A DNA stretch of 64,000 bases from Pseudomonadota bacterium (GTDB lineage Bacteria > Pseudomonadota > Gammaproteobacteria > Burkholderiales > Rhodocyclaceae): assembly GCA_018240785.1 (NCBI GenBank), contig JAFEFC010000002.1, positions 1 to 64,000 of the forward strand. Direction: 5' to 3'. The notes under the pieces were generated by a model. That model was given only the letters and a program-made list of their open reading frames with translations, searched no databases and was not told the DNA's origin. Positions 1 through 64,000 of the stretch are shown here, piece by piece. Both the position numbers and the translations under genes were made by a program. How positions within the stretch are numbered: position 1 is the stretch's first letter; every line of letters begins with the position of its first letter.

Positions 1-170
1 TATGGTTAGGTCGACACGGTTCGGGGTGACAGTCACAGGGTGCGGGACCAGCGCCGCAGCGGCATTCTGCAGAAGGCGGCTGTGGTCTACCCGGTCACGT
101 AGGAGTGGTGATTAACCCAGGGGGCAATTCCAGATGTCGTCAGGGGGTTAAATCTTCGTGTCGCTTGACA
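1..170. mobile_element. probable end of an insertion sequence (IS21-like ends)
   Basis: No protein can be read here, and hsdS homology starts abruptly at about base 171. Read leftwards on the minus strand from base 170, the sequence begins TGTCAAGCGACACGAAGATT. It also carries an inverted TTAACCC/GGGTTAA pair (about 112-118 and 145-151). Ends beginning with TGT and containing short repeats are typical of IS21-family elements. The transposase genes would lie left of the window. The family assignment is inference; a simple rearrangement is the alternative. Confidence 0.4.
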
Positions 171-1085
171 AAAGTCACCCCCTGCATGGAAAACGGCAAG
201 GCCGCAATTGCATCGGGCCTGATCGGGGGTGTCGGTTTTGGCTCTACCGAGTTCCACGTACTCAGGCCAGACACTCGCCTGATACTGGCGGAATACCTGC
301 TTCATTTCGTTCGGCAACGGCAATTCCGTGAACAGGCCAAAGCAGCCTTTGTCGGAACAGGAGGGTTGCAGCGTGTGCCCCCTGACTTCTTCAAGCGCGT
401 CAAGCTGCCGCTGCCTTCGCTCCCTGAGCAGCGGCGAATTGTGGAGTCCCTGAGGCACGTCGCGCCGCAGCCCTTTCGCAGCGCGATCGACCAAGCAAAA
501 CGCCTGCAATCCGCCCTGATCACCGAAGCCCTCTCCGGCCGCCTCACCGCCACCTGGCGCGAGCAGCACGCGCAGGCCCTGGCCGAGGCCGCCCGTGAGC
601 GCGATGCGCGGCTCGGGGCGCCCGCGCCCCGGGTGACGGTGCGCATCACCAAACACGCCCCCGCCGAGCGCCGCACCGACCTGGCTCGCCCGCGCCGGCA
701 GGCGGTGATCGAGCAGCTTTCCAGTTTTCAGCACGCGGTGTGGAACACGCTGCGCTTCGAGTGGCGTGGCGCGGTGCTGGCCGACGACCCGGCGGCGTTC
801 GAGGAGTTCTGCACCAGCCCGCAGACCGCCTGGCGCCTGGAAGGCTTTGCGGCCGGGCGTGAGCAGGTGCGGCGCGCCCTCGACCAACTGGCCGCGATGG
901 GCCTGATCCGCAAGGTGAGCCTGCCGCGTCCCGATCCCACCACCGGCCGCACCGAGTACCTGACCGCTTTCCGCCCCCTGCGCGAGGCCGAGTACGGCAA
1001 CCGCCCCGAAGAAGACACGGCGCTGGCCGATGCCGAGCGGCTGGGGCGCGAGCTCGAGCGCCGCCGGGCGCCGGAGGCGCGTTGA
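171..1085 (+). pseudogene. hsdS: type I restriction-modification specificity subunit HsdS, 5'-truncated
   Basis: HsdS recognises the DNA target in type I restriction-modification complexes. The visible part has the end of a target-recognition domain (KVTPCMENGKAA, then GVGFGSTEFHVLRP). Next is the conserved junction LPLPSLPEQRRIV that begins the central helical spacer, followed by a longer C-terminal extension with winged-helix-like sequence. At roughly 300 residues it lacks the whole first recognition domain, and the frame has a stop at 27-29. A GTG at 105 could open the frame, but its first residues look like non-hsdS sequence. The break coincides with a putative IS end at base 170, so I treat the gene as inactivated. 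hsdM and hsdR are not in the window. The stop is directly followed by the ATPase start. Confidence 0.7.
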
Positions 1086-2993
1086 ATGCGGCTGCGCTAC
1101 CTGCACCTGTCGCACTACCCGCCGCTGGCCGATCTGGCGGTGGCCTTCAGCCCGCGCGCGCCCTGGGCCGCGTTCGAACCGCAGGGCGCGCCGGCCCGGC
1201 TGGCCATCCACTTCGTCATCGGGCAGAACGGCAGTGGGAAGAGCCACCTGCTGCGGGCGCTGGCCGAAAGCTTTCTGGCCCTGGCCGACGAGCGCCTGCC
1301 GCGCAGCCCGCTGAGCCTGATCTACGAACTGGGCCGCCCGGGCGAGCCGGGGCACCGCACGCTGATCTTCGACTGCCCCGGCGAGGCCCACGCGACCACG
1401 CTGTGGCAGGCAGAGGGCTGGGCCTTCCCCGACACGACGGACCGCGAAGCCTTCGCCCAGGCGATCGCCTACCTGCGCACAGTCGAGCGCACGCTGCAGG
1501 GCACGCTGGCCGTGTTCAAGCGCCGCATCGCCCGGGGCGACTACCCGCAAAGCGTGCCCGATGCGCTGCCGCGCGCGCTGCTGGCCTACACTTCGGGCTG
1601 GATGGAGCCATGGCGCGCCGCCTGGCAGCCGCCCGTGGATGGCGAGGCGCTGAATGGGGTGACGCAGTCGCCCGACCATGACCCCAGCCAGGAGCGCCCT
1701 CCCGGCTGGACGGAGGAGGACGAGGCCAGCGTCGTGAACGATGGCGGCCACTTCGGCGACGAGACCGCCCGCACCATGGCCCCGGCCGAGGCGGACAGCG
1801 CGCCGGCCGACCTGTTCCGCCGCCCGCTGCTGCTGGAGCCGGTGATGCTCACCGCCGCGCTGCTGGCGGTGGCCTTGCAGGCGGCCGAGGCGCGCCGCCA
1901 AGGGCAGGCCGATGAGGCGCTGGCGGACTTGTTCCGCAAGGCCGGCTGGCACCGCCTGGTGGGCGTGCGCCTACGGGTGAACCTGGACCGCGCCCAGGGC
2001 GCGCCGCGCGCCTTGGTCGAGCGCATGCACGACGCCATCCGGCTGGCCGGCGAGTGCCTGGCCGAGCCTCATCCGGGCAAGGCGCTGCGCAGCCTGTACT
2101 TCGACCTCGACGGGGCGCTGCCAGCGAGCACCGAACCGCGCGACGCCCAGCGCTTTGAAGGCTTGACCACTCAGGGCCAAGCCTTGCATGTCCTGCTGGG
2201 CGAGAAGGGCGACACCGCGTTCGAGCGCTTTGGCGCCTTGCTGGGCTGGTGGCGGCACGGGGTGCTGGAAGACATCGAGCTCTTTATCCGCCGCAACGAC
2301 AAGCCCGACGAGGAGAGCCTGAGCGACCTGAGCGACCCGGGCGTGCTGCGCCTGAGCGAGTTCTCCGACGGCGAGCGGCTGGTGCTGGCGCGCTGGGCGC
2401 TGTTCCACCTGCTGGCAGGGCAGGACGACGCGCTGCTGTTGCTGGACGAGCCCGAGACCCACTTCAACGACGCCTGGAAGCGCGAGATCGTGCAGGTGGT
2501 GGACGCGGCTATGGGGGCCGATGCCAGCCAAGTGCTGATCGCCACCCACTCGGCCATCGTGCTCTCCGACGTGTTCGACGAGGAGGTGGTGCACATTCGC
2601 AAGGTGGACGGTCAATCCACCGCCGAGGCCGTGTCGGACCACACCTTCGCCACCGACCCCAGCGCACTGATGATGACCGTGTTCGATGCCGAGGACAGCA
2701 TCGGGGCGCGAGCCCAGCGGCGCATCGAGGCGTTCTTACGTGCCGCTGCCCAGAAAACGGAGCCCACGTCGGATGACGTGCGGCAATTGCAAGCGCTGAT
2801 TCGCCGCCTGGGTACGGGCTTCTACCGCACCGAGCTGCAAACCCTGCTCAACCGCTGGCAGCAGGCCCCCGACCTGCGCGCCATCGAGCAGGTGATCCCC
2901 TCCCTGCAGTCGGACGCGCTCAAGGACGAACTGCGCGCGCTGATCCTCAAGGCTGCGGATGCAAAGGGCGGCCCGGAGGGCAGCGATGCTTAA
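1086..2993 (+). CDS. restriction-system-associated AAA/ABC-type ATPase
   Basis: This 635-residue P-loop ATPase starts at the base after the hsdS stop. Walker A is IGQNGSGKS (residues 45-53). A signature-like LSEFSDGERLVLARWALF precedes the Walker B LLLLDEPETHF (about 450), and an H-loop follows (IATHSAIVL). This layout, with a long low-conservation insert between the halves, is that of RecF/OLD/PtuA-like defence ATPases. The protein resembles the NCBI family named restriction system-associated AAA family ATPase. It overlaps the following HNH gene by 8 bases, so the two are probably co-translated and act together. A role in anti-phage defence is inferred from the hsdS and nuclease neighbours. 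Confidence 0.8.
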   Translation: MRLRYLHLSHYPPLADLAVAFSPRAPWAAFEPQGAPARLAIHFVIGQNGSGKSHLLRALAESFLALADERLPRSPLSLIYELGRPGEPGHRTLIFDCPGEAHATTLWQAEGWAFPDTTDREAFAQAIAYLRTVERTLQGTLAVFKRRIARGDYPQSVPDALPRALLAYTSGWMEPWRAAWQPPVDGEALNGVTQSPDHDPSQERPPGWTEEDEASVVNDGGHFGDETARTMAPAEADSAPADLFRRPLLLEPVMLTAALLAVALQAAEARRQGQADEALADLFRKAGWHRLVGVRLRVNLDRAQGAPRALVERMHDAIRLAGECLAEPHPGKALRSLYFDLDGALPASTEPRDAQRFEGLTTQGQALHVLLGEKGDTAFERFGALLGWWRHGVLEDIELFIRRNDKPDEESLSDLSDPGVLRLSEFSDGERLVLARWALFHLLAGQDDALLLLDEPETHFNDAWKREIVQVVDAAMGADASQVLIATHSAIVLSDVFDEEVVHIRKVDGQSTAEAVSDHTFATDPSALMMTVFDAEDSIGARAQRRIEAFLRAAAQKTEPTSDDVRQLQALIRRLGTGFYRTELQTLLNRWQQAPDLRAIEQVIPSLQSDALKDELRALILKAADAKGGPEGSDA

Positions 2994-4071
2994 GCCCATC
3001 CACCGCGTGGCCTGCTCACCGGCCCTGGCCGCCTGCCAGCAACTGATGCGGCGCTTTGCGTTATGGTTGTGTGATCAGCATGTGTCCGGTACTTCGGTCA
3101 CGCAGGCTAATTTACAGAGGAACATGGGCAGCGCCATCGAAGGCGACTGGCTGTGGCAGTTGCTCGCCGGCAGCACGGGCACCAAGGCGCTGTTGGACAA
3201 GGCAAAGCGCATCGCCGACCTGCCGCTGGCTGAAAAGAACGGGCTCCAGCAGTGGATTCACGCGGTGAATTCGCTGGTGCAGCACTTTGGCCCGACACCG
3301 CCCGCCTCCTTGCCGGTGAATCCACCTAATGGGTGGCGTGCTCGGGACCAGCGTTGGACCGTCTTCAAGGACGTGATGGTGGCGTTTTACGAGGAGGGTT
3401 TGCATGGTCGCGGCGGCCTACCTTACGCCGCCAACGGCGCCCCCACGGGCGATGTCGCGCTGCGCGTGAGCTACGACCAATTCGTGCGCGAGTTTCGCGC
3501 CGCGCACCGCCTCGATCCCCACCCGAATGCCCGCGACGTCTGCGTGCTCTGTGGCGGGCCATTGGTGCTGCCCGCCGTGGACCACTGGCTGGCCAAGACG
3601 GCGTTCCCGCTGCTGGCCGTGTGCGCCGACAACCTGATGCCGATCTGCGGGGAATGCAACGTTGCGCCGCAGAAAGGCCAGAAGGATGTCCACACCGGCG
3701 GCGCGTTCTCCGATTGGTTCCACCCCTATCTGCGCCATGCCAACGGGGCAATCCGACTGCGCTACGACGAAGCCACGCCGAGCGTTCGCGTCGAGAGCGC
3801 AACACCTGCCGATGTCGTCAAGGTTCAGAATCTGAACGACCTGCTCAACCTTTCCGAACGCTGGACGCGGGAGTTCAAAGCCGAGTACCGGCGCCTGCAG
3901 CGCGAGGCGCAGCGCCGACAAATTGGCAACGTGCAAGCGCTTCAGCAGCGCCTCATGGAGTACCGCCAGGATCTATCGGCAGCCGAGCCGCACCACGAGA
4001 TTCATGCGCTGCTGGCCGAAGCACTGCTTGATCCCGCACGCTTGCAGGCATTCGCGCAGATCACCCCGTAG
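2986..4071 (+). CDS. HNH endonuclease-like protein paired with the ATPase
   Basis: This 361-residue protein carries a zinc-type HNH/beta-beta-alpha-Me core. The first knuckle is CVLC (186-189), then DHW (199-201), an Asn at 216, and a second knuckle CGECN (221-225). The start at 2986 is chosen because GGAGGG lies five to six bases upstream; an in-frame start at 2959 has no comparable site. The ATG lies inside the end of the ATPase gene, indicating translational coupling. An ATPase plus HNH nuclease pair is the composition of the Septu (PtuA/PtuB) defence system, but the relation to Septu is inference. The first third is poorly recognisable, and a stretch near 3056-3120 looks more AT-rich than its surroundings. 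Confidence 0.7.
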   Translation: MLKPIHRVACSPALAACQQLMRRFALWLCDQHVSGTSVTQANLQRNMGSAIEGDWLWQLLAGSTGTKALLDKAKRIADLPLAEKNGLQQWIHAVNSLVQHFGPTPPASLPVNPPNGWRARDQRWTVFKDVMVAFYEEGLHGRGGLPYAANGAPTGDVALRVSYDQFVREFRAAHRLDPHPNARDVCVLCGGPLVLPAVDHWLAKTAFPLLAVCADNLMPICGECNVAPQKGQKDVHTGGAFSDWFHPYLRHANGAIRLRYDEATPSVRVESATPADVVKVQNLNDLLNLSERWTREFKAEYRRLQREAQRRQIGNVQALQQRLMEYRQDLSAAEPHHEIHALLAEALLDPARLQAFAQITP

Positions 4072-4286
4072 GCCGCTGTAACGCTCACCAGTGCTCGTAA
4101 GCTCGGGCGGCACGTTTCCGTTGGTAAGCTACCGATACACAAGGCATCAGTACGCAAGCAGTACAGTCACCAGCTTCACGTGTCTGATCCTAACTACGCT
4201 AACTTACTGATTATTAAATACAGTGACCTTCACTCGATTGCGCACAGCTTCTCTTTTCTTTCAATAGCTTATTGACTTAAAAGGAA
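4072..4286. other. AT-richer non-coding tail of the genomic island
   Basis: No credible gene is seen in these 215 bases. The sequence is clearly less GC-rich than both sides and ends exactly where the tRNA-Met fragment begins. It includes a GTAC-N7-GTAC element at about 4151-4165. Such stretches next to an att core often hold integrase arm-type or excisionase sites; that reading is inference. Confidence 0.4.
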
Positions 4287-4332
4287 ACTCATAATCCTTT
4301 GGTTGCGGGTTCGAGTCCCGCAGGGCCCACCA
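4287..4332 (+). repeat. 3' fragment of tRNA-Met(CAT): island attachment site (att)
   Basis: The 46 bases read as the 3' half of an elongator tRNA-Met: anticodon loop CTCATAA, variable region, T arm GCGGG/TTCGAGT/CCCGC, acceptor strand AGGGCCC, discriminator A and encoded CCA. The 5' half (acceptor strand GGGCCCT, D arm, 5' anticodon stem) is absent. The sequence before ACTCATAATCC does not pair, so this is not a functional tRNA. Integrases that use tRNA 3' ends leave such a direct repeat at the far end of the element. The intact gene should lie at the other end, left of the window. Confidence 0.8.
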
Positions 4333-4343
4333 ATCGCGTCACA

Positions 4344-4375
4344 CGAAACGCCGACCTCGACGGGTCGGCGTTTCG
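4344..4375. terminator. strong hairpin terminator between tRNA-Met remnant and gloA
   Basis: A perfect 13-bp stem (CGAAACGCCGACC at 4344-4356 with its complement at 4363-4375) has a 6-base loop and is followed by CCTTT. It lies just behind the tRNA-Met 3' end, so it is probably the original tRNA terminator. It also faces the end of gloA, where it could act from the other strand. Confidence 0.7.
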
Positions 4376-4406
4376 CCTTTCGGGCTGCGAAACCCTCGAC
4401 CGACGC

Positions 4407-4823
4407 TCACCAGACGCCGACGTTGGGCATCGAGGCCCAAGGCTCCTGGGCCGGCAGCGGACCGCCCTTCTGCAGCAGCTCGACCGAGATCAGGTCTGGC
4501 GAACGGACGAAGGCCATGTAGCCGTCGCGTGGCGGGCGGTTGATCGTGATGCCCGCGTCCTGCAGGCGCTTGCAGGTCGCGTAGATGTCGTCGACCTGAT
4601 AGGCGAGGTGGCCGAAATTACGCGCGCTGCCGTAGTCCTCCACGTCCCAGTTGTAGGTCAGTTCGACCTGCGCGTCCTCGTCGCCCGGGGCGGCCAGGAA
4701 GACCAGCGTGAAGCGGCCCTTCTCGTGCTCGGTGCGACGGACCTCATGCAGGCCCAGGGTGTTGTAGAACTTGAGCGATGCATCGAGATCGCGCACGCGA
4801 ACCATGGTGTGAAGATATTTCAT
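4407..4823 (-). CDS. gloA: lactoylglutathione lyase (glyoxalase I)
   Basis: GloA converts the hemithioacetal of methylglyoxal and glutathione to S-lactoylglutathione in cytosolic methylglyoxal detoxification. The 138-residue protein is a single glyoxalase/VOC domain starting MKYLHTMVRVRDL. The expected metal ligands can be placed at H5, E54, H72 and E115. The substrate-facing NTLGL and the FGHLAYQVDDIY strand are conserved. The length suits the bacterial single-domain, Ni-type enzymes. It is the first core-genome gene after the island boundary and lies 72 bases downstream of sodC on the same strand. Confidence 0.9.
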   Translation of the reverse strand: MKYLHTMVRVRDLDASLKFYNTLGLHEVRRTEHEKGRFTLVFLAAPGDEDAQVELTYNWDVEDYGSARNFGHLAYQVDDIYATCKRLQDAGITINRPPRDGYMAFVRSPDLISVELLQKGGPLPAQEPWASMPNVGVW

Positions 4824-4895
4824 GCAGCCGGATCTCCGGAGAAAGGTTTCACATTCCAGCCGGGGTCCGCGATGGGCGCCGCCGGCTGGATCAGG

Positions 4896-5435
4896 TCAGT
4901 CGATGACGCCGCACACGATGCGCGGCCCACCACCGCCGAGCGGCTCGGGGTGATCGCTGTGATTGTCGCCACCGGCATGCACCATCAACGAGCGGCCAGC
5001 CAGATCGGACAATTTGAGCCTGGGCGCGAGGACAGGCTGAAGCGCGTTCCCCGCAGCATCGACATACAGTGGCGGCAGATCGCCGAGGTGGCCCTCGCCC
5101 CACGGCAGGTCATGCTTCTTCGTCCCCTGCGGGTCGTAGTGCCCGCCGGCCGCGAGCGCCGCCACCGACTTGCCGTCCTTGTCGAGGGCTGCGCAGCTCG
5201 GCTTCTCGTGCACATGGAAACCATGCAGCCCTGGCGGCAAGCCCTTGAGATCGGGCGTGAACACGACGCCGTAGCGGGTTTCGTTGGCGACGACCCTGCC
5301 GACGGGTGCGCCCGCACCCGACACGGAAACTGCCACCATCTCGATCACCTTGTCGGGTGCGGCCCATGCCGCGGTCGCGGTCATGGACAACGCCAGGATC
5401 AGACTTCTTGGAGTTCGCTGCTTGATGCGTTTCAT
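4896..5435 (-). CDS. sodC: periplasmic Cu,Zn superoxide dismutase
   Basis: SodC dismutates superoxide in the periplasm. Residues 1-26 are a Sec signal peptide ending AWAA. The HGFHVHE block gives copper ligands H74 and H76; H99 (GGHYDP) bridges Cu and Zn. H108, H116 and D119 fit zinc ligation, and H153 ([13 protein letters not shown]) is the last copper ligand. C81 and C175 can form the conserved intramolecular disulfide. The 179-residue length is normal. It lies upstream of gloA on the same strand, a plausible but unproven stress pair. Confidence 0.92.
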
Positions 5436-5566
5436 GTCTGCTCTCCGGTGGGGGACAGAGGCGCGCCGTGGCGCCGCGGTAGCGCCCGCAGCACCTCGCC
5501 CGTCAGACCGCGACTACCGCGGCGCGGTCGATGCTATCACCGGCTGCACCGTTGATGCGGGCAAGA

Positions 5567-6346
5567 TCAGGCCTCGAGGTCCATCATGGGCTGCCCGTCC
5601 AGCACCGGCAGGCGTGCCGACGCCGCACGCAGCGCCTGCCGCGCGCGGCGCCAGTCGGGGTAGATGCGTTCCACCACCGCCCAGAAGCGCGGCGAATGAT
5701 TCATCTCGACAAGGTGGGCAACTTCGTGCGCGACGACGTAGTCGATCAGCGCGGGCGGAAGGTGGATCAGTCGCCAGTGCAACCGGATGCCGCTTGCGCT
5801 GCTGCAGCTTCCCCAGCGCGTGCGTGCGCTCGACAGGCGCACGGCGGGAAGCGGCAGGCCGAGCCGCAGGCAATACTCCTCGACGCGATTGCGGTGCCAC
5901 GTCAGCGCGCGCGCCTTGAGTGCCCGGATCAGCTCGCGCCGCGGATCGGGCGACGAAGGCAGCAGGATCTCGTCAACATCGTCCAGTCCATTGCGCCACG
6001 ACGCGCGTCGCCCATTGCTCAGGCGCACGCACAGTTCGCGCCCGAGCAGCGGCAGCCGCGCACCATCCTGCACGTGGAAGATGGGCGGAGCGCTTGCCTC
6101 ACGCGCCCGCAGCCTGTCCAGCAACCAAGGCCCGTGGTGGCGGACGAAGCGATCGATATCGGCCAGCGTGGCGAGAAACGGCACCGCGACGCGTGCGCCG
6201 CGATGGTCGACCTGCAGCGCAAACGAACGCCGCGCCGAACGTCGCAGGGTCAGCGCAACCCGGGTGCCGTCGATGTCCACCGCATGCGACACCTCCGACG
6301 CCGCCGGAACGGAACGCACGCCGCCGCTCAGGCCTTGTCTTCCCAC
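5567..6346 (-). CDS. YgjP-type (M48 family) metallopeptidase domain protein
   Basis: This 259-residue protein of the YgjP/DUF45 family has the zinc motif HEVAH at about 207-211, followed by the MNHSPRFW block with further conserved His and Trp residues. The N-terminal half has the beta-rich sequence typical of the family, including the ligand-like RLGLPLP and TRWGSC blocks. No signal peptide is visible, so it is probably cytosolic. The true substrate is unknown. Its start overlaps the end of the upstream gene by 19 bases, implying co-expression. The exact start is uncertain because residues 1-20 are poorly constrained. Confidence 0.8.
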   Translation of the reverse strand: MGRQGLSGGVRSVPAASEVSHAVDIDGTRVALTLRRSARRSFALQVDHRGARVAVPFLATLADIDRFVRHHGPWLLDRLRAREASAPPIFHVQDGARLPLLGRELCVRLSNGRRASWRNGLDDVDEILLPSSPDPRRELIRALKARALTWHRNRVEEYCLRLGLPLPAVRLSSARTRWGSCSSASGIRLHWRLIHLPPALIDYVVAHEVAHLVEMNHSPRFWAVVERIYPDWRRARQALRAASARLPVLDGQPMMDLEA

Positions 6347-7077
6347 TCCAGCCCGCGCTCCGACAGTGAGGTGCGAATCCGCGCCATGGCATCGGTGACG
6401 TCCGCTGCCGGCCCCTTCATCCCCAGCTCGAGCGATCGCCGCTGTCCCTCAGCAGCGATCGTGGGCAGGCTGAACAGGGTCGCGCGCGGAAAGGCGAGCG
6501 TGACCTCCTGCATCAGCGAGATGAGCTGGCCCTCGTACGCATCCCACACGGTGACCGCCGCCTCGACGTAGTCCTCGGCATGGAAGAGATGGCCATAGTG
6601 CGTGTCGAGCACCCACTCCATCATTGGCCAGGCCATGACCGGGAAACCCGGCGCGAAATAGTGCTGGCGGATGGTGAAACCCGGAATGCGGTTGAACGGG
6701 TTGGGAATGATGTCGCTGCCTACCGGAAACACGCCCATCTGCAGGCGCTCGGGCGTGATCTCGCTGCCGAAGCGCGCCCGGATCTCGGCCTCGGCTTGGG
6801 GGTGCAGTTCCAGATCCAGCCCCAGTGCCGCTGCCGCGGACTGCCGGGTGCGATCGTCCGGCGTGGCGCCGATGCCGCCGAAGCACAGCACGATGTCACC
6901 ACTGGCGAAGGTCTGCTTCAGGGTCGCGGTCAGCCTGTCGCCATCGTCACCCGCATAGCGCGCCCACGACAACTTCAGTCCGCGCGCGCCGAGCAGTTCG
7001 ATGACTTTCGTCAGATGTTTGTCGCTGCGGCGACCCGAGAGGATCTCGTCGCCGATGATCAATGCACCGAAGTTCAT
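6328..7077 (-). CDS. molybdopterin-binding (MoCF/CinA N-terminal-like) domain protein
   Basis: The 249-residue protein begins MNFGALIIGDEILSGRR and carries the MoaB/Mog-type GGIGATPDD loop of the MoCF_biosynth fold (residues about 65-75). This is the fold of the N-terminal half of CinA. The C-terminal nicotinamide-nucleotide amidase domain of CinA is absent, so the damage-inducible or amidase function should not be assumed. Homologues are annotated as competence/damage-inducible protein A or molybdopterin-binding protein. It overlaps the EI24 gene by 4 bases and the YgjP-like gene by 19, making a three-gene minus-strand unit. Confidence 0.82.
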   Translation of the reverse strand: MNFGALIIGDEILSGRRSDKHLTKVIELLGARGLKLSWARYAGDDGDRLTATLKQTFASGDIVLCFGGIGATPDDRTRQSAAAALGLDLELHPQAEAEIRARFGSEITPERLQMGVFPVGSDIIPNPFNRIPGFTIRQHYFAPGFPVMAWPMMEWVLDTHYGHLFHAEDYVEAAVTVWDAYEGQLISLMQEVTLAFPRATLFSLPTIAAEGQRRSLELGMKGPAADVTDAMARIRTSLSERGLEWEDKA

Positions 7078-7850
7078 GCGTTCGTCCGAGGCAGGGATTT
7101 GGGGGTAGCGTCGAGGATGGTGACGCCGTTTCGCGTGCGCTCGCGGCGCAAGGCCTCGAGCATGAAATGCACGAAGGCGAGACCCGAATAGGCCGGCGCG
7201 ATCAGGTTGAGGATAGGGACGTAGGCCAGCAACGCACAGGCGCCACCGAGGGCGAGCATGGGCAGGCGCTGCTCGGCGCGAAGGCGCCGCAGTTCGTCGG
7301 CATCGGCGTGGAGCATCAGCGCGTCATAGCCGAAGGCACGCTGGTTCAGCCAGCCGGTCAGCAGCACCGACGCGATGAGCCCCACGCCCGGGATCAGCCA
7401 GAAGGGCAGCGACGCCAGCAGCGCGACAACGAACATCAGCGCGGAGGTGAGGGCATTGAGCCCGCTGCCGAAGTTCGAGCCACCGCGCCGCTGCTCGAGG
7501 TCGGCATAGTCCTTGCGGCCCACGCGCTCCAGCATCAGGGGCAGCGCGACCACCGCGACCAGCACCGCGGCTGTCACGTAGATCAACGGAACGAAGGCGA
7601 GCGCCAGCCCTACCTTCAGCAGCACCAGCACGATGGCGGCGGTGGCCTCGCTCGTCGTCAGCCAGTCGCCGATCAGCGGCACCGCGTGCAGCCAGGCGAG
7701 CAGCGTGCCGATCATCACATCCCACTGCAGCACGCCGATGGTCACCCATAACGCAACCGCGACCAGCCCCGGCCACACGAGGTGCCAGAAGATGTCGCGC
7801 CGCCAGAGGCTGCGGAAGGCACGGCCGAATGCGAGCAGGATCTCCTTCAA
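7074..7850 (-). CDS. EI24-domain (CysZ-like) inner-membrane protein
   Basis: The 258-residue protein has several hydrophobic spans: near 20-45, 65-95 with VLLKVGLALAFVPLIYVTAA, 130-165, and 200-225. The conserved C-terminal PILNLIAPAYSGLAFVHF box marks EI24/CysZ-family membrane proteins. CysZ is a sulfate permease in enterobacteria, but this branch is usually annotated only as EI24 domain protein, so transport of sulfate is not established. Its 3' end overlaps the MoCF-like gene by 4 bases. It lies 14 bases downstream of ffh with opposed ends not sharing sequence. Confidence 0.8.
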   Translation of the reverse strand: MKEILLAFGRAFRSLWRRDIFWHLVWPGLVAVALWVTIGVLQWDVMIGTLLAWLHAVPLIGDWLTTSEATAAIVLVLLKVGLALAFVPLIYVTAAVLVAVVALPLMLERVGRKDYADLEQRRGGSNFGSGLNALTSALMFVVALLASLPFWLIPGVGLIASVLLTGWLNQRAFGYDALMLHADADELRRLRAEQRLPMLALGGACALLAYVPILNLIAPAYSGLAFVHFMLEALRRERTRNGVTILDATPKSLPRTNA

Positions 7851-7864
7851 AGGGACACTCCTCC

Positions 7865-9235
7865 TCAGCGCGGCATGCCCGGAAGGCCGCCCGGCAGCAT
7901 GCCCTTCATCGCGCGCATCATCTTCTGCATTCCACCTTTCGAGAACTGCTTCATGACCTTCTGCGTCTGCTCGAACTGGTTCAACAACCGATTGACCTCC
8001 TGCACCGTCACCCCGGCGCCCGCGGCGATGCGGCGTTTGCGACTGGCCTTGAGGATTTCGGGCTTGGCACGCTCGAGCGGCGTCATGGAATTGATGATGC
8101 CCTCGATGCGGCCGATGGCCTTCTCTTCCACGCCGCCCTGCAGCTTGCCTGCGGCCTGCGCGAACTGCGCTGGCAGCTTGTCCATCATGGACGACAGCCC
8201 GCCCATCTTGCGCATCTGGCCGATCTGGTCCTTGAAGTCGTTGAGGTCGAAACCCTTGCCGCTCTTCAATTTCTGCGCGAAGTCGCGCGCCTTCTCCTCA
8301 TCCACGCCACGGCGAGCCTCCTCGACCAGGCCCAGGATGTCGCCCATGCCGAGGATGCGGCTCGCCATGCGGTCGGGGTGGAAGGGCTCGAGACCGGAGA
8401 GCTTCTCGCCCACGCCGGCGAACTTCAGCGGCTTGCCGGTGACGTGGCGCACCGACAGCGCCGCGCCGCCGCGCGCATCGCCGTCGAGCTTGGTGAGCAC
8501 GACGCCGGTGAGCGGGAGCGCATCGTTGAACGCGCGCGCGGTGTTCACAGCGTCCTGGCCGAGCATCGCATCGACCACGAACAGCGTCTCGATCGGCTTC
8601 ACCGCAGCGTGCAGGGCCTGGATCTCGGCCATCATCGCCTCGTCGATCGCGAGCCGGCCGGCGGTGTCCACCAGCAGCACATCGACGTGATGCTTGCGCG
8701 CGTGATCGACCGCCGCAAGCGCGATGTCGACCGGTTTCTGGTCGGGCGTCGACGGAAAGAAACCGACGCCCGCCTGGGCGGCAACCGTCTTCAACTGCTC
8801 GATCGCCGCCGGGCGATACACGTCGGTGGACACCACCAGCACCTTCCTCTTCTGCTGCTCGTGCAGCAGCTTGGCGAGCTTGCCGGTGGTGGTGGTCTTG
8901 CCCGCGCCCTGCAGGCCCGCCATCAGCACCACGGCCGGCGGCTGGGTGGCGAGGTTCAGGCCCTCGTGTGCGCCGCCCATCAGCGCCTTCAGCTCGTCGT
9001 GCACGACGCCCACCAGCGCCTGCCCGGGCGTGAGCGAGCCGATCACTTCCTGGCCGACGGCCTTTTCCTTGACGCGGGCCACGAAATCCTTGACGACCGG
9101 CAGCGCGACGTCGGCCTCCAGCAGCGCGAGGCGCACCTCGCGCATCGCGTCCTGGATGTTGTCATCGGTCAGGCGCGCCTGACCGCGCAGGGTCTTGACG
9201 ACTTTGGACAGGCGTTGCGTGAGATTGTCGAGCAT
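7865..9235 (-). CDS. ffh: signal recognition particle GTPase Ffh
   Basis: Ffh binds 4.5S RNA and signal sequences and targets ribosomes to FtsY and the SecYEG translocon. The 456-residue protein shows the NG GTPase domain: G1 GLQGAGKTTTT, insertion-box TDVYRPAAI, DTAGRL and TKLDGDARGG. The C-terminal M domain follows with a methionine-rich tail (KGGMQKMMRAMKGMLPGG). I start at 9235, MLDNLTQRLSKV, which matches known Ffh N termini. A 16-codon upstream extension in the same frame overlaps the divergent promoter region and looks non-coding. It is divergent from the CcsA-like gene across 50 bases. Confidence 0.96.
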   Translation of the reverse strand: MLDNLTQRLSKVVKTLRGQARLTDDNIQDAMREVRLALLEADVALPVVKDFVARVKEKAVGQEVIGSLTPGQALVGVVHDELKALMGGAHEGLNLATQPPAVVLMAGLQGAGKTTTTGKLAKLLHEQQKRKVLVVSTDVYRPAAIEQLKTVAAQAGVGFFPSTPDQKPVDIALAAVDHARKHHVDVLLVDTAGRLAIDEAMMAEIQALHAAVKPIETLFVVDAMLGQDAVNTARAFNDALPLTGVVLTKLDGDARGGAALSVRHVTGKPLKFAGVGEKLSGLEPFHPDRMASRILGMGDILGLVEEARRGVDEEKARDFAQKLKSGKGFDLNDFKDQIGQMRKMGGLSSMMDKLPAQFAQAAGKLQGGVEEKAIGRIEGIINSMTPLERAKPEILKASRKRRIAAGAGVTVQEVNRLLNQFEQTQKVMKQFSKGGMQKMMRAMKGMLPGGLPGMPR

Positions 9236-9285
9236 GTTTGCGGAAACCTTGGAGCCGAGTGACTTGGAGTAAAATTCAACCAACC

Positions 9286-10113
9286 ATGCGCACGATTCTA
9301 CTTCATCTCATTCCCGCCTCGCTTTATGCAGCCCTCGGCCTGAAGTTCTGGCACAGCTGCCGCACGGCCGGCAACGCCCAAGCGCGGCCCTGCGTATCGA
9401 CTGCCGAGCGCATCACGTTGCTCGTCGCCATCGTCGCACATGGCGCCGCGCTGCAGGCCGCGCTGTTTCCCGGCGAGCAGATGCGCTTTGGCTTCGGGGT
9501 CGCGGTGTCAATGATGGTGTGGCTGGCAATCTGCTTCTATTGGGTGGAGGCGCTGTACACCCGCCTCGACGGGCTGCATGCGGTCGCGATGCCCGCGGGC
9601 GTCGTCGCGAGCCTGCTGCCGCTGGCCTTCCCGGGCGAGCACGTGCTGGCGAATGCAGCCTCGCCCGCCTTCCGCGCGCATTTCATCATCGCCATGCTGG
9701 CCTACAGCCTGTTCACGCTGGCCGCGCTGCACGCCCTGCTGATGTCGGTGGCGAGCAAACAGCTGCATGACGCGCGCTTCAGCCGCGCGCTCGGCAGCCT
9801 GCCGCCGCTACTGACGATGGAAGCCCTGCTTTTCCGCCTGATCGGCATCGCCTTCGTGCTGCTGACGCTGACGCTCGTGACCGGCGTGCTGTTTTCCGAG
9901 AGCTTGTTCGGCCGCGCCTTCGCCTTCGACCACAAGACGATCTTCGCCTTCATCTCGTGGTTCCTGTTCGGCGGGCTGCTGCTGGGCCGATGGCTGTGGG
10001 GCTGGCGCGGGCGTGTGGCATTGCGCTGGACGCTGGCCGGCTTCATCGCGCTGATGCTGGCCTATGTCGGCAGCCGATTCGTGATCGAAGTCGTACTGCA
10101 TCGCGCAAATTGA
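9286..10113 (+). CDS. CcsA/YpjD-like cytochrome c assembly family membrane protein
   Basis: The 275-residue protein has about eight transmembrane segments and belongs to the cytochrome c assembly (CcsA/YpjD) family. The start MRTILLHLIPASL at 9286 is chosen over an upstream frame opening because that extension overlaps the ffh promoter region. The C-terminal half has the family features FDHKTIFAFISWFLFG and a final helix with LAYVGSRFVIEVVL. Next to ffh, the orthologous arrangement in proteobacteria is often annotated as cytochrome C biogenesis or inner-membrane YpjD. Whether it handles heme is not shown. A possible -10 TAAAAT lies at 9270-9275. Confidence 0.8.
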   Translation: MRTILLHLIPASLYAALGLKFWHSCRTAGNAQARPCVSTAERITLLVAIVAHGAALQAALFPGEQMRFGFGVAVSMMVWLAICFYWVEALYTRLDGLHAVAMPAGVVASLLPLAFPGEHVLANAASPAFRAHFIIAMLAYSLFTLAALHALLMSVASKQLHDARFSRALGSLPPLLTMEALLFRLIGIAFVLLTLTLVTGVLFSESLFGRAFAFDHKTIFAFISWFLFGGLLLGRWLWGWRGRVALRWTLAGFIALMLAYVGSRFVIEVVLHRAN

Positions 10114-10201
10114 CACGGTGCACGCCCGAGCGCCCCGGAGCAGGATTTACAAGCCCCTGCGCGCCATGCAACATCAGGCATCACCTCGTCGATAACGGGA
10201 A

Positions 10202-11914
10202 ATGGCCGCAACCGCCAACTTCGCCCTGAGCGGACTCGCCCGGGCCCTCATCCAGCATGGACGCCTCGCCGAGGCGGACGCGATCGCCTGTTCGCAGGTC
10301 AAATCCGAGAGCGCGAACGCCTTCCTGCTAGAACTTTCAAGCCGCGGGCTGCTCGGCACGCGGGAGTCCGCCCGCTTTGCCGCTGAAACCTTCGGCTACC
10401 CGCTGCTGGATGTCGGCGCGATAGACAAGAGCATGGTGCCGCGCGACATCGTCGACCGCAAGCTGATGTCCAAGCATCAGGTCGTGGGCCTCACCAAGCG
10501 CCACAACCGCGTCACGCTGGCGGTCGCCGATCCGTCCAACATGCGCGCGCTCGACGAGATCCGCTTCCAGACGGGCCTGCAGCTCGATCTCGTCATCGCG
10601 GAAGCGGACAAGCTGGGCCGCCTGATCGACTCCTTGCTCGAAAACGCGCAGCAGGCGCTGAAGGAGATGACGGGCGACGAGTTCGACATGGACCTGTTGC
10701 AGCAGGAGGGACCGACCCAGGACACCGAGGAAGAGGCGAGCGAAGTCGACGACGCGCCGGTCGTGCGCTTCATCCAGAAGGTGCTCATCGACGCGATCAA
10801 CGAAGGGGCGTCGGACATCCACTTCGAGCCCTACGAAAAGTTCTACCGCATCCGCGTGCGCACCGACGGCATCCTGCGCGACATCGCGCAGCCGCCGCTG
10901 GTGCTGAAGGAGAAGATCGCTGCCCGTATCAAGGTGATCTCGCGTCTCGACATCTCCGAGCGCCGCGTGCCGCAGGACGGTCGCATGAAGCTGGTGCTGT
11001 CGAAGAACAAGGCCATCGATTTCCGCGTGTCGACGCTGCCGACACTGCACGGCGAGAAGATCGTGATGCGCATCCTCGATCCGAGCTCCGCCATGCTCGG
11101 CATCGATGCGCTGGGCTATGAGCCGGATCAGCGCAAGGCCCTCCTCGACGCGGTCGAGCGCCCCTATGGCATGATCCTGGTGACTGGTCCGACGGGCTCG
11201 GGCAAGACGGTCTCGCTCTACACCTGCCTCAATCTGCTCAACAAGGCCGGCGTCAATATCTCCACCGCAGAGGACCCGGCGGAAATCAACCTGCCCGGCA
11301 TCAATCAGGTGAACGTCAACGAGAAAGCCGGCCTGACCTTCTCTGCCGCACTGCGCGCCTTCCTGCGCCAGGACCCGGACGTCATCATGGTGGGCGAGAT
11401 CCGTGACATCGAAACGGCGGAGATTTCCATCAAGGCGGCACAGACCGGCCACCTGGTGCTGTCAACGCTGCACACCAATGACGCGCCCACGACGCTGGAA
11501 CGGCTAAAGAATATGGGCGTGGCGCCGTTCAATATTGCGTCGTCGGTCATCCTGATCACGGCCCAGCGCCTGGCGCGTCGCCTGTGCACCTGCAAGAAGC
11601 CGGTGGACATCCCGCTCGAGGCCCTGCTCGAGGCCGGATTCAGCGATCAGGATCTCGACGGCACATGGCAGCCGCAGGGGCCGGTCGGCTGCGATCGATG
11701 CAAGGGATCGGGTTACAAGGGGCGCGTCGGCATCTACCAGGTGATGCCGATCACCGAGGAAATCGCACACATCATCATGACCAACGGCAACTCGATGGAT
11801 ATCGCCGCACAGGCCCAGCGCGAAGGCGTCCGCGACCTGCGTCAGTCGGGGCTGCTCAAGGTCAGGCAGGGCGTCACCTCGCTGGAAGAAGTGCTGGCCA
11901 CCACCAACGAATAA
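10202..11914 (+). CDS. pilB: type IV pilus assembly ATPase PilB
   Basis: PilB is the cytoplasmic hexameric ATPase that powers type IVa pilus extension. The 570-residue protein has an N-terminal T2SSE_N domain (about 1-150). The ATPase core follows with Walker A GPTGSGKT (about 329), an Asp-box region, Walker B with DPDVIMVGEIRD, and a His box STLHTND. The zinc tetracysteine signature is made of LCTC and CDRCKGSG near the C terminus. The length is normal. pilC follows after 22 bases and pilD after that, the usual biogenesis cluster. It is PilB rather than PilT because of the N-terminal domain and the zinc motif. Confidence 0.95.
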   Translation: MAATANFALSGLARALIQHGRLAEADAIACSQVKSESANAFLLELSSRGLLGTRESARFAAETFGYPLLDVGAIDKSMVPRDIVDRKLMSKHQVVGLTKRHNRVTLAVADPSNMRALDEIRFQTGLQLDLVIAEADKLGRLIDSLLENAQQALKEMTGDEFDMDLLQQEGPTQDTEEEASEVDDAPVVRFIQKVLIDAINEGASDIHFEPYEKFYRIRVRTDGILRDIAQPPLVLKEKIAARIKVISRLDISERRVPQDGRMKLVLSKNKAIDFRVSTLPTLHGEKIVMRILDPSSAMLGIDALGYEPDQRKALLDAVERPYGMILVTGPTGSGKTVSLYTCLNLLNKAGVNISTAEDPAEINLPGINQVNVNEKAGLTFSAALRAFLRQDPDVIMVGEIRDIETAEISIKAAQTGHLVLSTLHTNDAPTTLERLKNMGVAPFNIASSVILITAQRLARRLCTCKKPVDIPLEALLEAGFSDQDLDGTWQPQGPVGCDRCKGSGYKGRVGIYQVMPITEEIAHIIMTNGNSMDIAAQAQREGVRDLRQSGLLKVRQGVTSLEEVLATTNE

Positions 11915-11936
11915 GGCAACACGGGAATCGAGACAT

Positions 11937-13166
11937 ATGGCCACAGCTAGCCGCGCGGCGCGCGTCACTCCACCCAAGGAAGACCTGTACAACTGGGAGG
12001 GCAAGGACAAGACCGGCAAGGTGGTGCGCGGCGAGATGCGTGCGACCGGCGAGACCGTCGTGCAGGCGACGCTGCGCCGCCAGGGCATCCTCGTCACCCG
12101 GATCAAGAAGCAGGCGCTGTCGCGCGGCGGACGCATCGGCGAGAAGGACATCGCGCTCTTCACTCGCCAGTTGGCCACGATGATGAAATCGGGCGTCCCG
12201 CTGCTGCAGGCCTTCGACATCGGCATCAAGGGCTCGGGCAACCCGGCGCTCGCCAGGCTGCTCAACGACATCCGCAGCGATGTCGAGACGGGCTCCAGCC
12301 TGTCGCAGGCCTTCGCCAAGCATCCGGTGCAGTTCGACCGTCTGTTCGTGAACCTGGTGGCCGCCGGCGAACAGGCCGGCATCCTCGACAACCTGCTCGA
12401 CCGCATCGCGACCTACAAGGAAAAGATCATCGCGATCAAGGGCAAGATCAAGTCGGCGCTGTTCTACCCGGCCGCCGTGGTGGTCGTGGCCGCCCTGGTC
12501 GTTTCCGTGATGATGCTGTTCGTCATCCCGGAGTTCAAGAACGTGTTCACCAGCTTCGGCGCGGACCTCCCGGGGCCGACGCTGCTCGTGATCGGCATGT
12601 CCGACTTCTTCGTCAAATACTGGTATGTACTGTTCGGCCTGGTGATCGCCGTGATCGCAGGCATCATCTTCACCTACAAACGCTCGCAGGCGGTGCAGAT
12701 CGCCGTCGACCGCATGATCCTGAAGCTGCCGGTGGTCGGCGACATCGTGCGCAAGGCGACCGTCGCGCGCTGGACGCGCACCCTGTCGACGATGTTCGCT
12801 GCCGGCGTACCGCTCGTCGAGGCGCTGGACTCGGTCGGCGGCGCTTCCGGCAACCATGTCTATGTCACGGCGACGCGCGAGATCCAGAGCGAGGTCAGCA
12901 CCGGCAGCAGCCTCACCGTTGCGATGCAGAACTCGCGCGTGTTCCCCAGCATGGTGGTGCAGATGGTATCGATCGGCGAGGAATCCGGCCAACTCGACTC
13001 GATGCTCAGCAAGGTGGCCGACTTCTTCGAGCAGGAGGTCGACGACGCGGTGGCCGGCCTGTCGCAACTGCTCGAGCCCTTGATCATGGTCTTCCTCGGC
13101 ACCGTCATCGGCGGCCTGGTCGTCGCCATGTACCTGCCGATCTTCAAGCTCGGCTCGGTGGTCTGA
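11937..13166 (+). CDS. pilC: type IV pilus inner-membrane platform protein PilC
   Basis: PilC is the inner-membrane platform that couples PilB/PilT motors to pilin insertion. The 409-residue protein has two tandem T2SSF domains (about 75-195 and 280-400). Each contains the motif pattern FTRQLATMMKSGVPL and WTRTLSTMFAAGVPL, and the membrane spans are visible near 180-205, 228-250 and 385-400. The length is normal for PilC/GspF. It lies between pilB and pilD. The N-terminal YNWEGKDKTGKVVRGE is the typical PilC opening. Confidence 0.95.
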   Translation: MATASRAARVTPPKEDLYNWEGKDKTGKVVRGEMRATGETVVQATLRRQGILVTRIKKQALSRGGRIGEKDIALFTRQLATMMKSGVPLLQAFDIGIKGSGNPALARLLNDIRSDVETGSSLSQAFAKHPVQFDRLFVNLVAAGEQAGILDNLLDRIATYKEKIIAIKGKIKSALFYPAAVVVVAALVVSVMMLFVIPEFKNVFTSFGADLPGPTLLVIGMSDFFVKYWYVLFGLVIAVIAGIIFTYKRSQAVQIAVDRMILKLPVVGDIVRKATVARWTRTLSTMFAAGVPLVEALDSVGGASGNHVYVTATREIQSEVSTGSSLTVAMQNSRVFPSMVVQMVSIGEESGQLDSMLSKVADFFEQEVDDAVAGLSQLLEPLIMVFLGTVIGGLVVAMYLPIFKLGSVV

Positions 13167-13229
13167 CAGCAGTTCCCACTCACCGGCCGTCCGCGCGCAG
13201 GCGGGGCGGCCCCCAGCCCTCCTCGCCCG

Positions 13230-14081
13230 ATGCTCGACTTCCTCCGCGACCCTGCCGCCTTCATTCCCCTCGCGTCGCTGATCGGCCTGTTCGTGGGCAG
13301 CTTCCTCAACGTCGTGATCCACCGCCTGCCCAGGATGATGGAGCACGACTGGCACGCGCAGGCGGCGGAACTGCGTGGCGAGCCGCCACCGCAGACCGAG
13401 CGCTTCAATCTCGCCGTGCCGCGGTCGCGTTGCCCGCATTGCGGCCATCTGGTCACTGCGCTGGAGAACATTCCCGTCATCAGTTACGTGGTGCTGCGCG
13501 GCCGCTGCAGCCACTGCGGCGCGCCCATCGGCAAACGCTACCCGGTGGTCGAGGTGTTGACGGCCGCGCTTTCGGGCTACGCCGCCTGGCATTTCGGCTT
13601 CGGCATCGCCGCCCTGGGTGCGCTGCTGTTCCTGTGGGCGATGATCGCGCTCGCCTTCATCGACCTCGACACCCAGTTGCTGCCCGACGACCTGACGCTG
13701 CCCCTGTTGTGGCTGGGGCTGGCGCTCAACCTCGGCGCCACGTATGCGAGCCTGGGCAGCGCGGTGATCGGTGCGATGGCCGGCTACCTGGCGCTGTGGA
13801 CGATCTACTGGCTGTTCAGGCTCGCCACCGGCAAGGAAGGCATGGGCTACGGCGACTTCAAGCTGCTTGCTGCCATCGGTGCGTGGCTTGGCTGGCAGAT
13901 GCTGCCGCTCACCATCCTGCTGTCTTCGATGGTGGGGGCGGTCGTCGGCATCGCGCTGATCGTGTTCGCGCGCCATGGCCGCAACGTCCCGATCCCGTTC
14001 GGCCCCTATCTCGCCACCGCCGGCGTGATTGCCCTGTTCTGGGGGCGGGAGATCACCAGCCGCTACCTTGGCGCCTCCTGA
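13230..14081 (+). CDS. pilD: prepilin peptidase / N-methyltransferase PilD
   Basis: PilD cleaves the leader of type IV prepilins and N-methylates the new first residue in the inner membrane. The 283-residue protein has the zinc-binding CPHC and CSHC pairs in the cytoplasmic loop (about residues 70-100). The two catalytic aspartates lie in FIDLDTQLLPDDL and GYGDFK. Several hydrophobic helices are visible. It follows pilC by 63 bases. In many relatives coaE and a zapD/yacG pair come next; here they do not, and the unrelated FmdB gene follows after 154 bases. Confidence 0.95.
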   Translation: MLDFLRDPAAFIPLASLIGLFVGSFLNVVIHRLPRMMEHDWHAQAAELRGEPPPQTERFNLAVPRSRCPHCGHLVTALENIPVISYVVLRGRCSHCGAPIGKRYPVVEVLTAALSGYAAWHFGFGIAALGALLFLWAMIALAFIDLDTQLLPDDLTLPLLWLGLALNLGATYASLGSAVIGAMAGYLALWTIYWLFRLATGKEGMGYGDFKLLAAIGAWLGWQMLPLTILLSSMVGAVVGIALIVFARHGRNVPIPFGPYLATAGVIALFWGREITSRYLGAS

Positions 14082-14235
14082 GGCGGGACCTTCGCGCACC
14101 GCGACGCCTGCCCGCAGACTTGAAAAACGACGCTCGCGCCCCCAACTCGGACGAGCGTGCGGCGCGTGCCGGACGCGGCTTTTTCCTTATGCTGCATTGC
14201 GTTAGACTTGCGCACTTGCCTTTCGGGAGCTTGTC

Positions 14236-14499
14236 ATGCCCATTTACGAATATCGTTGCGACGCCTGTGGATTCCAGAAGGAACACATGCAGAAGATGAG
14301 CGATGCGCCGCTCTCCACCTGCCCGTCCTGCGGCAAGGAAACCTACACGAAGCTGTTGTCCGCAGCCGGCTTCCAGCTCAAGGGCAGCGGCTGGTACGCC
14401 ACCGACTTCAAAGGTGGAAGCAGCGCCAAGGCTTCTTCCTCCAGCGAGAGCAGTGCCCCCGCCCACAGTTGCGGCGGCGGCGGCTGCGGCTGCCACTGA
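14236..14499 (+). CDS. FmdB-family zinc-ribbon protein
   Basis: The 87-residue protein begins [12 protein letters not shown] and has a second pair CPSCGKE, together a CxxC-CxxC zinc ribbon of the FmdB/CxxC_CXXC_SSSS family. The linker [17 protein letters not shown] is the family hallmark. A Ser/Ala-rich stretch leads to an unusual terminal run of Gly and Cys (CGGGGCGCH). The cellular role of the family is not established. It lies 33 bases before the DUF502 gene and upstream of aspS, a neighbourhood common in betaproteobacteria. Confidence 0.88.
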
Positions 14500-14532
14500 C
14501 TGACACGACGCGACATCGACAAAGACCACTAC

Positions 14533-15156
14533 GTGAAGAAATACTTCATCACCGGCCTGCTGATCTGGATTCCTCTGGCGATCACCTTCATGGTGCTTGC
14601 CTGGATCGTCGGCACGCTCGACCAGATCATCCTGCTGCTGCCGAATGGCCTGCACCCGCGCGAGATCTTCGGTTTCAACGTTCCCGGCCTCGGCGTCCTG
14701 CTGACGCTGTTCATCGTGTTCAGCACCGGGCTGATCGCCGCCAACGTGCTCGGCCAGAAGCTGGTGCAGATCTGGGAAGCGATGCTGTCGCGCATCCCGG
14801 TGGTGAAGTCGATCTACTACAGCGTCAAACAGGTCTCGGACACGCTGTTCTCGAGCAGCGGCCAGGCGTTCCGCAAGGCGTTGCTGGTGCAGTATCCGCG
14901 CGAAGGTTCATGGACGATCGCCTTTCTGACCGGCAAGCCGGGCGGGGATGCGGCAAACCACCTAGAGGGCGAATTCGTCAGCGTGTACGTGCCTACCACG
15001 CCCAACCCGACTTCCGGCTTCTTCCTGATGATGCCCGCGAACGACGTCGTCGAGCTCGAGATGAGCGTCGACGAGGCGCTGAAGTACATCATCTCGATGG
15101 GCGTGGTCGCGCCGCCACAGCGCAAGCCGGTGCGCACTGCGGCCCTGCTCGACTGA
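14533..15156 (+). CDS. DUF502 inner-membrane protein
   Basis: The 207-residue protein belongs to DUF502. It starts from GTG with [18 protein letters not shown], giving a first membrane helix (about 5-27) and a second near 50-75 ([19 protein letters not shown]). A soluble domain follows with the conserved [15 protein letters not shown] and [12 protein letters not shown] segments. No biochemical function is known for the family in bacteria. It lies between fmdB and aspS; the 77-base gap to aspS leaves room for a separate promoter. Confidence 0.88.
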
Positions 15157-15233
15157 ACTGCCCCGCTCAAGCGGATCAACACTTCCCTGCGCGACATCGG
15201 TCGCGCCCCCACGAAACCTCACCAGTCCAAACC

Positions 15234-17033
15234 ATGCGAACTCACTACTGCGGCAAGGTCACCGCCGCCGACCTCGACCAGATCGTCACCATTTGCGGCT
15301 GGGTACATCGTCGCCGCGACCACGGCGGCGTCATCTTCATCGACCTGCGCGACCGCGAGGGCCTGGTGCAGGTGGTATGCGACCCCGACCGCGCGGAGAT
15401 GTTCAAGATCGCCGAATCCGTGCGCAACGAGTTCGTGCTGAGGATGAGCGGCAAGGTCCGCCGCCGCCCGGCCGGCACCGAGAACGCCAACCTGACCTCG
15501 GGCGAGATCGAGATCTTGTGCCACGACATCGAGGTGCTCAACGCCGCAGCCACGCCGCCCTTCCAGCTCGATGACGAGAACCTCTCGGAGACGGTGCGCC
15601 TGACCAACCGCGTCATCGACCTGCGTCGCCCGCAGATGCAGAAGAACCTGATGCTGCGCTACAAGACGACGATGGCCTTCCGCCGCTTCCTCGACGGGGC
15701 CGGCTTCATCGACGTCGAGACGCCGATGCTCACCAAGAGCACGCCGGAAGGCGCGCGCGACTACTTGGTGCCCTCGCGCGTGCACCCGGGCCAGTTCTTC
15801 GCCCTGCCGCAGTCGCCCCAGCTCTTCAAGCAGTTGCTGATGGTCGCCGGCTACGACCGCTACTACCAGATCGTCAAGTGCTTCCGCGACGAGGACCTGC
15901 GCGCCGACCGCCAGCCCGAATTCACCCAGGTCGACCTCGAGACCTCGTTCATGGACGAGCACGAGATCACCGCGCTGGTCGAGGAGATGATCCGCTTCGT
16001 GTTCAAGGAAGCGATGGACGTCGAGCTGCCCGCGCCCTTCCCGCGCATGACCTACGCCGAGGCGATGCGCCGCTACGGCTCGGACAAGCCCGACCTGCGC
16101 GTCACGCTCGAACTCACCGACGTCACCGACGCGGTGCAGGACGTCGCCTTCAAGGTGTTCAGCGGCCCCGCCACCTCAGGCGGCCGCGTCGCCGCGATGC
16201 GCGTGCCGGGCGGCAACAGCCTCACCCGCGGCGAAATCGACGAATACACCAAGTTCGTCGGCATCTACGGTGCCAAAGGCTTGGCCTACATCAAGGTCAA
16301 CGACGTCACCCAGCCCAACGAGCAGGGCCTGCAGTCACCGATCGTCAAGAACCTGCACGAGAAGTCGCTCACCACCATCCTCGAGCGCACCGGCGCGCAA
16401 TCTGGCGACTTGATCTTCTTCGGCGCCGACAAGACCAAGGTGGTCAACGACGCCATGGGCGCGCTGCGCATCAAGCTCGGCCACGAGAAGGGCTACGTCA
16501 CCGGCGAAGCCTGGCGTCCGCTGTGGGTGGTCGACTTCCCGATGTTCGAGTACGACGAGGACGACAAGCGCTGGACCGCTTGCCACCACCCCTTCACCAG
16601 CCCCAAGGACGAGCACATCGACCTGCTCGAATCCAACCCCGCCGAGTGCCTGGCCAAGGCCTACGACCTGGCGTTGAACGGCTGGGAAATCGGCGGCGGC
16701 TCGGTGCGTATCCACCGCGCCGACGTGCAGGCGCGCGTATTCGAGGCACTGAACATCGGCCCCGAGGAGCAGCAGGCCAAGTTCGGCTTCCTGCTCGACG
16801 CGCTCAAGTACGGCGCGCCGCCGCATGGCGGCCTGGCCTTCGGTCTGGATCGCATCGTCACCATGATGACCGGCGCCGAGTCCATCCGCGACGTGATCGC
16901 CTTTCCCAAGACCCAGCGCGCTCAATGCCTGCTCACCGACGCGCCGAGCGGCGTCGATGAGAAGCAGTTGCGCGAGCTGCACATCCGTCTGCGCCAGAAG
17001 GTGGAAACCCAGGTCGAGGTCGGCAAGAGCTGA
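15234..17033 (+). CDS. aspS: aspartyl-tRNA synthetase
   Basis: AspRS charges tRNA-Asp. The 599-residue protein has the N-terminal OB anticodon-binding domain ([20 protein letters not shown]) and the class II catalytic core. Visible core elements are the flipping-loop region, QSPQLFKQ, motif 2 [16 protein letters not shown] and motif 3 [10 protein letters not shown]. The GAD insertion typical of bacterial AspRS lies near residues 280-420. The start at 15234 gives the normal N terminus MRTHYCG; the long in-frame extension upstream overlaps fmdB and the DUF502 gene and is not coding. Whether it also charges tRNA-Asn cannot be decided here. Confidence 0.96.
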
Positions 17034-17056
17034 GCGGGTCGCCGCGGGTCCGATCG

Positions 17057-17090
17057 AAAAGCGGATGGGTGAGCCATCCGCTTTTTTTTT
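17057..17090 (+). terminator. rho-independent terminator of aspS
   Basis: The stem GCGGATGG (17061-17068) pairs with CCATCCGC (17074-17081) around a 5-base loop. It is extended by AAAA/TTTT and followed by nine T residues. This is a classic intrinsic terminator 23 bases after the aspS stop. Confidence 0.9.
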
Positions 17091-17134
17091 CGCGGCCACC
17101 TGCCGCTTCAGCAAGCGGCACCGATGCCGTAATC

Positions 17135-17163
17135 TTGTCATCGGCCTACCCGCCGCATAAAGT
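17135..17163 (+). promoter_or_regulatory. candidate sigma70 promoter of the receiver-TPR gene
   Basis: TTGTCA (17135-17140) and TAAAGT (17158-17163) are separated by 17 bases. They lie between the aspS terminator and the next start at 17178, so transcription would begin within about ten bases of the start codon, giving a very short leader. Not experimentally supported. Confidence 0.45.
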
Positions 17164-17177
17164 CGAAGCCCGCGCCC

Positions 17178-18815
17178 ATGCCTCTTTCCGAATCGACCAG
17201 CGTCCTCGTCGTCGAAAGCCAGCCCACCATGCGCGCTCAGTTGCGCACGATGCTGGCCTCCATCGGCCTGGATGCGGCGCAGTTCGCGAGTTCCGCGAAC
17301 ATCGCGATGCGGCGGCTGCGCGAGCGGCGCTATGAGCTCATCCTGTGCGAATACCATCTGGGCGACGGTCAGGACGGCCAGCACTTGCTCGAGGACCTGC
17401 GCCAGCACGAGATCATTCCACTCGACTCGCTGTTCGTGATGATCAGCGGCGAGATGAACTACGCGCGCGTGGTCAGCACCTGCGAACTGACACCGAACGA
17501 CTACATCCTCAAGCCGCTCACCGCAGAGACGCTGCGTGTGCGCCTGCAGCGCGCCTTCGACAAGCGCGACGCCTTCCTGCCGGCGTGGCAGGCCATCGGC
17601 ATCGGCGACACCGTCGGCGCCATCGCGCACTGCCGGGAAGGCTGCGAGACCTATCCACAGTACCAGATCGATTTCCTGCGACTGCAAGCGGAGCTGCACC
17701 TGTCCATCGGCCAGTTCGAGCAGGCCGAGAACCTGTATCGCAGGATCCTCGACATCAAACCCATTCCCTGGGCCGAACTCGGGCTTGCGCGCACGCTGAT
17801 GCTGCGCAAACGCTACCAGGAGGCGGAGGACATCCTCGTCCACCTGGTGGGCGCGCACGAGCGCTTCATCGAAGCCTACGAGCTGCTGACGCAACTGCGC
17901 GAGGACACCGGCCGCACTGCCGCCGCGCACGAGACACTGCTCGTCGCGACCGAACGCTCGCCCTATCGCATCAGGCGCCTGCGGCACCTCGGCGAGCTGT
18001 CGCTGGCGGTGGGCGACGCCGCGGCAGCCGAAACCACGTTCGCCGAGGTGGTGCGCAAGGGCAAGTATTCGGAGTTTGCCGACCCCGAGGACCACGTGCG
18101 GCTGGTTCAGGCGCAGCTTGCGCAGATGAAGCTGGAGCAGGCCGGCAACAGCATCGCCGACCTCGACCGGAGCATGGGGCGCCAGCCACGCGGCGAGCTG
18201 TGCAAGGCGCTGTGCACCGCCCTTCTGCACGCGCGCTCGGGGGAGCTGGAGCGCGCCCGCGAGGCCCTGCAGCAGGCCTCGCGCGCCAGCCGCCGGGGCG
18301 CCCAGTTGTCGGTGGGCCTGCGGCAGGAACTGGTGAAAGCCTGCTTCGACCATCAGTTGGGCGACGAGGGCAGCGAACTGGTGGTGGACATCCTGCGCAC
18401 CGCAGCGGACGAACGCTCCATCGAGAGTACGCGCGAACTGCTCAAGGCGCGCGGCCTGGAGAATCTGTCGCGGCAGATCGAGGCGCGGGTGCAGGCGGAG
18501 GTCAAGTCGCTGATCACGGTGGGCGCGGAAAAGGCGCGCGCCGGTGATTTCGACGGCGCTGTCGCCGAGATGATGAACGCTGCCCGCAAGATGCCGGGCA
18601 ACCCGCAGGTGCTGTTCAATGCGGCACTTGCGCTGATGCGCCATATCGAGCACCGCGGCTGGAACGACGCCTTCGCCGCACAGGCGCGCAGCCTGATCGA
18701 CCGCGCCCGCAAGCTGTCGCCAGCAAGCCCGCGGCTGGCCGCGCTGACGGAGTTCATGCATCAACAGATCAAGCGCTACGGCATACGCCCCGGCCGTATC
18801 ATGGCGCGCACCTGA
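17178..18815 (+). CDS. receiver-domain protein with C-terminal TPR repeats; degenerate phosphorylation site
   Basis: The 545-residue protein has an N-terminal CheY-like receiver (about 8-125) and a long helical region with tetratricopeptide-like repeats (about 130-540). No DNA-binding or enzymatic output domain is visible. The receiver pocket is altered: the phospho-acceptor Asp position reads Glu (LILCEYHLG, E58), and the usual acidic pair is E13-S14. The switch residue S90 and the lysine K112 (ILKPL) are kept. It may therefore be locked or work without phosphorylation, acting as a protein-interaction scaffold; this is inference. It has its own candidate promoter and a terminator upstream. 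Confidence 0.8.
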   Translation: MPLSESTSVLVVESQPTMRAQLRTMLASIGLDAAQFASSANIAMRRLRERRYELILCEYHLGDGQDGQHLLEDLRQHEIIPLDSLFVMISGEMNYARVVSTCELTPNDYILKPLTAETLRVRLQRAFDKRDAFLPAWQAIGIGDTVGAIAHCREGCETYPQYQIDFLRLQAELHLSIGQFEQAENLYRRILDIKPIPWAELGLARTLMLRKRYQEAEDILVHLVGAHERFIEAYELLTQLREDTGRTAAAHETLLVATERSPYRIRRLRHLGELSLAVGDAAAAETTFAEVVRKGKYSEFADPEDHVRLVQAQLAQMKLEQAGNSIADLDRSMGRQPRGELCKALCTALLHARSGELERAREALQQASRASRRGAQLSVGLRQELVKACFDHQLGDEGSELVVDILRTAADERSIESTRELLKARGLENLSRQIEARVQAEVKSLITVGAEKARAGDFDGAVAEMMNAARKMPGNPQVLFNAALALMRHIEHRGWNDAFAAQARSLIDRARKLSPASPRLAALTEFMHQQIKRYGIRPGRIMART

Positions 18816-18841
18816 ACCCCGCCGACAGCGCGTTCTCCAAC

Positions 18842-19249
18842 ATGACCCGACACCTCCTGACCCGCCTGATCACCCGCCTGCTGTGGCTGGTCCTGCTCGT
18901 CGGCCTCACCGCCGGCTGCGGCCCAGCCGCGTCCGATGGCAGTGCCGGCCCGGCCGCACGTGCCCAGTCTGCGACACAGCGGGGCCTTCCGCCCGAGGCG
19001 CTGGAGACGCTCGCCCTGATCCAGCGCGGCGGCCCCTTCCCGTATCGCAAGGACGGCACCGTGTTCCAGAACCGCGAGCGCCAGCTGCCCGCCATGCCGC
19101 GCGGCTACTACCGCGAATACACCGTGCCGACACCCGGCTCGCAAGACAGAGGCGCGCGCCGCATCATCAGCGGCGGCAATCCCCCCGAGGTCTACTACTA
19201 CACTGCAGATCACTATCGAAGCTTCCGCCGCATCGAGCCTCTTCCATGA
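18842..19249 (+). CDS. lipoprotein barnase-type ribonuclease
   Basis: The 135-residue protein has a hydrophobic leader ending in the lipobox LTAGC (Cys at 26), so export and lipidation are predicted. The mature part is a microbial guanyl-RNase (barnase/RNase Sa) domain. The catalytic trio can be placed at E92 (YYREYTV), R106/R107 (GARRIISGG) and H124 (TADHYRSF). The stop overlaps the start of the barstar gene by 4 bases, as expected for a toxin co-expressed with its inhibitor. Whether it works as a secreted scavenging RNase, a competition toxin or an addiction toxin is open. Confidence 0.85.
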   Translation: MTRHLLTRLITRLLWLVLLVGLTAGCGPAASDGSAGPAARAQSATQRGLPPEALETLALIQRGGPFPYRKDGTVFQNRERQLPAMPRGYYREYTVPTPGSQDRGARRIISGGNPPEVYYYTADHYRSFRRIEPLP

Positions 19250-19590
19250 GCACGCCCTCTTCCGCCCATTCTGCGACGCCAGGCGCAGCCCTCGTCGCCA
19301 TCGAGCTTGCCGGCTGCCGCACCAAGGCCGAGTTGCTGTCGCGCATTGCCACGGCAATGCGCTTTCCGCCCTGGTTCGGCCACAACTGGGATGCGCTCGC
19401 CGACTGCCTGATGGACCTTTCCTGGCTGCCGGCGCCTGCCTACCTGATCGAACTGCAGCACCTGGGCGATCTGCGCGCGGCGGCGCCCGAGGTGGTTGCG
19501 ATCCTGCTCGAGATCCTCGCCGATGCGGCGGTCTACTGGGCCGACCAGGGGATCGACTTCAGGGTCGCCGGGGACGAGGCGACGCGCTGA
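19246..19590 (+). CDS. barstar-family ribonuclease inhibitor
   Basis: The 114-residue protein has the barstar signature FPPWFGHNWDALADCL (about 40-55), which contains the Asp that enters the RNase active site in barnase-barstar complexes. The rest is a compact alpha/beta domain ending in an acidic, helix-rich tail. The start ATG overlaps the stop of the RNase gene (ATGA), which indicates coupled translation and a dedicated cytosolic immunity role. No signal peptide is visible, so it would protect before the enzyme is exported. Confidence 0.88.
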   Translation: MSTPSSAHSATPGAALVAIELAGCRTKAELLSRIATAMRFPPWFGHNWDALADCLMDLSWLPAPAYLIELQHLGDLRAAAPEVVAILLEILADAAVYWADQGIDFRVAGDEATR

Positions 19591-19651
19591 AGCGTGCTCG
19601 CGCTCGCTCGAGCCACTTCCTGCGTCAGATCAAAGTCTGTCCGCCTCCCCC

Positions 19652-19679
19652 TTGAAAACGCGCACTCCGCGCCTATATT
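19652..19679 (+). promoter_or_regulatory. candidate promoter of the Hsp20 gene (sigma70, possibly also heat-shock sigma)
   Basis: TTGAAA (19652-19657) and TATATT (19674-19679) are 16 bases apart. The upstream half, CTTGAAA, is also the -35 of sigma32 promoters, though the matching -10 is only weakly similar to CCCCAT. A strong AAAGGAGA ribosome site follows just before the Hsp20 start. Confidence 0.45.
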
Positions 19680-19742
19680 CCTGTTGAAGCCGGGTTTCCG
19701 GCACGTTTCAGGCAAGGCCTTCCATGCAAAGGAGAGCGAGAC

Positions 19743-20165
19743 ATGAGCAACATCACGCGCCGTGACCCTCTTGACGATTTCTTCCGCGGCTTCTTCGTGC
19801 GCCCAGTCGATTTCGGCACCGGAGACATGACGACCGAAGCACCGCAGATGCGGGTGGACGTGAAGGAAAATCCGGATGGCTACGAGGTGCACGCCGAATT
19901 GCCCGGCATGAAGAAGGAAGACATCCATGTGCACATCGACGGCCCGGTGGTATCGATCAGCGCCGAGCGCAAGCAGGAGAAGGAAGTGAAGGAAGGCGAG
20001 CGGGTGCTGCGGACCGAGCGCTACTTCGGCAAGGTGTCGCGCAGCTTCCAGCTCGGCCAGGACGTCGACGAATCCAGGGCGACGGCAAAATTCAACGACG
20101 GCGTGCTCGCGCTGACGCTGCCGAAGAAAGCCGAAGCACAGGCGAAGCGGCTGACGATCGACTGA
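19743..20165 (+). CDS. Hsp20/alpha-crystallin small heat-shock protein
   Basis: The 140-residue ATP-independent holdase has an alpha-crystallin domain covering about 35-130. Visible elements are VKENPDGYEVHAELPGM, the ISAERKQEKEV strand, and the conserved GVLALTLPKK box near the C terminus. It begins with an AAAGGAGA ribosome site seven bases upstream and stands alone between the barstar gene and a terminator. The family prevents aggregation of unfolding proteins in the cytosol. The RRDPLDDFFRGFF N terminus resembles other proteobacterial Hsp20s. Confidence 0.92.
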   Translation: MSNITRRDPLDDFFRGFFVRPVDFGTGDMTTEAPQMRVDVKENPDGYEVHAELPGMKKEDIHVHIDGPVVSISAERKQEKEVKEGERVLRTERYFGKVSRSFQLGQDVDESRATAKFNDGVLALTLPKKAEAQAKRLTID

Positions 20166-20185
20166 CCGCCGCCAGCCGCTTGCCC

Positions 20186-20216
20186 AAGGCCCGCCGGTCC
20201 CCGATCGGCGGGCCTT
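20186..20216. terminator. bidirectional terminator between hsp20 and rsmA
   Basis: An 11-bp stem (AAGGCCCGCCG at 20186-20196 with its complement at 20206-20216) has a 9-base loop. It stands between two converging genes, and the flanking A/T-containing bases would serve both strands. Confidence 0.7.
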
Positions 20217-20232
20217 CTTGCGTCGGGACCGA

Positions 20233-21045
20233 TCACCGCGCCGCGCAGTGGTTGGCGATGGCGACGAAATCGGCCACCGACAGGCGCTCGCCGCGCAGGC
20301 CGGGGTCCAGCCCAAGGACGGCGAAATCCTCGTCGGCCATGAAGTCGCGCAGCGTGTTCTTCAATGTCTTGCGGCGCTGGCCGAAGGCCGCGGTGACGAT
20401 GCGGCCCAGCAGAGCTTCGTCCGAGGCGCCGAGCTGCTCGGGCGGCAGGGGCACCAGGCGCACGATGCTCGACATCACCTTGGGCGCGGGGCGAAACGCC
20501 CCCGGCGGCACGTCGAACAGCCGGCCCATGCGGAAGCGGTACTGCAGCATCACCGACAGGCGGCCGTATTCCTCGGTGCCCGGTTCGGCCACCATGCGCA
20601 TCACGACCTCCTTCTGCAGCATGAAGGTCATGTCCTTGACCCGCTCCGCGAATTCGGCGAGGTGGAACAGGATGGGCGTCGAGATGTTGTAGGGCAGGTT
20701 GCCGACAATGCGCAGCCCGGGCGGCGCTTCGTCGCCGGGCCCGCCAACGAGGGCGCCGAAATCGAATTTCAGCGCGTCGCCTTCGTGGATCGTGATCTGC
20801 TCCGGAGCCCAGGTTTCACGCAGGCGCGCGATCAGGTCGCGGTCGATCTCGACCACGTGGAGGTGGCCGAGGCGTTCGATCAAGGGCGCGGTCATCGCCC
20901 CCAGCCCCGGACCGATCTCCACCATGCACTCGCCCGGTTGCGGCCGGATGGCGTCGATGATGCGCCGGATGATGTTCGGGTCCGACAGGAAGTTCTGGCC
21001 GAAACGCTTGCGCGCGCGGTGGCCGTCGGTGTTTCTGTCCTGCAT
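20233..21045 (-). CDS. rsmA: 16S rRNA (adenine1518/1519-N6)-dimethyltransferase
   Basis: RsmA (KsgA) dimethylates two adjacent adenines in helix 45 of 16S rRNA late in 30S assembly. The 270-residue protein has the opening [10 protein letters not shown], the SAM motif [11 protein letters not shown], the catalytic [11 protein letters not shown], and a C-terminal helical domain ([12 protein letters not shown]). The start at 21045 ([17 protein letters not shown]) gives the usual length; an in-frame extension upstream overlaps pdxA and is not coding. It is last in the lptD-surA-pdxA-rsmA run. Confidence 0.95.
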
Positions 21046-21053
21046 GCCGATCC

Positions 21054-22061
21054 TCAGCGCGCGGCAGCGCTTGCGCCGGCAGCCGTCGCCATGGCCAGCG
21101 CGAGTTCGACCGCAGCGTACAGGCTGCCGGGGTCGGCGCGGCCCGTTCCGGCAAGATCGAAGGCGGTGCCGTGGTCGACCGAGGTGCGGATGATCGGCAG
21201 GCCGAGCGTCACATTGACGCCGCCACCGAAACTGGCGTGCTTGAGCACCGGCAAGCCCTGGTCGTGGTACATCGCCAACACCGCATCGCCGGTCGCCAGC
21301 GTGTGCGGCACGAAAAGCGTGTCTGCAGGCAGCGGTCCGATGAGCTGCATGCCCTCGGCACGCAGGCGCTCGAGCACCGGGGCGATGACCTCGATCTCCT
21401 CGCGCCCGAGGTGCCCACCCTCGCCCGCGTGCGGATTGAGCCCGGCCACCAGGATGCGGGGCGCGGCGAGCCCGAAGCGGGCGACCAGATCGCCATGCAG
21501 GATGCGCAGCGTCTGTTCCACCGCCTCCGGCGTGACCGCCGCCGGGACGGCCGACAGGGGGAGATGGGTCGTGACCAGCGCGACACGCAGGCCGCCGCCG
21601 ACCAGCATCATCACCACGCGCGGCGTGAGGGTGTGGTCGGCGAGGTATTCGGTATGGCCGGAGAAGGGCACGCCGGCATCGCAGATCACGCCCTTGTGCA
21701 CCGGCGCGGTGACCATGCCGGCAAACTCGCCGCTGGCGCAACCGGCGATGGCACGATCCAGCAGATCGAGCACATAGCGTGCGTTGGCGGGATCGGGTAC
21801 GCCCAGCGTCGACGCCACGGCCAGCGGCACGTGCAGGACTTCGAGCCGGCCATTCGGCGCGCGCTCCCGGGCTTCATAGGGATGCACGTCGACCGGCCGG
21901 CCCGCCAGCGCTGCGCGCTCCCGGATCAGGTCGATGTCGCCCAGCACGACGAGCCGCGCAGGCCAGTCCTTCTCCACGAGGCGCGCGCAGAGTTCCGGAC
22001 CGACGCCGGCGGGCTCGCCACTGGTGACGGCCAGCACCGGCTGCAGGGCACCGGCGCTCAC
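21054..22061 (-). CDS. pdxA: 4-hydroxythreonine-4-phosphate dehydrogenase
   Basis: PdxA oxidises 4-phosphohydroxy-L-threonine in the pyridoxal phosphate pathway. The 335-residue protein starts at a GTG that overlaps the surA stop (GTGA). Landmarks are [12 protein letters not shown] near the N terminus, the metal-binding [11 protein letters not shown], and [11 protein letters not shown]. The substrate-binding [13 protein letters not shown] is near the C terminus. Length is standard. Confidence 0.95.
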
Positions 22062-23374
22062 TCGCGGCCCAGGCGATTATCGACGTAGGTGCTGTCGCGC
22101 AACTGACGCAGCCAGTCCTCGTACGCCTGCTCCGCCTTGCGCTCGCGCAGGGCGGCGCGCGCAAGGCCGCGCTTGCGCTCATCGGTGACATCCTGCACGC
22201 GGCGCCCCAGCACCTGGATCAGGTGCCAGCCGAAAGGCGAGCGCACCGGCTGGCTCACTTCCCCCGGCTTCAGCGCGTTCATCGCGCGCTCGAACTCCGG
22301 CACCGTATCGCCCGGATTGACCCAGCCCAGGTCGCCGCCCTTCGCCGCCGTCAGGTCCGCCGAGCTCGCCTTCGCCAGCTCGCCGAAATCCGCCCCGTTG
22401 ACGATGCGCTCGCGCAAGCCGCGCAGCCTCGACTCGGCTTCGGCATCCGACAGCACTTCGGACGTCTTGATCAGGATGTGACGCGCGTGGGTCTGCTCCA
22501 GCGTCAGCGCAGCGGCGCCCTCGCCGCCACGCCGATCCATCAGCTTGACGATGTGGATGCCCGCGGCGCTGCGCATCGGCTCGGAAACCTCGCCCGGCTT
22601 GAGGTTGCGCGCCACCTCGGCGAACAGCGCCGGCACCCGGTCGAGCCTGCGCCAGCCGAGGCTGCCGCCATTGATGCCATCCGGCGCATCGGACATCGCG
22701 GCCGCGACGCGGGCAAAATCCTCGCCCGCCCGCAGGCGGGACATCGCGCTCTCCGCACGCGCGCGCAGGCGCTCGATCTGCTCGGGCGTGGGACGTTCGG
22801 GCGCGCCGATCAGGATGTGGGACAACAGGTATTCCTGGTTGGAGAAGGCGTCCGGGTTGCTGGCGAGGAAGTTGTCGACTTCCGCATCGGTGACGACCAC
22901 CTTGCTGTCCACCTCGCGCTCGCGCAGTCGGGTGAGCAGGATTTCGGTGCGGATCTGGTCGCGGAACTGGTTCCACGAGACGCCGTCCTTCTCCAGCGTC
23001 GCGCGCAACTGGTCGATGCCGATCTTGTTGTTCTCGGCGATGCGGGCGATCGCACGCTCGAGCGTCGCGTCATCGACCCGCAACGACGTGTCACGCGCAA
23101 GCTGCAACTGCGCACGCTCGAGGATCAGGCGCTCGAGCACCTGGCGTTCGAGCACGTCGGCCGGCGGCAAGTCGACGTTCTGACGCTTCAACTGGCGCGT
23201 CGCCTGGTCGACACGCACGCGCAGCTCCTGCTGCGTGATCACTTCGTTATTGACCACGGCAGCGATGCGGTCCACATCCACTGCACGTGGCGCCGCGGCG
23301 AGCGGCATGGCGAGCATCGCGCAGGAAAAGCCGATGGCGAGGGCAGCGCAGCTACGTGAAAAGAGTCGGTTCAT
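22058..23374 (-). CDS. surA: periplasmic chaperone / peptidyl-prolyl isomerase SurA
   Basis: SurA escorts outer-membrane beta-barrel proteins through the periplasm to the BAM complex. The 438-residue protein has a signal peptide (about 1-27, ending PLAAA) and a SurA N-terminal chaperone domain (VVNNEVITQQEL onwards). Two parvulin-type domains follow: about 175-275 (EYLLSHILI, GGSLGWRRLDRVP) and 285-390 (ARHILIKTSE, GGDLGWVNPGDTVP). It lies directly behind lptD, whose barrel assembly depends on SurA in other bacteria. Confidence 0.95.
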   Translation of the reverse strand: MNRLFSRSCAALAIGFSCAMLAMPLAAAPRAVDVDRIAAVVNNEVITQQELRVRVDQATRQLKRQNVDLPPADVLERQVLERLILERAQLQLARDTSLRVDDATLERAIARIAENNKIGIDQLRATLEKDGVSWNQFRDQIRTEILLTRLREREVDSKVVVTDAEVDNFLASNPDAFSNQEYLLSHILIGAPERPTPEQIERLRARAESAMSRLRAGEDFARVAAAMSDAPDGINGGSLGWRRLDRVPALFAEVARNLKPGEVSEPMRSAAGIHIVKLMDRRGGEGAAALTLEQTHARHILIKTSEVLSDAEAESRLRGLRERIVNGADFGELAKASSADLTAAKGGDLGWVNPGDTVPEFERAMNALKPGEVSQPVRSPFGWHLIQVLGRRVQDVTDERKRGLARAALRERKAEQAYEDWLRQLRDSTYVDNRLGRE

Positions 23375-23419
23375 GTTCGATGGTTGGGTTTGCTGGGGCG
23401 AAACGCGCGGGATGTCCGG

Positions 23420-26005
23420 TCAGTAGCCGAATACGCGATTGGCCGTCGGGTCGTTGATCTTGCCATAGCCCGGCACGCTGCGCTTGATCAGGGTCAGCGG
23501 GCTTGAGCCGATGCTCGTGAGGTCGTTGAATTCGAGCTGGAAGAAGAGAGCCTTGTTGGACTTGTCGGCGGTGAGCGCATAGCGGTGCACGGCCGCGCGG
23601 AACACCCAGCAGCCGCCGTTGAATTCCAGTCCGCCGATGGCCTCGGTGACACGATCCTCCTTGAGCGAATGCGTGACCCGGCCGACACCATACCAGTTGC
23701 TCCACAGCGGCCACTGCCCCGACACGTCCACATCGCGCAGGCCGAGCGTGCCATCGGTGCTGCGCAGGTCGCGCGCATAACGGTAGCTGACGTTGATCGC
23801 CTTGGCGAACTCGGGCTGGTAGCGCACCGCGGCATTGAAGCGCTCGAGCTGGCTGTCGTTGGGGTTGTATTGCAGCAGGGAGTCGACCGAAGTCGTGCGC
23901 GTCAGGCGGCCATTGAGGCCGCCGAGGATGTCGGCCCGCCGGCTGGTGCGAGCGACTTCGCCGGCAGTGACGCGTTGGTCCTCGAAGTAGTAGCGCTGGC
24001 CGACGAGGGCGCGGATGCGCTCGGCACCGGTGGCGGGATCGATGAGTCGCGAGGTCACCGCTGCGGTGAGGTCGTTCGCATCGCCGATGCGATCGCCGCC
24101 GGTATAGCGGTTCTCCGAGAAGATCTGCGCGAAGCCGAAATCGTAGCGGCTGGTGTCGAACAACGGGATGTCGTCCTGCCGGCGATAGGGAACGTTCAGG
24201 TAATAGAGCCGCGGTTCGAGCGTCTGCGTGAAGTCGGTGCCGAACAGGCTGGTGTCACGCTCGAAGAACAGGCCGCTGTCGATCGAGAAGATCGGCAGCG
24301 TGCGCGTGATCGAATTGCGCTCGCCGGCCACGTCCTGAGGCCGCTGCAGGTCGTAGGTCGTCTGATGGATGCCGACCTTGGGCGTGAGGAAATACGCCGC
24401 GCCACGAATCGGCAGGGACACCTGGGGATAAGCCGTCACCCGGGTGCCATCGACCTGATAGCTCTCCGGCCCCTCGAAGCGCGCGTACTCGCTGTTGAAG
24501 GCGAAAGTCAGCCCGGCCGGAAGGTCGGGACGGAAGGCGTCGAGCTTGAGCTGCGGCAGACGGCGGTAGGGGGAAGCATTCCTCACCGCGGGGTCGGGGT
24601 TCAGGGTCTGGTAGGCCTGCATCAGCGCCGATGCCGTCCACCATCCGCCGCCTGTATAGACGAGCTGCCCCTGGCGCAACAGGTTCACCCGCGAGGACAT
24701 CACGATGCGCGAGGACAGATCCTGGAAGTACTGGTCGTCCGAAACCGCATTCACGTCCAGCGCGCCATACAGCGTGGGGGTGAGCCACTGCTGGTGCTGG
24801 AAGGAGCCCAGCGCGCGCTCCTTGCCGAGCATGCTGTCCTGCGGAAGCCACTCGACGCGGCTCTCCCCGCGATAGGTGTCACCGAGGTAGCGGAATTCAC
24901 CAGCAAGCTGCATGCCGCGCTTGGACATCAGGTGCGGCGCGATGGTCGCGTCGTAATTCGGCGCGATGTTCCAGTAATAGGGCAATGACAGGTCGACGCC
25001 CGTCTTGGTCGATACACCGAAGGTAGGCGGCAGGAAGCCGGACTGCCGCTGCGCGACCAGCGGAAAATCGGCCCAGGGCATCCACAGGATGGGCGTGCCC
25101 AGGAACACCAGCGAACCATCAGTCGCGGTGCCGACCTCGCGGTCGTAGTCGAGCTCGAGGTCTCGCGCCTTGATGTACCAGTCGGGATCGCTCGCCTGGC
25201 AGGTGCTCCAGGTCGCGTTCTTGAGCCGGTAATGATTCTCGCCTTCCAGATTCATCACGTCGGCATGGCCGCTGCCGGACACTGCGCGCGCCGAGCCGCC
25301 GGCTTCCTCCGGCTGGCGTTCGCGCGTCATCGAATAGGAGGGGGACTCGAACGCACCCACCTGTTCGCCCACGATGAGCTCGGCATGCGGACCGGTCACC
25401 AGCGCGGTATCCCGCTTCAGTCTCACGTTGCCGTCGGCGATCGCCTGATCGCTCACCTCGCGGTAAGTCACTTTGTCCGCGGTCAGCAGGACGTCGTCGC
25501 GCTGCAGTTCCGCATCACCTTCGGCAACCAGTTCGACGGTCCGCGTGCCGCGCAGCCGCAGCGCCGTGATCGACGTGGCGCCCGGCGCCACTACCGCGGA
25601 AGGGCTGGTGGGAGCGGGAGCGGCCGCAATGCCCGACGTTCCCGACCCCGCTCGCGCCCCCTGCGCAGCTTCCTTCGCCACCGGCGTGGAGGGCGATGAA
25701 GACACACGCTCCGTCCCGTCCGCCGCCTTCGCAGGAGTCGTCTTGACCGGCTTTGCGTCGGCATCGCCCGCCGGCCTGACGGCGCTGGCCGCCCCTGTTC
25801 CGGCTGCGGCCGGCCTTGGGCTGGCGGCAGGCTGCGGTTCGGGCTGCGATGGTGTCGCCGATGCACCGCCGCGCACCAGGTCTGGCGATACCACGAGCGC
25901 AGGCATGTCCGCTGCGCCGAAAGCGCCCGACATCCAGAAGAGCAACAGGGGAATGGCGCGCAGCCGGGTGTTCAGGACCTTCTCAGACACAATGCTCCCC
26001 GACAT
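23420..26005 (-). CDS. lptD: LPS-assembly outer-membrane protein LptD
   Basis: LptD with LptE inserts lipopolysaccharide into the outer leaflet of the outer membrane. The 861-residue protein has a signal peptide (about 12-32) and an Ala/Pro/Ser-rich linker (about 40-145). An OstA/LptA-like jellyroll (about 150-260) is followed by a large barrel domain. The linker is longer than usual. Only two cysteines remain (STCQASDPD and GGCWVFR), whereas E. coli LptD has four, so a single inter-domain disulfide is expected. A GTG five codons downstream (25990) has a better GGGGAG ribosome site and may be the true start. surA follows after 45 bases. Confidence 0.94.
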   Translation of the reverse strand: MSGSIVSEKVLNTRLRAIPLLLFWMSGAFGAADMPALVVSPDLVRGGASATPSQPEPQPAASPRPAAAGTGAASAVRPAGDADAKPVKTTPAKAADGTERVSSSPSTPVAKEAAQGARAGSGTSGIAAAPAPTSPSAVVAPGATSITALRLRGTRTVELVAEGDAELQRDDVLLTADKVTYREVSDQAIADGNVRLKRDTALVTGPHAELIVGEQVGAFESPSYSMTRERQPEEAGGSARAVSGSGHADVMNLEGENHYRLKNATWSTCQASDPDWYIKARDLELDYDREVGTATDGSLVFLGTPILWMPWADFPLVAQRQSGFLPPTFGVSTKTGVDLSLPYYWNIAPNYDATIAPHLMSKRGMQLAGEFRYLGDTYRGESRVEWLPQDSMLGKERALGSFQHQQWLTPTLYGALDVNAVSDDQYFQDLSSRIVMSSRVNLLRQGQLVYTGGGWWTASALMQAYQTLNPDPAVRNASPYRRLPQLKLDAFRPDLPAGLTFAFNSEYARFEGPESYQVDGTRVTAYPQVSLPIRGAAYFLTPKVGIHQTTYDLQRPQDVAGERNSITRTLPIFSIDSGLFFERDTSLFGTDFTQTLEPRLYYLNVPYRRQDDIPLFDTSRYDFGFAQIFSENRYTGGDRIGDANDLTAAVTSRLIDPATGAERIRALVGQRYYFEDQRVTAGEVARTSRRADILGGLNGRLTRTTSVDSLLQYNPNDSQLERFNAAVRYQPEFAKAINVSYRYARDLRSTDGTLGLRDVDVSGQWPLWSNWYGVGRVTHSLKEDRVTEAIGGLEFNGGCWVFRAAVHRYALTADKSNKALFFQLEFNDLTSIGSSPLTLIKRSVPGYGKINDPTANRVFGY

Positions 26006-26084
26006 TCACGGTGGTTAGCCGCCCACCGGAACGACCGTATTGATAAACTCGCGGATTGTACACGAACGCCCGCGGAGAACCCGT

Positions 26085-29179
<3,095 letters not shown>

Positions 29180-29196
<17 letters not shown>

Positions 29197-30361
29197 CCTG
29201 CTCGTCGTCGGCGCCGGTCCCGTCGGCCTGGCGCTCGCCCTCGCCCTGAAGGACAGCGGGCTCGACATCGTGCTGGCCGACGCCCGGACGCGCGAGGCGG
29301 TCGCCGCCGACCCCCGCGACCTTGCACTCGCCCACGGCAGCCGCCTGACACTGCAGCGCCTCGGCGTGTGGGACGCCTTCCCCAAGACTGCGATCGAGCA
29401 CATCCACATCTCGCAGCAGGGCGGACTCGGCCGCACCCTGATCGACGCCGACGACCACGGCCTGCCCGCGCTGGGCTACGTCGCCTCGGCCGGCACGCTG
29501 GCCGACGCACTGCGCAGCGCGGTAGATGCCGCCGGCATTACGGTGCTGGACGAGACGGAAATCACCCACCTCGCCCCCGGCGCCGACGATGTCATCGCCA
29601 GTCTGGGCACGAGCGGCACCCTGCTGCATGCGCGCCTCGTCGCCTGTGCCGAAGGCAGCCTGCGCACCGGCGACGCCAGCGTCGTCGAGCACGACTACCG
29701 CCAGCACGCGCTGATCGCCCATGTCGAAGTGGCCGGCGGCCATCGCCACACCGCCTTCGAGCGCTTCACCAGTGAAGGCCCCGTCGCGCTGCTGCCGCGC
29801 GGCGACGGCTACGCGCTGGTGCACGTCGCGCGGCCGGACACTGCGGACGCCCTGCTCGCCCTCGATGACGCGACCTACCTGGCGCGGCTGCAGGCCCACC
29901 TCGGCGGCCGCGTGCGCCTCACCGGCGTCGGCCCGCGCCTGCGTTACCCGCTGGTGCTGCGCTACCGCCGTTCGGCGATCGGCGAGCGCACGGTATGGCT
30001 CGGCAATGCTGCGCAGACCCTGCATCCCGTCGCCGGACAAGGTTTCAACCTCGCGCTGCGGGATGTCTGGGCCCTGGCCGAAACCCTGCGACAAGCGGGC
30101 ACGGCACCATTGCGCGCAGACGCGGCGGCCGGGCGCCTCGACCCGGGCGCCCCCGCCCTGCTCCAGCGCTACGCGGCGAGCCGAGAGCTCGACCGCCTCG
30201 GCACGATCCGCTTCACCGACACCCTGGTGCGCGTATTCAGCAATGAGCTCGCGCCGCTGCGCCACGCCCGCGGCGCAGCGCTGTTCGCGCTCGACGCGGT
30301 GTCGCCGCTGCGCAACTTCATCGCGCGCCGCATGATGTTCGGCGCCCGCGCCTGGCCCTGA
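29180..30361 (+). CDS. ubiH: UbiH/UbiF-family FAD-dependent ubiquinone hydroxylase
   Basis: The 393-residue flavoprotein has the dinucleotide motif VVGAGPVGLALAL (about 8-21) and the C-terminal [20 protein letters not shown] of the UbiH/UbiF/VisC/COQ6 monooxygenases. These hydroxylate the ubiquinone ring. Which ring position it acts on cannot be told from sequence. I use ubiH because it follows pepP, as ubiH does in enterobacteria. It overlaps the end of pepP by 17 bases and is probably in one transcript with amgK-murU-pepP. Confidence 0.85.
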
Positions 30362-30385
30362 ACGCTCCGCCGCCCACCAGAAGCA

Positions 30386-30420
30386 CAAGGCCCGCGCCAC
30401 CGGAGTGGACGCGGGCCTTG
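30386..30420. terminator. bidirectional terminator between ubiH and metQ
   Basis: The stem CAAGGCCCGCG (30386-30396) pairs perfectly with 30410-30420. It is extended inward by CCAC/GTGG with one bulged base and a CGGA loop. It stands between two converging operons. Confidence 0.75.
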
Positions 30421-30443
30421 TTCATGGCGGGATTGCCTGGCGG

Positions 30444-31235
30444 TCAGAACGCCGGCACCACCGCACCCTTGTACTTGTCCGCTATGAACTTCTTCACCTC
30501 GGGCGAATTCAGCGCCGCCGCCAGCTTCTTCATCGCCGGGCTGTTGGCGTTGTCCTCGCGCGCGACCAGCAGGTTGGCGTAGGGCGAGCTGGCATCCTCG
30601 AGGAACAGCGCGTCCTTGAGCGGATTCAGGCCGGCCTCGATGGCATAGTTGGTGTTGATTACCGCCAGGTCGACCTGGTTCAGGATGCGCGGCAGCGTCG
30701 CTGCTTCCAGTTCGCGGATCTTCAGCTTTTTCGGGTTGGCAGCGATGTCCTTCTGCGTCGCCGAGATGTTGTTCAGGTCCTTCAGCGTGATGAGGCCCTT
30801 GCGCGCCATCAGCAGCAGCGCGCGGCCGGAGTTGGACGGGTCGTTGGGAATGGCCACCGTCGCACCTTCGGGCAGCGCGGCGACGTCCTTGTGCTTGGCC
30901 GAATAGGCGCCCAGCGGCTCGATGTGTACCTTGGTCACCACGGTCTGGATGTCGTTCTTCTGCTTCTTCTTGAACTCGTCCAGATAGGGCTTGTGCAGGA
31001 AGAAGTTGCCATCGACGCGCTTCTCGTTGGTCTGCATCGACGGCTGCACGTAGTCGGTGAACACCTTCACCTCCAGCTCCACGCCCTCCTTGGCCAGCAT
31101 CGGCTTGACGAATTCGAGGATCTCGGCGTGCGGCACCGGCGTGGCGGCGATGACCAGGCGGTCGGCAGCCTGGGCGGCAGCGAGGGTGAGCGTGCCGAGG
31201 GCGGCAGCGAGCAGCGTGCGAAGGGTACGGGACAT
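30444..31235 (-). CDS. metQ: D/L-methionine ABC transporter substrate-binding protein
   Basis: MetQ captures methionine in the periplasm for the MetNI importer. The 263-residue protein has the NlpA/MetQ fold with VIAATPVPHAEILEF and the DLAVINTNYAIEAGL block. The start at 31235 (MSRTLRTLLAAALG) is chosen because AAAGGAGC lies six bases upstream; a start eight codons earlier would overlap metI. Its signal peptide ends AAAQA-AD with no cysteine, so unlike E. coli MetQ it is not predicted to be a lipoprotein. It is the last gene of metN-metI-metQ. Confidence 0.93.
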   Translation of the reverse strand: MSRTLRTLLAAALGTLTLAAAQAADRLVIAATPVPHAEILEFVKPMLAKEGVELEVKVFTDYVQPSMQTNEKRVDGNFFLHKPYLDEFKKKQKNDIQTVVTKVHIEPLGAYSAKHKDVAALPEGATVAIPNDPSNSGRALLLMARKGLITLKDLNNISATQKDIAANPKKLKIRELEAATLPRILNQVDLAVINTNYAIEAGLNPLKDALFLEDASSPYANLLVAREDNANSPAMKKLAAALNSPEVKKFIADKYKGAVVPAF

Positions 31236-31255
31236 GTATAGCTCCTTTGTGAGGA

Positions 31256-31915
31256 TCACTTGCGGGTGAAGTACAGCACCAGGCGGTCGCCTGCGTACTG
31301 TATGAATTGCACCAGCACCACCAGCAGCACGACGGTGATCACCATCACCTCGGTCTGGAAGCGCTGGTAGCCGAAACGGATGGCGAGGTCACCCAGGCCG
31401 CCGCCGCCGATCACGCCCGACATCGCCGCGTAGGACATCAGCGTGATCGCGGTCACCGTCACCGCGGCGATCAGCCCGGGCAGCGCCTCAGGCAGCAGCG
31501 CGCCGAAGATGATGCGGCTGGTGCGGATGCCCATCGCCTGGCAGGCCTCGATCACGCCGCGGTCCACCTCGCGCAGCACGTTCTCGACCAGGCGGGCGAA
31601 GAAGGGCGCGGTGCCGACCACCAGCGGCGGGATGGCGCCTTCCACGCCGAGCGAAGTGCCGATCAGGATCACCGTGACCGGAATCATCACGATCAGCAGG
31701 ATCAGGAAAGGCACCGAGCGCAGCACGTTGACGACGAAGGACAGCGCCGCATACAGCGCGCGCTGCTCCAGCAACTGGCGCCGGGCGGTGACGAACAGCA
31801 GGATGCCCAGCGGCAGCCCCAGCAGCACGGTGAACAACAGCGACACGCCGGTCATGACCAGGGTTTCCCAGGTCGCCTGCCAGATGTCGCCCCAGTCGAT
31901 GACGGAGAGGTCCAT
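31256..31915 (-). CDS. metI: methionine ABC transporter permease
   Basis: MetI is the membrane subunit of the methionine importer. The 219-residue protein has about five hydrophobic spans. The cytoplasmic coupling loop with EACQAMGIRTSRIIFGALLPEALPG carries the EAA motif that docks on MetN. The start MDLSVIDWGDIW is at 31915; its ATG shares bases with the metN stop, so the two are coupled. metQ follows 20 bases later. Confidence 0.94.
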   Translation of the reverse strand: MDLSVIDWGDIWQATWETLVMTGVSLLFTVLLGLPLGILLFVTARRQLLEQRALYAALSFVVNVLRSVPFLILLIVMIPVTVILIGTSLGVEGAIPPLVVGTAPFFARLVENVLREVDRGVIEACQAMGIRTSRIIFGALLPEALPGLIAAVTVTAITLMSYAAMSGVIGGGGLGDLAIRFGYQRFQTEVMVITVVLLVVLVQFIQYAGDRLVLYFTRK

Positions 31916-32943
31916 TACTGCACCACCTCGTGATGGATGCGGTGGCGGTCGAGCTCGGCGAACACCGCGCGGATGTCCTCCTCGCTGCCTTCGAGCTCGA
32001 GCAGCAACTGGCCGAAGGGCACATCCTTGATGCTCGACACCTCGCCCTGCAGGATGGTCACCTGCACCCGGGCGCCTGCCATGATGCGGCTCAGGATGGG
32101 CTGGTAGGTGACGTCGCCGAGGTAGGTCAGGCGCACCAGCGTGCCGCGCAGCTTGTCGCTCATGTAGGCGTGCGCCGGGTCGAGGCTGGCCGCCGCCAGC
32201 GCGTCGCTTTGCGCCACCATGCTGCGCGTCACCGCATGCCGCGGATGCAGGAACACATCCGCCACTTTCCCGGACTCGACGATGCGCCCGCCATCGATCA
32301 CCGCGACGCGATCGCAGATCGTGCGGATGACCTGCATCTCGTGCGTAATGAGCACGATGGTGAGGCCGAGCTGGCGGTTGATGTCGAGCAGCAGCCTGAG
32401 GATGGACTGCGTGGTCTCGGGATCGAGCGCGGACGTCGCCTCGTCGCACAGCAGCAGGCGCGGCCGGTTGGCCAGCGCACGCGCGATGCCCACACGCTGC
32501 TTCTGGCCGCCCGAGAGCTGCGACGGGTACTTGTGGCCATGCTCGGACAGCCCGACGAGTGCGAGCAACTCCGCAACCCGCGCGGCGCGCTCGGCCGCGT
32601 TGCCATGCCCGGTCGCCTTCAGCGGCCAGTCGATGTTCTGCGCCACCGTCTTGGCGTTGAGCAGGTTGAAGTGCTGGAAGATCATGCCGATTCGGCGGCG
32701 CAACGCGTACAGGGCCTCGCGGTCGAGGCGGGTGATGTCCTCGCCGTCGATCAGCACGCGGCCCGAGCTCGGCCGCTCGAGCAGGTTCAAGGTGCGGATC
32801 AGCGTGCTCTTGCCGGCGCCGGAGCGGCCGATGATGCCGAACACTTCGCCACCCGCGATCTCGAGGTCGATGTCGGCAAGCGCCTGGACTTCGCGGCCGT
32901 CGGCGGCGCGGTAAGTCTTGTGCAGGTTTTCGATGCGGATCAC
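31915..32943 (-). CDS. metN: methionine ABC transporter ATP-binding protein
   Basis: MetN is the ATPase of the importer. The 342-residue protein has Walker A GRSGAGKST, the Q-loop MIFQHFNLL, the signature LSGGQKQR, Walker B LLLCDEATSALD, and the H-loop ITHEMQV. The C-terminal NIL domain (about 265-342) binds methionine and feedback-inhibits transport in E. coli. The GTG start at 32943 (VIRIENLHKTY) gives the normal N terminus; the in-frame extension beyond it runs into the dusB leader and is not coding. Confidence 0.94.
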   Translation of the reverse strand: MIRIENLHKTYRAADGREVQALADIDLEIAGGEVFGIIGRSGAGKSTLIRTLNLLERPSSGRVLIDGEDITRLDREALYALRRRIGMIFQHFNLLNAKTVAQNIDWPLKATGHGNAAERAARVAELLALVGLSEHGHKYPSQLSGGQKQRVGIARALANRPRLLLCDEATSALDPETTQSILRLLLDINRQLGLTIVLITHEMQVIRTICDRVAVIDGGRIVESGKVADVFLHPRHAVTRSMVAQSDALAAASLDPAHAYMSDKLRGTLVRLTYLGDVTYQPILSRIMAGARVQVTILQGEVSSIKDVPFGQLLLELEGSEEDIRAVFAELDRHRIHHEVVQ

Positions 32944-33088
32944 GACGGGGCGTCCGGAATCTGAAGAAAAGCGGTGGAGTGTACCCCGCCGGCGTGAGCT
33001 GCACCACGCTTTCCGGGCAGCCGACGGCGGAACGCGGCGCCCAAGGGCTTGAGCGATGGGGTAAAATGGCGGTTTTTCGACACGCCTG

Positions 33089-34117
33089 ATGCCCATGCAG
33101 TTCGCCGGATTCACGCTGCGCAACAACCTTTTCGTCGCCCCCATGGCCGGAGTGACCGATCGTCCGTTCCGCCAGTTGTGCAAAAAGATGGGCGCCGGGT
33201 TGGCGGTGTCCGAGATGGTCACGTCCAACTCGCTGCTTTACGGTAGCGAGAAGACACAGCGTCGCGCCAACCACGACGGCGAGGTGGAGCCGATCTCCGT
33301 GCAGATCGCCGGCGCCGACCCGGCGATGATGGCCGAGGCCGCGCGCCACAACGCGGAGCGCGGCGCCCAGATCATCGACATCAACATGGGCTGCCCGGCG
33401 AAGAAGGTGTGCAACGTGATGGCCGGCTCGGCGCTGATGCAGGACGAGCCGCTGGTCGCGCGCATCCTCGAGGCGGTGGTGAAGGCGGTGCCCGAAACGC
33501 CGGTCACGCTCAAGTTCCGCACCGGCTGGAACCGCGCCAACAAGAACGCACCGACGATCGCGCGCATCGCCGAGGAATCCGGCATCCGCGCCATCGCCAT
33601 CCATGGCCGCACCCGTGCCGACCAGTACATGGGCGACGCCGAGTACGACACCATCGCCCACGTCAAGTCGCGGGTGACGATCCCGGTGATTGCCAACGGC
33701 GACATCACCTCGCCGCAGAAGGCGAAGCACGTGCTCGACTACACCGGCGCCGACGGCGTGATGATCGGCCGCGCCGCGCAGGGCCGGCCCTGGATCTTCC
33801 GCGAGATCGAGCACTTCCTCGCCACCGGCGAGGAACTGCCGCCGCCGCTGGTGAGCGAGATCCACCGGGTCTGCCGCGAACACATCGATGACCTGTACGC
33901 GTTCTACGGCGAAGCCAGGGGCGTGAAGATCGCGCGCAAGCACATCTCCTGGTACACCAGGGGCCTCGTCGGCTCCGCGGCCTTCCGCTTCGCGATGAAC
34001 CAGATCCCCGACATCCCAGCGCAGCTCGCCGCGGTCGACGAGTTCTTCGGCAAGCTGGCCGAAGCCGACACGCGCCTGCGCTATGAAGCCGAACCGCCTC
34101 AGGAGCTCGCCGCATGA
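33089..34117 (+). CDS. dusB: tRNA-dihydrouridine synthase B
   Basis: DusB reduces uridine to dihydrouridine in the D-loop of tRNAs using FMN. The 342-residue protein opens MQFAGFTLRNNLFVAPMAGV. It has the catalytic-cysteine motif INMGCPAKKVCN, the FMN-binding KFRTGWN and AIHGRTRADQY, and GADGVMIGRAAQG. The fis gene overlaps its stop by 4 bases, the conserved dusB-fis arrangement. A TAAAAT at 33061-33066 may be its -10 element. Confidence 0.95.
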   Translation: MPMQFAGFTLRNNLFVAPMAGVTDRPFRQLCKKMGAGLAVSEMVTSNSLLYGSEKTQRRANHDGEVEPISVQIAGADPAMMAEAARHNAERGAQIIDINMGCPAKKVCNVMAGSALMQDEPLVARILEAVVKAVPETPVTLKFRTGWNRANKNAPTIARIAEESGIRAIAIHGRTRADQYMGDAEYDTIAHVKSRVTIPVIANGDITSPQKAKHVLDYTGADGVMIGRAAQGRPWIFREIEHFLATGEELPPPLVSEIHRVCREHIDDLYAFYGEARGVKIARKHISWYTRGLVGSAAFRFAMNQIPDIPAQLAAVDEFFGKLAEADTRLRYEAEPPQELAA

Positions 34118-34350
34118 GCCGCAGCAACGAGATCGCCGAATCCGTCTTCCGCACTCTGGACCAGTACTTCCGTGACCTCGACGGCGAGAAGCCGGCCGCC
34201 ATCTACGACATGGTGATGCGCAACGTCGAACGCCCGATGCTCGAGTTCGTCCTGCAGCGCACCAACGGCAACCAGACCATGGCGGCAGAATTGCTCGGCA
34301 TCAACCGCAACACCCTGCGCCGCAAGCTGACCGAGTACGACCTGCTCTGA
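34114..34350 (+). CDS. fis: DNA-binding nucleoid protein Fis
   Basis: Fis is a homodimeric DNA-bending protein. The 78-residue sequence is somewhat shorter than the 98-residue E. coli protein at the N terminus, but has the full C-terminal helix-turn-helix (NQTMAAELLGINRNTLRRKL). Betaproteobacterial Fis proteins are usually of this short type. ATGA overlap with dusB means it is co-translated with the tRNA synthase. Confidence 0.94.
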   Translation: MSRSNEIAESVFRTLDQYFRDLDGEKPAAIYDMVMRNVERPMLEFVLQRTNGNQTMAAELLGINRNTLRRKLTEYDLL

Positions 34351-34416
34351 GACGCCGCGCGCACCTGGTCGAGTCCACCAATCCCCACGCTTTCACTTTT
34401 TAGCACCCAGACAACG

Positions 34417-36006
34417 ATGAACGTCACCCAAGCCCTGATCAGTGTTTCCGACAAACGCGGCGTGCTCGATTTCGCGCGCGAACTCGCCGGCCTCGGCATC
34501 AAGCTGTTGTCGACCGGCGGCACCGCCAGCCTGCTGCGCGAGGCGGGGCTGGAAGTGAAGGATGTGTCCGAGCACACCGGCTTTCCGGAAATGCTCGACG
34601 GCCGCGTCAAGACGCTGCATCCCAAGGTGCATGGCGGCATCCTCGCGCGCCGCGACCTGGCGGAGCACATGGACACGATCGCCGCACACGACATCGGCCG
34701 CATCGACCTCGTCGTCGTCAATCTCTACCCCTTCCAGCAGACGGTCGCCAAGCCCGACTGCAAGCTGGAAGATGCGATCGAGAACATCGACATCGGCGGT
34801 CCGGCCATGGTGCGTGCCGCCGCCAAGAACCACGGCAACGAGCAGGGAGGCGTCGGCATCGTCACCGATCCGGAAGACTACGCCGGCATCGTCTCCGAGC
34901 TGAAGAGCAAGGCCTGCAAGCTGAGCTACAAGACCCGCTTCGCTCTGGCGGTGAAGGCCTTCACCCACACCGCGCGCTACGACTCGGCGATCTCCAACTA
35001 CCTCACCGCGCTGGTCACCAACGAGGCCGGCGACGTCTCGCTGCAGACCTACCCGGAGCGCCTGCAACTGGCCTTCGACAAGGTGCAGGACCTGCGCTAC
35101 GGCGAGAACCCGCACCAGACCGCCGCCTTCTATCGCCAGCCGGGCGCGGCCGAGGGCGGCATCGCCGGCTACACCCAGTTGCAGGGCAAGGAGCTGTCCT
35201 ACAACAACATCGCCGACGCCGACGCCGCCTGGGAATGCGTGAAGGCCTTCGACAGTTCCGCCGCGGCCTGCGTGATCGTCAAGCATGCCAACCCGTGCGG
35301 CGTGGCCGTCGCTGCCAGTCCGCTCGAGGCGTACAGGAAGGCGTTCTCCACCGACCCGACCTCGGCCTTCGGCGGCATCATCGCGTTCAACGGTGAAGTC
35401 GACCGTGCCGCCGCCGAAGCGGTGTCGGCGCAGTTCCTCGAAGTGCTGATCGCGCCGTCCTACACGGCAGACGCACTCGAGCTGCTGCGCGCCAAGCAGA
35501 ACGTGCGCGTGCTCACCTGCCCGCTCGGCCAGCCCGCCGGCGCCTTCGACTACAAGCGCGTGGGCGGCGGCCTGCTGGTGCAGAGCGCCGACGAGGCACG
35601 CATCCAGCTCACCGATCTCAAGGTCGTCACCCGCCGCGCGCCGACGGAAGCCGAAATGCGCGACATGCTGTTTGCCTGGCGCGTGGCGAAGTACGTCAAG
35701 TCCAACGCCATCGTGTATTGCAGGGATGGCATGACGGTGGGCGTCGGCGCCGGCCAGATGAGCCGAGTCGATTCGGCCCGCATCGCCAAGATCAAGGCCG
35801 AGAACGCCGGGTTGCAGATCGCAGGCTGCGTGGTCGCGTCCGACGCCTTCTTCCCCTTCCGCGACGGACTCGACGTGCTCGCCCAGGCCGGCGCCACCGC
35901 GGTGATCCAGCCGGGCGGCTCGATGCGCGATGCTGAGGTGATCGCCGCGGCCGACGAACAGGACATTGCCATGGTGTTCACCGGTTTCCGCCACTTCCGG
36001 CACTAA
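34417..36006 (+). CDS. purH: bifunctional AICAR transformylase / IMP cyclohydrolase
   Basis: PurH carries out the last two steps of IMP synthesis. The 529-residue protein has the N-terminal IMP cyclohydrolase domain (about 1-140: [26 protein letters not shown]). The C-terminal transformylase has the active-site KHANPCG and [13 protein letters not shown]. Length is normal. It lies 66 bases after fis and 31 bases before purD; purH-purD is a common pair. Confidence 0.96.
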
Positions 36007-36037
36007 GCGCAGACCCAGCAGAAACTCGGAGCATCAC

Positions 36038-37327
36038 ATGAAAGTCCTCGTCATCGGTTCCGGCGGACGCGAACACGCGCTGGCCTGGAAGCTCGCCCAG
36101 TCGCCCAAGGTAACCCGCGTGCTGGTCGCGCCGGGCAACCCCGGCACCGCGCGCGAGCCCAAGCTGCAGAACGTGGCGGTGAGCGCCGTTCCCGAGCTGG
36201 TGGAGCTGGCGCGCCGCGAGCAGGTCGGCTTCACTGTCGTCGGACCCGAGGCGCCGCTCGCCGCCGGCGTCGTCGATGCCTTCCGCGCTGCCGCCCTGCC
36301 GATCTTCGGACCGACCAAGGCTGCAGCGCAACTGGAGAGCTCGAAGGACTTCGCCAAGCAGTTCCTCGTCCGCCACAACATCCCGACGGCGAAGTACCGC
36401 ACCTTCTCCGACGCCGCGCAGGCGCACGCCTATGTCGACGCCGAAGGTGCGCCCATCGTCATCAAGGCCGACGGCCTGGCCGCCGGCAAGGGCGTCGTCG
36501 TGGCCATGACGGCCGACGAAGCCCACGCCGCGATCGACATGATGCTGCTCGACAACAGGCTGGGCGTGCAGTACGCCGACGGCGGCGCGCGCGTCGTCAT
36601 CGAGGAGTTCATGCAGGGCGAGGAGGCCAGCTTCATCGTCATGGCCGACGGCAAACACGCGCTGCCGCTGGCCACCAGCCAGGACCACAAGCGCCTGAAG
36701 GACGGCGACACCGGCCCCAACACCGGCGGCATGGGCGCCTACTCGCCGGCCCCGGTGGTGACGCCGGAAGTCCACGCGCGCGTGATGCGCGAGATCATCC
36801 AGCCCACACTCCTTGGCATGGCCGCCGAGGGCCTGCCCTACACCGGCTTCCTTTACGCCGGCCTGATGATCGATGCCGCCGGCAAGGCGCGCGTGGTCGA
36901 ATTCAACTGCCGCATGGGCGATCCTGAGACGCAGCCCATCATGATGCGGCTGAAGACGGACTTGTCCGACCTCGTCGAAGCTGCCATTGCAGGCCAGTTG
37001 GACAAGATCGAGGCTCAGTGGGACCGTCGCTTCGCGCTCGGCGTCGTGCTCGCTGCCGCGGGCTACCCCGACAGCCCGCGCAAGGGCGACGTGATCGGCG
37101 GCCTGCCCGCCGGCAGTGCCGACGACGTCCACGTGTTCCACGCCGGCACCGCCGAGCAGGACGGCAAGGTGGTCACCGCCGGTGGCCGCGTGCTGTGCGT
37201 CACCGCGCTGGGCGACAACGTGCGCCAGGCGCAGAAGCGCGCCTACGAATTGGCTGACGGCATCCATTTCGACGGCAAGCAGTATCGCCGCGACATAGGC
37301 CACCGCGCCCTGACGCGCAAGACCTGA
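36038..37327 (+). CDS. purD: phosphoribosylamine-glycine ligase
   Basis: PurD makes glycinamide ribonucleotide, the second step of purine synthesis. The 429-residue ATP-grasp protein starts [18 protein letters not shown] and contains [23 protein letters not shown] and the metal-site [13 protein letters not shown]. The start at 36038 is chosen over an in-frame extension that lies inside purH. hemF follows 23 bases later. Confidence 0.96.
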
Positions 37328-37350
37328 CCCACCTGCCGCCCCAAGATCCG

Positions 37351-38259
37351 ATGGACTCCAGCCGCGTCAAGCCCTTCCTGCTCGAACTCCAGCAAGGCAT
37401 CGTCGACCGACTCGCAGGCTTCGACGGCAAGCCTTTCCACACCGACACCTGGGAGCGCCCTGCGGGCGGTGGCGGCATCACCCGGGTGATCGAGGAGGGC
37501 AATTTCTTCGAGCGCGGCGGTGTCAATTTCTCGCATGTGCTGGGCGACGGCATGCCGGCCTCAGCCACTGCGCATCGCCCCGAGCTCGCCGGGCGCCGCT
37601 TCGAGGCGATGGGTGTGTCGCTGGTGCTGCACCCGCGCAATCCCTGGTGCCCCACGGTGCACATGAACGTGCGCTTCTTCATCGCCACGGCTGAAGGCAA
37701 GCCGCCGGTGTGGTGGTTCGGCGGCGGCATGGACCTTACGCCCTACTACGGCTTCGAGGAAGACGTGCGCCACTTCCACGCCACCTGCAAGGCGGCGGTG
37801 CTGCCCTACGGTGGCGAAGCGGAATACCGCAGGCTGAAGGACTGGTGCGACCGCTATTTCTTCCTCAAGCACCGCAACGAACCGCGCGGCGTCGGCGGGC
37901 TGTTCTTCGATGACCTTGGCGCAGACGGCAAGATCGGTTTCGAACAGGCCTTCGGGCTGACGCGTTCGGTCGGTCACGCCTTCCTCGATGCCTATCTTCC
38001 CATCGTCGAGCGCCGCCGCGACCTGGCCTACGGCGAGCGCGAGCGCGACTTTCAGGCCTACCGCCGTGGGCGCTACGTGGAATTCAACCTGGTTTTCGAC
38101 CGCGGCACGCTGTTCGGCCTGCAATCGGGCGGGCGCACCGAATCCATCCTGATGTCGATGCCGCCGATCGTGAAATGGCGCTACGACTGGAAGCCCGAAC
38201 CAGGCACGGCGGAAGCGCAACTGTACGAGACTTTCCTACAGCCGCGCGACTGGATCTGA
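37351..38259 (+). CDS. hemF: oxygen-dependent coproporphyrinogen III oxidase
   Basis: HemF decarboxylates coproporphyrinogen III to protoporphyrinogen IX using oxygen. The 302-residue protein has the conserved [25 protein letters not shown], the [16 protein letters not shown] block and [14 protein letters not shown]. Aerobic heme synthesis is therefore possible; an oxygen-independent HemN would be elsewhere. It closes the fis-purH-purD-hemF run and faces hemY. Confidence 0.96.
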
Positions 38260-38316
38260 GCAGAGCAGGCAGGATCGCGACGCCGTCATGCGACGCCGCG
38301 CTCCCCCGCCGCCCTC

Positions 38317-39513
38317 TCATTTCGCCGACGCGCCCCCGGCGACCATCTCCGCCGCTGCACGGTAGTGCTTTTGCGCCTCTTCCTGTCTACCGAGCCGCTC
38401 CAGCAACCCCGCCAGGGCGAGGCGGACATCAACAGTGGGCGTGCGATTGAGCGAGGCTTCCAGGTAGCTCTGCGCCTTGCCCCACAGTTGCGCGCCCATG
38501 CACAGGCGACCGAGCGCAAAGAGCAGGCCGCCGTCGTTGGGCTGGCGTTTCAGCCAGCCCTCGGCCTTGGCAAGGCATGCCACGGCATCGCCTTCGCCGT
38601 CGCCGCAATGCGCATAAAGGCGCGCCAGTGCACCATCCCATTCATTGTCGAGCAAGCGCTCCAGCGTGCGGCGCGTGAGCGCACCATGCCCAGCCGCGGC
38701 CAGCATCGGCACCGCGCGCTCGACGAGCCGACGATCCTGTAGCTCGTCAACCGGAATGGCGTTCCAGTAGCCGGCCAGCGCGACCGGATCGCCGCGCAGC
38801 TCGTGCATGCGCTCGAGATGGGCGCGGCGCAACAGCGGCGCGGCCTGGTCGGCGGTCAGCGCCTTGTGCTTGAGCAGTTGTCGCGTGGCGCGCAGCAGTT
38901 CGTCCCACTGCTCCAGGGCCGAGGCCACCGTCAGCGACATGCGCAGCACCGCGATGTGCCGATGCCCGGCCTGGCGCAGGGTCTCCAGGCGCTCGGCCGC
39001 CTCGTCGAAACGACGTCCGTCGATGGCGAGCTCGGCTTCCGTCATCAGGCGCGCGACGCGCGCATCGTCGCCCTGTTCCGCCGCATGTCCCAGCCAGATG
39101 CGGTAACGCGTATCGTCGTGCATCGCGTGGGCTGCGCGCGCCGCCACCAGTGAGGCCATCGCCGCACTCTCGCCGGACGAAAACGCCGCCGAGGCGAACT
39201 TGAGCGCCTGCGCGAAGCGGCCTTCGAACAGCGTGCGCAAGGCCTCGCGCAGTGCCAGGCCCGCCTTCTCGCGCCGCCGCCGCTCCCGCCACTGGGCCAC
39301 GCGCCCGGGCAGTTCCAGCGTGCGTCGGACGAGCCTGACGAGGAGGTAGGCGACGACGAAGCCGAGTACCGCCAGCACCGCGAACAGGTTCAGCGACAAC
39401 TGCGCGCGCCAGGGCGGCAGCACCAGCAGGACGTAGCCGTCGTTCAGGCCGGCAGCCATGGCCAGGCCGGCCGCCAGCGCGAAGATGCCAATCAGCCAGA
39501 TCAATGCACGCAT
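38317..39513 (-). CDS. hemY: HemY-like membrane protein with TPR repeats
   Basis: The 398-residue protein has two N-terminal membrane helices (about 3-20 and 38-60, LFAVLAVLGFVVAYLLV) and a HemY_N domain. Tetratricopeptide-type helices continue to the C terminus (ALAGLLERLGRQEEAQKHY). This is the proteobacterial HemY of the hemCDXY cluster, not the protoporphyrinogen oxidase of Gram-positive bacteria that shares the name. Its exact job in heme or envelope biology is not established. hemX is nine bases upstream. Confidence 0.88.
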   Translation of the reverse strand: MRALIWLIGIFALAAGLAMAAGLNDGYVLLVLPPWRAQLSLNLFAVLAVLGFVVAYLLVRLVRRTLELPGRVAQWRERRRREKAGLALREALRTLFEGRFAQALKFASAAFSSGESAAMASLVAARAAHAMHDDTRYRIWLGHAAEQGDDARVARLMTEAELAIDGRRFDEAAERLETLRQAGHRHIAVLRMSLTVASALEQWDELLRATRQLLKHKALTADQAAPLLRRAHLERMHELRGDPVALAGYWNAIPVDELQDRRLVERAVPMLAAAGHGALTRRTLERLLDNEWDGALARLYAHCGDGEGDAVACLAKAEGWLKRQPNDGGLLFALGRLCMGAQLWGKAQSYLEASLNRTPTVDVRLALAGLLERLGRQEEAQKHYRAAAEMVAGGASAK

Positions 39514-39522
39514 GGCCGCCCC

Positions 39523-40722
39523 TCAGCGCCGCGGCGCCGACGTCGCGCCCGCGGGCGCGGCGACCGGCGGCGCGACCTCGCGGCCGCGCGACTGCAGCTG
39601 CCGCAGCGCGGCGAAGCTCTCCGTCAGCGCGGGCAGTTCGGCGCCCAACGCGACGTGGCCAAGCTCGTTCAACTCCGCCAGCGTCGCCTGCACACGTTCG
39701 TCGCGCGGATCGAAGTAGCGCTCCACCCACTGGCGTGCCTGGGCGACATCGGCTGCGTAGGTGCGCCCATCGCGCGCGAGCAGCGCCAGCCGCGCCGTGA
39801 GCAGCCGGATCTTCAGGTTTTCACGCAGGAAGGTGTTCTGCGCCGGAGCCAGCAACACCGGGTCGGGCTGATCGAGCCGTTCCACCCGCACCAGCGACTT
39901 CACTTCGCGCCATACGTCCGCAAGCAGCGCACGTGCATAGCTCATCGCCCGCGCCGTCATGTCGCCCCCCTCCGCCGTGGCCGGGGACGGCGCGGCCGAA
40001 GGCTCGGCGGCGGGCAACTGGCCCTCGAAGGCCAGCGGCATCGCATCCGCGCGCTCGAGCAGGCGCTCCAGGCGCAGGCCCAGGCCCGGGATGTCGATCG
40101 CCGGCTGCAGCTTGAGGGTCTCGATGTCCTTCGCCAGGGCACGACGCAGGGGCGCGAGCTGGCCCTTGTCCTGGATGGCGAGGCGTTGCTCGGCACCCTG
40201 CAGCGCGATCAAGGCGGCATGCACGTTGCCGGCCAGTTGCAGCTGCTGCGCAGCGCCGGCCACCGTCTGCTCGACCTCGGCCATCACCTGATCTTCCTGC
40301 GTGCGCGAGAAGGACTGGTACAGGGCTTCCAGCGCGGCGGCCTGGCCTTCGGTGGCTTCGACCTTGGCCTCGATCGCCCCCAGCTTGCCCTGCAGTGCGG
40401 CGATCGTCTCCTGCTGCTGCCGCGCGATGCCGCGCGCCTCGGCGGCGATCGTGTCGCCCTCGCTCACGCGACGCGCCACTTCCTCCCTCAGGCCGACCGC
40501 CTGCGAGCGCATGTCCCAGGACTGCCAGCCCGCCCAGCCGGCAGTGCCCGCAGCAAGGATGGCGACCAGCAGCGCCCACCCCGACAGCGACGAGCCTGCC
40601 GGAGAAGCTTGATCATATGCGGAACTGGCGCGTCCTCCCGCGGCCATGCCGGGCGGGAGGGCGGCAGACTCGCGCTCGCCGGGGACGGGCGAGGCGGTGA
40701 GAGCAGGTTTTTCTTCGTTCAT
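39523..40722 (-). CDS. hemX: HemX-family membrane protein
   Basis: The 399-residue protein has a short cytosolic head, one membrane helix (about 45-65, LSGWALLVAILAAGTAGWAGW) and a coiled-coil region (about 70-140). A periplasmic HemX domain follows. It is often labelled uroporphyrinogen-III C-methyltransferase, but it has no SAM-binding methylase motifs and should not be called an enzyme. It sits between hemD and hemY. Confidence 0.86.
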   Translation of the reverse strand: MNEEKPALTASPVPGERESAALPPGMAAGGRASSAYDQASPAGSSLSGWALLVAILAAGTAGWAGWQSWDMRSQAVGLREEVARRVSEGDTIAAEARGIARQQQETIAALQGKLGAIEAKVEATEGQAAALEALYQSFSRTQEDQVMAEVEQTVAGAAQQLQLAGNVHAALIALQGAEQRLAIQDKGQLAPLRRALAKDIETLKLQPAIDIPGLGLRLERLLERADAMPLAFEGQLPAAEPSAAPSPATAEGGDMTARAMSYARALLADVWREVKSLVRVERLDQPDPVLLAPAQNTFLRENLKIRLLTARLALLARDGRTYAADVAQARQWVERYFDPRDERVQATLAELNELGHVALGAELPALTESFAALRQLQSRGREVAPPVAAPAGATSAPRR

Positions 40723-40731
40723 GGCAAGAGT

Positions 40732-41538
40732 TTAACCAAAGTGGCTCACAAGCGCCCGCACCATGCCGTCGTCACCGGCGCCGGTCTCGACCACGGCAAG
40801 GAAGCCCACATCGCGCGCGCGCGCAGCGATGCGCGGATGCGGAGTGAAGACGGGCACTGCCTTGAGTACTTCCATGCCCGCGACGCCGACGATGGCGGCG
40901 AGGTTATCCACGCCTTCGCTGCTCGTCAGCAACAGCGCGTCGAGTCGCTTCTCCAGCGCGCGCGACAGCAGGGGCACGGGATCGACCTCCGGCCGCGAGC
41001 GGCGATAGCAGGTCACGAACTCCACCTCGGCGCCACGCTGGCGCAAGGTGTCTGCGAGCAGATCACGGCCGCCGTCGCCGCGGAAGATCACCACGCGGCG
41101 CCCGGCCACCGCGCTCGCCGCAAACTCGGGCAGTGCGATCACCGCCTCGCTGTCGAACCCCGCCTGCGGCGCGATGACTTCGGTGAAGCCATACCGCGCC
41201 AGTTCGCGCTCGCTGCCTTTGCCCACCGTCGCCACGCGCAGGCGCGGCGGCCAGGGGCGCCGGGGCAGAAGGCCGTCGAGCGCGTGGCGTACCGCATTGG
41301 GGCTGACGAAGAAGGCGAGGTCGAAGTCCTCCAGCCGTTGCGCGATCGCGCGCAGCCCGGCGTCGTCGGGCGCCGGACCGATGGCGATGACGGGAAACAG
41401 GACGGCCTCGCCGCCCGCCTCCCGGATCGCCCGGCACAGGTTCGCGGCCTGATCCTGCGGCCGCGTGACCACGATGCTGCGGCCCGCGAGCGGCGCGCAG
41501 CCCGCGCCGGCCCCAGGGCACGAGATCGCCTGGCTCAT
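40732..41538 (-). CDS. hemD: uroporphyrinogen-III synthase
   Basis: HemD closes hydroxymethylbilane to uroporphyrinogen III with inversion of ring D. The 268-residue protein has the two-lobed HEM4 domain: the N-terminal VVTRPQDQAANLCRAI, the hinge SPNAVRHAL, and the late LLLTSSEGVDNL. The family is poorly conserved, but the location directly behind hemC is decisive. No fusion to hemX is present. Confidence 0.92.
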   Translation of the reverse strand: MSQAISCPGAGAGCAPLAGRSIVVTRPQDQAANLCRAIREAGGEAVLFPVIAIGPAPDDAGLRAIAQRLEDFDLAFFVSPNAVRHALDGLLPRRPWPPRLRVATVGKGSERELARYGFTEVIAPQAGFDSEAVIALPEFAASAVAGRRVVIFRGDGGRDLLADTLRQRGAEVEFVTCYRRSRPEVDPVPLLSRALEKRLDALLLTSSEGVDNLAAIVGVAGMEVLKAVPVFTPHPRIAARARDVGFLAVVETGAGDDGMVRALVSHFG

Positions 41539-41559
41539 GAGGCGGTGAAGACCGGGTCG

Positions 41560-42492
41560 TCAGCCGAGTTCAGCGAGGATCTCGTCCGCGCCCTGGGCAC
41601 GCAGCGCTTCCGCCAGCGCGCTGCCCAGCGCCTCGGCCTCGGCCGCCGCGCCCTCGCCTTCGGCACGCACGATGCGGCTGCCGTCCGGTCGCGCGACGAA
41701 GCCGCGCAGCCAGACGCGGCCATCACGCAGCTCCGCATAGGCCCCGAGCGGCACTTCGCAACTGCCGGCAAGGGCTCGCGCCACCGCGCGCTCGGCGCGC
41801 ACACAGGCAGCCGTCGCGTCGTCGTTGAGCGGCTGCAGCCAGCCGATGATGTCGGTTCGCGCCGCGAGGCACTCGATGCCGAGCGCACCCTGCCCGGCCG
41901 CCGGCAGCGACACCTCGGAGGGCAGCACGCTGCGGATGCGGTCCTTCAGGCCGAGCCGCGTCAGGCCGGCAGCGGCGAGGATGATGGCGTCGTACTGCCC
42001 CTCGTCGAGCTTGCGCAGCCGCGTGTCGAGGTTGCCGCGCAGGCTGGTGACGCCGAGGAAGGGGAACTGGGCATGGAGCTGCGACTCGCGGCGCAGCGAC
42101 GAGGTGCCGACGATCGCGCCCGGCGGCATCTCGGCGAGCGATGCGTAGCGGTTGGAGACGAAGGCGTCGAGCGGGACCTCACGCGCCGAGATGCAGGCGA
42201 GCGCGAACTCCTCGCCCATCTGCATCGGCACGTCCTTCATCGAATGCACCGCGATGTCGGCACGGCCATCGAGCAGCGCCGTTTCCAGCTCCTTCACGAA
42301 CAGCCCCTTGCCGCCGACCTTGGCCAGCGGGCGGTCGAGGATCTGGTCGCCGCGCGTGGTCATGCCGAGCAGCTCGACGCGACAGCCCGGATACAGGGAT
42401 TCCAGCCTCGCCTTGACGTGCTCTGCCTGCCACAGGGCGAGGCGGCTTTCACGGGTGGCGATGACGATGCGCTCGGGGATTGCTCGGCTCAC
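41560..42492 (-). CDS. hemC: porphobilinogen deaminase (hydroxymethylbilane synthase)
   Basis: HemC joins four porphobilinogen units on a dipyrromethane cofactor. The 310-residue protein has [31 protein letters not shown] and [12 protein letters not shown]. The cofactor cysteine is in [13 protein letters not shown] choose the GTG at 42492 (MSRAIPERI); a TTG six codons upstream also opens the frame. It is divergent from ppc. Confidence 0.94.
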
Positions 42493-42731
42493 GTTGGAAC
42501 ACTCGGACAATGGACTGAAGGGAAGGACCGGACGGGGCAGGCTTGCGCGAAGGCTCGCCGCACTGCAGCATGCGGGTTCGCACCAATGGTACCCTGACGG
42601 GCCGCGATTCTAGCATGCAGGGCTGTTTCCCCTGCCGCCGGGACCGCGCAGTGCACCGCCACGGATTCCGGGCGACGCCACGCCGGACGACGCGCCCGGC
42701 CCCACTTCCTCTTCTGCCGACCTACAAACCC

Positions 42732-45491
42732 ATGACCCAGGACAAGGACGCCCCCCTGCGCGACGACATCCGCCTGCTCGGCCGCCTGCTCGGAGACACC
42801 GTGCGCGACCAGCAAGGCGCCGCCGTTTTCGATCTGATCGAGCGCATCCGCCAGAACTCGGTGCGCTTTCGCCGTGACGACGACATCGCCGCGAGGCGCG
42901 AGCTCGAGGACATGCTCGATGCCCTGTCGCGCGAACAGACGATCCAGGTGGTGCGCGCCTTCAGCTACTTCTCGCACCTGGCCAACATCGCCGAGGATCA
43001 GCACCACATCCGCCGCAGCCGCGCCCACCTGATCGCCGGCTCGGCGCCGCGCGAGGGCAGCCTGGCGCATGCGCTGCAGCGCGCCTTCGACAGCGGATCG
43101 GCGAGCGCTGCCAGCCTCCAGGCCTTCCTCGAGACGGCCCTGGTGTCGCCGGTGCTGACCGCTCACCCCACCGAAGTGCAGCGCAAGAGCATCCTCAACT
43201 GCGAGACGGTGCTCGCCCGCCTGCTCGACGAGCGCGACCGCATGCAGCTCACGCCGGAGGAGGCCGAGGCCAATCTCGAGGCACTGCGCCGCGCGGTGCT
43301 GACCTTGTGGCAGACGCGCATGCTGCGCTCGGCCCGCTTGTCGGTGATCGACGAGGTGAACAACGGCCTGTCGTACTTCGAGACCACGTTCCTGCGCGAG
43401 CTGCCGCGCCTGTACGCCAGCCTGGAGGATCATCTCGCCAGCGCAGGCCGAGCCGGCGCCACCGCGCCGGTCGAACTACCCGCCTTCCTGCAGGTCGGAA
43501 GCTGGATCGGCGGCGATCGCGACGGCAACCCCTATGTCACCGCCGACGTGCTGGAGCGCGCACTGGCGATGCAGGCCGAGGTCGCGCTCGACTACTACCT
43601 CAGGGAACTGCACATCCTCGGTTCCCAGCTTTCGCTCGCCATCGGCCTCGTCAGCGCCTCCGACGCCCTGCTGGCGCTGGCCGCGCGCTCGCCGGACCAG
43701 TCGCCACACCGCAGCGACGAACCCTACCGGCGCGCCATCTCGGGGATCTATGCGCGCCTCGCCGCGACCTACCGCGCCCTGCTGGGCCACGCACCGGCGC
43801 GCCACGCCGTCGCCGAGGCCGAGCCCTACCCCGACGTCGAGGCGCTGAGCGAGGATCTCGATGTCCTGCACCGCTCGCTGGTGTGCAACGGCTCCGCCGC
43901 GCTCGCCCGCGGCCGGCTGCGCCACCTGCGGCGCGCGGTGAAGGTGTTCGGCTTCCACCTGGCGCCGATCGACCTGCGCCAGAACTCCGACGTGCACGAG
44001 CGGGTGGTCGCCGAACTGCTGGAAGTCGCGCGCCCCGGCACCGGCTACCGCGCCCGCGACGAAGCCGGGCGCTGCGAAGTGCTGCTGGAGGAGCTCGCCA
44101 CTGCGCGCCCGCTCGCCTCGCCGCACGTAAGGTATTCGGACGAGACCGACTCCGAGCTCGCGATCTTCCACGCCGCCCGCCGCGCGCACCTGCGCTACGG
44201 CACCGCGGCGATCCGCCAGTGCATCATTTCCAAGGCGGACGACGTCTCGGACCTGCTCGAACTTGCAGTCTTGCTGAAGGAAGCCGGCCTGCTGCGCCCG
44301 GTCGACAAGGCGCTGGACGTGAACCTGGTGCCGCTGTTCGAGACCATCGGCGACCTGGAGAATGCCGCCCGCGTGATGGATCGCCTGTTCTCGCTGCCGG
44401 GTTACCGCGAACTGCTCGCTGGCGCGCGCAACGACACCCAGGAAGTGATGCTGGGCTACTCCGACAGCAACAAGGACGGCGGCTTCATGACCTCCGGCTG
44501 GGCGTTGTACAAGGCCGAAGGCGAGCTGGTCGAGGTCTTCGCCCGCCACGGCGTGCGCCTGCGGCTGTTCCACGGTCGCGGCGGCTCGGTGGGCCGCGGC
44601 GGCGGGCCGAGCTACCAGGCCATCCTGGCGCAGCCCGAAGGCGCGGTGCAGGGGCAGATCCGGCTCACCGAGCAGGGCGAGGTGATCGGCGCCAAGTACG
44701 GCAACCCGGAAGTCGGCCGCCGCAACCTCGAAGTGCTGGTCGCCGCCACGCTCGAAACCAGCCTGCGCCCGGCCGGCGCCGAACCCACGCCACAGGCCTT
44801 CCTCGACGCGATGCAGGCCCTGTCCGACGAGGCCTTCACCGCCTACCGCGGCCTGGTCTACGACACTCCCGGTTTCGAGCAGTACTTCTGGGAGTCGACG
44901 GTGATCTCCGAGATCGCCGGCCTCAACATCGGCTCGCGCCCCGCCTCGCGCAAGAAGGGCACGCGCATCGAGGACCTGCGTGCGATTCCGTGGGTGTTTT
45001 CGTGGGCACAGTGCCGGCTGATGCTGCCCGGCTGGTTCGGCTTCGGCAGCGCGGTGAAGCGCTTCCTCGCCACGCGGCCGGACGACGGCATGGCGCTGCT
45101 GCAGCGCATGCATCGCGAGTGGTCGTTCTTCGCCACGCTGCTGTCGAACATGGACATGGTGCTGTCCAAGAGCGACCTCGCGATCGCCTCGCGTTACGCC
45201 GGCCTGGTGAAGGATGTGGAACTGCGCGAGACGATCTTCAACCGCATCCGCAGCGAGTGGCAGGACACGGTGGACGCCCTGCTGGCGATCACCGGGCAAC
45301 AGGAGCTGCTCGACGGCAACCCGCTGCTGAAGCGCTCGATCCGCAACCGCTTCCCCTACCTCGACCCGCTCAACCATGTGCAGGTCGAGCTGCTGCGCCG
45401 CCACCGTGAACAGGGCGACGACGAGCGCATCCGCCTCGGCATCCAGATCTCCATCAACGGCATCGCCGCGGGGCTGCGCAACAGCGGCTGA
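42732..45491 (+). CDS. ppc: phosphoenolpyruvate carboxylase
   Basis: Ppc makes oxaloacetate from PEP and bicarbonate, refilling the TCA cycle. The 919-residue protein has the catalytic [25 protein letters not shown] and a C terminus ending in [13 protein letters not shown]. The start at 42732 ([12 protein letters not shown]) is chosen because the frame further upstream overlaps the hemC leader and has no conserved sequence. It converges on the algR-like gene with only six bases between stops. Confidence 0.96.
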
Positions 45492-45497
45492 GCCGGC

Positions 45498-46253
45498 CTA
45501 CAGCCCCAGCGCCTGCTTCACTGCCGGCCATTGGCGGCGGCTGACCGGCAGGCGCTCGTCGCAGCCGGCAAGCAGGATCTGCCAATGCGCATCGCCGTCG
45601 TCCTCGCCCACCCGCTCGACGCCCTTCACTGCCGCGCGGGCGACGAGGCAGTTGCGATGGATGCGCAGGAAGCTGTGGCAGAACTCGCGCTCGAGATTCA
45701 CCAGCGACTCGTCGAGCAGGTAGTCGCGCTCGGCGGTGCGCGCGGTCACGTACTTGAGTTCGGCGCGCAGGTAGAGCACGTCGACCACCGGCAGCAGCAG
45801 CGTGCGGTTGCGCTCGCTCACGCTCAGGTGGCGCCGCCCTGCGGCCGGCTCGGCGGCAGGAGCGGCGCTGCGTCGGCGCGCCCTCACCTTCGCCAGCGCA
45901 GCGGCCAAGCGCTCTGCACGCACCGGCTTGAGGAGGTAATCCGCAGCGGTCAGCTCGAACGCCTCCACCGCGTAGCCGTCGTAGGCCGTCACGAAGACCA
46001 CGTCGGGCGGATCGGACAGGCGCGCAGCCTGGCGCGCGAACTCCACACCATCCATCGCCGGCATGCGGATGTCGGCCAGCACCACATCGGCGGCCTCCGA
46101 TTCGAGCAGCCGCATGGCCTCGACGCCATTGGCCGCCATGCCGAGCAGCACCGTCGGCTGCTCGGCCTCGATGTCGCCCAGCAGATCGCGCAGGCGGCCG
46201 CGGGCCGGCGCCTCGTCGTCGACGATCAGCACGCGAAGCGGAGTCAGATTCAT
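45498..46253 (-). CDS. algR: AlgR-type response regulator (receiver + LytTR)
   Basis: The 251-residue regulator has a receiver domain (about 5-125). Its phospho-acceptor Asp lies in [13 protein letters not shown], the acidic pair in LIVDDEAP, and the lysine in LLKPV. A LytTR DNA-binding domain follows (about 145-245; [15 protein letters not shown]). The start at 46253 shares an ATGA overlap with the kinase stop upstream. The arrangement near hemC and argH mirrors algZ-algR in Pseudomonas, supporting the AlgR assignment; the regulated genes are unknown here. A longer in-frame N terminus exists but lies in the kinase gene. Confidence 0.87.
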
Positions 46254-47308
46254 GGCTGCGCGCTCCTGAAGGGCAGGCGGATGCACACGCGGTAGCGGCC
46301 GCCACCGGTGACGATGTCGAGCGAGGCCTCGAGGTCGAAGAACAGCATCAGCCGCTCGCGGATATTGTCCAGCGCCATGCGGTTACCGGCCTGGTGACGC
46401 GACACGTCGCACACCGGGTTATCCACCTCGATGCGCAGCTCGCCGCCGCGGCGCGCGATGCGCACCAGCACCTCGCCCGCTTCGGTGGCCGGCTCGATGC
46501 CGTGGTAGACGGCATTCTCCAGCAGCGGCTGCAACATCAAGGGCGGCACCCGCGCGCGCATCAGCGCCAGCGGCGCATCGGCGACGCCACCCACGGCGCC
46601 GTCGTCGTCCAGCTCCCAGCGCACCCCCAGCCGGTCGCCCAGGCGCAGGCGCTCGAGATCCACGTAGCGCTCGCACAGCGCGACCTCCTCGCCCAATGCC
46701 ACGAGATCGCGATTCTCCTGCATGAACGCGCGGAAGAGGTCGGCCAGCTCCTCCAGCGCACGCTCGGCGCGGCGGGGCTCGCTGCGGATCACGCCGAGCA
46801 CGCCGTTGAGGCTGTTGAAGAAGAAGTGCGGTCGGATGCGGGCGGTGAGCGCAAGCAGGCGCGCCTCGGTCACGGCGGGCGAGTAGCGACGGTTGCGATA
46901 GTCGAAATACGCCAGGCACAGCACCGTCGCGCCCAGCGCCCACGCCAGGCGCCGCACCAACGCACGTGCATCGACGCCCTCCACGCCTTCCAGCAGCGGG
47001 AAGCTGGCGATGACGACCAAGGCGACGATACCGAACACGGCGCCGAGTCCAGCGCGCGGGCCCAGCCGCGAGAGGCGTGGCGCCGCCAGGTAGAGCGTGA
47101 GCGCGACGAGCAGCAGCGGCAGTTCCAGCCGGCCGCCGGCGAGGACGAACTCGGAAGCCAGCATCGCCGGGTCGTCAACCCGCAGCAGCACGGTGAACAC
47201 ACCCAGCAGATTCACCACCAGCAGCAGGCGCAGCATCACCCCGAGATTGCGGAAATCCGGCAATCCCGGCGGGGAAAGGGGTGCAGCCTTTTGCCTTATA
47301 CTTTCCAT
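46250..47308 (-). CDS. algZ: AlgZ/FimS-type LytS-family sensor histidine kinase
   Basis: The 352-residue membrane kinase has four hydrophobic stretches (about 25-145), then a His_kinase domain with the phospho-acceptor block [15 protein letters not shown]. The ATP-binding part has [13 protein letters not shown] and a last block [12 protein letters not shown]. This is the LytS/AlgZ class rather than the HisKA class. It is divergent from argH across about 90 bases, as algZ is from argH in Pseudomonas, and is coupled to the downstream regulator. Confidence 0.86.
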
Positions 47309-47398
47309 CGTTCCTCAGGGCGCCGAACCGCCCGCAAGCCACAGGCCTTCCGGGCAACGCAGCACCGCCCGGCGGCATCATTTCTCGACTCGCACATT

Positions 47399-48844
47399 AT
47401 GACAGACACCACGATGCCGGCCGCCGGCGCCAACCCTGCCACCGATGCTTCCGCCAAGGCCTGGTCCGGCCGCTTCACCGAACCCGTCTCCGACCTCGTC
47501 AAGCGCTACACCGCCTCCGTGTTCTTCGACCAGCGCATGGCGAAGCAGGACATCCGCGGCTCGCTCGCGCACGCGAAGATGCTGGCCAGGCAAGGCATCA
47601 TCGGCGTGCAGGACCTCGCCGACATCGAGCGCGGCATGGCGCAGATCGCCGGCGAGATCGAGCGCGGTCAATTCGCCTGGAACCTCGACGACGAGGACGT
47701 GCACCTCAACATCGAGAAGCGCCTCACCGCGCTGGTGGGCGATGCCGGCAAGCGCCTGCACACCGGGCGCAGCCGCAACGACCAGGTCGCCACCGACATC
47801 CGCCTGTGGCTGCGCGACGCGATCGACCAGATCCTGGCGCTGATCGCCGACTTCCAGAAGAACCTGCTGGATGTGGCCGAGGCCAACGCCGCCACGCCCA
47901 TGCCCGGCTTCACCCACCTGCAGGTCGCGCAGCCGGTGACGTTCGGCCACCACCTGATGGCCTACTACGAAATGAGCCGGCGCGACAGCGAGCGCTTCGC
48001 CGACTGCCGCCGCCGCGTCAACCGCCTGCCGCTGGGCAGCGCGGCGCTCGCCGGCACCAGCTACCCGATCGACCGCGAATTCGTGGCGGCAGAACTGGGC
48101 TTCGACGAGGTCTGCTACAACTCGCTCGACGCCGTCAGCGACCGCGACTTCGCCATCGAGTTCTGCGCCGCCAGCGCGCTGCTGATGACGCACCTGTCGC
48201 GCCTGTCGGAAGAGCTGATCCTTTGGATGAGCCCGCGCGTGGGCTTCATCGACCTCGCCGACCGCTTCTGCACCGGCAGCTCGATCATGCCGCAGAAGAA
48301 GAACCCCGACGTACCCGAGCTGGTGCGCGGCAAGACCGGCCGCGTCAACGGCAGCCTGATCGCGCTGCTGACGCTGATGAAGGGCCAGCCGCTGGCGTAC
48401 AACAAGGACAACCAGGAAGACAAGGAGCCGCTGTTCGACACCGCCGACACGGTGATCGACACGCTGCGCATCTACGCCGACATGATCACCGGCATCAGGG
48501 TCAAGGCCGAGGCGATGCGCGGCGCGCTCAGCCAGGGCTACGCCACCGCCACCGACCTCGCCGACTACCTGGTGAAGAAGGGCCTGCCCTTCCGCGACGC
48601 ACACGAAGCGGTCGCCCTGGCGGTGCGCGCGGCCGACGTCAAGGGCTGCGACCTGCCGCAATTCACGCTCGACGAGCTGCGCATCGCCATGGCGCACGTA
48701 CCCGGCGCCGCCGAGCGCCTGGGCGACGACGTGTTTGCCGTGCTGACGGTGGAAGGCTCGCTCGCTTCGCGCAGCCACGTCGGCGGCACCGCGCCCGAGC
48801 AGGTGCGCGCCGCCATCGCGGGTGCGCGCCAGCGCCAGGGCTAG
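47399..48844 (+). CDS. argH: argininosuccinate lyase
   Basis: ArgH releases arginine and fumarate in the last step of arginine synthesis. The 481-residue protein has [29 protein letters not shown] and the fumarase-superfamily signature [19 protein letters not shown]. The start at 47399 is chosen because the frame upstream runs through the algZ coding region on the other strand. A TATACT at 47297-47302 could be a -10 element. The kinase gene follows three bases after the stop. Confidence 0.96.
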
Positions 48845-48847
48845 GCG

Positions 48848-50137
<1,290 letters not shown>

Positions 50138-50285
50138 TCGCCGACCGCAACGCCAATTTGTCGGGGATTTTGACACGTTCTGCGCAAAGCGCTCTGGCCG
50201 GAAGGTAGCCACTCCTTCAAAATCATTGGCTTATCGGCCAGATTCACATCAGGCGTGAAATTTGCATCATCCCCGGGCAGGAAAA

Positions 50286-50314
50286 GGGCCCGAACCCGGG
50301 CCCATGGATATAAT
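50286..50314 (+). promoter_or_regulatory. inverted repeat next to a -10 element, upstream of the Tat-protein gene
   Basis: A perfect GGGCCCG/CGGGCCC hairpin (50286-50292 and 50297-50303, 4-base loop) is followed by a consensus TATAAT at 50309-50314. No convincing -35 is present; the repeat occupies that place, so it may be an operator. It could instead end transcription of the kinase gene, though no T run follows. Confidence 0.35.
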
Positions 50315-50350
50315 CAGGGGAAAGGACTCAGCGCTCCCCCGGGGAACAAA

Positions 50351-50926
50351 ATGGAACAGGCCCAATCGACGAATTCGACCGAGCAGCGACGCAGGCTGCT
50401 GAAGGGAGCCTTGGGGGCCTCCACGGTAATGGGCATGGGATACAGCAGCGCTGCCCTGGCCTCATTCCAGTGCATCACGAGCACGACACCGTATCCCTCC
50501 AGTGGCCCCGGCTTCAAGAAGTCGATCAACACCACTTCCAACTGGGCATGGTTGAAGTTGCAGGTTTTCAGCACCAACAAGAGCAATTCGACCAATAGCT
50601 GGAAGGCCGTCAAGATTCCAAACGGGACCGACCCTACGGTGGCAAACGGGGACGCCGGCACGAGTGTCTATTTCTTCGACAATTTGGCCACAACACCGCT
50701 TCTCTATGCTGCCGGGAGCAGGTCGCTGCCGAGCGGCATAAAGGTCAGCTCCGCGGAATCAGGTAATTACGTTTACGTTATCGTTTATTTCAAGGTTGAC
50801 GGCTCCATCGCCGGTTTCTTCCCAACCTATACGCCGATAACGGGCTCGGACTATCCCGCTCAAGGATCGTGCCTCACTTCACTGAACCCCAATCTCGTTC
50901 AGACGAATATTTTCTATGGCGGCTGA
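50351..50926 (+). CDS. Tat-exported Ser/Thr/Asn-rich protein, first gene of the HPr-rel-A-type cassette
   Basis: I recognise no domain. The 191-residue protein opens with a twin-arginine signal (EQRRRLLKGALG, then a hydrophobic stretch ending AALA). The mature part is rich in Ser, Thr, Asn, Gly and Tyr, with two cysteines (C41, C174) and a C terminus NIFYGG. Base use appears noticeably less GC-rich than in its neighbours. I start at 50351, where GGGGAA precedes ATG; the upstream in-frame stretch looks non-coding. The 3' end overlaps the PqqD-like gene by 11 bases, so it belongs to the cassette. A role as the modified substrate is inference. Confidence 0.75.
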   Translation: MEQAQSTNSTEQRRRLLKGALGASTVMGMGYSSAALASFQCITSTTPYPSSGPGFKKSINTTSNWAWLKLQVFSTNKSNSTNSWKAVKIPNGTDPTVANGDAGTSVYFFDNLATTPLLYAAGSRSLPSGIKVSSAESGNYVYVIVYFKVDGSIAGFFPTYTPITGSDYPAQGSCLTSLNPNLVQTNIFYGG

Positions 50927-51218
50927 ACCAAGGGCGTTGCCGCCCGCAGAAATCTCTCCGCATCAATGGCTGCAACAATACTGCCCGGTCCTCGACGGGC
51001 AGTTTCTTTTTCTGGATCCGATTTCGTGGCGCACCTTCCAGTTGTCCGAAGGCGCCGTGACGGTGCTGCAGGAGACTGCGACTGCCATCGAGTTGGGCCG
51101 TTTCAGCGACTTTCTGGTGGAAGTGCAGGAAGCTGGGGGCTGGCCACCGGAACTCGAGCCGCTTGCATGGTCGTTGAATTCGTTGATCAGATCCGACGCG
51201 TTCCGGCCTGCTGAATGA
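50916..51218 (+). CDS. HPr-rel-A system PqqD-family protein
   Basis: The 100-residue protein resembles the PqqD-like chaperones that hold peptide substrates for modification enzymes; NCBI names a related family HPr-rel-A system PqqD family peptide chaperone. The core reads VLDGQFLFLDPISWRTFQLSEGAVTVLQ in separate strands and helices. It overlaps the exported-protein gene by 11 bases and the kinase gene by 4. No radical-SAM partner is present, unlike classical PqqD contexts. The partner is presumed to be the adjacent kinase or its target; this is inference. Confidence 0.75.
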   Translation: MAAEPRALPPAEISPHQWLQQYCPVLDGQFLFLDPISWRTFQLSEGAVTVLQETATAIELGRFSDFLVEVQEAGGWPPELEPLAWSLNSLIRSDAFRPAE

Positions 51219-52084
51219 TCGCGACGCCATACCGCTTGCTCGACGTCGGTGCGGCCAGGCTGGCCGTGGCATCGCCGATCGAAGGCTTTCATGCGCACCT
51301 CGACCGGGTCTATCCCCACCACGAGCCGATCGCCGATCCGGTTTTCGCCGATGCCCGCGTTGCGCTGCTGCCCGGCTCGAGATGGCGTGTGCGCGGTCGC
51401 CAGGTCGTGCTGTGGGCCGATGGCCAGCGTCCGTTCGAGCCCTACCCGTACGACTGCGCGCTGCCGCTGTTCGAATGGGGCAGCAATTACCTGCTTTCCC
51501 AGCGCCTGAACGCCTACCTTCTGCTGCACGCCGGCGTGGTCGCGCGCGGCGATCGCGCGCTGATCCTGCCGGCGGCACCCGGCTCGGGCAAGACCACGCT
51601 GACCTGCGCGCTGCATCTGGCCGGGTGGCGCTTCCTGTCGGACGAGTTCGGCGTCGTCGACATGGGCAGCGGGGAGCTGCTGCCCATGGTGCGACCGGCA
51701 CCACTGAAGAATCGCTCTATCGACGTCATCGGCAGCCGTCCGGGCGCCGTGCTCGGGCCATTGTTCCCTAAGACGCGCAAGGGCGACGTGTCGCACTTCG
51801 TGCCCGACCGCGACAGCTTCGTCGCCCGCCACCGCCGTGCGACGCCCGCGCTGGTGGTGTTCCCGCGCTTCCAGGCCGGCGCCGCGCTGCAATGCACGCC
51901 CGTGCATCGTGCGCAGGCGGCGATGCGGATCGGCCTGAACAGCTTCAACTATCAGGCACTGGGCCCGCTCGGCTTCCAGGCCGCGGTCGCGCTGGCGCGG
52001 CGCACGGCCGCCTTCGAGCTGGTCTACGGCGATCTCGACGACGCGATCGCCCACATCGAAACCCTGTTCGAGGGCGCGCCTTGA
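51215..52084 (+). CDS. HprK-related kinase A
   Basis: The 289-residue protein is related to the C-terminal kinase domain of HPr kinase/phosphorylase. It has LLLHAGVVARG (the HprK-like block with H105), the P-loop PAAPGSGKTT (119-128) and LSDEFGVVD (141-149), matching HprK catalytic positions. The N-terminal sensor domain of HprK is missing and no HPr gene lies nearby, so HPr itself is unlikely to be the target. It overlaps the PqqD-like gene (ATGA) and the nucleotidyltransferase gene (TTGA) by 4 bases each. Substrate unknown. Confidence 0.85.
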   Translation: MIATPYRLLDVGAARLAVASPIEGFHAHLDRVYPHHEPIADPVFADARVALLPGSRWRVRGRQVVLWADGQRPFEPYPYDCALPLFEWGSNYLLSQRLNAYLLLHAGVVARGDRALILPAAPGSGKTTLTCALHLAGWRFLSDEFGVVDMGSGELLPMVRPAPLKNRSIDVIGSRPGAVLGPLFPKTRKGDVSHFVPDRDSFVARHRRATPALVVFPRFQAGAALQCTPVHRAQAAMRIGLNSFNYQALGPLGFQAAVALARRTAAFELVYGDLDDAIAHIETLFEGAP

Positions 52085-53187
52085 GCAGCAACGGCCGGTC
52101 CGACATCGCACTGCTGATGCGCGGCGTGCGCGAGCCGCTCGACATCGACGAAGCACGCTGGGAGCGGCTGCTGCGCATCGCGCGCGCCAGCGGCCTGCAT
52201 GCGCGACTGGCCGTCGCGAACCTGGACAGGACGAACACGACCGACGTCGTGCGCCGCCATCTGCTGTCGTCGGCGCGCATCGCCGCCTATCGCGCACAGA
52301 TGGTGCGTGCCGAGCTGTTCCACCTCGCACCGCTCGTCACCGACGACTTCCCGGTGATCGTGCTCAAGGGCGGCGCCTACATCCTGCAGGGGCGCGCGCT
52401 GGCAGAAGGGCGTTTCGTGTCCGACGTGGACCTGCTGGTGCCCAACGCGCACCTGCGCGCGATGGAAAGCCGCCTGCGGGCGGCGGGCTGGCAGCCGGAG
52501 AAGCTGGACCCTTACGACGAGCGCTATTACCGCGACTGGAGCCACGAGACGCCGCCGATGCGCTTTCCCGGCCACAGCCTGGAAGTGGATCTGCACCACG
52601 CGATCACGCCGGTGACCGGCTCGCTGGCCTTCGATCCGGCCAGCCTGTTCGCGCGCAGCGAACCGATACCCGGCACGCCCTTCCGCGTGCTGTGCGCCGA
52701 AGACCAGGTGCTGCACGCCTGCCTGCACTGCTTTCACGACGGCGAACTGGACCTGCGGGTGCGCGAAGTGGTCGACATCGACGGGCTGCTGCGGGCTTTC
52801 GGCGCGCGCGAAGGATTCTGGGACCGGCTGTTGGCGCGGGCCGCGGAACTGGCGCTGCAGCGCCCGCTCTGGTACGGACTGCATTTCGCGCGGACCTGGC
52901 TCGAATGCCCGGTGCCGTCGGAAGTGTGCAATGCGCTGCCGGCTCCGTCCGTCTTGAGCCGCACGCTGATGGACGCGCTCGTGCCGCTGGCGATGCTGCC
53001 ACCGGATCCGGACTTTCCGCCGCCCATGCGGGCGCGGATTGCACGCACATTGATGCGCGCCCGCTATCACCTGCTGCGCATGCCGCTGCACCTGCTGGTG
53101 CCCCATCTGGCACGCAAGACCCTGCGACGCCTCAAGGCAAGGCTGGATCGCAGGGCGGAAGCGCCGGCGGAAGACGGCACCCCCTGA
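52081..53187 (+). CDS. nucleotidyltransferase family protein (NTP_transf_5-like)
   Basis: The 368-residue protein has the family block VIVLKGGAYI (about 93-101), the metal-binding SDVDLLV (114-120) and a third acidic site in LEVDLHH (about 169-175). These fit the uncharacterised nucleotidyltransferase family PF14907. I start at TTG 52081, which shares TTGA with the kinase stop; an ATG 12 codons later is the alternative. This enzyme class transfers nucleotides to proteins or small molecules; the target here is unknown. It ends the four-gene cassette. Confidence 0.82.
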   Translation: MSSNGRSDIALLMRGVREPLDIDEARWERLLRIARASGLHARLAVANLDRTNTTDVVRRHLLSSARIAAYRAQMVRAELFHLAPLVTDDFPVIVLKGGAYILQGRALAEGRFVSDVDLLVPNAHLRAMESRLRAAGWQPEKLDPYDERYYRDWSHETPPMRFPGHSLEVDLHHAITPVTGSLAFDPASLFARSEPIPGTPFRVLCAEDQVLHACLHCFHDGELDLRVREVVDIDGLLRAFGAREGFWDRLLARAAELALQRPLWYGLHFARTWLECPVPSEVCNALPAPSVLSRTLMDALVPLAMLPPDPDFPPPMRARIARTLMRARYHLLRMPLHLLVPHLARKTLRRLKARLDRRAEAPAEDGTP

Positions 53188-53200
53188 GCGGCGCCCCCTG

Positions 53201-53224
53201 AGGCTCGGGCAGACACCCGAGCCT
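53201..53224. terminator. hairpin between the HPr-rel-A cassette and grxD
   Basis: AGGCTCGGG (53201-53209) pairs perfectly with CCCGAGCCT (53216-53224) around a 6-base loop. It lies between converging genes. No strong T run is present, so termination is likely but not certain. Confidence 0.6.
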
Positions 53225-53235
53225 GCGCAAATCCC

Positions 53236-53556
53236 TTACACCACGCCGGCGTCCTGCAGCATCTGCTGCAGCTCGCCGTTCTGGTACATCTCGCGCATGA
53301 TGTCGCTGCCGCCGACGAATTCGCCCTTGACGTAGAGCTGCGGGATGGTCGGCCAGTTGGAGTATTCCTTGATGCCTTGGCGGATCTCGTCGTCGGCAAG
53401 CACATTGACGGCGAGCACGTCGGGCACACCGCAGGCCTTCAGGATCTGCACGGCGGCGGACGAAAAGCCGCACTGCGGGAACTGCGGCGTACCCTTCATG
53501 TAGAGAACCACGTCGTTGCTGGTGACCTGATCGCGGATGACGTCCTGGATGCTCAT
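53236..53556 (-). CDS. grxD: monothiol glutaredoxin GrxD
   Basis: The 106-residue monothiol glutaredoxin has the CGFS active site (QCGFS, Cys at 29), the glutathione-binding [16 protein letters not shown] and the terminal [10 protein letters not shown]. These proteins carry [2Fe-2S] clusters shared with BolA partners. The start at 53556 ([11 protein letters not shown]) gives the usual length; the frame upstream overlaps prmC and is not coding. It follows prmC by 82 bases, the common hemA-prfA-prmC-grxD order. Confidence 0.95.
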
Positions 53557-53638
53557 CTGATGCCTCTGAAAAACTGAGTGAATTAGTCGGGTAATTTTAG
53601 GGAGCGCGCCAGCCGGCGTCAACCGCGCGCCATCGATC

Positions 53639-54505
53639 TCACGCGCGTCCCAGCCACCGTCCACCCGACACGCGGTCGATGCCGGCAAGATCCTTCCACG
53701 ACTGGATGGAAGCGAAGCCGGCATCCGCCAGCAGGCCGCGCACCGCGAACGCCTGGTCGTAGCCGTGCTCGCACAGCAGCCAGCCGCCTGCTTCCAGATA
53801 CCGCGCCGCGCCAGCGACGATCTCGACCAGGTCGTCGAGCCCGGCCGGCCCGGCCGCCAGTGCGGTGCGAGGTTCGAAGCGCAGGTCGCCCTCCTCGAGG
53901 TGCGGGTCGGCGGCGGCGATGTAGGGCGGGTTGGACACGATGAGCTCGAAGCGCTCCTCGCCCAGCGCAGAAAACCAGTCGCTCTGCACGAAGGACACGC
54001 TGGCGCCGAGGCGCGCGGCATTGGCCATCGCCACCCACAGCGCCTCGCGTGAACGGTCGAGCGCGATGACGTCGGCTTCCCCCAGCTCCAGCGCCAGGGT
54101 CACCGCCAGCGCGCCGCTGCCGGTCCCCATGTCGAGCACGCGCACCTGGCGGCGGCCGCTCATGTGGGCGAGCGCCAGTTCGACGAGCAGCTCGGTATCG
54201 GGCCGCGGGATCAGCACCGCCGGCGTGACCATGAAGTTCCGCCCGTAGAACTCGCGCTCACCGGTGAGGTAGGCCACCGGCTCGCCCGCCGCGCGGCGCT
54301 CGACCAGTTCGCGGAAACGCGCCCAGTCCTCGGCATCGAGGATCTGCTCGGGCCAGGCCGCCAGACGCGAGGCCGGGCACTGCAGCACATGGCGCAGCAG
54401 CACGCGCGCATCCATGACGTCGATGCGCTGGCGCGCCCACGCCAGGGCGCGCGCGATGTCGGGCAGCTCGTCCGGCAGGCCGTCGCTCCTCGTCGGCTCG
54501 TTCAT
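53639..54505 (-). CDS. prmC: release factor glutamine methyltransferase
   Basis: PrmC methylates the glutamine of the GGQ motif in release factors. The 288-residue protein has the SAM site [16 protein letters not shown] and the catalytic [14 protein letters not shown], preceded by a helical N-terminal domain. It overlaps its substrate's gene prfA by 4 bases (ATGA), so enzyme and target are co-expressed. Confidence 0.95.
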
Positions 54506-55581
54506 TCTTCGGCCAGGGCTGCGAGCTGGTCGGCCTGGTGCTCCAGCGTCAGTGCCGCGATGAGTTCGTCGAGATCGCCCGCCATCACTGCATCCAGCTT
54601 GTATAGCGTCAGGTTGATGCGGTGATCGGTGATGCGCCCCTGCGGGAAGTTGTAGGTGCGGATGCGCTCGGAGCGGTCGCCGCTGCCGACCAGGCTCTTG
54701 CGCGTCGCGGCCTCGGCGCTCTGCTGCGCGCGCACCTTGGCATCATGGATGCGCGCCGCCAGCACCGACATCGCCTGCGCCTTGTTGCGGTGCTGCGAGC
54801 GGTCATCCTGGCACTCGACGACGATGCCGGTGGGGACGTGGGTGATGCGCACCGCCGAATCGGTCTTGTTGATGTGCTGACCGCCGGCGCCCGAGGCCCG
54901 GAAAGTGTCGATGCGCAGGTCGGCCGGATTGATATCCACCATCGCGACTTCGTCCGCCTCGGGCAGCACTGCCACGGTGCACGCCGAGGTATGGATGCGC
55001 CCCTGGGTTTCCGTGACCGGCACGCGCTGCACGCGGTGCCCGCCGGACTCGAACTTCAGCCTGGAATAGGCGCCGGCGCCGACGACGCGCGCGATCACTT
55101 CCTTGTAGCCGCCGAGGTCGGATTCGCTGGCCGACACGATCTCCAGCTTCCAGCGCTGGCGCTCGGCGTAGCGCGCGTACATTCTCAGCAGGTCGGCGGC
55201 GAACAGCGCCGCCTCGTCGCCGCCGGTGCCCGCGCGGATCTCCAGGAAAAGGTTGCGCTCGTCATTGGGGTCGCGCGGCAACAGCGCGCGCTGCAGTTCA
55301 CCGTCGAGCTCGGCGATGCGCGCCTCTCCGGCCTGCAGCTCAGCCTCGCCTAGCTCGCGCATGTCAGGGTCGTCGAGCAACTCGCGCGCGGTGTCGCAAT
55401 CCGCCTCGGCCTGGCGGTAGGCGCGATAGAGCAGCACCACCGGCTCGATCTCCGCGCGCTCGCGCGACAGCTCGCGGAAGGCGTTCATGTCCTGCGCCGC
55501 CGTCTCCGCGGCGAGCGTGCGGTCGAGCTCTTCCAGGCGGCTGGCGAGGTGTTCGAGTTTGTCTCGGATGCTTTGCTTCAT
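54502..55581 (-). CDS. prfA: peptide chain release factor 1
   Basis: RF1 ends translation at UAA and UAG. The 359-residue protein has a codon-recognition domain and the [15 protein letters not shown] catalytic loop, whose Gln is methylated by PrmC. I start at 55581 ([12 protein letters not shown]); an in-frame extension upstream is rich in Asp/Pro and does not fit RF1. hemA lies 74 bases upstream. Confidence 0.95.
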
Positions 55582-55655
55582 CGTTTCGGGATCTGGGTCG
55601 GGGTCGCGACGCGGCAACCACGCCCGCGGCGAAAGGCGATTCGAGGCCTGCGCGG

Positions 55656-56909
55656 CTAGCCGTTGCGCGGCAGATTGAACAACTGCTGCACCAGGCGTCC
55701 GGCTTCGGCCTGCGCCTCGCCCTCGGCATGGTTCAGGAAGCGCGAGGGTCCATGCATCAGCTTGTTCATGAGGCCATGGGACAGCGCCTCGAGCACCCGC
55801 TGCGGGTCCTCGCCCTTGGCGAGCAGGCGCAGCGCGCGCTCCATTTCGTGCTGGCGCAAGGCCTCGGCGTGCTCGCGCAGCGCGCGGATCGTCGGCACCG
55901 CATCGCGCGCCTCCATCCAGTGCAGGAAGCCGTCGACACGGGTGTCGATGATCTGCTCCGCCTCCACCACCGCCTGCTGGCGCGATTCCATGCCGGCGTC
56001 GACCACTTGCGCGAGGTCGTCCACCGTGTACAGGAACACATCATCGAGTTCGCCGATCTCGGGCTCGATGTCGCGCGGCACGGCGAGATCCACCATCACC
56101 ATGGGGCGGTGGCGGCGCGCCTTCACTGCGCGCTCGGCCATGCCCAGGCCGACGATGGGCAGGGGCGCGGCGGTACAGGACACCACCACGTCGAAGCGCG
56201 GCAGCATGTCGCCGATCTGGTCGATGCGCATGGTGCCGGCACCGAAGCGCGACGCCAGCAAGGCAGCGCGCTCGGCGGTGCGGTTGGCCACCATCATCGA
56301 CTTCGGCCTCGCGCCGGCGAAGTGCGCCGCACAGAGTTCGATCATCTCGCCGGCGCCGATGAACAGCACGTGCTGGTCGGAGACGCGCTCGAAGATGCGC
56401 TCGGTCAGATGCACCGCGGCCGCGGCCATCGACACCGTGTTGGCGCCGATCGCGGTGGTCGAGCGCACTTCCTTCGCCACCGCGAAGGTGTTCTGGAACA
56501 GCTTGTGCAGCAAAGTACCGACCGTGCGCGCCTCTTCCGCGCGGCGCGCGGCTTCCTTCACCTGGCCGAGGATCTGCGGCTCGCCCAGCACCATCGAATC
56601 CAGCCCGCTGGCAACGCGGAACACATGGCGGATCGCATCGCGCTGCGGGTAGGCGTACAGGTAGGGCGACATGTCGTTCAGCGACAGGTCATGGAAGCGC
56701 GCCAGCCAGTCGGCGGCGTGCTGCGGGTGTTCCGCGGCGAAGTAGAGCTCGGTGCGGTTGCAGGTGGAGAGGATGGCGGCCTCGCGCACCGAATCCGCAC
56801 GCGCGAGATCGTGCAAGGCCTGTCCCATGTGCTCGGGCTGAAACGCCACCCGCTCGCGGATCGCAAGCGGTGCGGTGTGGTGGTTCAGGCCAAGGGCGTA
56901 GAGCTGCAT
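55656..56909 (-). CDS. hemA: glutamyl-tRNA reductase
   Basis: HemA reduces glutamyl-tRNA to glutamate-1-semialdehyde, the committed step of the C5 heme pathway. The 417-residue protein opens [19 protein letters not shown], has the catalytic cysteine in [11 protein letters not shown], an NADPH-binding domain with [10 protein letters not shown], and a dimerisation tail. The start at 56909 follows a candidate promoter at short distance. Confidence 0.95.
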
Positions 56910-56939
56910 GCGTGACAGGGGACGACCAATCGGGAGCGC

Positions 56940-56968
56940 ATTATAGCACCCCGCAAGCCGCACAAAAA
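56940..56968 (-). promoter_or_regulatory. candidate hemA promoter with extended -10
   Basis: On the minus strand TGCTATAAT ends at 56940, that is a consensus TATAAT at 56945-56940 preceded by the extended-10 TGN. The -35 region (TTTTTG at 56968-56963) is weak, as expected with an extended -10. Transcription would start about 25 bases before the hemA ATG. Confidence 0.5.
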
Positions 56969-57185
56969 TTGAGCAAAATCAGCCACTTCGTCGCCGCCGG
57001 GGGCGAAGGGCGAGCGGAACGGGGCGACGCCGGCGCGCCCTCCTGTGCCCCGACCACCCCGTTGGAGACATAGCGACAGCTCCGAAATTCACCCGCGCGC
57101 GGCAAAAACCCACATGTTATGAACGACTTCGGGAGGACATTGCACGACCAGCCATATGCTGCCGATGCCCCTCGGGGAGACGGGC

Positions 57186-57659
57186 TCAGATCAACTTCTT
57201 GAACAGCGAGGCGGTCTCCAGTGTCTCGATCGGCTTGTAGAACAGCTCGCCGAAAATGCGATCGACCATCGTGTACTTGCCATCGCACAGGTGCACGGCG
57301 TGGCAGACGTTGCCCGCCGGGTCGTCGAAGTTCTTGATGCCGAACTCGGCCAGATCCATGTCGAGCACGTACTCGCAGTCCTTCCCGACGTCCGGCGAAA
57401 CGTCGAAATAGATCTTCGCGTTCGCATCCACGTTCCACCAGTGCTGCAGGATTTCCGTCTTCCTCAGCATCCTGTCGTAGGGCTTCACCAGCCAGCCGCT
57501 GACGATCCTGATGTTGCGCGCGCGATCGATGCGCCCGTGGGCGTTCATGTAGCTACTGTCTGCAGTGCCTCCACCGATCTGCTTCACGCTGACCGCCTTC
57601 ACCTCGAAGCGGGCGAACTTCTGCCGGGCGTTGATGAAATCCCGCGTCGCTTTGTACAT
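57186..57659 (-). CDS. conserved-looking protein of unknown function
   Basis: I do not recognise this 157-residue protein. It reads MYKATRDFINARQ at the start, then a mixed alpha/beta sequence with aromatic residues (WNVDANAKIYFDVSPDVG) and two cysteines in VCHAVHLCDG. It has no signal peptide or membrane helix. Amino-acid make-up is protein-like, not that of an antisense shadow. The start at 57659 avoids running into the tRNA-Phe gene; no good ribosome site precedes it, so the start is uncertain. It lies between hemA and the tRNA-Phe terminator. Confidence 0.55.
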   Translation of the reverse strand: MYKATRDFINARQKFARFEVKAVSVKQIGGGTADSSYMNAHGRIDRARNIRIVSGWLVKPYDRMLRKTEILQHWWNVDANAKIYFDVSPDVGKDCEYVLDMDLAEFGIKNFDDPAGNVCHAVHLCDGKYTMVDRIFGELFYKPIETLETASLFKKLI

Positions 57660-57722
57660 GGCCAGGCAACCTGCATTCGTAGTGGGACGGCACAGCCGCG
57701 CAAATGCGCGCTGTGTGAACGC

Positions 57723-57753
57723 AAAAACGCCGATCAATACGATCGGCGTTTTT
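57723..57753. terminator. terminator of tRNA-Phe
   Basis: A 13-bp perfect stem (AAAAACGCCGATC at 57723-57735 with its complement at 57741-57753) has a 5-base loop. Read on the minus strand it ends in a T run just behind the tRNA 3' end; the A/T flanks make it usable in both directions. Confidence 0.85.
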
Positions 57754-57763
57754 GCTTGTCTTT

Positions 57764-57839
57764 TGGTGGCCAGTCGCGGAATCGAACCACGGACACGCGG
57801 ATTTTCAATCCGCTGCTCTACCAACTGAGCTAACTGGCC
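57764..57839 (-). tRNA. tRNA-Phe (anticodon GAA)
   Basis: The 76-base minus-strand gene has the 7-bp acceptor stem GGCCAGT/ACTGGCC and a D arm with AGCTCAGTTGGTAGAGC. The anticodon stem-loop GCGGATTGAAAATCCGC has the loop TTGAAAA (anticodon GAA), and the T loop is TTCGATT. The 3' CCA is encoded. It is followed by a strong terminator and preceded by a near-consensus promoter. Confidence 0.96.
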
Positions 57840-57851
57840 AACAGAGCGCGC

Positions 57852-57879
57852 ATTATAGCGGGCTTTCGCCCCCTGTCAA
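57852..57879 (-). promoter_or_regulatory. near-consensus sigma70 promoter of tRNA-Phe
   Basis: On the minus strand TTGACA (57879-57874) and TATAAT (57857-57852) are both exact consensus hexamers, 16 bases apart. The start site would fall a few bases before the tRNA. A GC-rich stretch (GCGCGC) follows the -10, as in stringently controlled stable-RNA promoters. Confidence 0.85.
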
Positions 57880-57939
57880 ACACATTCTGGATTTTTCCTC
57901 GCCTGCACGAAGATGCCATGCGGGCGACCCAACGGAACA

Positions 57940-57971
57940 CGGCGGGCGCCGAAGGGGCGCCCGCCGTTTTT
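57940..57971. terminator. hairpin downstream of actP
   Basis: CGGCGGGCGCC (57940-57950) pairs with GGCGCCCGCCG (57956-57966) around a 5-base loop. A T run follows on the plus strand. It lies 53 bases behind the actP stop, so it probably ends the minus-strand actP transcript and shields the region from plus-strand read-through. Confidence 0.6.
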
Positions 57972-58023
57972 CAATCACCCGGTTGCCGGCCTCCCTCCCC
58001 GGGAGTCCGGCCGGGCTTGCTGC

Positions 58024-59742
58024 TTAGTGGCCGGACGCGCCAGCGGCACCGATACCCGTCTCCGAGCGGACGCGCTGGGCCAGGTAGCCGGCGCGGTCTT
58101 CCTTCGCGCGCTGGCTGTTGTCGAGGATCGAGAACAGCCAGATGCCGATGAAGCCGGCGGCCATCGAGAACAGTGCGGGCGAGGTGTAGGGGAACAGCGC
58201 CGAACCCTTCGGGTTGCCGAGCGTGGCTTCCCACACCGACGGCGACACGACGGTCAGCACCACCGCGACGATCAGGCCGAGGAAGCCGCCCAGCGTCGCA
58301 CCACGGGTCGTGCAGTCCTTCCACAGCACCGACATGAACAGCACCGGGAAGTTGGCCGAGGCGGCGATCGCGAAGGCCAGCGACACCATGAAGGCGATGT
58401 TCTGCTTCTCGAAGGCGATGCCCAGGATCACCGCGATGACGCCCAGCGCAATGGTGGTCATGCGCGACACGCGCAGCTCGGACGCCGAGTCGGCATTTCC
58501 ATGCTTGAACACCGTGGCGTAGAGGTCGTGCGACACCGCCGAGGCCCCCGACAGCGTGAGGCCGGCGACCACCGCCAGAATCGTGGCGAACGCGACCGCG
58601 GAGATGAAGCCGAGGAAGACGTTGCCGCCGACTGCGTTGGCGAGGTGAATGGCCGCCATGTTGCCGCCGCCGATCAGGCCGCCCTTGGCGTCGAGGAACT
58701 GCGGGTTGGTGGACACCAGCACGATCGCGCCGAAGCCGATGATGAAGGTCAGGATGTAGAAGTAGCCGATCCAGGTGGTCGCCCAGAACACCGACTTGCG
58801 GGCTTCCTTGGCGTCCGGCACGGTGAAGAAGCGCATCAGGATGTGCGGCAGGCCGGCGGTGCCGAACATCAGCGCCATGCCGAAGGAGATCGCCGAGATC
58901 GGATCCTTGATGAAGGAACCGGGACCCATGATCGCCTGACCGATGACACCCGCCTCCTCCGGCGTCTTGCCGGCAGCGGTCGCCACACCCGCCTTGATGC
59001 GGACCGCGTCTGCGAACAGCGCCTCGGGCGAGAAACCATAGTTCAACAACACCATGAAGGCCATGAAGGACGCGCCAGCGAGCAGCAGGCAGGCCTTGAT
59101 GATCTGCACCCAGGTGGTTGCCGTCATGCCGCCGAACAGCACGTAGATCATCATCAGCGCACCAACGATGACCACCGCCATCCAGTACTCGAGGCCGAAC
59201 AGCAGCTTGATGAGCTGGCCGGCACCGACCATCTGCGCGATCAGGTAGAAAGCCACCACCACCAGCGTGCCCGAGGCCGCGAAGGCGCGGATCGGGGTCT
59301 GCTTGAAGCGGTAGGCGGCGACGTCGGCGAAGGTGAACTTGCCGAGGTTGCGCAGCTTCTCGGCCATCAGGAAGGTGATCACCGGCCACCCGACGAGGAA
59401 GCCGATCGAGTAGATCAGGCCATCGTAGCCGCTGGTCATCACCGCTGCGGAAATACCGAGGAAGGAAGCCGCCGACATGTAGTCGCCGGCGATCGCCAGG
59501 CCGTTCTGGAAACCGGTGATGCCACCGCCGGCAGTGTAGAAGTCGGCCGCCGACTTGGTCTTGGCCGCCGCCCACTTGGTGATGAACAGCGTGAAGACGA
59601 CGAACGCGCCGAACATGATGATCGCGGTCCAGTTGGTGGCCTGCTTCTCCGCCTGACCGAGGTCACCGCCCGCCGCCAGCGCCGCCGCCGACAACGCCGC
59701 CAGCGCGACGCCGGCAGACAGTTTCATGAAGCGTCCGCTCAT
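58024..59742 (-). CDS. actP: cation/acetate symporter ActP
   Basis: ActP takes up acetate and other short carboxylates with sodium or protons. The 572-residue protein of the sodium:solute symporter family has a cleavable-looking N-terminal leader (ending AALAAGG). About 13 hydrophobic helices follow, with [16 protein letters not shown] and [19 protein letters not shown]. The start overlaps the stop of the DUF485 gene by 4 bases. DUF485-actP is a common pair; acs is not in the window. Confidence 0.93.
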
Positions 59743-60047
59743 TTGCCGCTCTCCTTGACGATTTCCTGGGTCAGCGCGTCGAACTCGGAGTTCGCACGAC
59801 GGACGTAGATGCCGGTGATGATGATCGTGAAGAAGATGACGCCGAGGCCGACCGGAATGCCGACCGTCATGACACCGGCACCGAGCTTGGCGGCGAGCGT
59901 CTCTTTGCTGAAGGCGATCACGGCGATGTAGCCGTAATACACGATCAGCATGATGATGGTGAGCAGCCAGCCGTAGGATGTGCGCGTCCCCACCAACTGC
60001 TGATATTTCGGATTGGCGGTGATCTTCTTCACCAGGTCGTCTTCCAT
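59739..60047 (-). CDS. DUF485 membrane protein, ActP partner
   Basis: The 102-residue protein has two membrane helices (about 26-47 and 60-85) and the family features [16 protein letters not shown] and [11 protein letters not shown]. The start at 60047 follows a GGAGGGA ribosome site; an 18-codon upstream extension has none. DUF485 proteins regularly precede actP, but their function is not established. It overlaps actP by 4 bases. Confidence 0.88.
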
Positions 60048-60115
60048 GTCTCCCTCCGCTTGCAATTTGGATGAACCGGACTTTCGCCCGGACGATGACA
60101 AGTTAGCCGCGGAGA

Positions 60116-60132
60116 CTTACGACCGGCTTACG
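60116..60132 (+). promoter_or_regulatory. tandem CTTACG box upstream of DUF485-actP
   Basis: CTTACG-N5-CTTACG (60116-60121 and 60127-60132) are direct hexamer repeats one helical turn apart. The spacing and sequence resemble the PmrA/QseB boxes (CTTAAT-N5-CTTAAT) used by OmpR-family regulators. The box lies about 70 bases upstream of the DUF485 start, suitable for transcriptional control. A matching box precedes the response-regulator gene of this locus. Confidence 0.5.
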
Positions 60133-60242
60133 AAATGCAACATTCGTTTATCAAAGAAGAAATTCGGTGAATGTGGTACCGAAAGATGAACGCTGCCTGC
60201 ATGGCGACTCACGCCGCACGCGCTCGGCGCCGGGGGAACGAC

Positions 60243-61727
60243 TCAACCCAGGGGATAGAAGTCGCCGTGCACTGGTGGCGGCAATTGACGCTGGCTGCGG
60301 GGAAACACGACCTGCGCTAGCGTTCCCTTGCCGTGGGGATTGGGACTGAGCGCGACCGTCGCACGATGCAGCTCAGCGATCTCGCGCACGATGGGCAGGC
60401 CGAGGCCCGAGCCGTCCACGCCGCTGCCGAGCACGCGGTAGAAGCGCTCGAAGACGCGCTCGCGGTCCGCCTCGGGGATGCCGACGCCGGTGTCCTCGAC
60501 TTCGAAGATGGGCGCGCCGGCATGCCGGGTGCGCGCGGTGACGCTGCCGCCGCGCGGCGTGTACTTGATCGCGTTGTCCATGAGGTTCTTGATCATCTCG
60601 CGCAGCAGCACCGGGTTGCCTTCGATCTGCAGGTGATGACCGGAATCTTCCACGCCGAGGTCGATGCCCTTGGCGAGCGCGCGCGGGAACAGGTCCTGCG
60701 CCACTTCGCGCACCACCGCCGCGAGGTCGAGCGACTCCACGACATAGAGCTTCTCGAAGCTCGCCTCCGCGCGCGCCAGCGACAGCAACTGGTTGATCAG
60801 GTGAGCGGCACGATCGGTGCTCTCGGCGATGTGGGCCAGCGAGCGGCGCAACTGGTCGGGATCGGTCTCCTGCAGCGCGAGATCGGTCTGCATCTTGAGG
60901 CCGGTGAGCGGAGTGCGCATCTGGTGCGCCGCGTCGGCGATGAAGCGCTGCTGCGCCTGCAGGTTCTCTTCCAGGCGCGCCATCATGCCGTTGTAGGCGA
61001 CGATGAGGGGACGCACTTCCTCGGGCACCGTCGCCGGCTCCACCGGCGACAGGTCGGTCGGCCGCCGCATGCGGATCAGGCTCTGCAGCCGGTTGAGCGG
61101 CGCGATGCCGCGCGACAGGCCGACCCACACCAGCACCACCGCAAGCGGAATGATCGCGAACTGCGGCAGCAGCACGCCGGTCACAACGCGTGATGCCAGG
61201 TCGGTACGCTTGTTGCGCGTCTCCGCCAGTTGCACGACCATCAGCGGCAGCGGGCTGCCGCCCGGGGCCCGCACGAACTGGTAGGCGACACGGACTTCCT
61301 CGCCCTGGATCACCTCATCGCGGAACAGCACCTCGTCGATGATGGGCGCAGGGGGCTTCGGCGCGGGCGGAATATCGACGTCGCCGCTCAGCATCTCGCC
61401 GTATTCGTTGGCGACCTGGTAATACAGGACGTCGTCCTGGTCGGCGCGGAACAGCGCGCGTGGCGGAGCGGGAAAGCGCATCACCGCCCGCCCCTCCTCC
61501 ACCGCGATGAAGCGCGCCAGCGTGCGTGCACCCTCGGCCAGCGCACGGTCGTAGGGCTGACTGGCGATGTTGTCCGCCACGTTGTGGGTGACGATGATGG
61601 AGATCGGCCACAGGAACAGCAGCGGCGCCAGCATCCAGTCGAGGATCTCGCCGAACAGCGAATTCGGCTGGCCGGACACCCGGCCGCGTGCAGCACGCTT
61701 GCTAGGCTTTCGCCGCCGGAGCTGCAT
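60243..61727 (-). CDS. sensor histidine kinase (QseC/PmrB/TctE type)
   Basis: The 494-residue membrane kinase has a first helix (about 32-50, LAPLLFLWPISIIVT) and a periplasmic sensor region of the 2CSK_N type (about 55-180). A second helix (about 188-210) leads into a HAMP-like linker. HisKA has DAAHQMRTPLTGLKMQ, and HATPase_c has the N-box LMDNAIKYTPRGG and VEDTGVGIPEADRERVFERF. It overlaps the response-regulator gene by 26 bases. The ligand is unknown; nearness to actP suggests carboxylates. Confidence 0.88.
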   Translation of the reverse strand: MQLRRRKPSKRAARGRVSGQPNSLFGEILDWMLAPLLFLWPISIIVTHNVADNIASQPYDRALAEGARTLARFIAVEEGRAVMRFPAPPRALFRADQDDVLYYQVANEYGEMLSGDVDIPPAPKPPAPIIDEVLFRDEVIQGEEVRVAYQFVRAPGGSPLPLMVVQLAETRNKRTDLASRVVTGVLLPQFAIIPLAVVLVWVGLSRGIAPLNRLQSLIRMRRPTDLSPVEPATVPEEVRPLIVAYNGMMARLEENLQAQQRFIADAAHQMRTPLTGLKMQTDLALQETDPDQLRRSLAHIAESTDRAAHLINQLLSLARAEASFEKLYVVESLDLAAVVREVAQDLFPRALAKGIDLGVEDSGHHLQIEGNPVLLREMIKNLMDNAIKYTPRGGSVTARTRHAGAPIFEVEDTGVGIPEADRERVFERFYRVLGSGVDGSGLGLPIVREIAELHRATVALSPNPHGKGTLAQVVFPRSQRQLPPPVHGDFYPLG

Positions 61728-62388
61728 CCGGGTTTTCCAGGCAGTAGCCGAGGCCGCGCACCGTCACGATGCGCACGCCGCTGTCCTCGAGTTTCTTGCG
61801 CAGGCGATGCACATAGACTTCAATCGCATTGCTCGACACTTCCTCACCCCAGCCGCACAGGTGATCGACGAGCTGATCCTTGCTCACCAGCCGGCCCACG
61901 CGCAAAAGGAAGACTTCGAGCAGGCCGATCTCGCGCGCCGAAAAATCCACCACCTGGCCGGCGATCTTCACCACCCGATCGGCCTGGTCGTAGCTCAGGC
62001 GACCGACCTCGATGCATCGCGCCTGCCCGGTGCCACGCCGCGTCAGCGCACGCGCCCGGGCTTCGAGCTCCGGCAGGGCAAAGGGCTTGGTGAGGTAATC
62101 GTCGGCGCCCGCATCGAGGCCGCGCACGCGGTCGTCGACCCCATCCTGGGCGGTGAGGATCAGCACCGGCACCGCGGACTTGCGCGCGCGCAGGCGCTTG
62201 AGCACCTCGATGCCGGGCAGGCGCGGCAAGCCGAGATCGAGGATCAGCAGGTCATAAGGTTGCGACGCAAGGGCGGCGTCCGCCTCGACCCCGTCGGCGA
62301 CGTGATCGACCGCATAGCCGCCGCGGCGTAGCGCACGTCCGATGCCGTCGGCAATCACCGGGTCGTCTTCAGCCAGCAGAATGCGCAT
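61702..62388 (-). CDS. OmpR-family response regulator (QseB/PmrA/TctD type)
   Basis: The 228-residue regulator has a receiver (MRILLAEDDPVIADG, phospho-Asp in LLILDLGLPRLPG, LTKPF lysine) and a winged-helix DNA-binding domain (about 125-220; SSNAIEVYVHRLRKKLED and the wing VRGLGYCLE). I start at 62388, after GGAAA; the long in-frame extension has no homology. The kinase follows on the same strand. A tandem CTTACA box lies 12-28 bases before the start codon, suggesting autoregulation. Confidence 0.92.
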   Translation of the reverse strand: MRILLAEDDPVIADGIGRALRRGGYAVDHVADGVEADAALASQPYDLLILDLGLPRLPGIEVLKRLRARKSAVPVLILTAQDGVDDRVRGLDAGADDYLTKPFALPELEARARALTRRGTGQARCIEVGRLSYDQADRVVKIAGQVVDFSAREIGLLEVFLLRVGRLVSKDQLVDHLCGWGEEVSSNAIEVYVHRLRKKLEDSGVRIVTVRGLGYCLENPDAAPAAKA

Positions 62389-62603
62389 GGGTTTCCGGGT
62401 GTAAGTTGCATGTAAGCGGGTGCCGATAGATTCCGCCCCGCTGTTCTCCTTTTGCTCGGTCCTGGGGAATGCCCGCTGCGAGCGGCCGCATTCCCGGGGG
62501 GCGGCTGCCTGTCGCTCCCCACCGATTTTTCTCCCAAACGATCCAATTATCACATGCTTCGCGCGGCTCGGCGCGCAGCCGGGGCTGCGTTCGCGCGCGT
62601 GAA
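62389..62603. other. non-coding region between the response regulator and groL
   Basis: I see no gene here. It holds the tandem regulator box at its left edge, an AT-richer patch around 62521-62560 (TTTTTCTCCCAAACGATCC and following) that may contain the regulator promoter, and the groL terminator to its right. Confidence 0.4.
62400..62416 (-). promoter_or_regulatory. tandem CTTACA box upstream of the response-regulator gene
   Basis: On the minus strand CTTACA-TGCAA-CTTACA spans 62416-62400. It has the same 11-bp periodicity and nearly the same hexamer as the box before DUF485-actP. It is very close to the start codon of the regulator, so if functional it may repress, or the transcription start lies within it. 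Confidence 0.5.
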
Positions 62604-62640
62604 CGACAAACGGCCCCGCACCATGCGGGGCCGTTTGTCG
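62604..62640. terminator. terminator of groL
   Basis: A 17-bp perfect stem (62604-62620 and 62624-62640) has a 3-base loop, with core GGCCCCGCA/TGCGGGGCC and outer CGACAAAC/GTTTGTCG. It lies about 50 bases behind the groL stop. The T run is short, so strength rests on the stem. Confidence 0.75.
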
Positions 62641-62692
62641 TCGATGCTGCCAGGCTGCGGCCCCGGCGAGCCGGGGTCGCAGGCAAGGGCGA

Positions 62693-64000
<1,308 letters not shown>

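Follow-up and report, generated by a model that had tools for sequence, protein, structure and literature searches.

The four overlapping genes at positions 50351 to 53187 of the 64 kb window (the whole stretch of DNA analysed) probably serve the maturation of a single exported matrix protein at each locus, in which serine (poly)phosphorylation and nucleotidyl or sugar transfer would precede Tat export. The same trio of predicted enzymes is known from the tailoring of phosphorylated lasso peptides and of linear polyphosphorylated peptides (LPP). The layout of the locus is as follows.

50159..50175, + strand: PrsR-box-like 17-mer TGTCGGGGATTTTGACA (PEP-CTERM regulator box, "motif 1")
50251..50266, + strand: sigma-54 -24/-12-like promoter AGGCGTGAAATTTGCA, 75 nt downstream of the box
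50351..50926, + strand: exported candidate substrate P0001 (class II), 191 aa
50387..50461, + strand: twin-arginine (Tat-like) signal RRRLLKG ... AALA in P0001, residues 13-37, from the sequence
50867..50881, + strand: C-terminal S-C-L-T-S in P0001, residues 173-177, proposed modification site
50916..51218, + strand: PqqD/RRE-like protein P0002, 100 aa
51215..52084, + strand: HprK-related kinase A P0003, 289 aa (TIGR04352)
51578..51601, + strand: P-loop PGSGKTTL in P0003, residues 122-129
52081..53187, + strand: PF14907 nucleotidyltransferase-fold protein P0004, 368 aa, TTG start

The four ORFs overlap by 11, 4 and 4 bases, as a sequence-only reading of this DNA had described.

Kinase, PqqD-like protein and nucleotidyltransferase

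The same reading had placed the kinase in the NCBI HPr-rel-A family, and P0003 indeed scored 338.6 bits against the NCBIfam model TIGR04352 (HprK_rel_A), for which the cut-off is 200. Its residues H105, K126, D143 and E144 are invariant among 25 aligned rows. P0003 is similar to the HprK kinase/phosphorylase of HPr in the P-loop region and the adjacent Asp motif: the solved HprK (1jb1) aligns with it only over about 60 residues around these elements (E 0.0032), and a Pfam scan of the kinase gave no match to the HprK domain. This missing match is what bears on the putative lack of the sensor domain put forward in the sequence-only reading. The fourth gene product, previously described as a PF14907-like nucleotidyltransferase, scored 180.2 bits against PF14907 (NTP_transf_5, Pfam), well above the gathering cut-off of 31.2. 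The KG, the DxD and a third Asp are 99-100% conserved among 126 aligned PF14907-type sequences. The DxD and the third Asp, which we take to be the catalytic residues of PF14907 enzymes, are present in P0004, so that both score and Asp triad place it in this family.

The PqqD-like label given earlier to the second gene held for its relatives and not for P0002 itself, for which NCBIfam and Pfam gave no match at E<=1, TIGR04353 (PqqD_rel_X) included. TIGR04353 was matched by 42 of 44 aligned relatives of P0002 (E<=0.01), and the profile of this alignment matches the lasso-peptide B1 RREs TfuB1 and TbiB1. P0002 is 51% identical to a relative from the same genus (locus L029), and its predicted structure consists of beta-strands followed by three helices (pLDDT 82). 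Since its own match is absent, it is at most a divergent TIGR04353 homologue, judged by position and alignment. The cassette thus resembles the HPr-rel-A system, with its kinase in TIGR04352 and the relatives of its PqqD-like protein in TIGR04353. The listed descriptions of these two families name neither substrate nor activity, and a literature search for "HPr-rel-A" or "HprK-related kinase" found no paper.

Comparison with lasso and linear polyphosphorylated peptides

According to the available text of PMC9266682, the C-terminal Ser of lasso precursors is the target of the kinases PadeK, ThcoK and SyanK, which phosphorylate it, and of PsmN, which adds hexose. As far as the partial sources describe them, phosphorylated lasso peptide systems (paeninodin; pseudomycoidin, with PsmK/PsmN) likewise combine an HprK-like kinase, an RRE (B1; putative counterpart P0002) and a nucleotidyltransferase-family enzyme, and their target is a terminal serine, like the candidate site here. 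Unlike lasso peptides, the candidate target of the present cassette is a protein with a twin-arginine signal, mostly of 130-300 residues (131 of 134 cases). No macrolactam synthetase (C) or B2 protease was recognised by Pfam in the ten proteins around the cassette (47402-56963, cassette included); with no cyclase or protease among them, a lasso cluster was rejected.

The LPP system of Bacillota (LppA, LppK, LppB, LppS, LppD and LppN), as presented in the accessible part of PMC13381572, also unites an RRE, an HprK-like kinase and an NTP transferase, and its substrate is linear, like the candidate substrate here. The kinase LppK, encoded in one cluster with the RRE LppB, acts on a linear peptide and phosphorylates its Ser3; the transferase LppN seemed inactive in a heterologous host. 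Atypical clusters leading to LPP were embedded in capsular polysaccharide loci (PMC13381572, same part). The LPP system works with a peptide and has its own SipW-like leader peptidase and exporter, whereas the candidate substrate here is a protein of full size that bears a twin-arginine signal, and the cassette occurs mostly in proteobacteria. No SipW-like peptidase or MsbA-like exporter was found in the ten proteins around the cassette, and the candidate substrate, at 191 aa, also sets the locus apart from LPP. The terms "Proteobacteria", "Pseudomonadota" and "twin-arginine" are absent from the main text of PMC13381572.

Constancy of the gene set among genomes

The kinase was found in 59 of 150 genomes of the host's family (60 loci), the other 91 being kinase-less. 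The sequence-only reading had proposed to check whether a Tat-signal protein regularly precedes the trio. When this check was run, 59 of the 60 kinase loci (in 59 genomes) had a match to the exported-protein profile next to them, and the 91 kinase-less genomes gave no match. A chance neighbour was rejected on these counts; kinase and exported gene are constant partners, and the trio therefore does not occur mostly without the latter. The 78 profile matches correspond to 60 distinct places, 59 of which adjoin the kinase. Since 14 of the 59 kinase-positive genomes contributed rows to profiles A2 and A3, the matches in these 14 are by construction; the absence from the 91 genomes is not. At most 23-25 first-look candidates were scored per genome, and a kinase-less genome may thus hold a highly divergent copy that escaped the search. 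The co-occurrence evidence consists of raw genome counts, Fisher p-values ignoring relatedness. In genome G050 the partner is a low-complexity protein without the serine motif, and the profile match there is not the cassette's protein.

A broader set of 141 best-scoring loci was listed (1 + the best 30 of 60 places + the best 30 of 61 genomes + the best 80 of 193), in which several organisms appear twice, e.g. L006/L107, L017/L116, L039/L084 and L041/L121. Among these best-scoring loci, the exported gene is present in 133, a PqqD-like gene next to the kinase in 132 and a transferase relative in 126. Eleven loci first seen without the transferase were extended and five still lacked it, which indicates that the transferase step is not universal. 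Variant loci with a TPR-sulfotransferase after the kinase were also observed. Plasmid-borne spread was set aside, a kinase relative being present in 4 of 72,556 plasmid records (E<=1e-5).

The exported protein might alternatively be an unmodified structural partner, the trio making a small molecule or modifying an unlinked peptide, with both linked through the same matrix. We hold this to be rather unlikely. It would agree with the promoter type in common with PEP-CTERM genes (see below) and with three kinase loci (L050, L051 and L057) that have no neighbouring exported or PqqD-like gene. It is at odds with the adjacency of the exported gene to nearly all kinase loci of the host family and with the lack of any comparably constant neighbour, since the next most constant cluster occurs in 20 of 80 named loci (ORFs of at least 80 aa). 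Moreover, the known role of RRE-type proteins is to present ribosomal peptides. The earlier interpretation, in which the cassette phosphorylates or nucleotidylates a peptide or protein, possibly the exported product, is thus partly supported, strongly so in its genomic half; its biochemical half we retain as a proposal.

The exported protein and its serine motifs

P0001 bears an RRRLLKG twin-arginine signal with an AxA-type end at residue 37, and on this reading is a putative Tat-exported protein. The curated Tat-signal models PF10518 and TIGR01409 did not match it at E<=1; among its relatives, the 34 class I rows include one that matches such a model in Pfam and one that does so in NCBIfam, and the 29 class II rows include two with an NCBIfam match. 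R13 and R14 are invariant in the 29 class II rows, which were first found with a pattern containing both basic residues. Our own signal profile detected a twin-arginine signal in 133 of the 141 best-scoring kinase loci listed; its training proteins came from a pattern search that required two basic residues at the expected place, and the invariance of the twin arginine is therefore partly by construction.

Ser, Thr and Asn are abundant in P0001, for which no Pfam or NCBIfam family reached its cut-off. The 34 class I rows have no Pfam or NCBIfam family in common to more than one row at E<=0.1; at the same threshold, no NCBIfam family occurs in more than one of the 29 class II rows except the general TAT_signal_seq (2 rows), the Pfam scan within class II covering P0001 only. 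The exported proteins are hypervariable, yet they have a common terminal serine motif, which is the best conserved part of most of the mature proteins. In class I this motif is S-x-x-x-S behind the signal and in class II it is [ST]-C-x-x-S at the C-terminus, represented in the window by SCLTS.

Because the same organisms are repeated among the 141 loci, motifs and promoters were counted on 92 proteins at 50% identity. The C-terminal [ST]CxxS is present in 30 of these 92 non-redundant proteins (0.95 in shuffles), the N-terminal C..SxxxS in 45 (2.9 in shuffles) and either motif in 74 (3.8 in shuffles, with a maximum of 11 in 500 shuffles). Both strict patterns are absent in the other 18, several of which depart from them only slightly. 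The two classes require a single change on the kinase tree, with class labels taken from our own regular expressions and 13 of 133 exported proteins fitting neither class; this concordance could result from inheritance of the operon as a unit.

C174 and S177 are invariant in the 29 class II rows, which were selected for this motif, and the two class I motif serine positions are conserved in 42 of 43 rows. A second serine near the end of the signal is kept in 27 of 29 class II rows and is absent at that column in P0001; modification sites other than the motif serine are therefore possible. This serine, together with the conserved signal region (P, TL and S[RG] positions) and the leader binding expected of a PqqD-like protein, would suit a scheme in which the enzymes act on the leader (signal) or its end as a quality or export checkpoint, phosphorylation timing Tat export and being lost with the signal, so that the mature protein stays unmodified. 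Such a scheme seems quite improbable, as the mature motif serines are kept in 42/43 (class I) and 29/29 rows (class II, where the figure is by construction), versus 67% and 62% inside the signal. Furthermore, the known relatives, the lasso and LPP kinases, modify the core and not the leader in the parts of the literature available.

The S-C-W-x-S and C-x-x-S-x-x-x-S motifs might also be structural (disulfide, turn), with modification, if any, at variable Ser/Thr residues, as in general O-glycosylation. The composition of P0001 would be compatible with this, as would two cysteines that every aligned class II row has, one of which belongs to the selection motif. It is nonetheless an improbable explanation: the motif is terminal in both otherwise unlike classes, and in this it is similar to the sites that the lasso and LPP kinases modify, which lie at or near a terminus as far as they are described in the partial sources.

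A promoter of the PEP-CTERM regulon type

The box at 50159-50175 is the top-scoring site on both strands of the window with a matrix from 28 relatives. With a pattern based on the window and its relatives, the 4.7 Mb genome has 5 occurrences of the box (none with the pattern written backwards as control), which is common to the cassette and PEP-CTERM genes of the host. Counted by eye, the sigma-54 site agrees with the consensus at 9 of 12 positions, and its GG and GC are in register. Sites at least this good were found in 55 of 90 upstream regions, with 7.0 expected, the other 35 having none of score 9; TTTACA was present in 32 of the 55, versus 2.9.

The PrsR regulon is described in the available text of PMC1569441 as having a 17-nt box ending in TTTACA, 32-92 nt ahead of a GG/GC sigma-54 site. 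Upstream of the cassette, the box ends in TTGACA (one base off) and the spacer is 75 nt, and the genome encodes a predicted PrsR (739.5 bits). The promoter architecture is the same as in the PEP-CTERM/exosortase system with its PrsK-PrsR-sigma-54 regulon. Unlike PEP-CTERM proteins, P0001 ends without a PEP-CTERM tail and has its own putative modification genes beside it. The cassette co-occurs with PrsR, which 57 of the 59 genomes with the cassette encode, as against 12 of the other 91, and with an XrtA-like exosortase, a set delimited at E below 1e-50 (our own choice). By its promoter, the cassette appears to be switched on together with genes that build the floc or biofilm matrix; this link to the PEP-CTERM/exopolysaccharide regulon is new relative to the earlier reading.

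Proposed maturation pathway

In the maturation pathway that we favour, PrsR and sigma-54 would turn the operon on along with PEP-CTERM and exopolysaccharide genes. The N-terminal leader of the exported protein would double as Tat signal and be held by the PqqD/RRE-like protein, which would present the exported protein to the HprK-related kinase. The kinase would transfer one or more phosphates onto a conserved serine beside a large residue (S-x-[F/W/L/M]-x-S); this serine follows closely upon the signal in class I and is near the C-terminus in class II, where Ser173 or Ser177 of SCLTS is the candidate in P0001. The PF14907 protein would then add a nucleotidyl or sugar group to the serine phosphate, and the finished protein would leave via Tat and act in the extracellular matrix.

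If this is true, enzymes that have so far been met in the biosynthesis of peptide natural products also modify entire secreted proteins, and they do so in a system that is widespread in proteobacteria and whose substrate is defined and whose site and regulator are predicted. The result would provide a function for two NCBI families (TIGR04352 and TIGR04353), a precise target for mass spectrometry and a new floc or biofilm matrix component in environmental bacteria.

A further and quite unlikely possibility is that the phosphoserine serves as covalent anchor, the kinase and the PF14907 enzyme building a phospho-sugar or nucleotide-sugar linker that joins the exported protein to exopolysaccharide. 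This would be a third route of protein attachment to the matrix, beside exosortase (PEP-CTERM) and lipoprotein anchoring, within the same regulon, and the TPR-sulfotransferase variant would then be its sulfated version.

Gene partnership of the cassette

The cassette (50351..53187, forward strand) is genuine, occurs widely and goes together with a single exported protein. Its four ORFs, P0001 to P0004, are present with overlaps of 11, 4 and 4 bases, exactly as the sequence-only reading had them. That reading had also named P0003 an HprK-related kinase and P0004 a PF14907-like nucleotidyltransferase, and family scans place P0003 in HprK-related kinase A (TIGR04352, 338.6 bits versus a cut-off of 200) and P0004 in PF14907 (180.2 bits versus 31.2). 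In these scans P0001, the exported protein, and P0002, the PqqD-like protein, reached no curated family at cut-off, the general Tat-signal models included. The cassette is flanked by ordinary genes, identified by domain scan with gene names inferred, which encode a Ser/Thr kinase with a cNMP-binding domain, a glutaredoxin, argininosuccinate lyase, PrmC, RF1 and glutamyl-tRNA reductase. The glutaredoxin gene lies directly downstream (53236-53562, reverse strand), and one is found within about 3.4 kb of the cassette in 7 of 80 loci from the named collection described below (L087, L093, L096, L103, L111, L130 and L137).

The kinase family was found above cut-off in 59 of the 150 genomes searched from the host's family and in 61 of 398 from its phylum. 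A set of 141 kinase loci was assembled from the host's own genome (one locus), the 30 top-scoring loci from each search, and the best 80 of 193 from a named collection (Burkholderiales, methanotrophs, Thiobacillus, Magnetococcales, Zooshikella, Alteromonas, two planctomycete MAGs and others). The PqqD-like gene adjoins the kinase in 132 loci, and a P0004 relative occurs in 126, two of them on the opposite strand. The expectation that an exported gene regularly accompanies this trio held, since a twin-arginine signal profile detected an exported protein in 133 of the 141 loci (134 matches). The gene lies 100-1000 bases upstream of the kinase in 132 loci; it is on the opposite strand in L048 and present in two copies in L125. 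Among the eight loci without a profile match, L035 has an exported protein found by pattern, the gene is apparently cut by the contig end in L007 and L066, and the contig end is too close to judge in L069 and L100. In L050, L051 and L057 the kinase is present and no exported gene was found at the locus. The extra exported protein of L125 is accompanied by an extra PqqD-like gene upstream of the usual set (L125:5880-6745), perhaps a duplicated substrate-carrier pair with one common kinase. On plasmids, relatives of the kinase were seen on 4 of 72,556 records, three from Vibrio alfacsensis and one from Sphingomonas parapaucimobilis.

Profiles of the two exported-protein families (A2 and A3), whose rows came from 14 of the 59 kinase-positive genomes, were run on the same 150 genomes and matched in exactly the 59 kinase carriers and in none of the 91 kinase-less genomes. 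The 78 matches represent 60 distinct places, of which 59 are at most 2.5 kb from a kinase. The only place away from a kinase is on contig C65 of genome G050; the protein encoded in that genome's cassette is a different one, of low complexity and bearing a twin-arginine signal. As the match in G050 is not at its cassette, 58 genomes have a match beside the kinase. The C65 match is in a 1,597-residue frame (L183, frame 2-4796) whose translation resembles a large surface protein and includes a class I-like PGYWK ... ALL domain. Because this frame is away from any cassette, the class I-like domain seems to occur outside the cassette system.

Exported proteins

The exported proteins are hypervariable, class II rows being 16-43% identical to P0001; the features they have in common are a signal plus a terminal serine motif. 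In the class I alignment, C-x-x-(P)-S-x-x-x-S-G-N-x-S stands directly behind the signal, followed by P-G-Y-W and A-A-L-L-N-A, and the first two motif serines are each present in 42 of 43 rows. In class II a Cys follows the signal, and [ST]-C-[WL]-x-S comes near the C-terminus, leaving 1-16 residues after it; in the 29 rows selected by this C-terminal motif, an additional serine near the signal's end occurs in 27. P0001 belongs to class II and ends in SCLTS-LNPNLVQTNIFYGG.

Motifs were counted in 92 non-redundant exported proteins, covering both classes and unclassified ones, and in 500 shuffles. The C-terminal motif was present in 30 (shuffle mean 0.95), the N-terminal motif in 45 (2.9) and either of them in 74 (mean 3.8, maximum 11 in 500), while 18 have neither strict pattern. 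The common form S-[CGA]-[large]-x-S was found at either terminus in 55 (shuffles 3.0).

In a FastTree phylogeny of the 141 kinases, a single change splits class I (77) from class II (43), a count that omits 13 unclassified loci. This single change could also be explained by operon co-inheritance. Both classes are present inside the host's own family. Taken together, the locus partnership, the co-occurrence and the motifs of the exported proteins indicate that the exported protein is quite probably the dedicated target of the cassette.

Promoter and proposed PrsR regulon

Of 90 non-redundant exported genes, 55 are preceded by a sigma-54 site with a score of 9/12 or more (7.0 expected from dinucleotide shuffles) and 36 by one of 10/12 or more (1.5 expected). 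A k-mer count made without any preset motif in the sequence ahead of these sites ranked TTTACA first among hexamers, at 32 of 55 against an expectation of 2.9 by simple shuffling. Haft and colleagues (PMC1569441) describe a PEP-CTERM regulator box whose 3' end is TTTACA and which lies on average 63 nt upstream of the sigma-54 site. The window has the following sites:

50159-50175, PrsR-type box (PrsR being the PEP-CTERM regulator), TGTCGGGGATTTTGACA, best-scoring site of the window
50251-50266, sigma-54-like site, AGGCGTGAAATTTGCA, after a 75-nt spacer

The box pattern occurs five times in the whole own genome, versus none for the backwards control. Three of the four other boxes are upstream of ORFs with a C-terminal PEP-CTERM tail, and three have a sigma-54-like site 63-74 nt downstream; the L202 box has no downstream site matching the pattern. 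The L204 box (G000:C7:145805-145821), near an NtrC-like regulator, is followed 63 nt on by a perfect sigma-54 consensus, TGGCACACTGTTTGCT, and the ORF after it showed no PEP-CTERM tail within the stretch read.

In the host's family, PrsR was found in 57 of 59 cassette genomes versus 12 of 91 others (the two cassette genomes without it are 82% and 79% complete), and an XrtA-like exosortase in 54 of 59 versus 12 of 91. PrsR lies less than 10 kb from the kinase in 13 of the 29 genomes having both on one contig. Exopolysaccharide and PEP-CTERM-type neighbours, named by reading of the sequences and not by family scan, recur at the loci of the named collection, among them a chain-length determinant at 15 of the 80 loci.

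Enzymes and proposed mechanism

Kinase residues H105, K126, D143 and E144 are invariant among 25 aligned kinases, and in the transferase the KG, DxD and third Asp show 99-100% conservation across 126 sequences. The PqqD-like family profile matches the lasso B1 proteins TfuB1 (E 1.3e-5) and TbiB1 (E 1.5e-4). According to PMC9266682, the C-terminal serine of lasso precursors is phosphorylated or polyphosphorylated by PadeK, ThcoK and SyanK, and hexoses on the phosphoserine are due to PsmN, directly or after nucleotidylation. PMC13381572 describes phosphorylation of Ser3 of a linear peptide by LppK. Encoded in the LppK cluster are also an NTP transferase, which seemed to be inactive in the heterologous host, and an RRE; this system was discovered through clusters that sit in capsular polysaccharide loci. 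Like the lasso and LppK systems, the cassette combines a kinase, a putative RRE protein and a transferase. Because these three enzyme types occur together here too, we propose, with a moderate leaning in its favour, a mechanism in which a serine would be phosphorylated, the transferase would tailor the product, and the Tat system would export it as a matrix protein, under PrsR/sigma-54 control. No paper that we recognised as describing the cassette came from a literature search mostly without subscription papers and preprints, which is weak evidence of absence.

The transferase was not seen in 15 of the 141 loci, in four of which the contig runs out. Longer flanks placed it farther along in 6 of the other 11, and it was still not found in five. 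In some of these loci the kinase is followed by a TPR-sulfotransferase (PF13469 in all three proteins scanned), a possible extra tailoring step. It lies directly 3' of the kinase at L184:4362-6623, L186:8955-10646 and L193:8873-10648.
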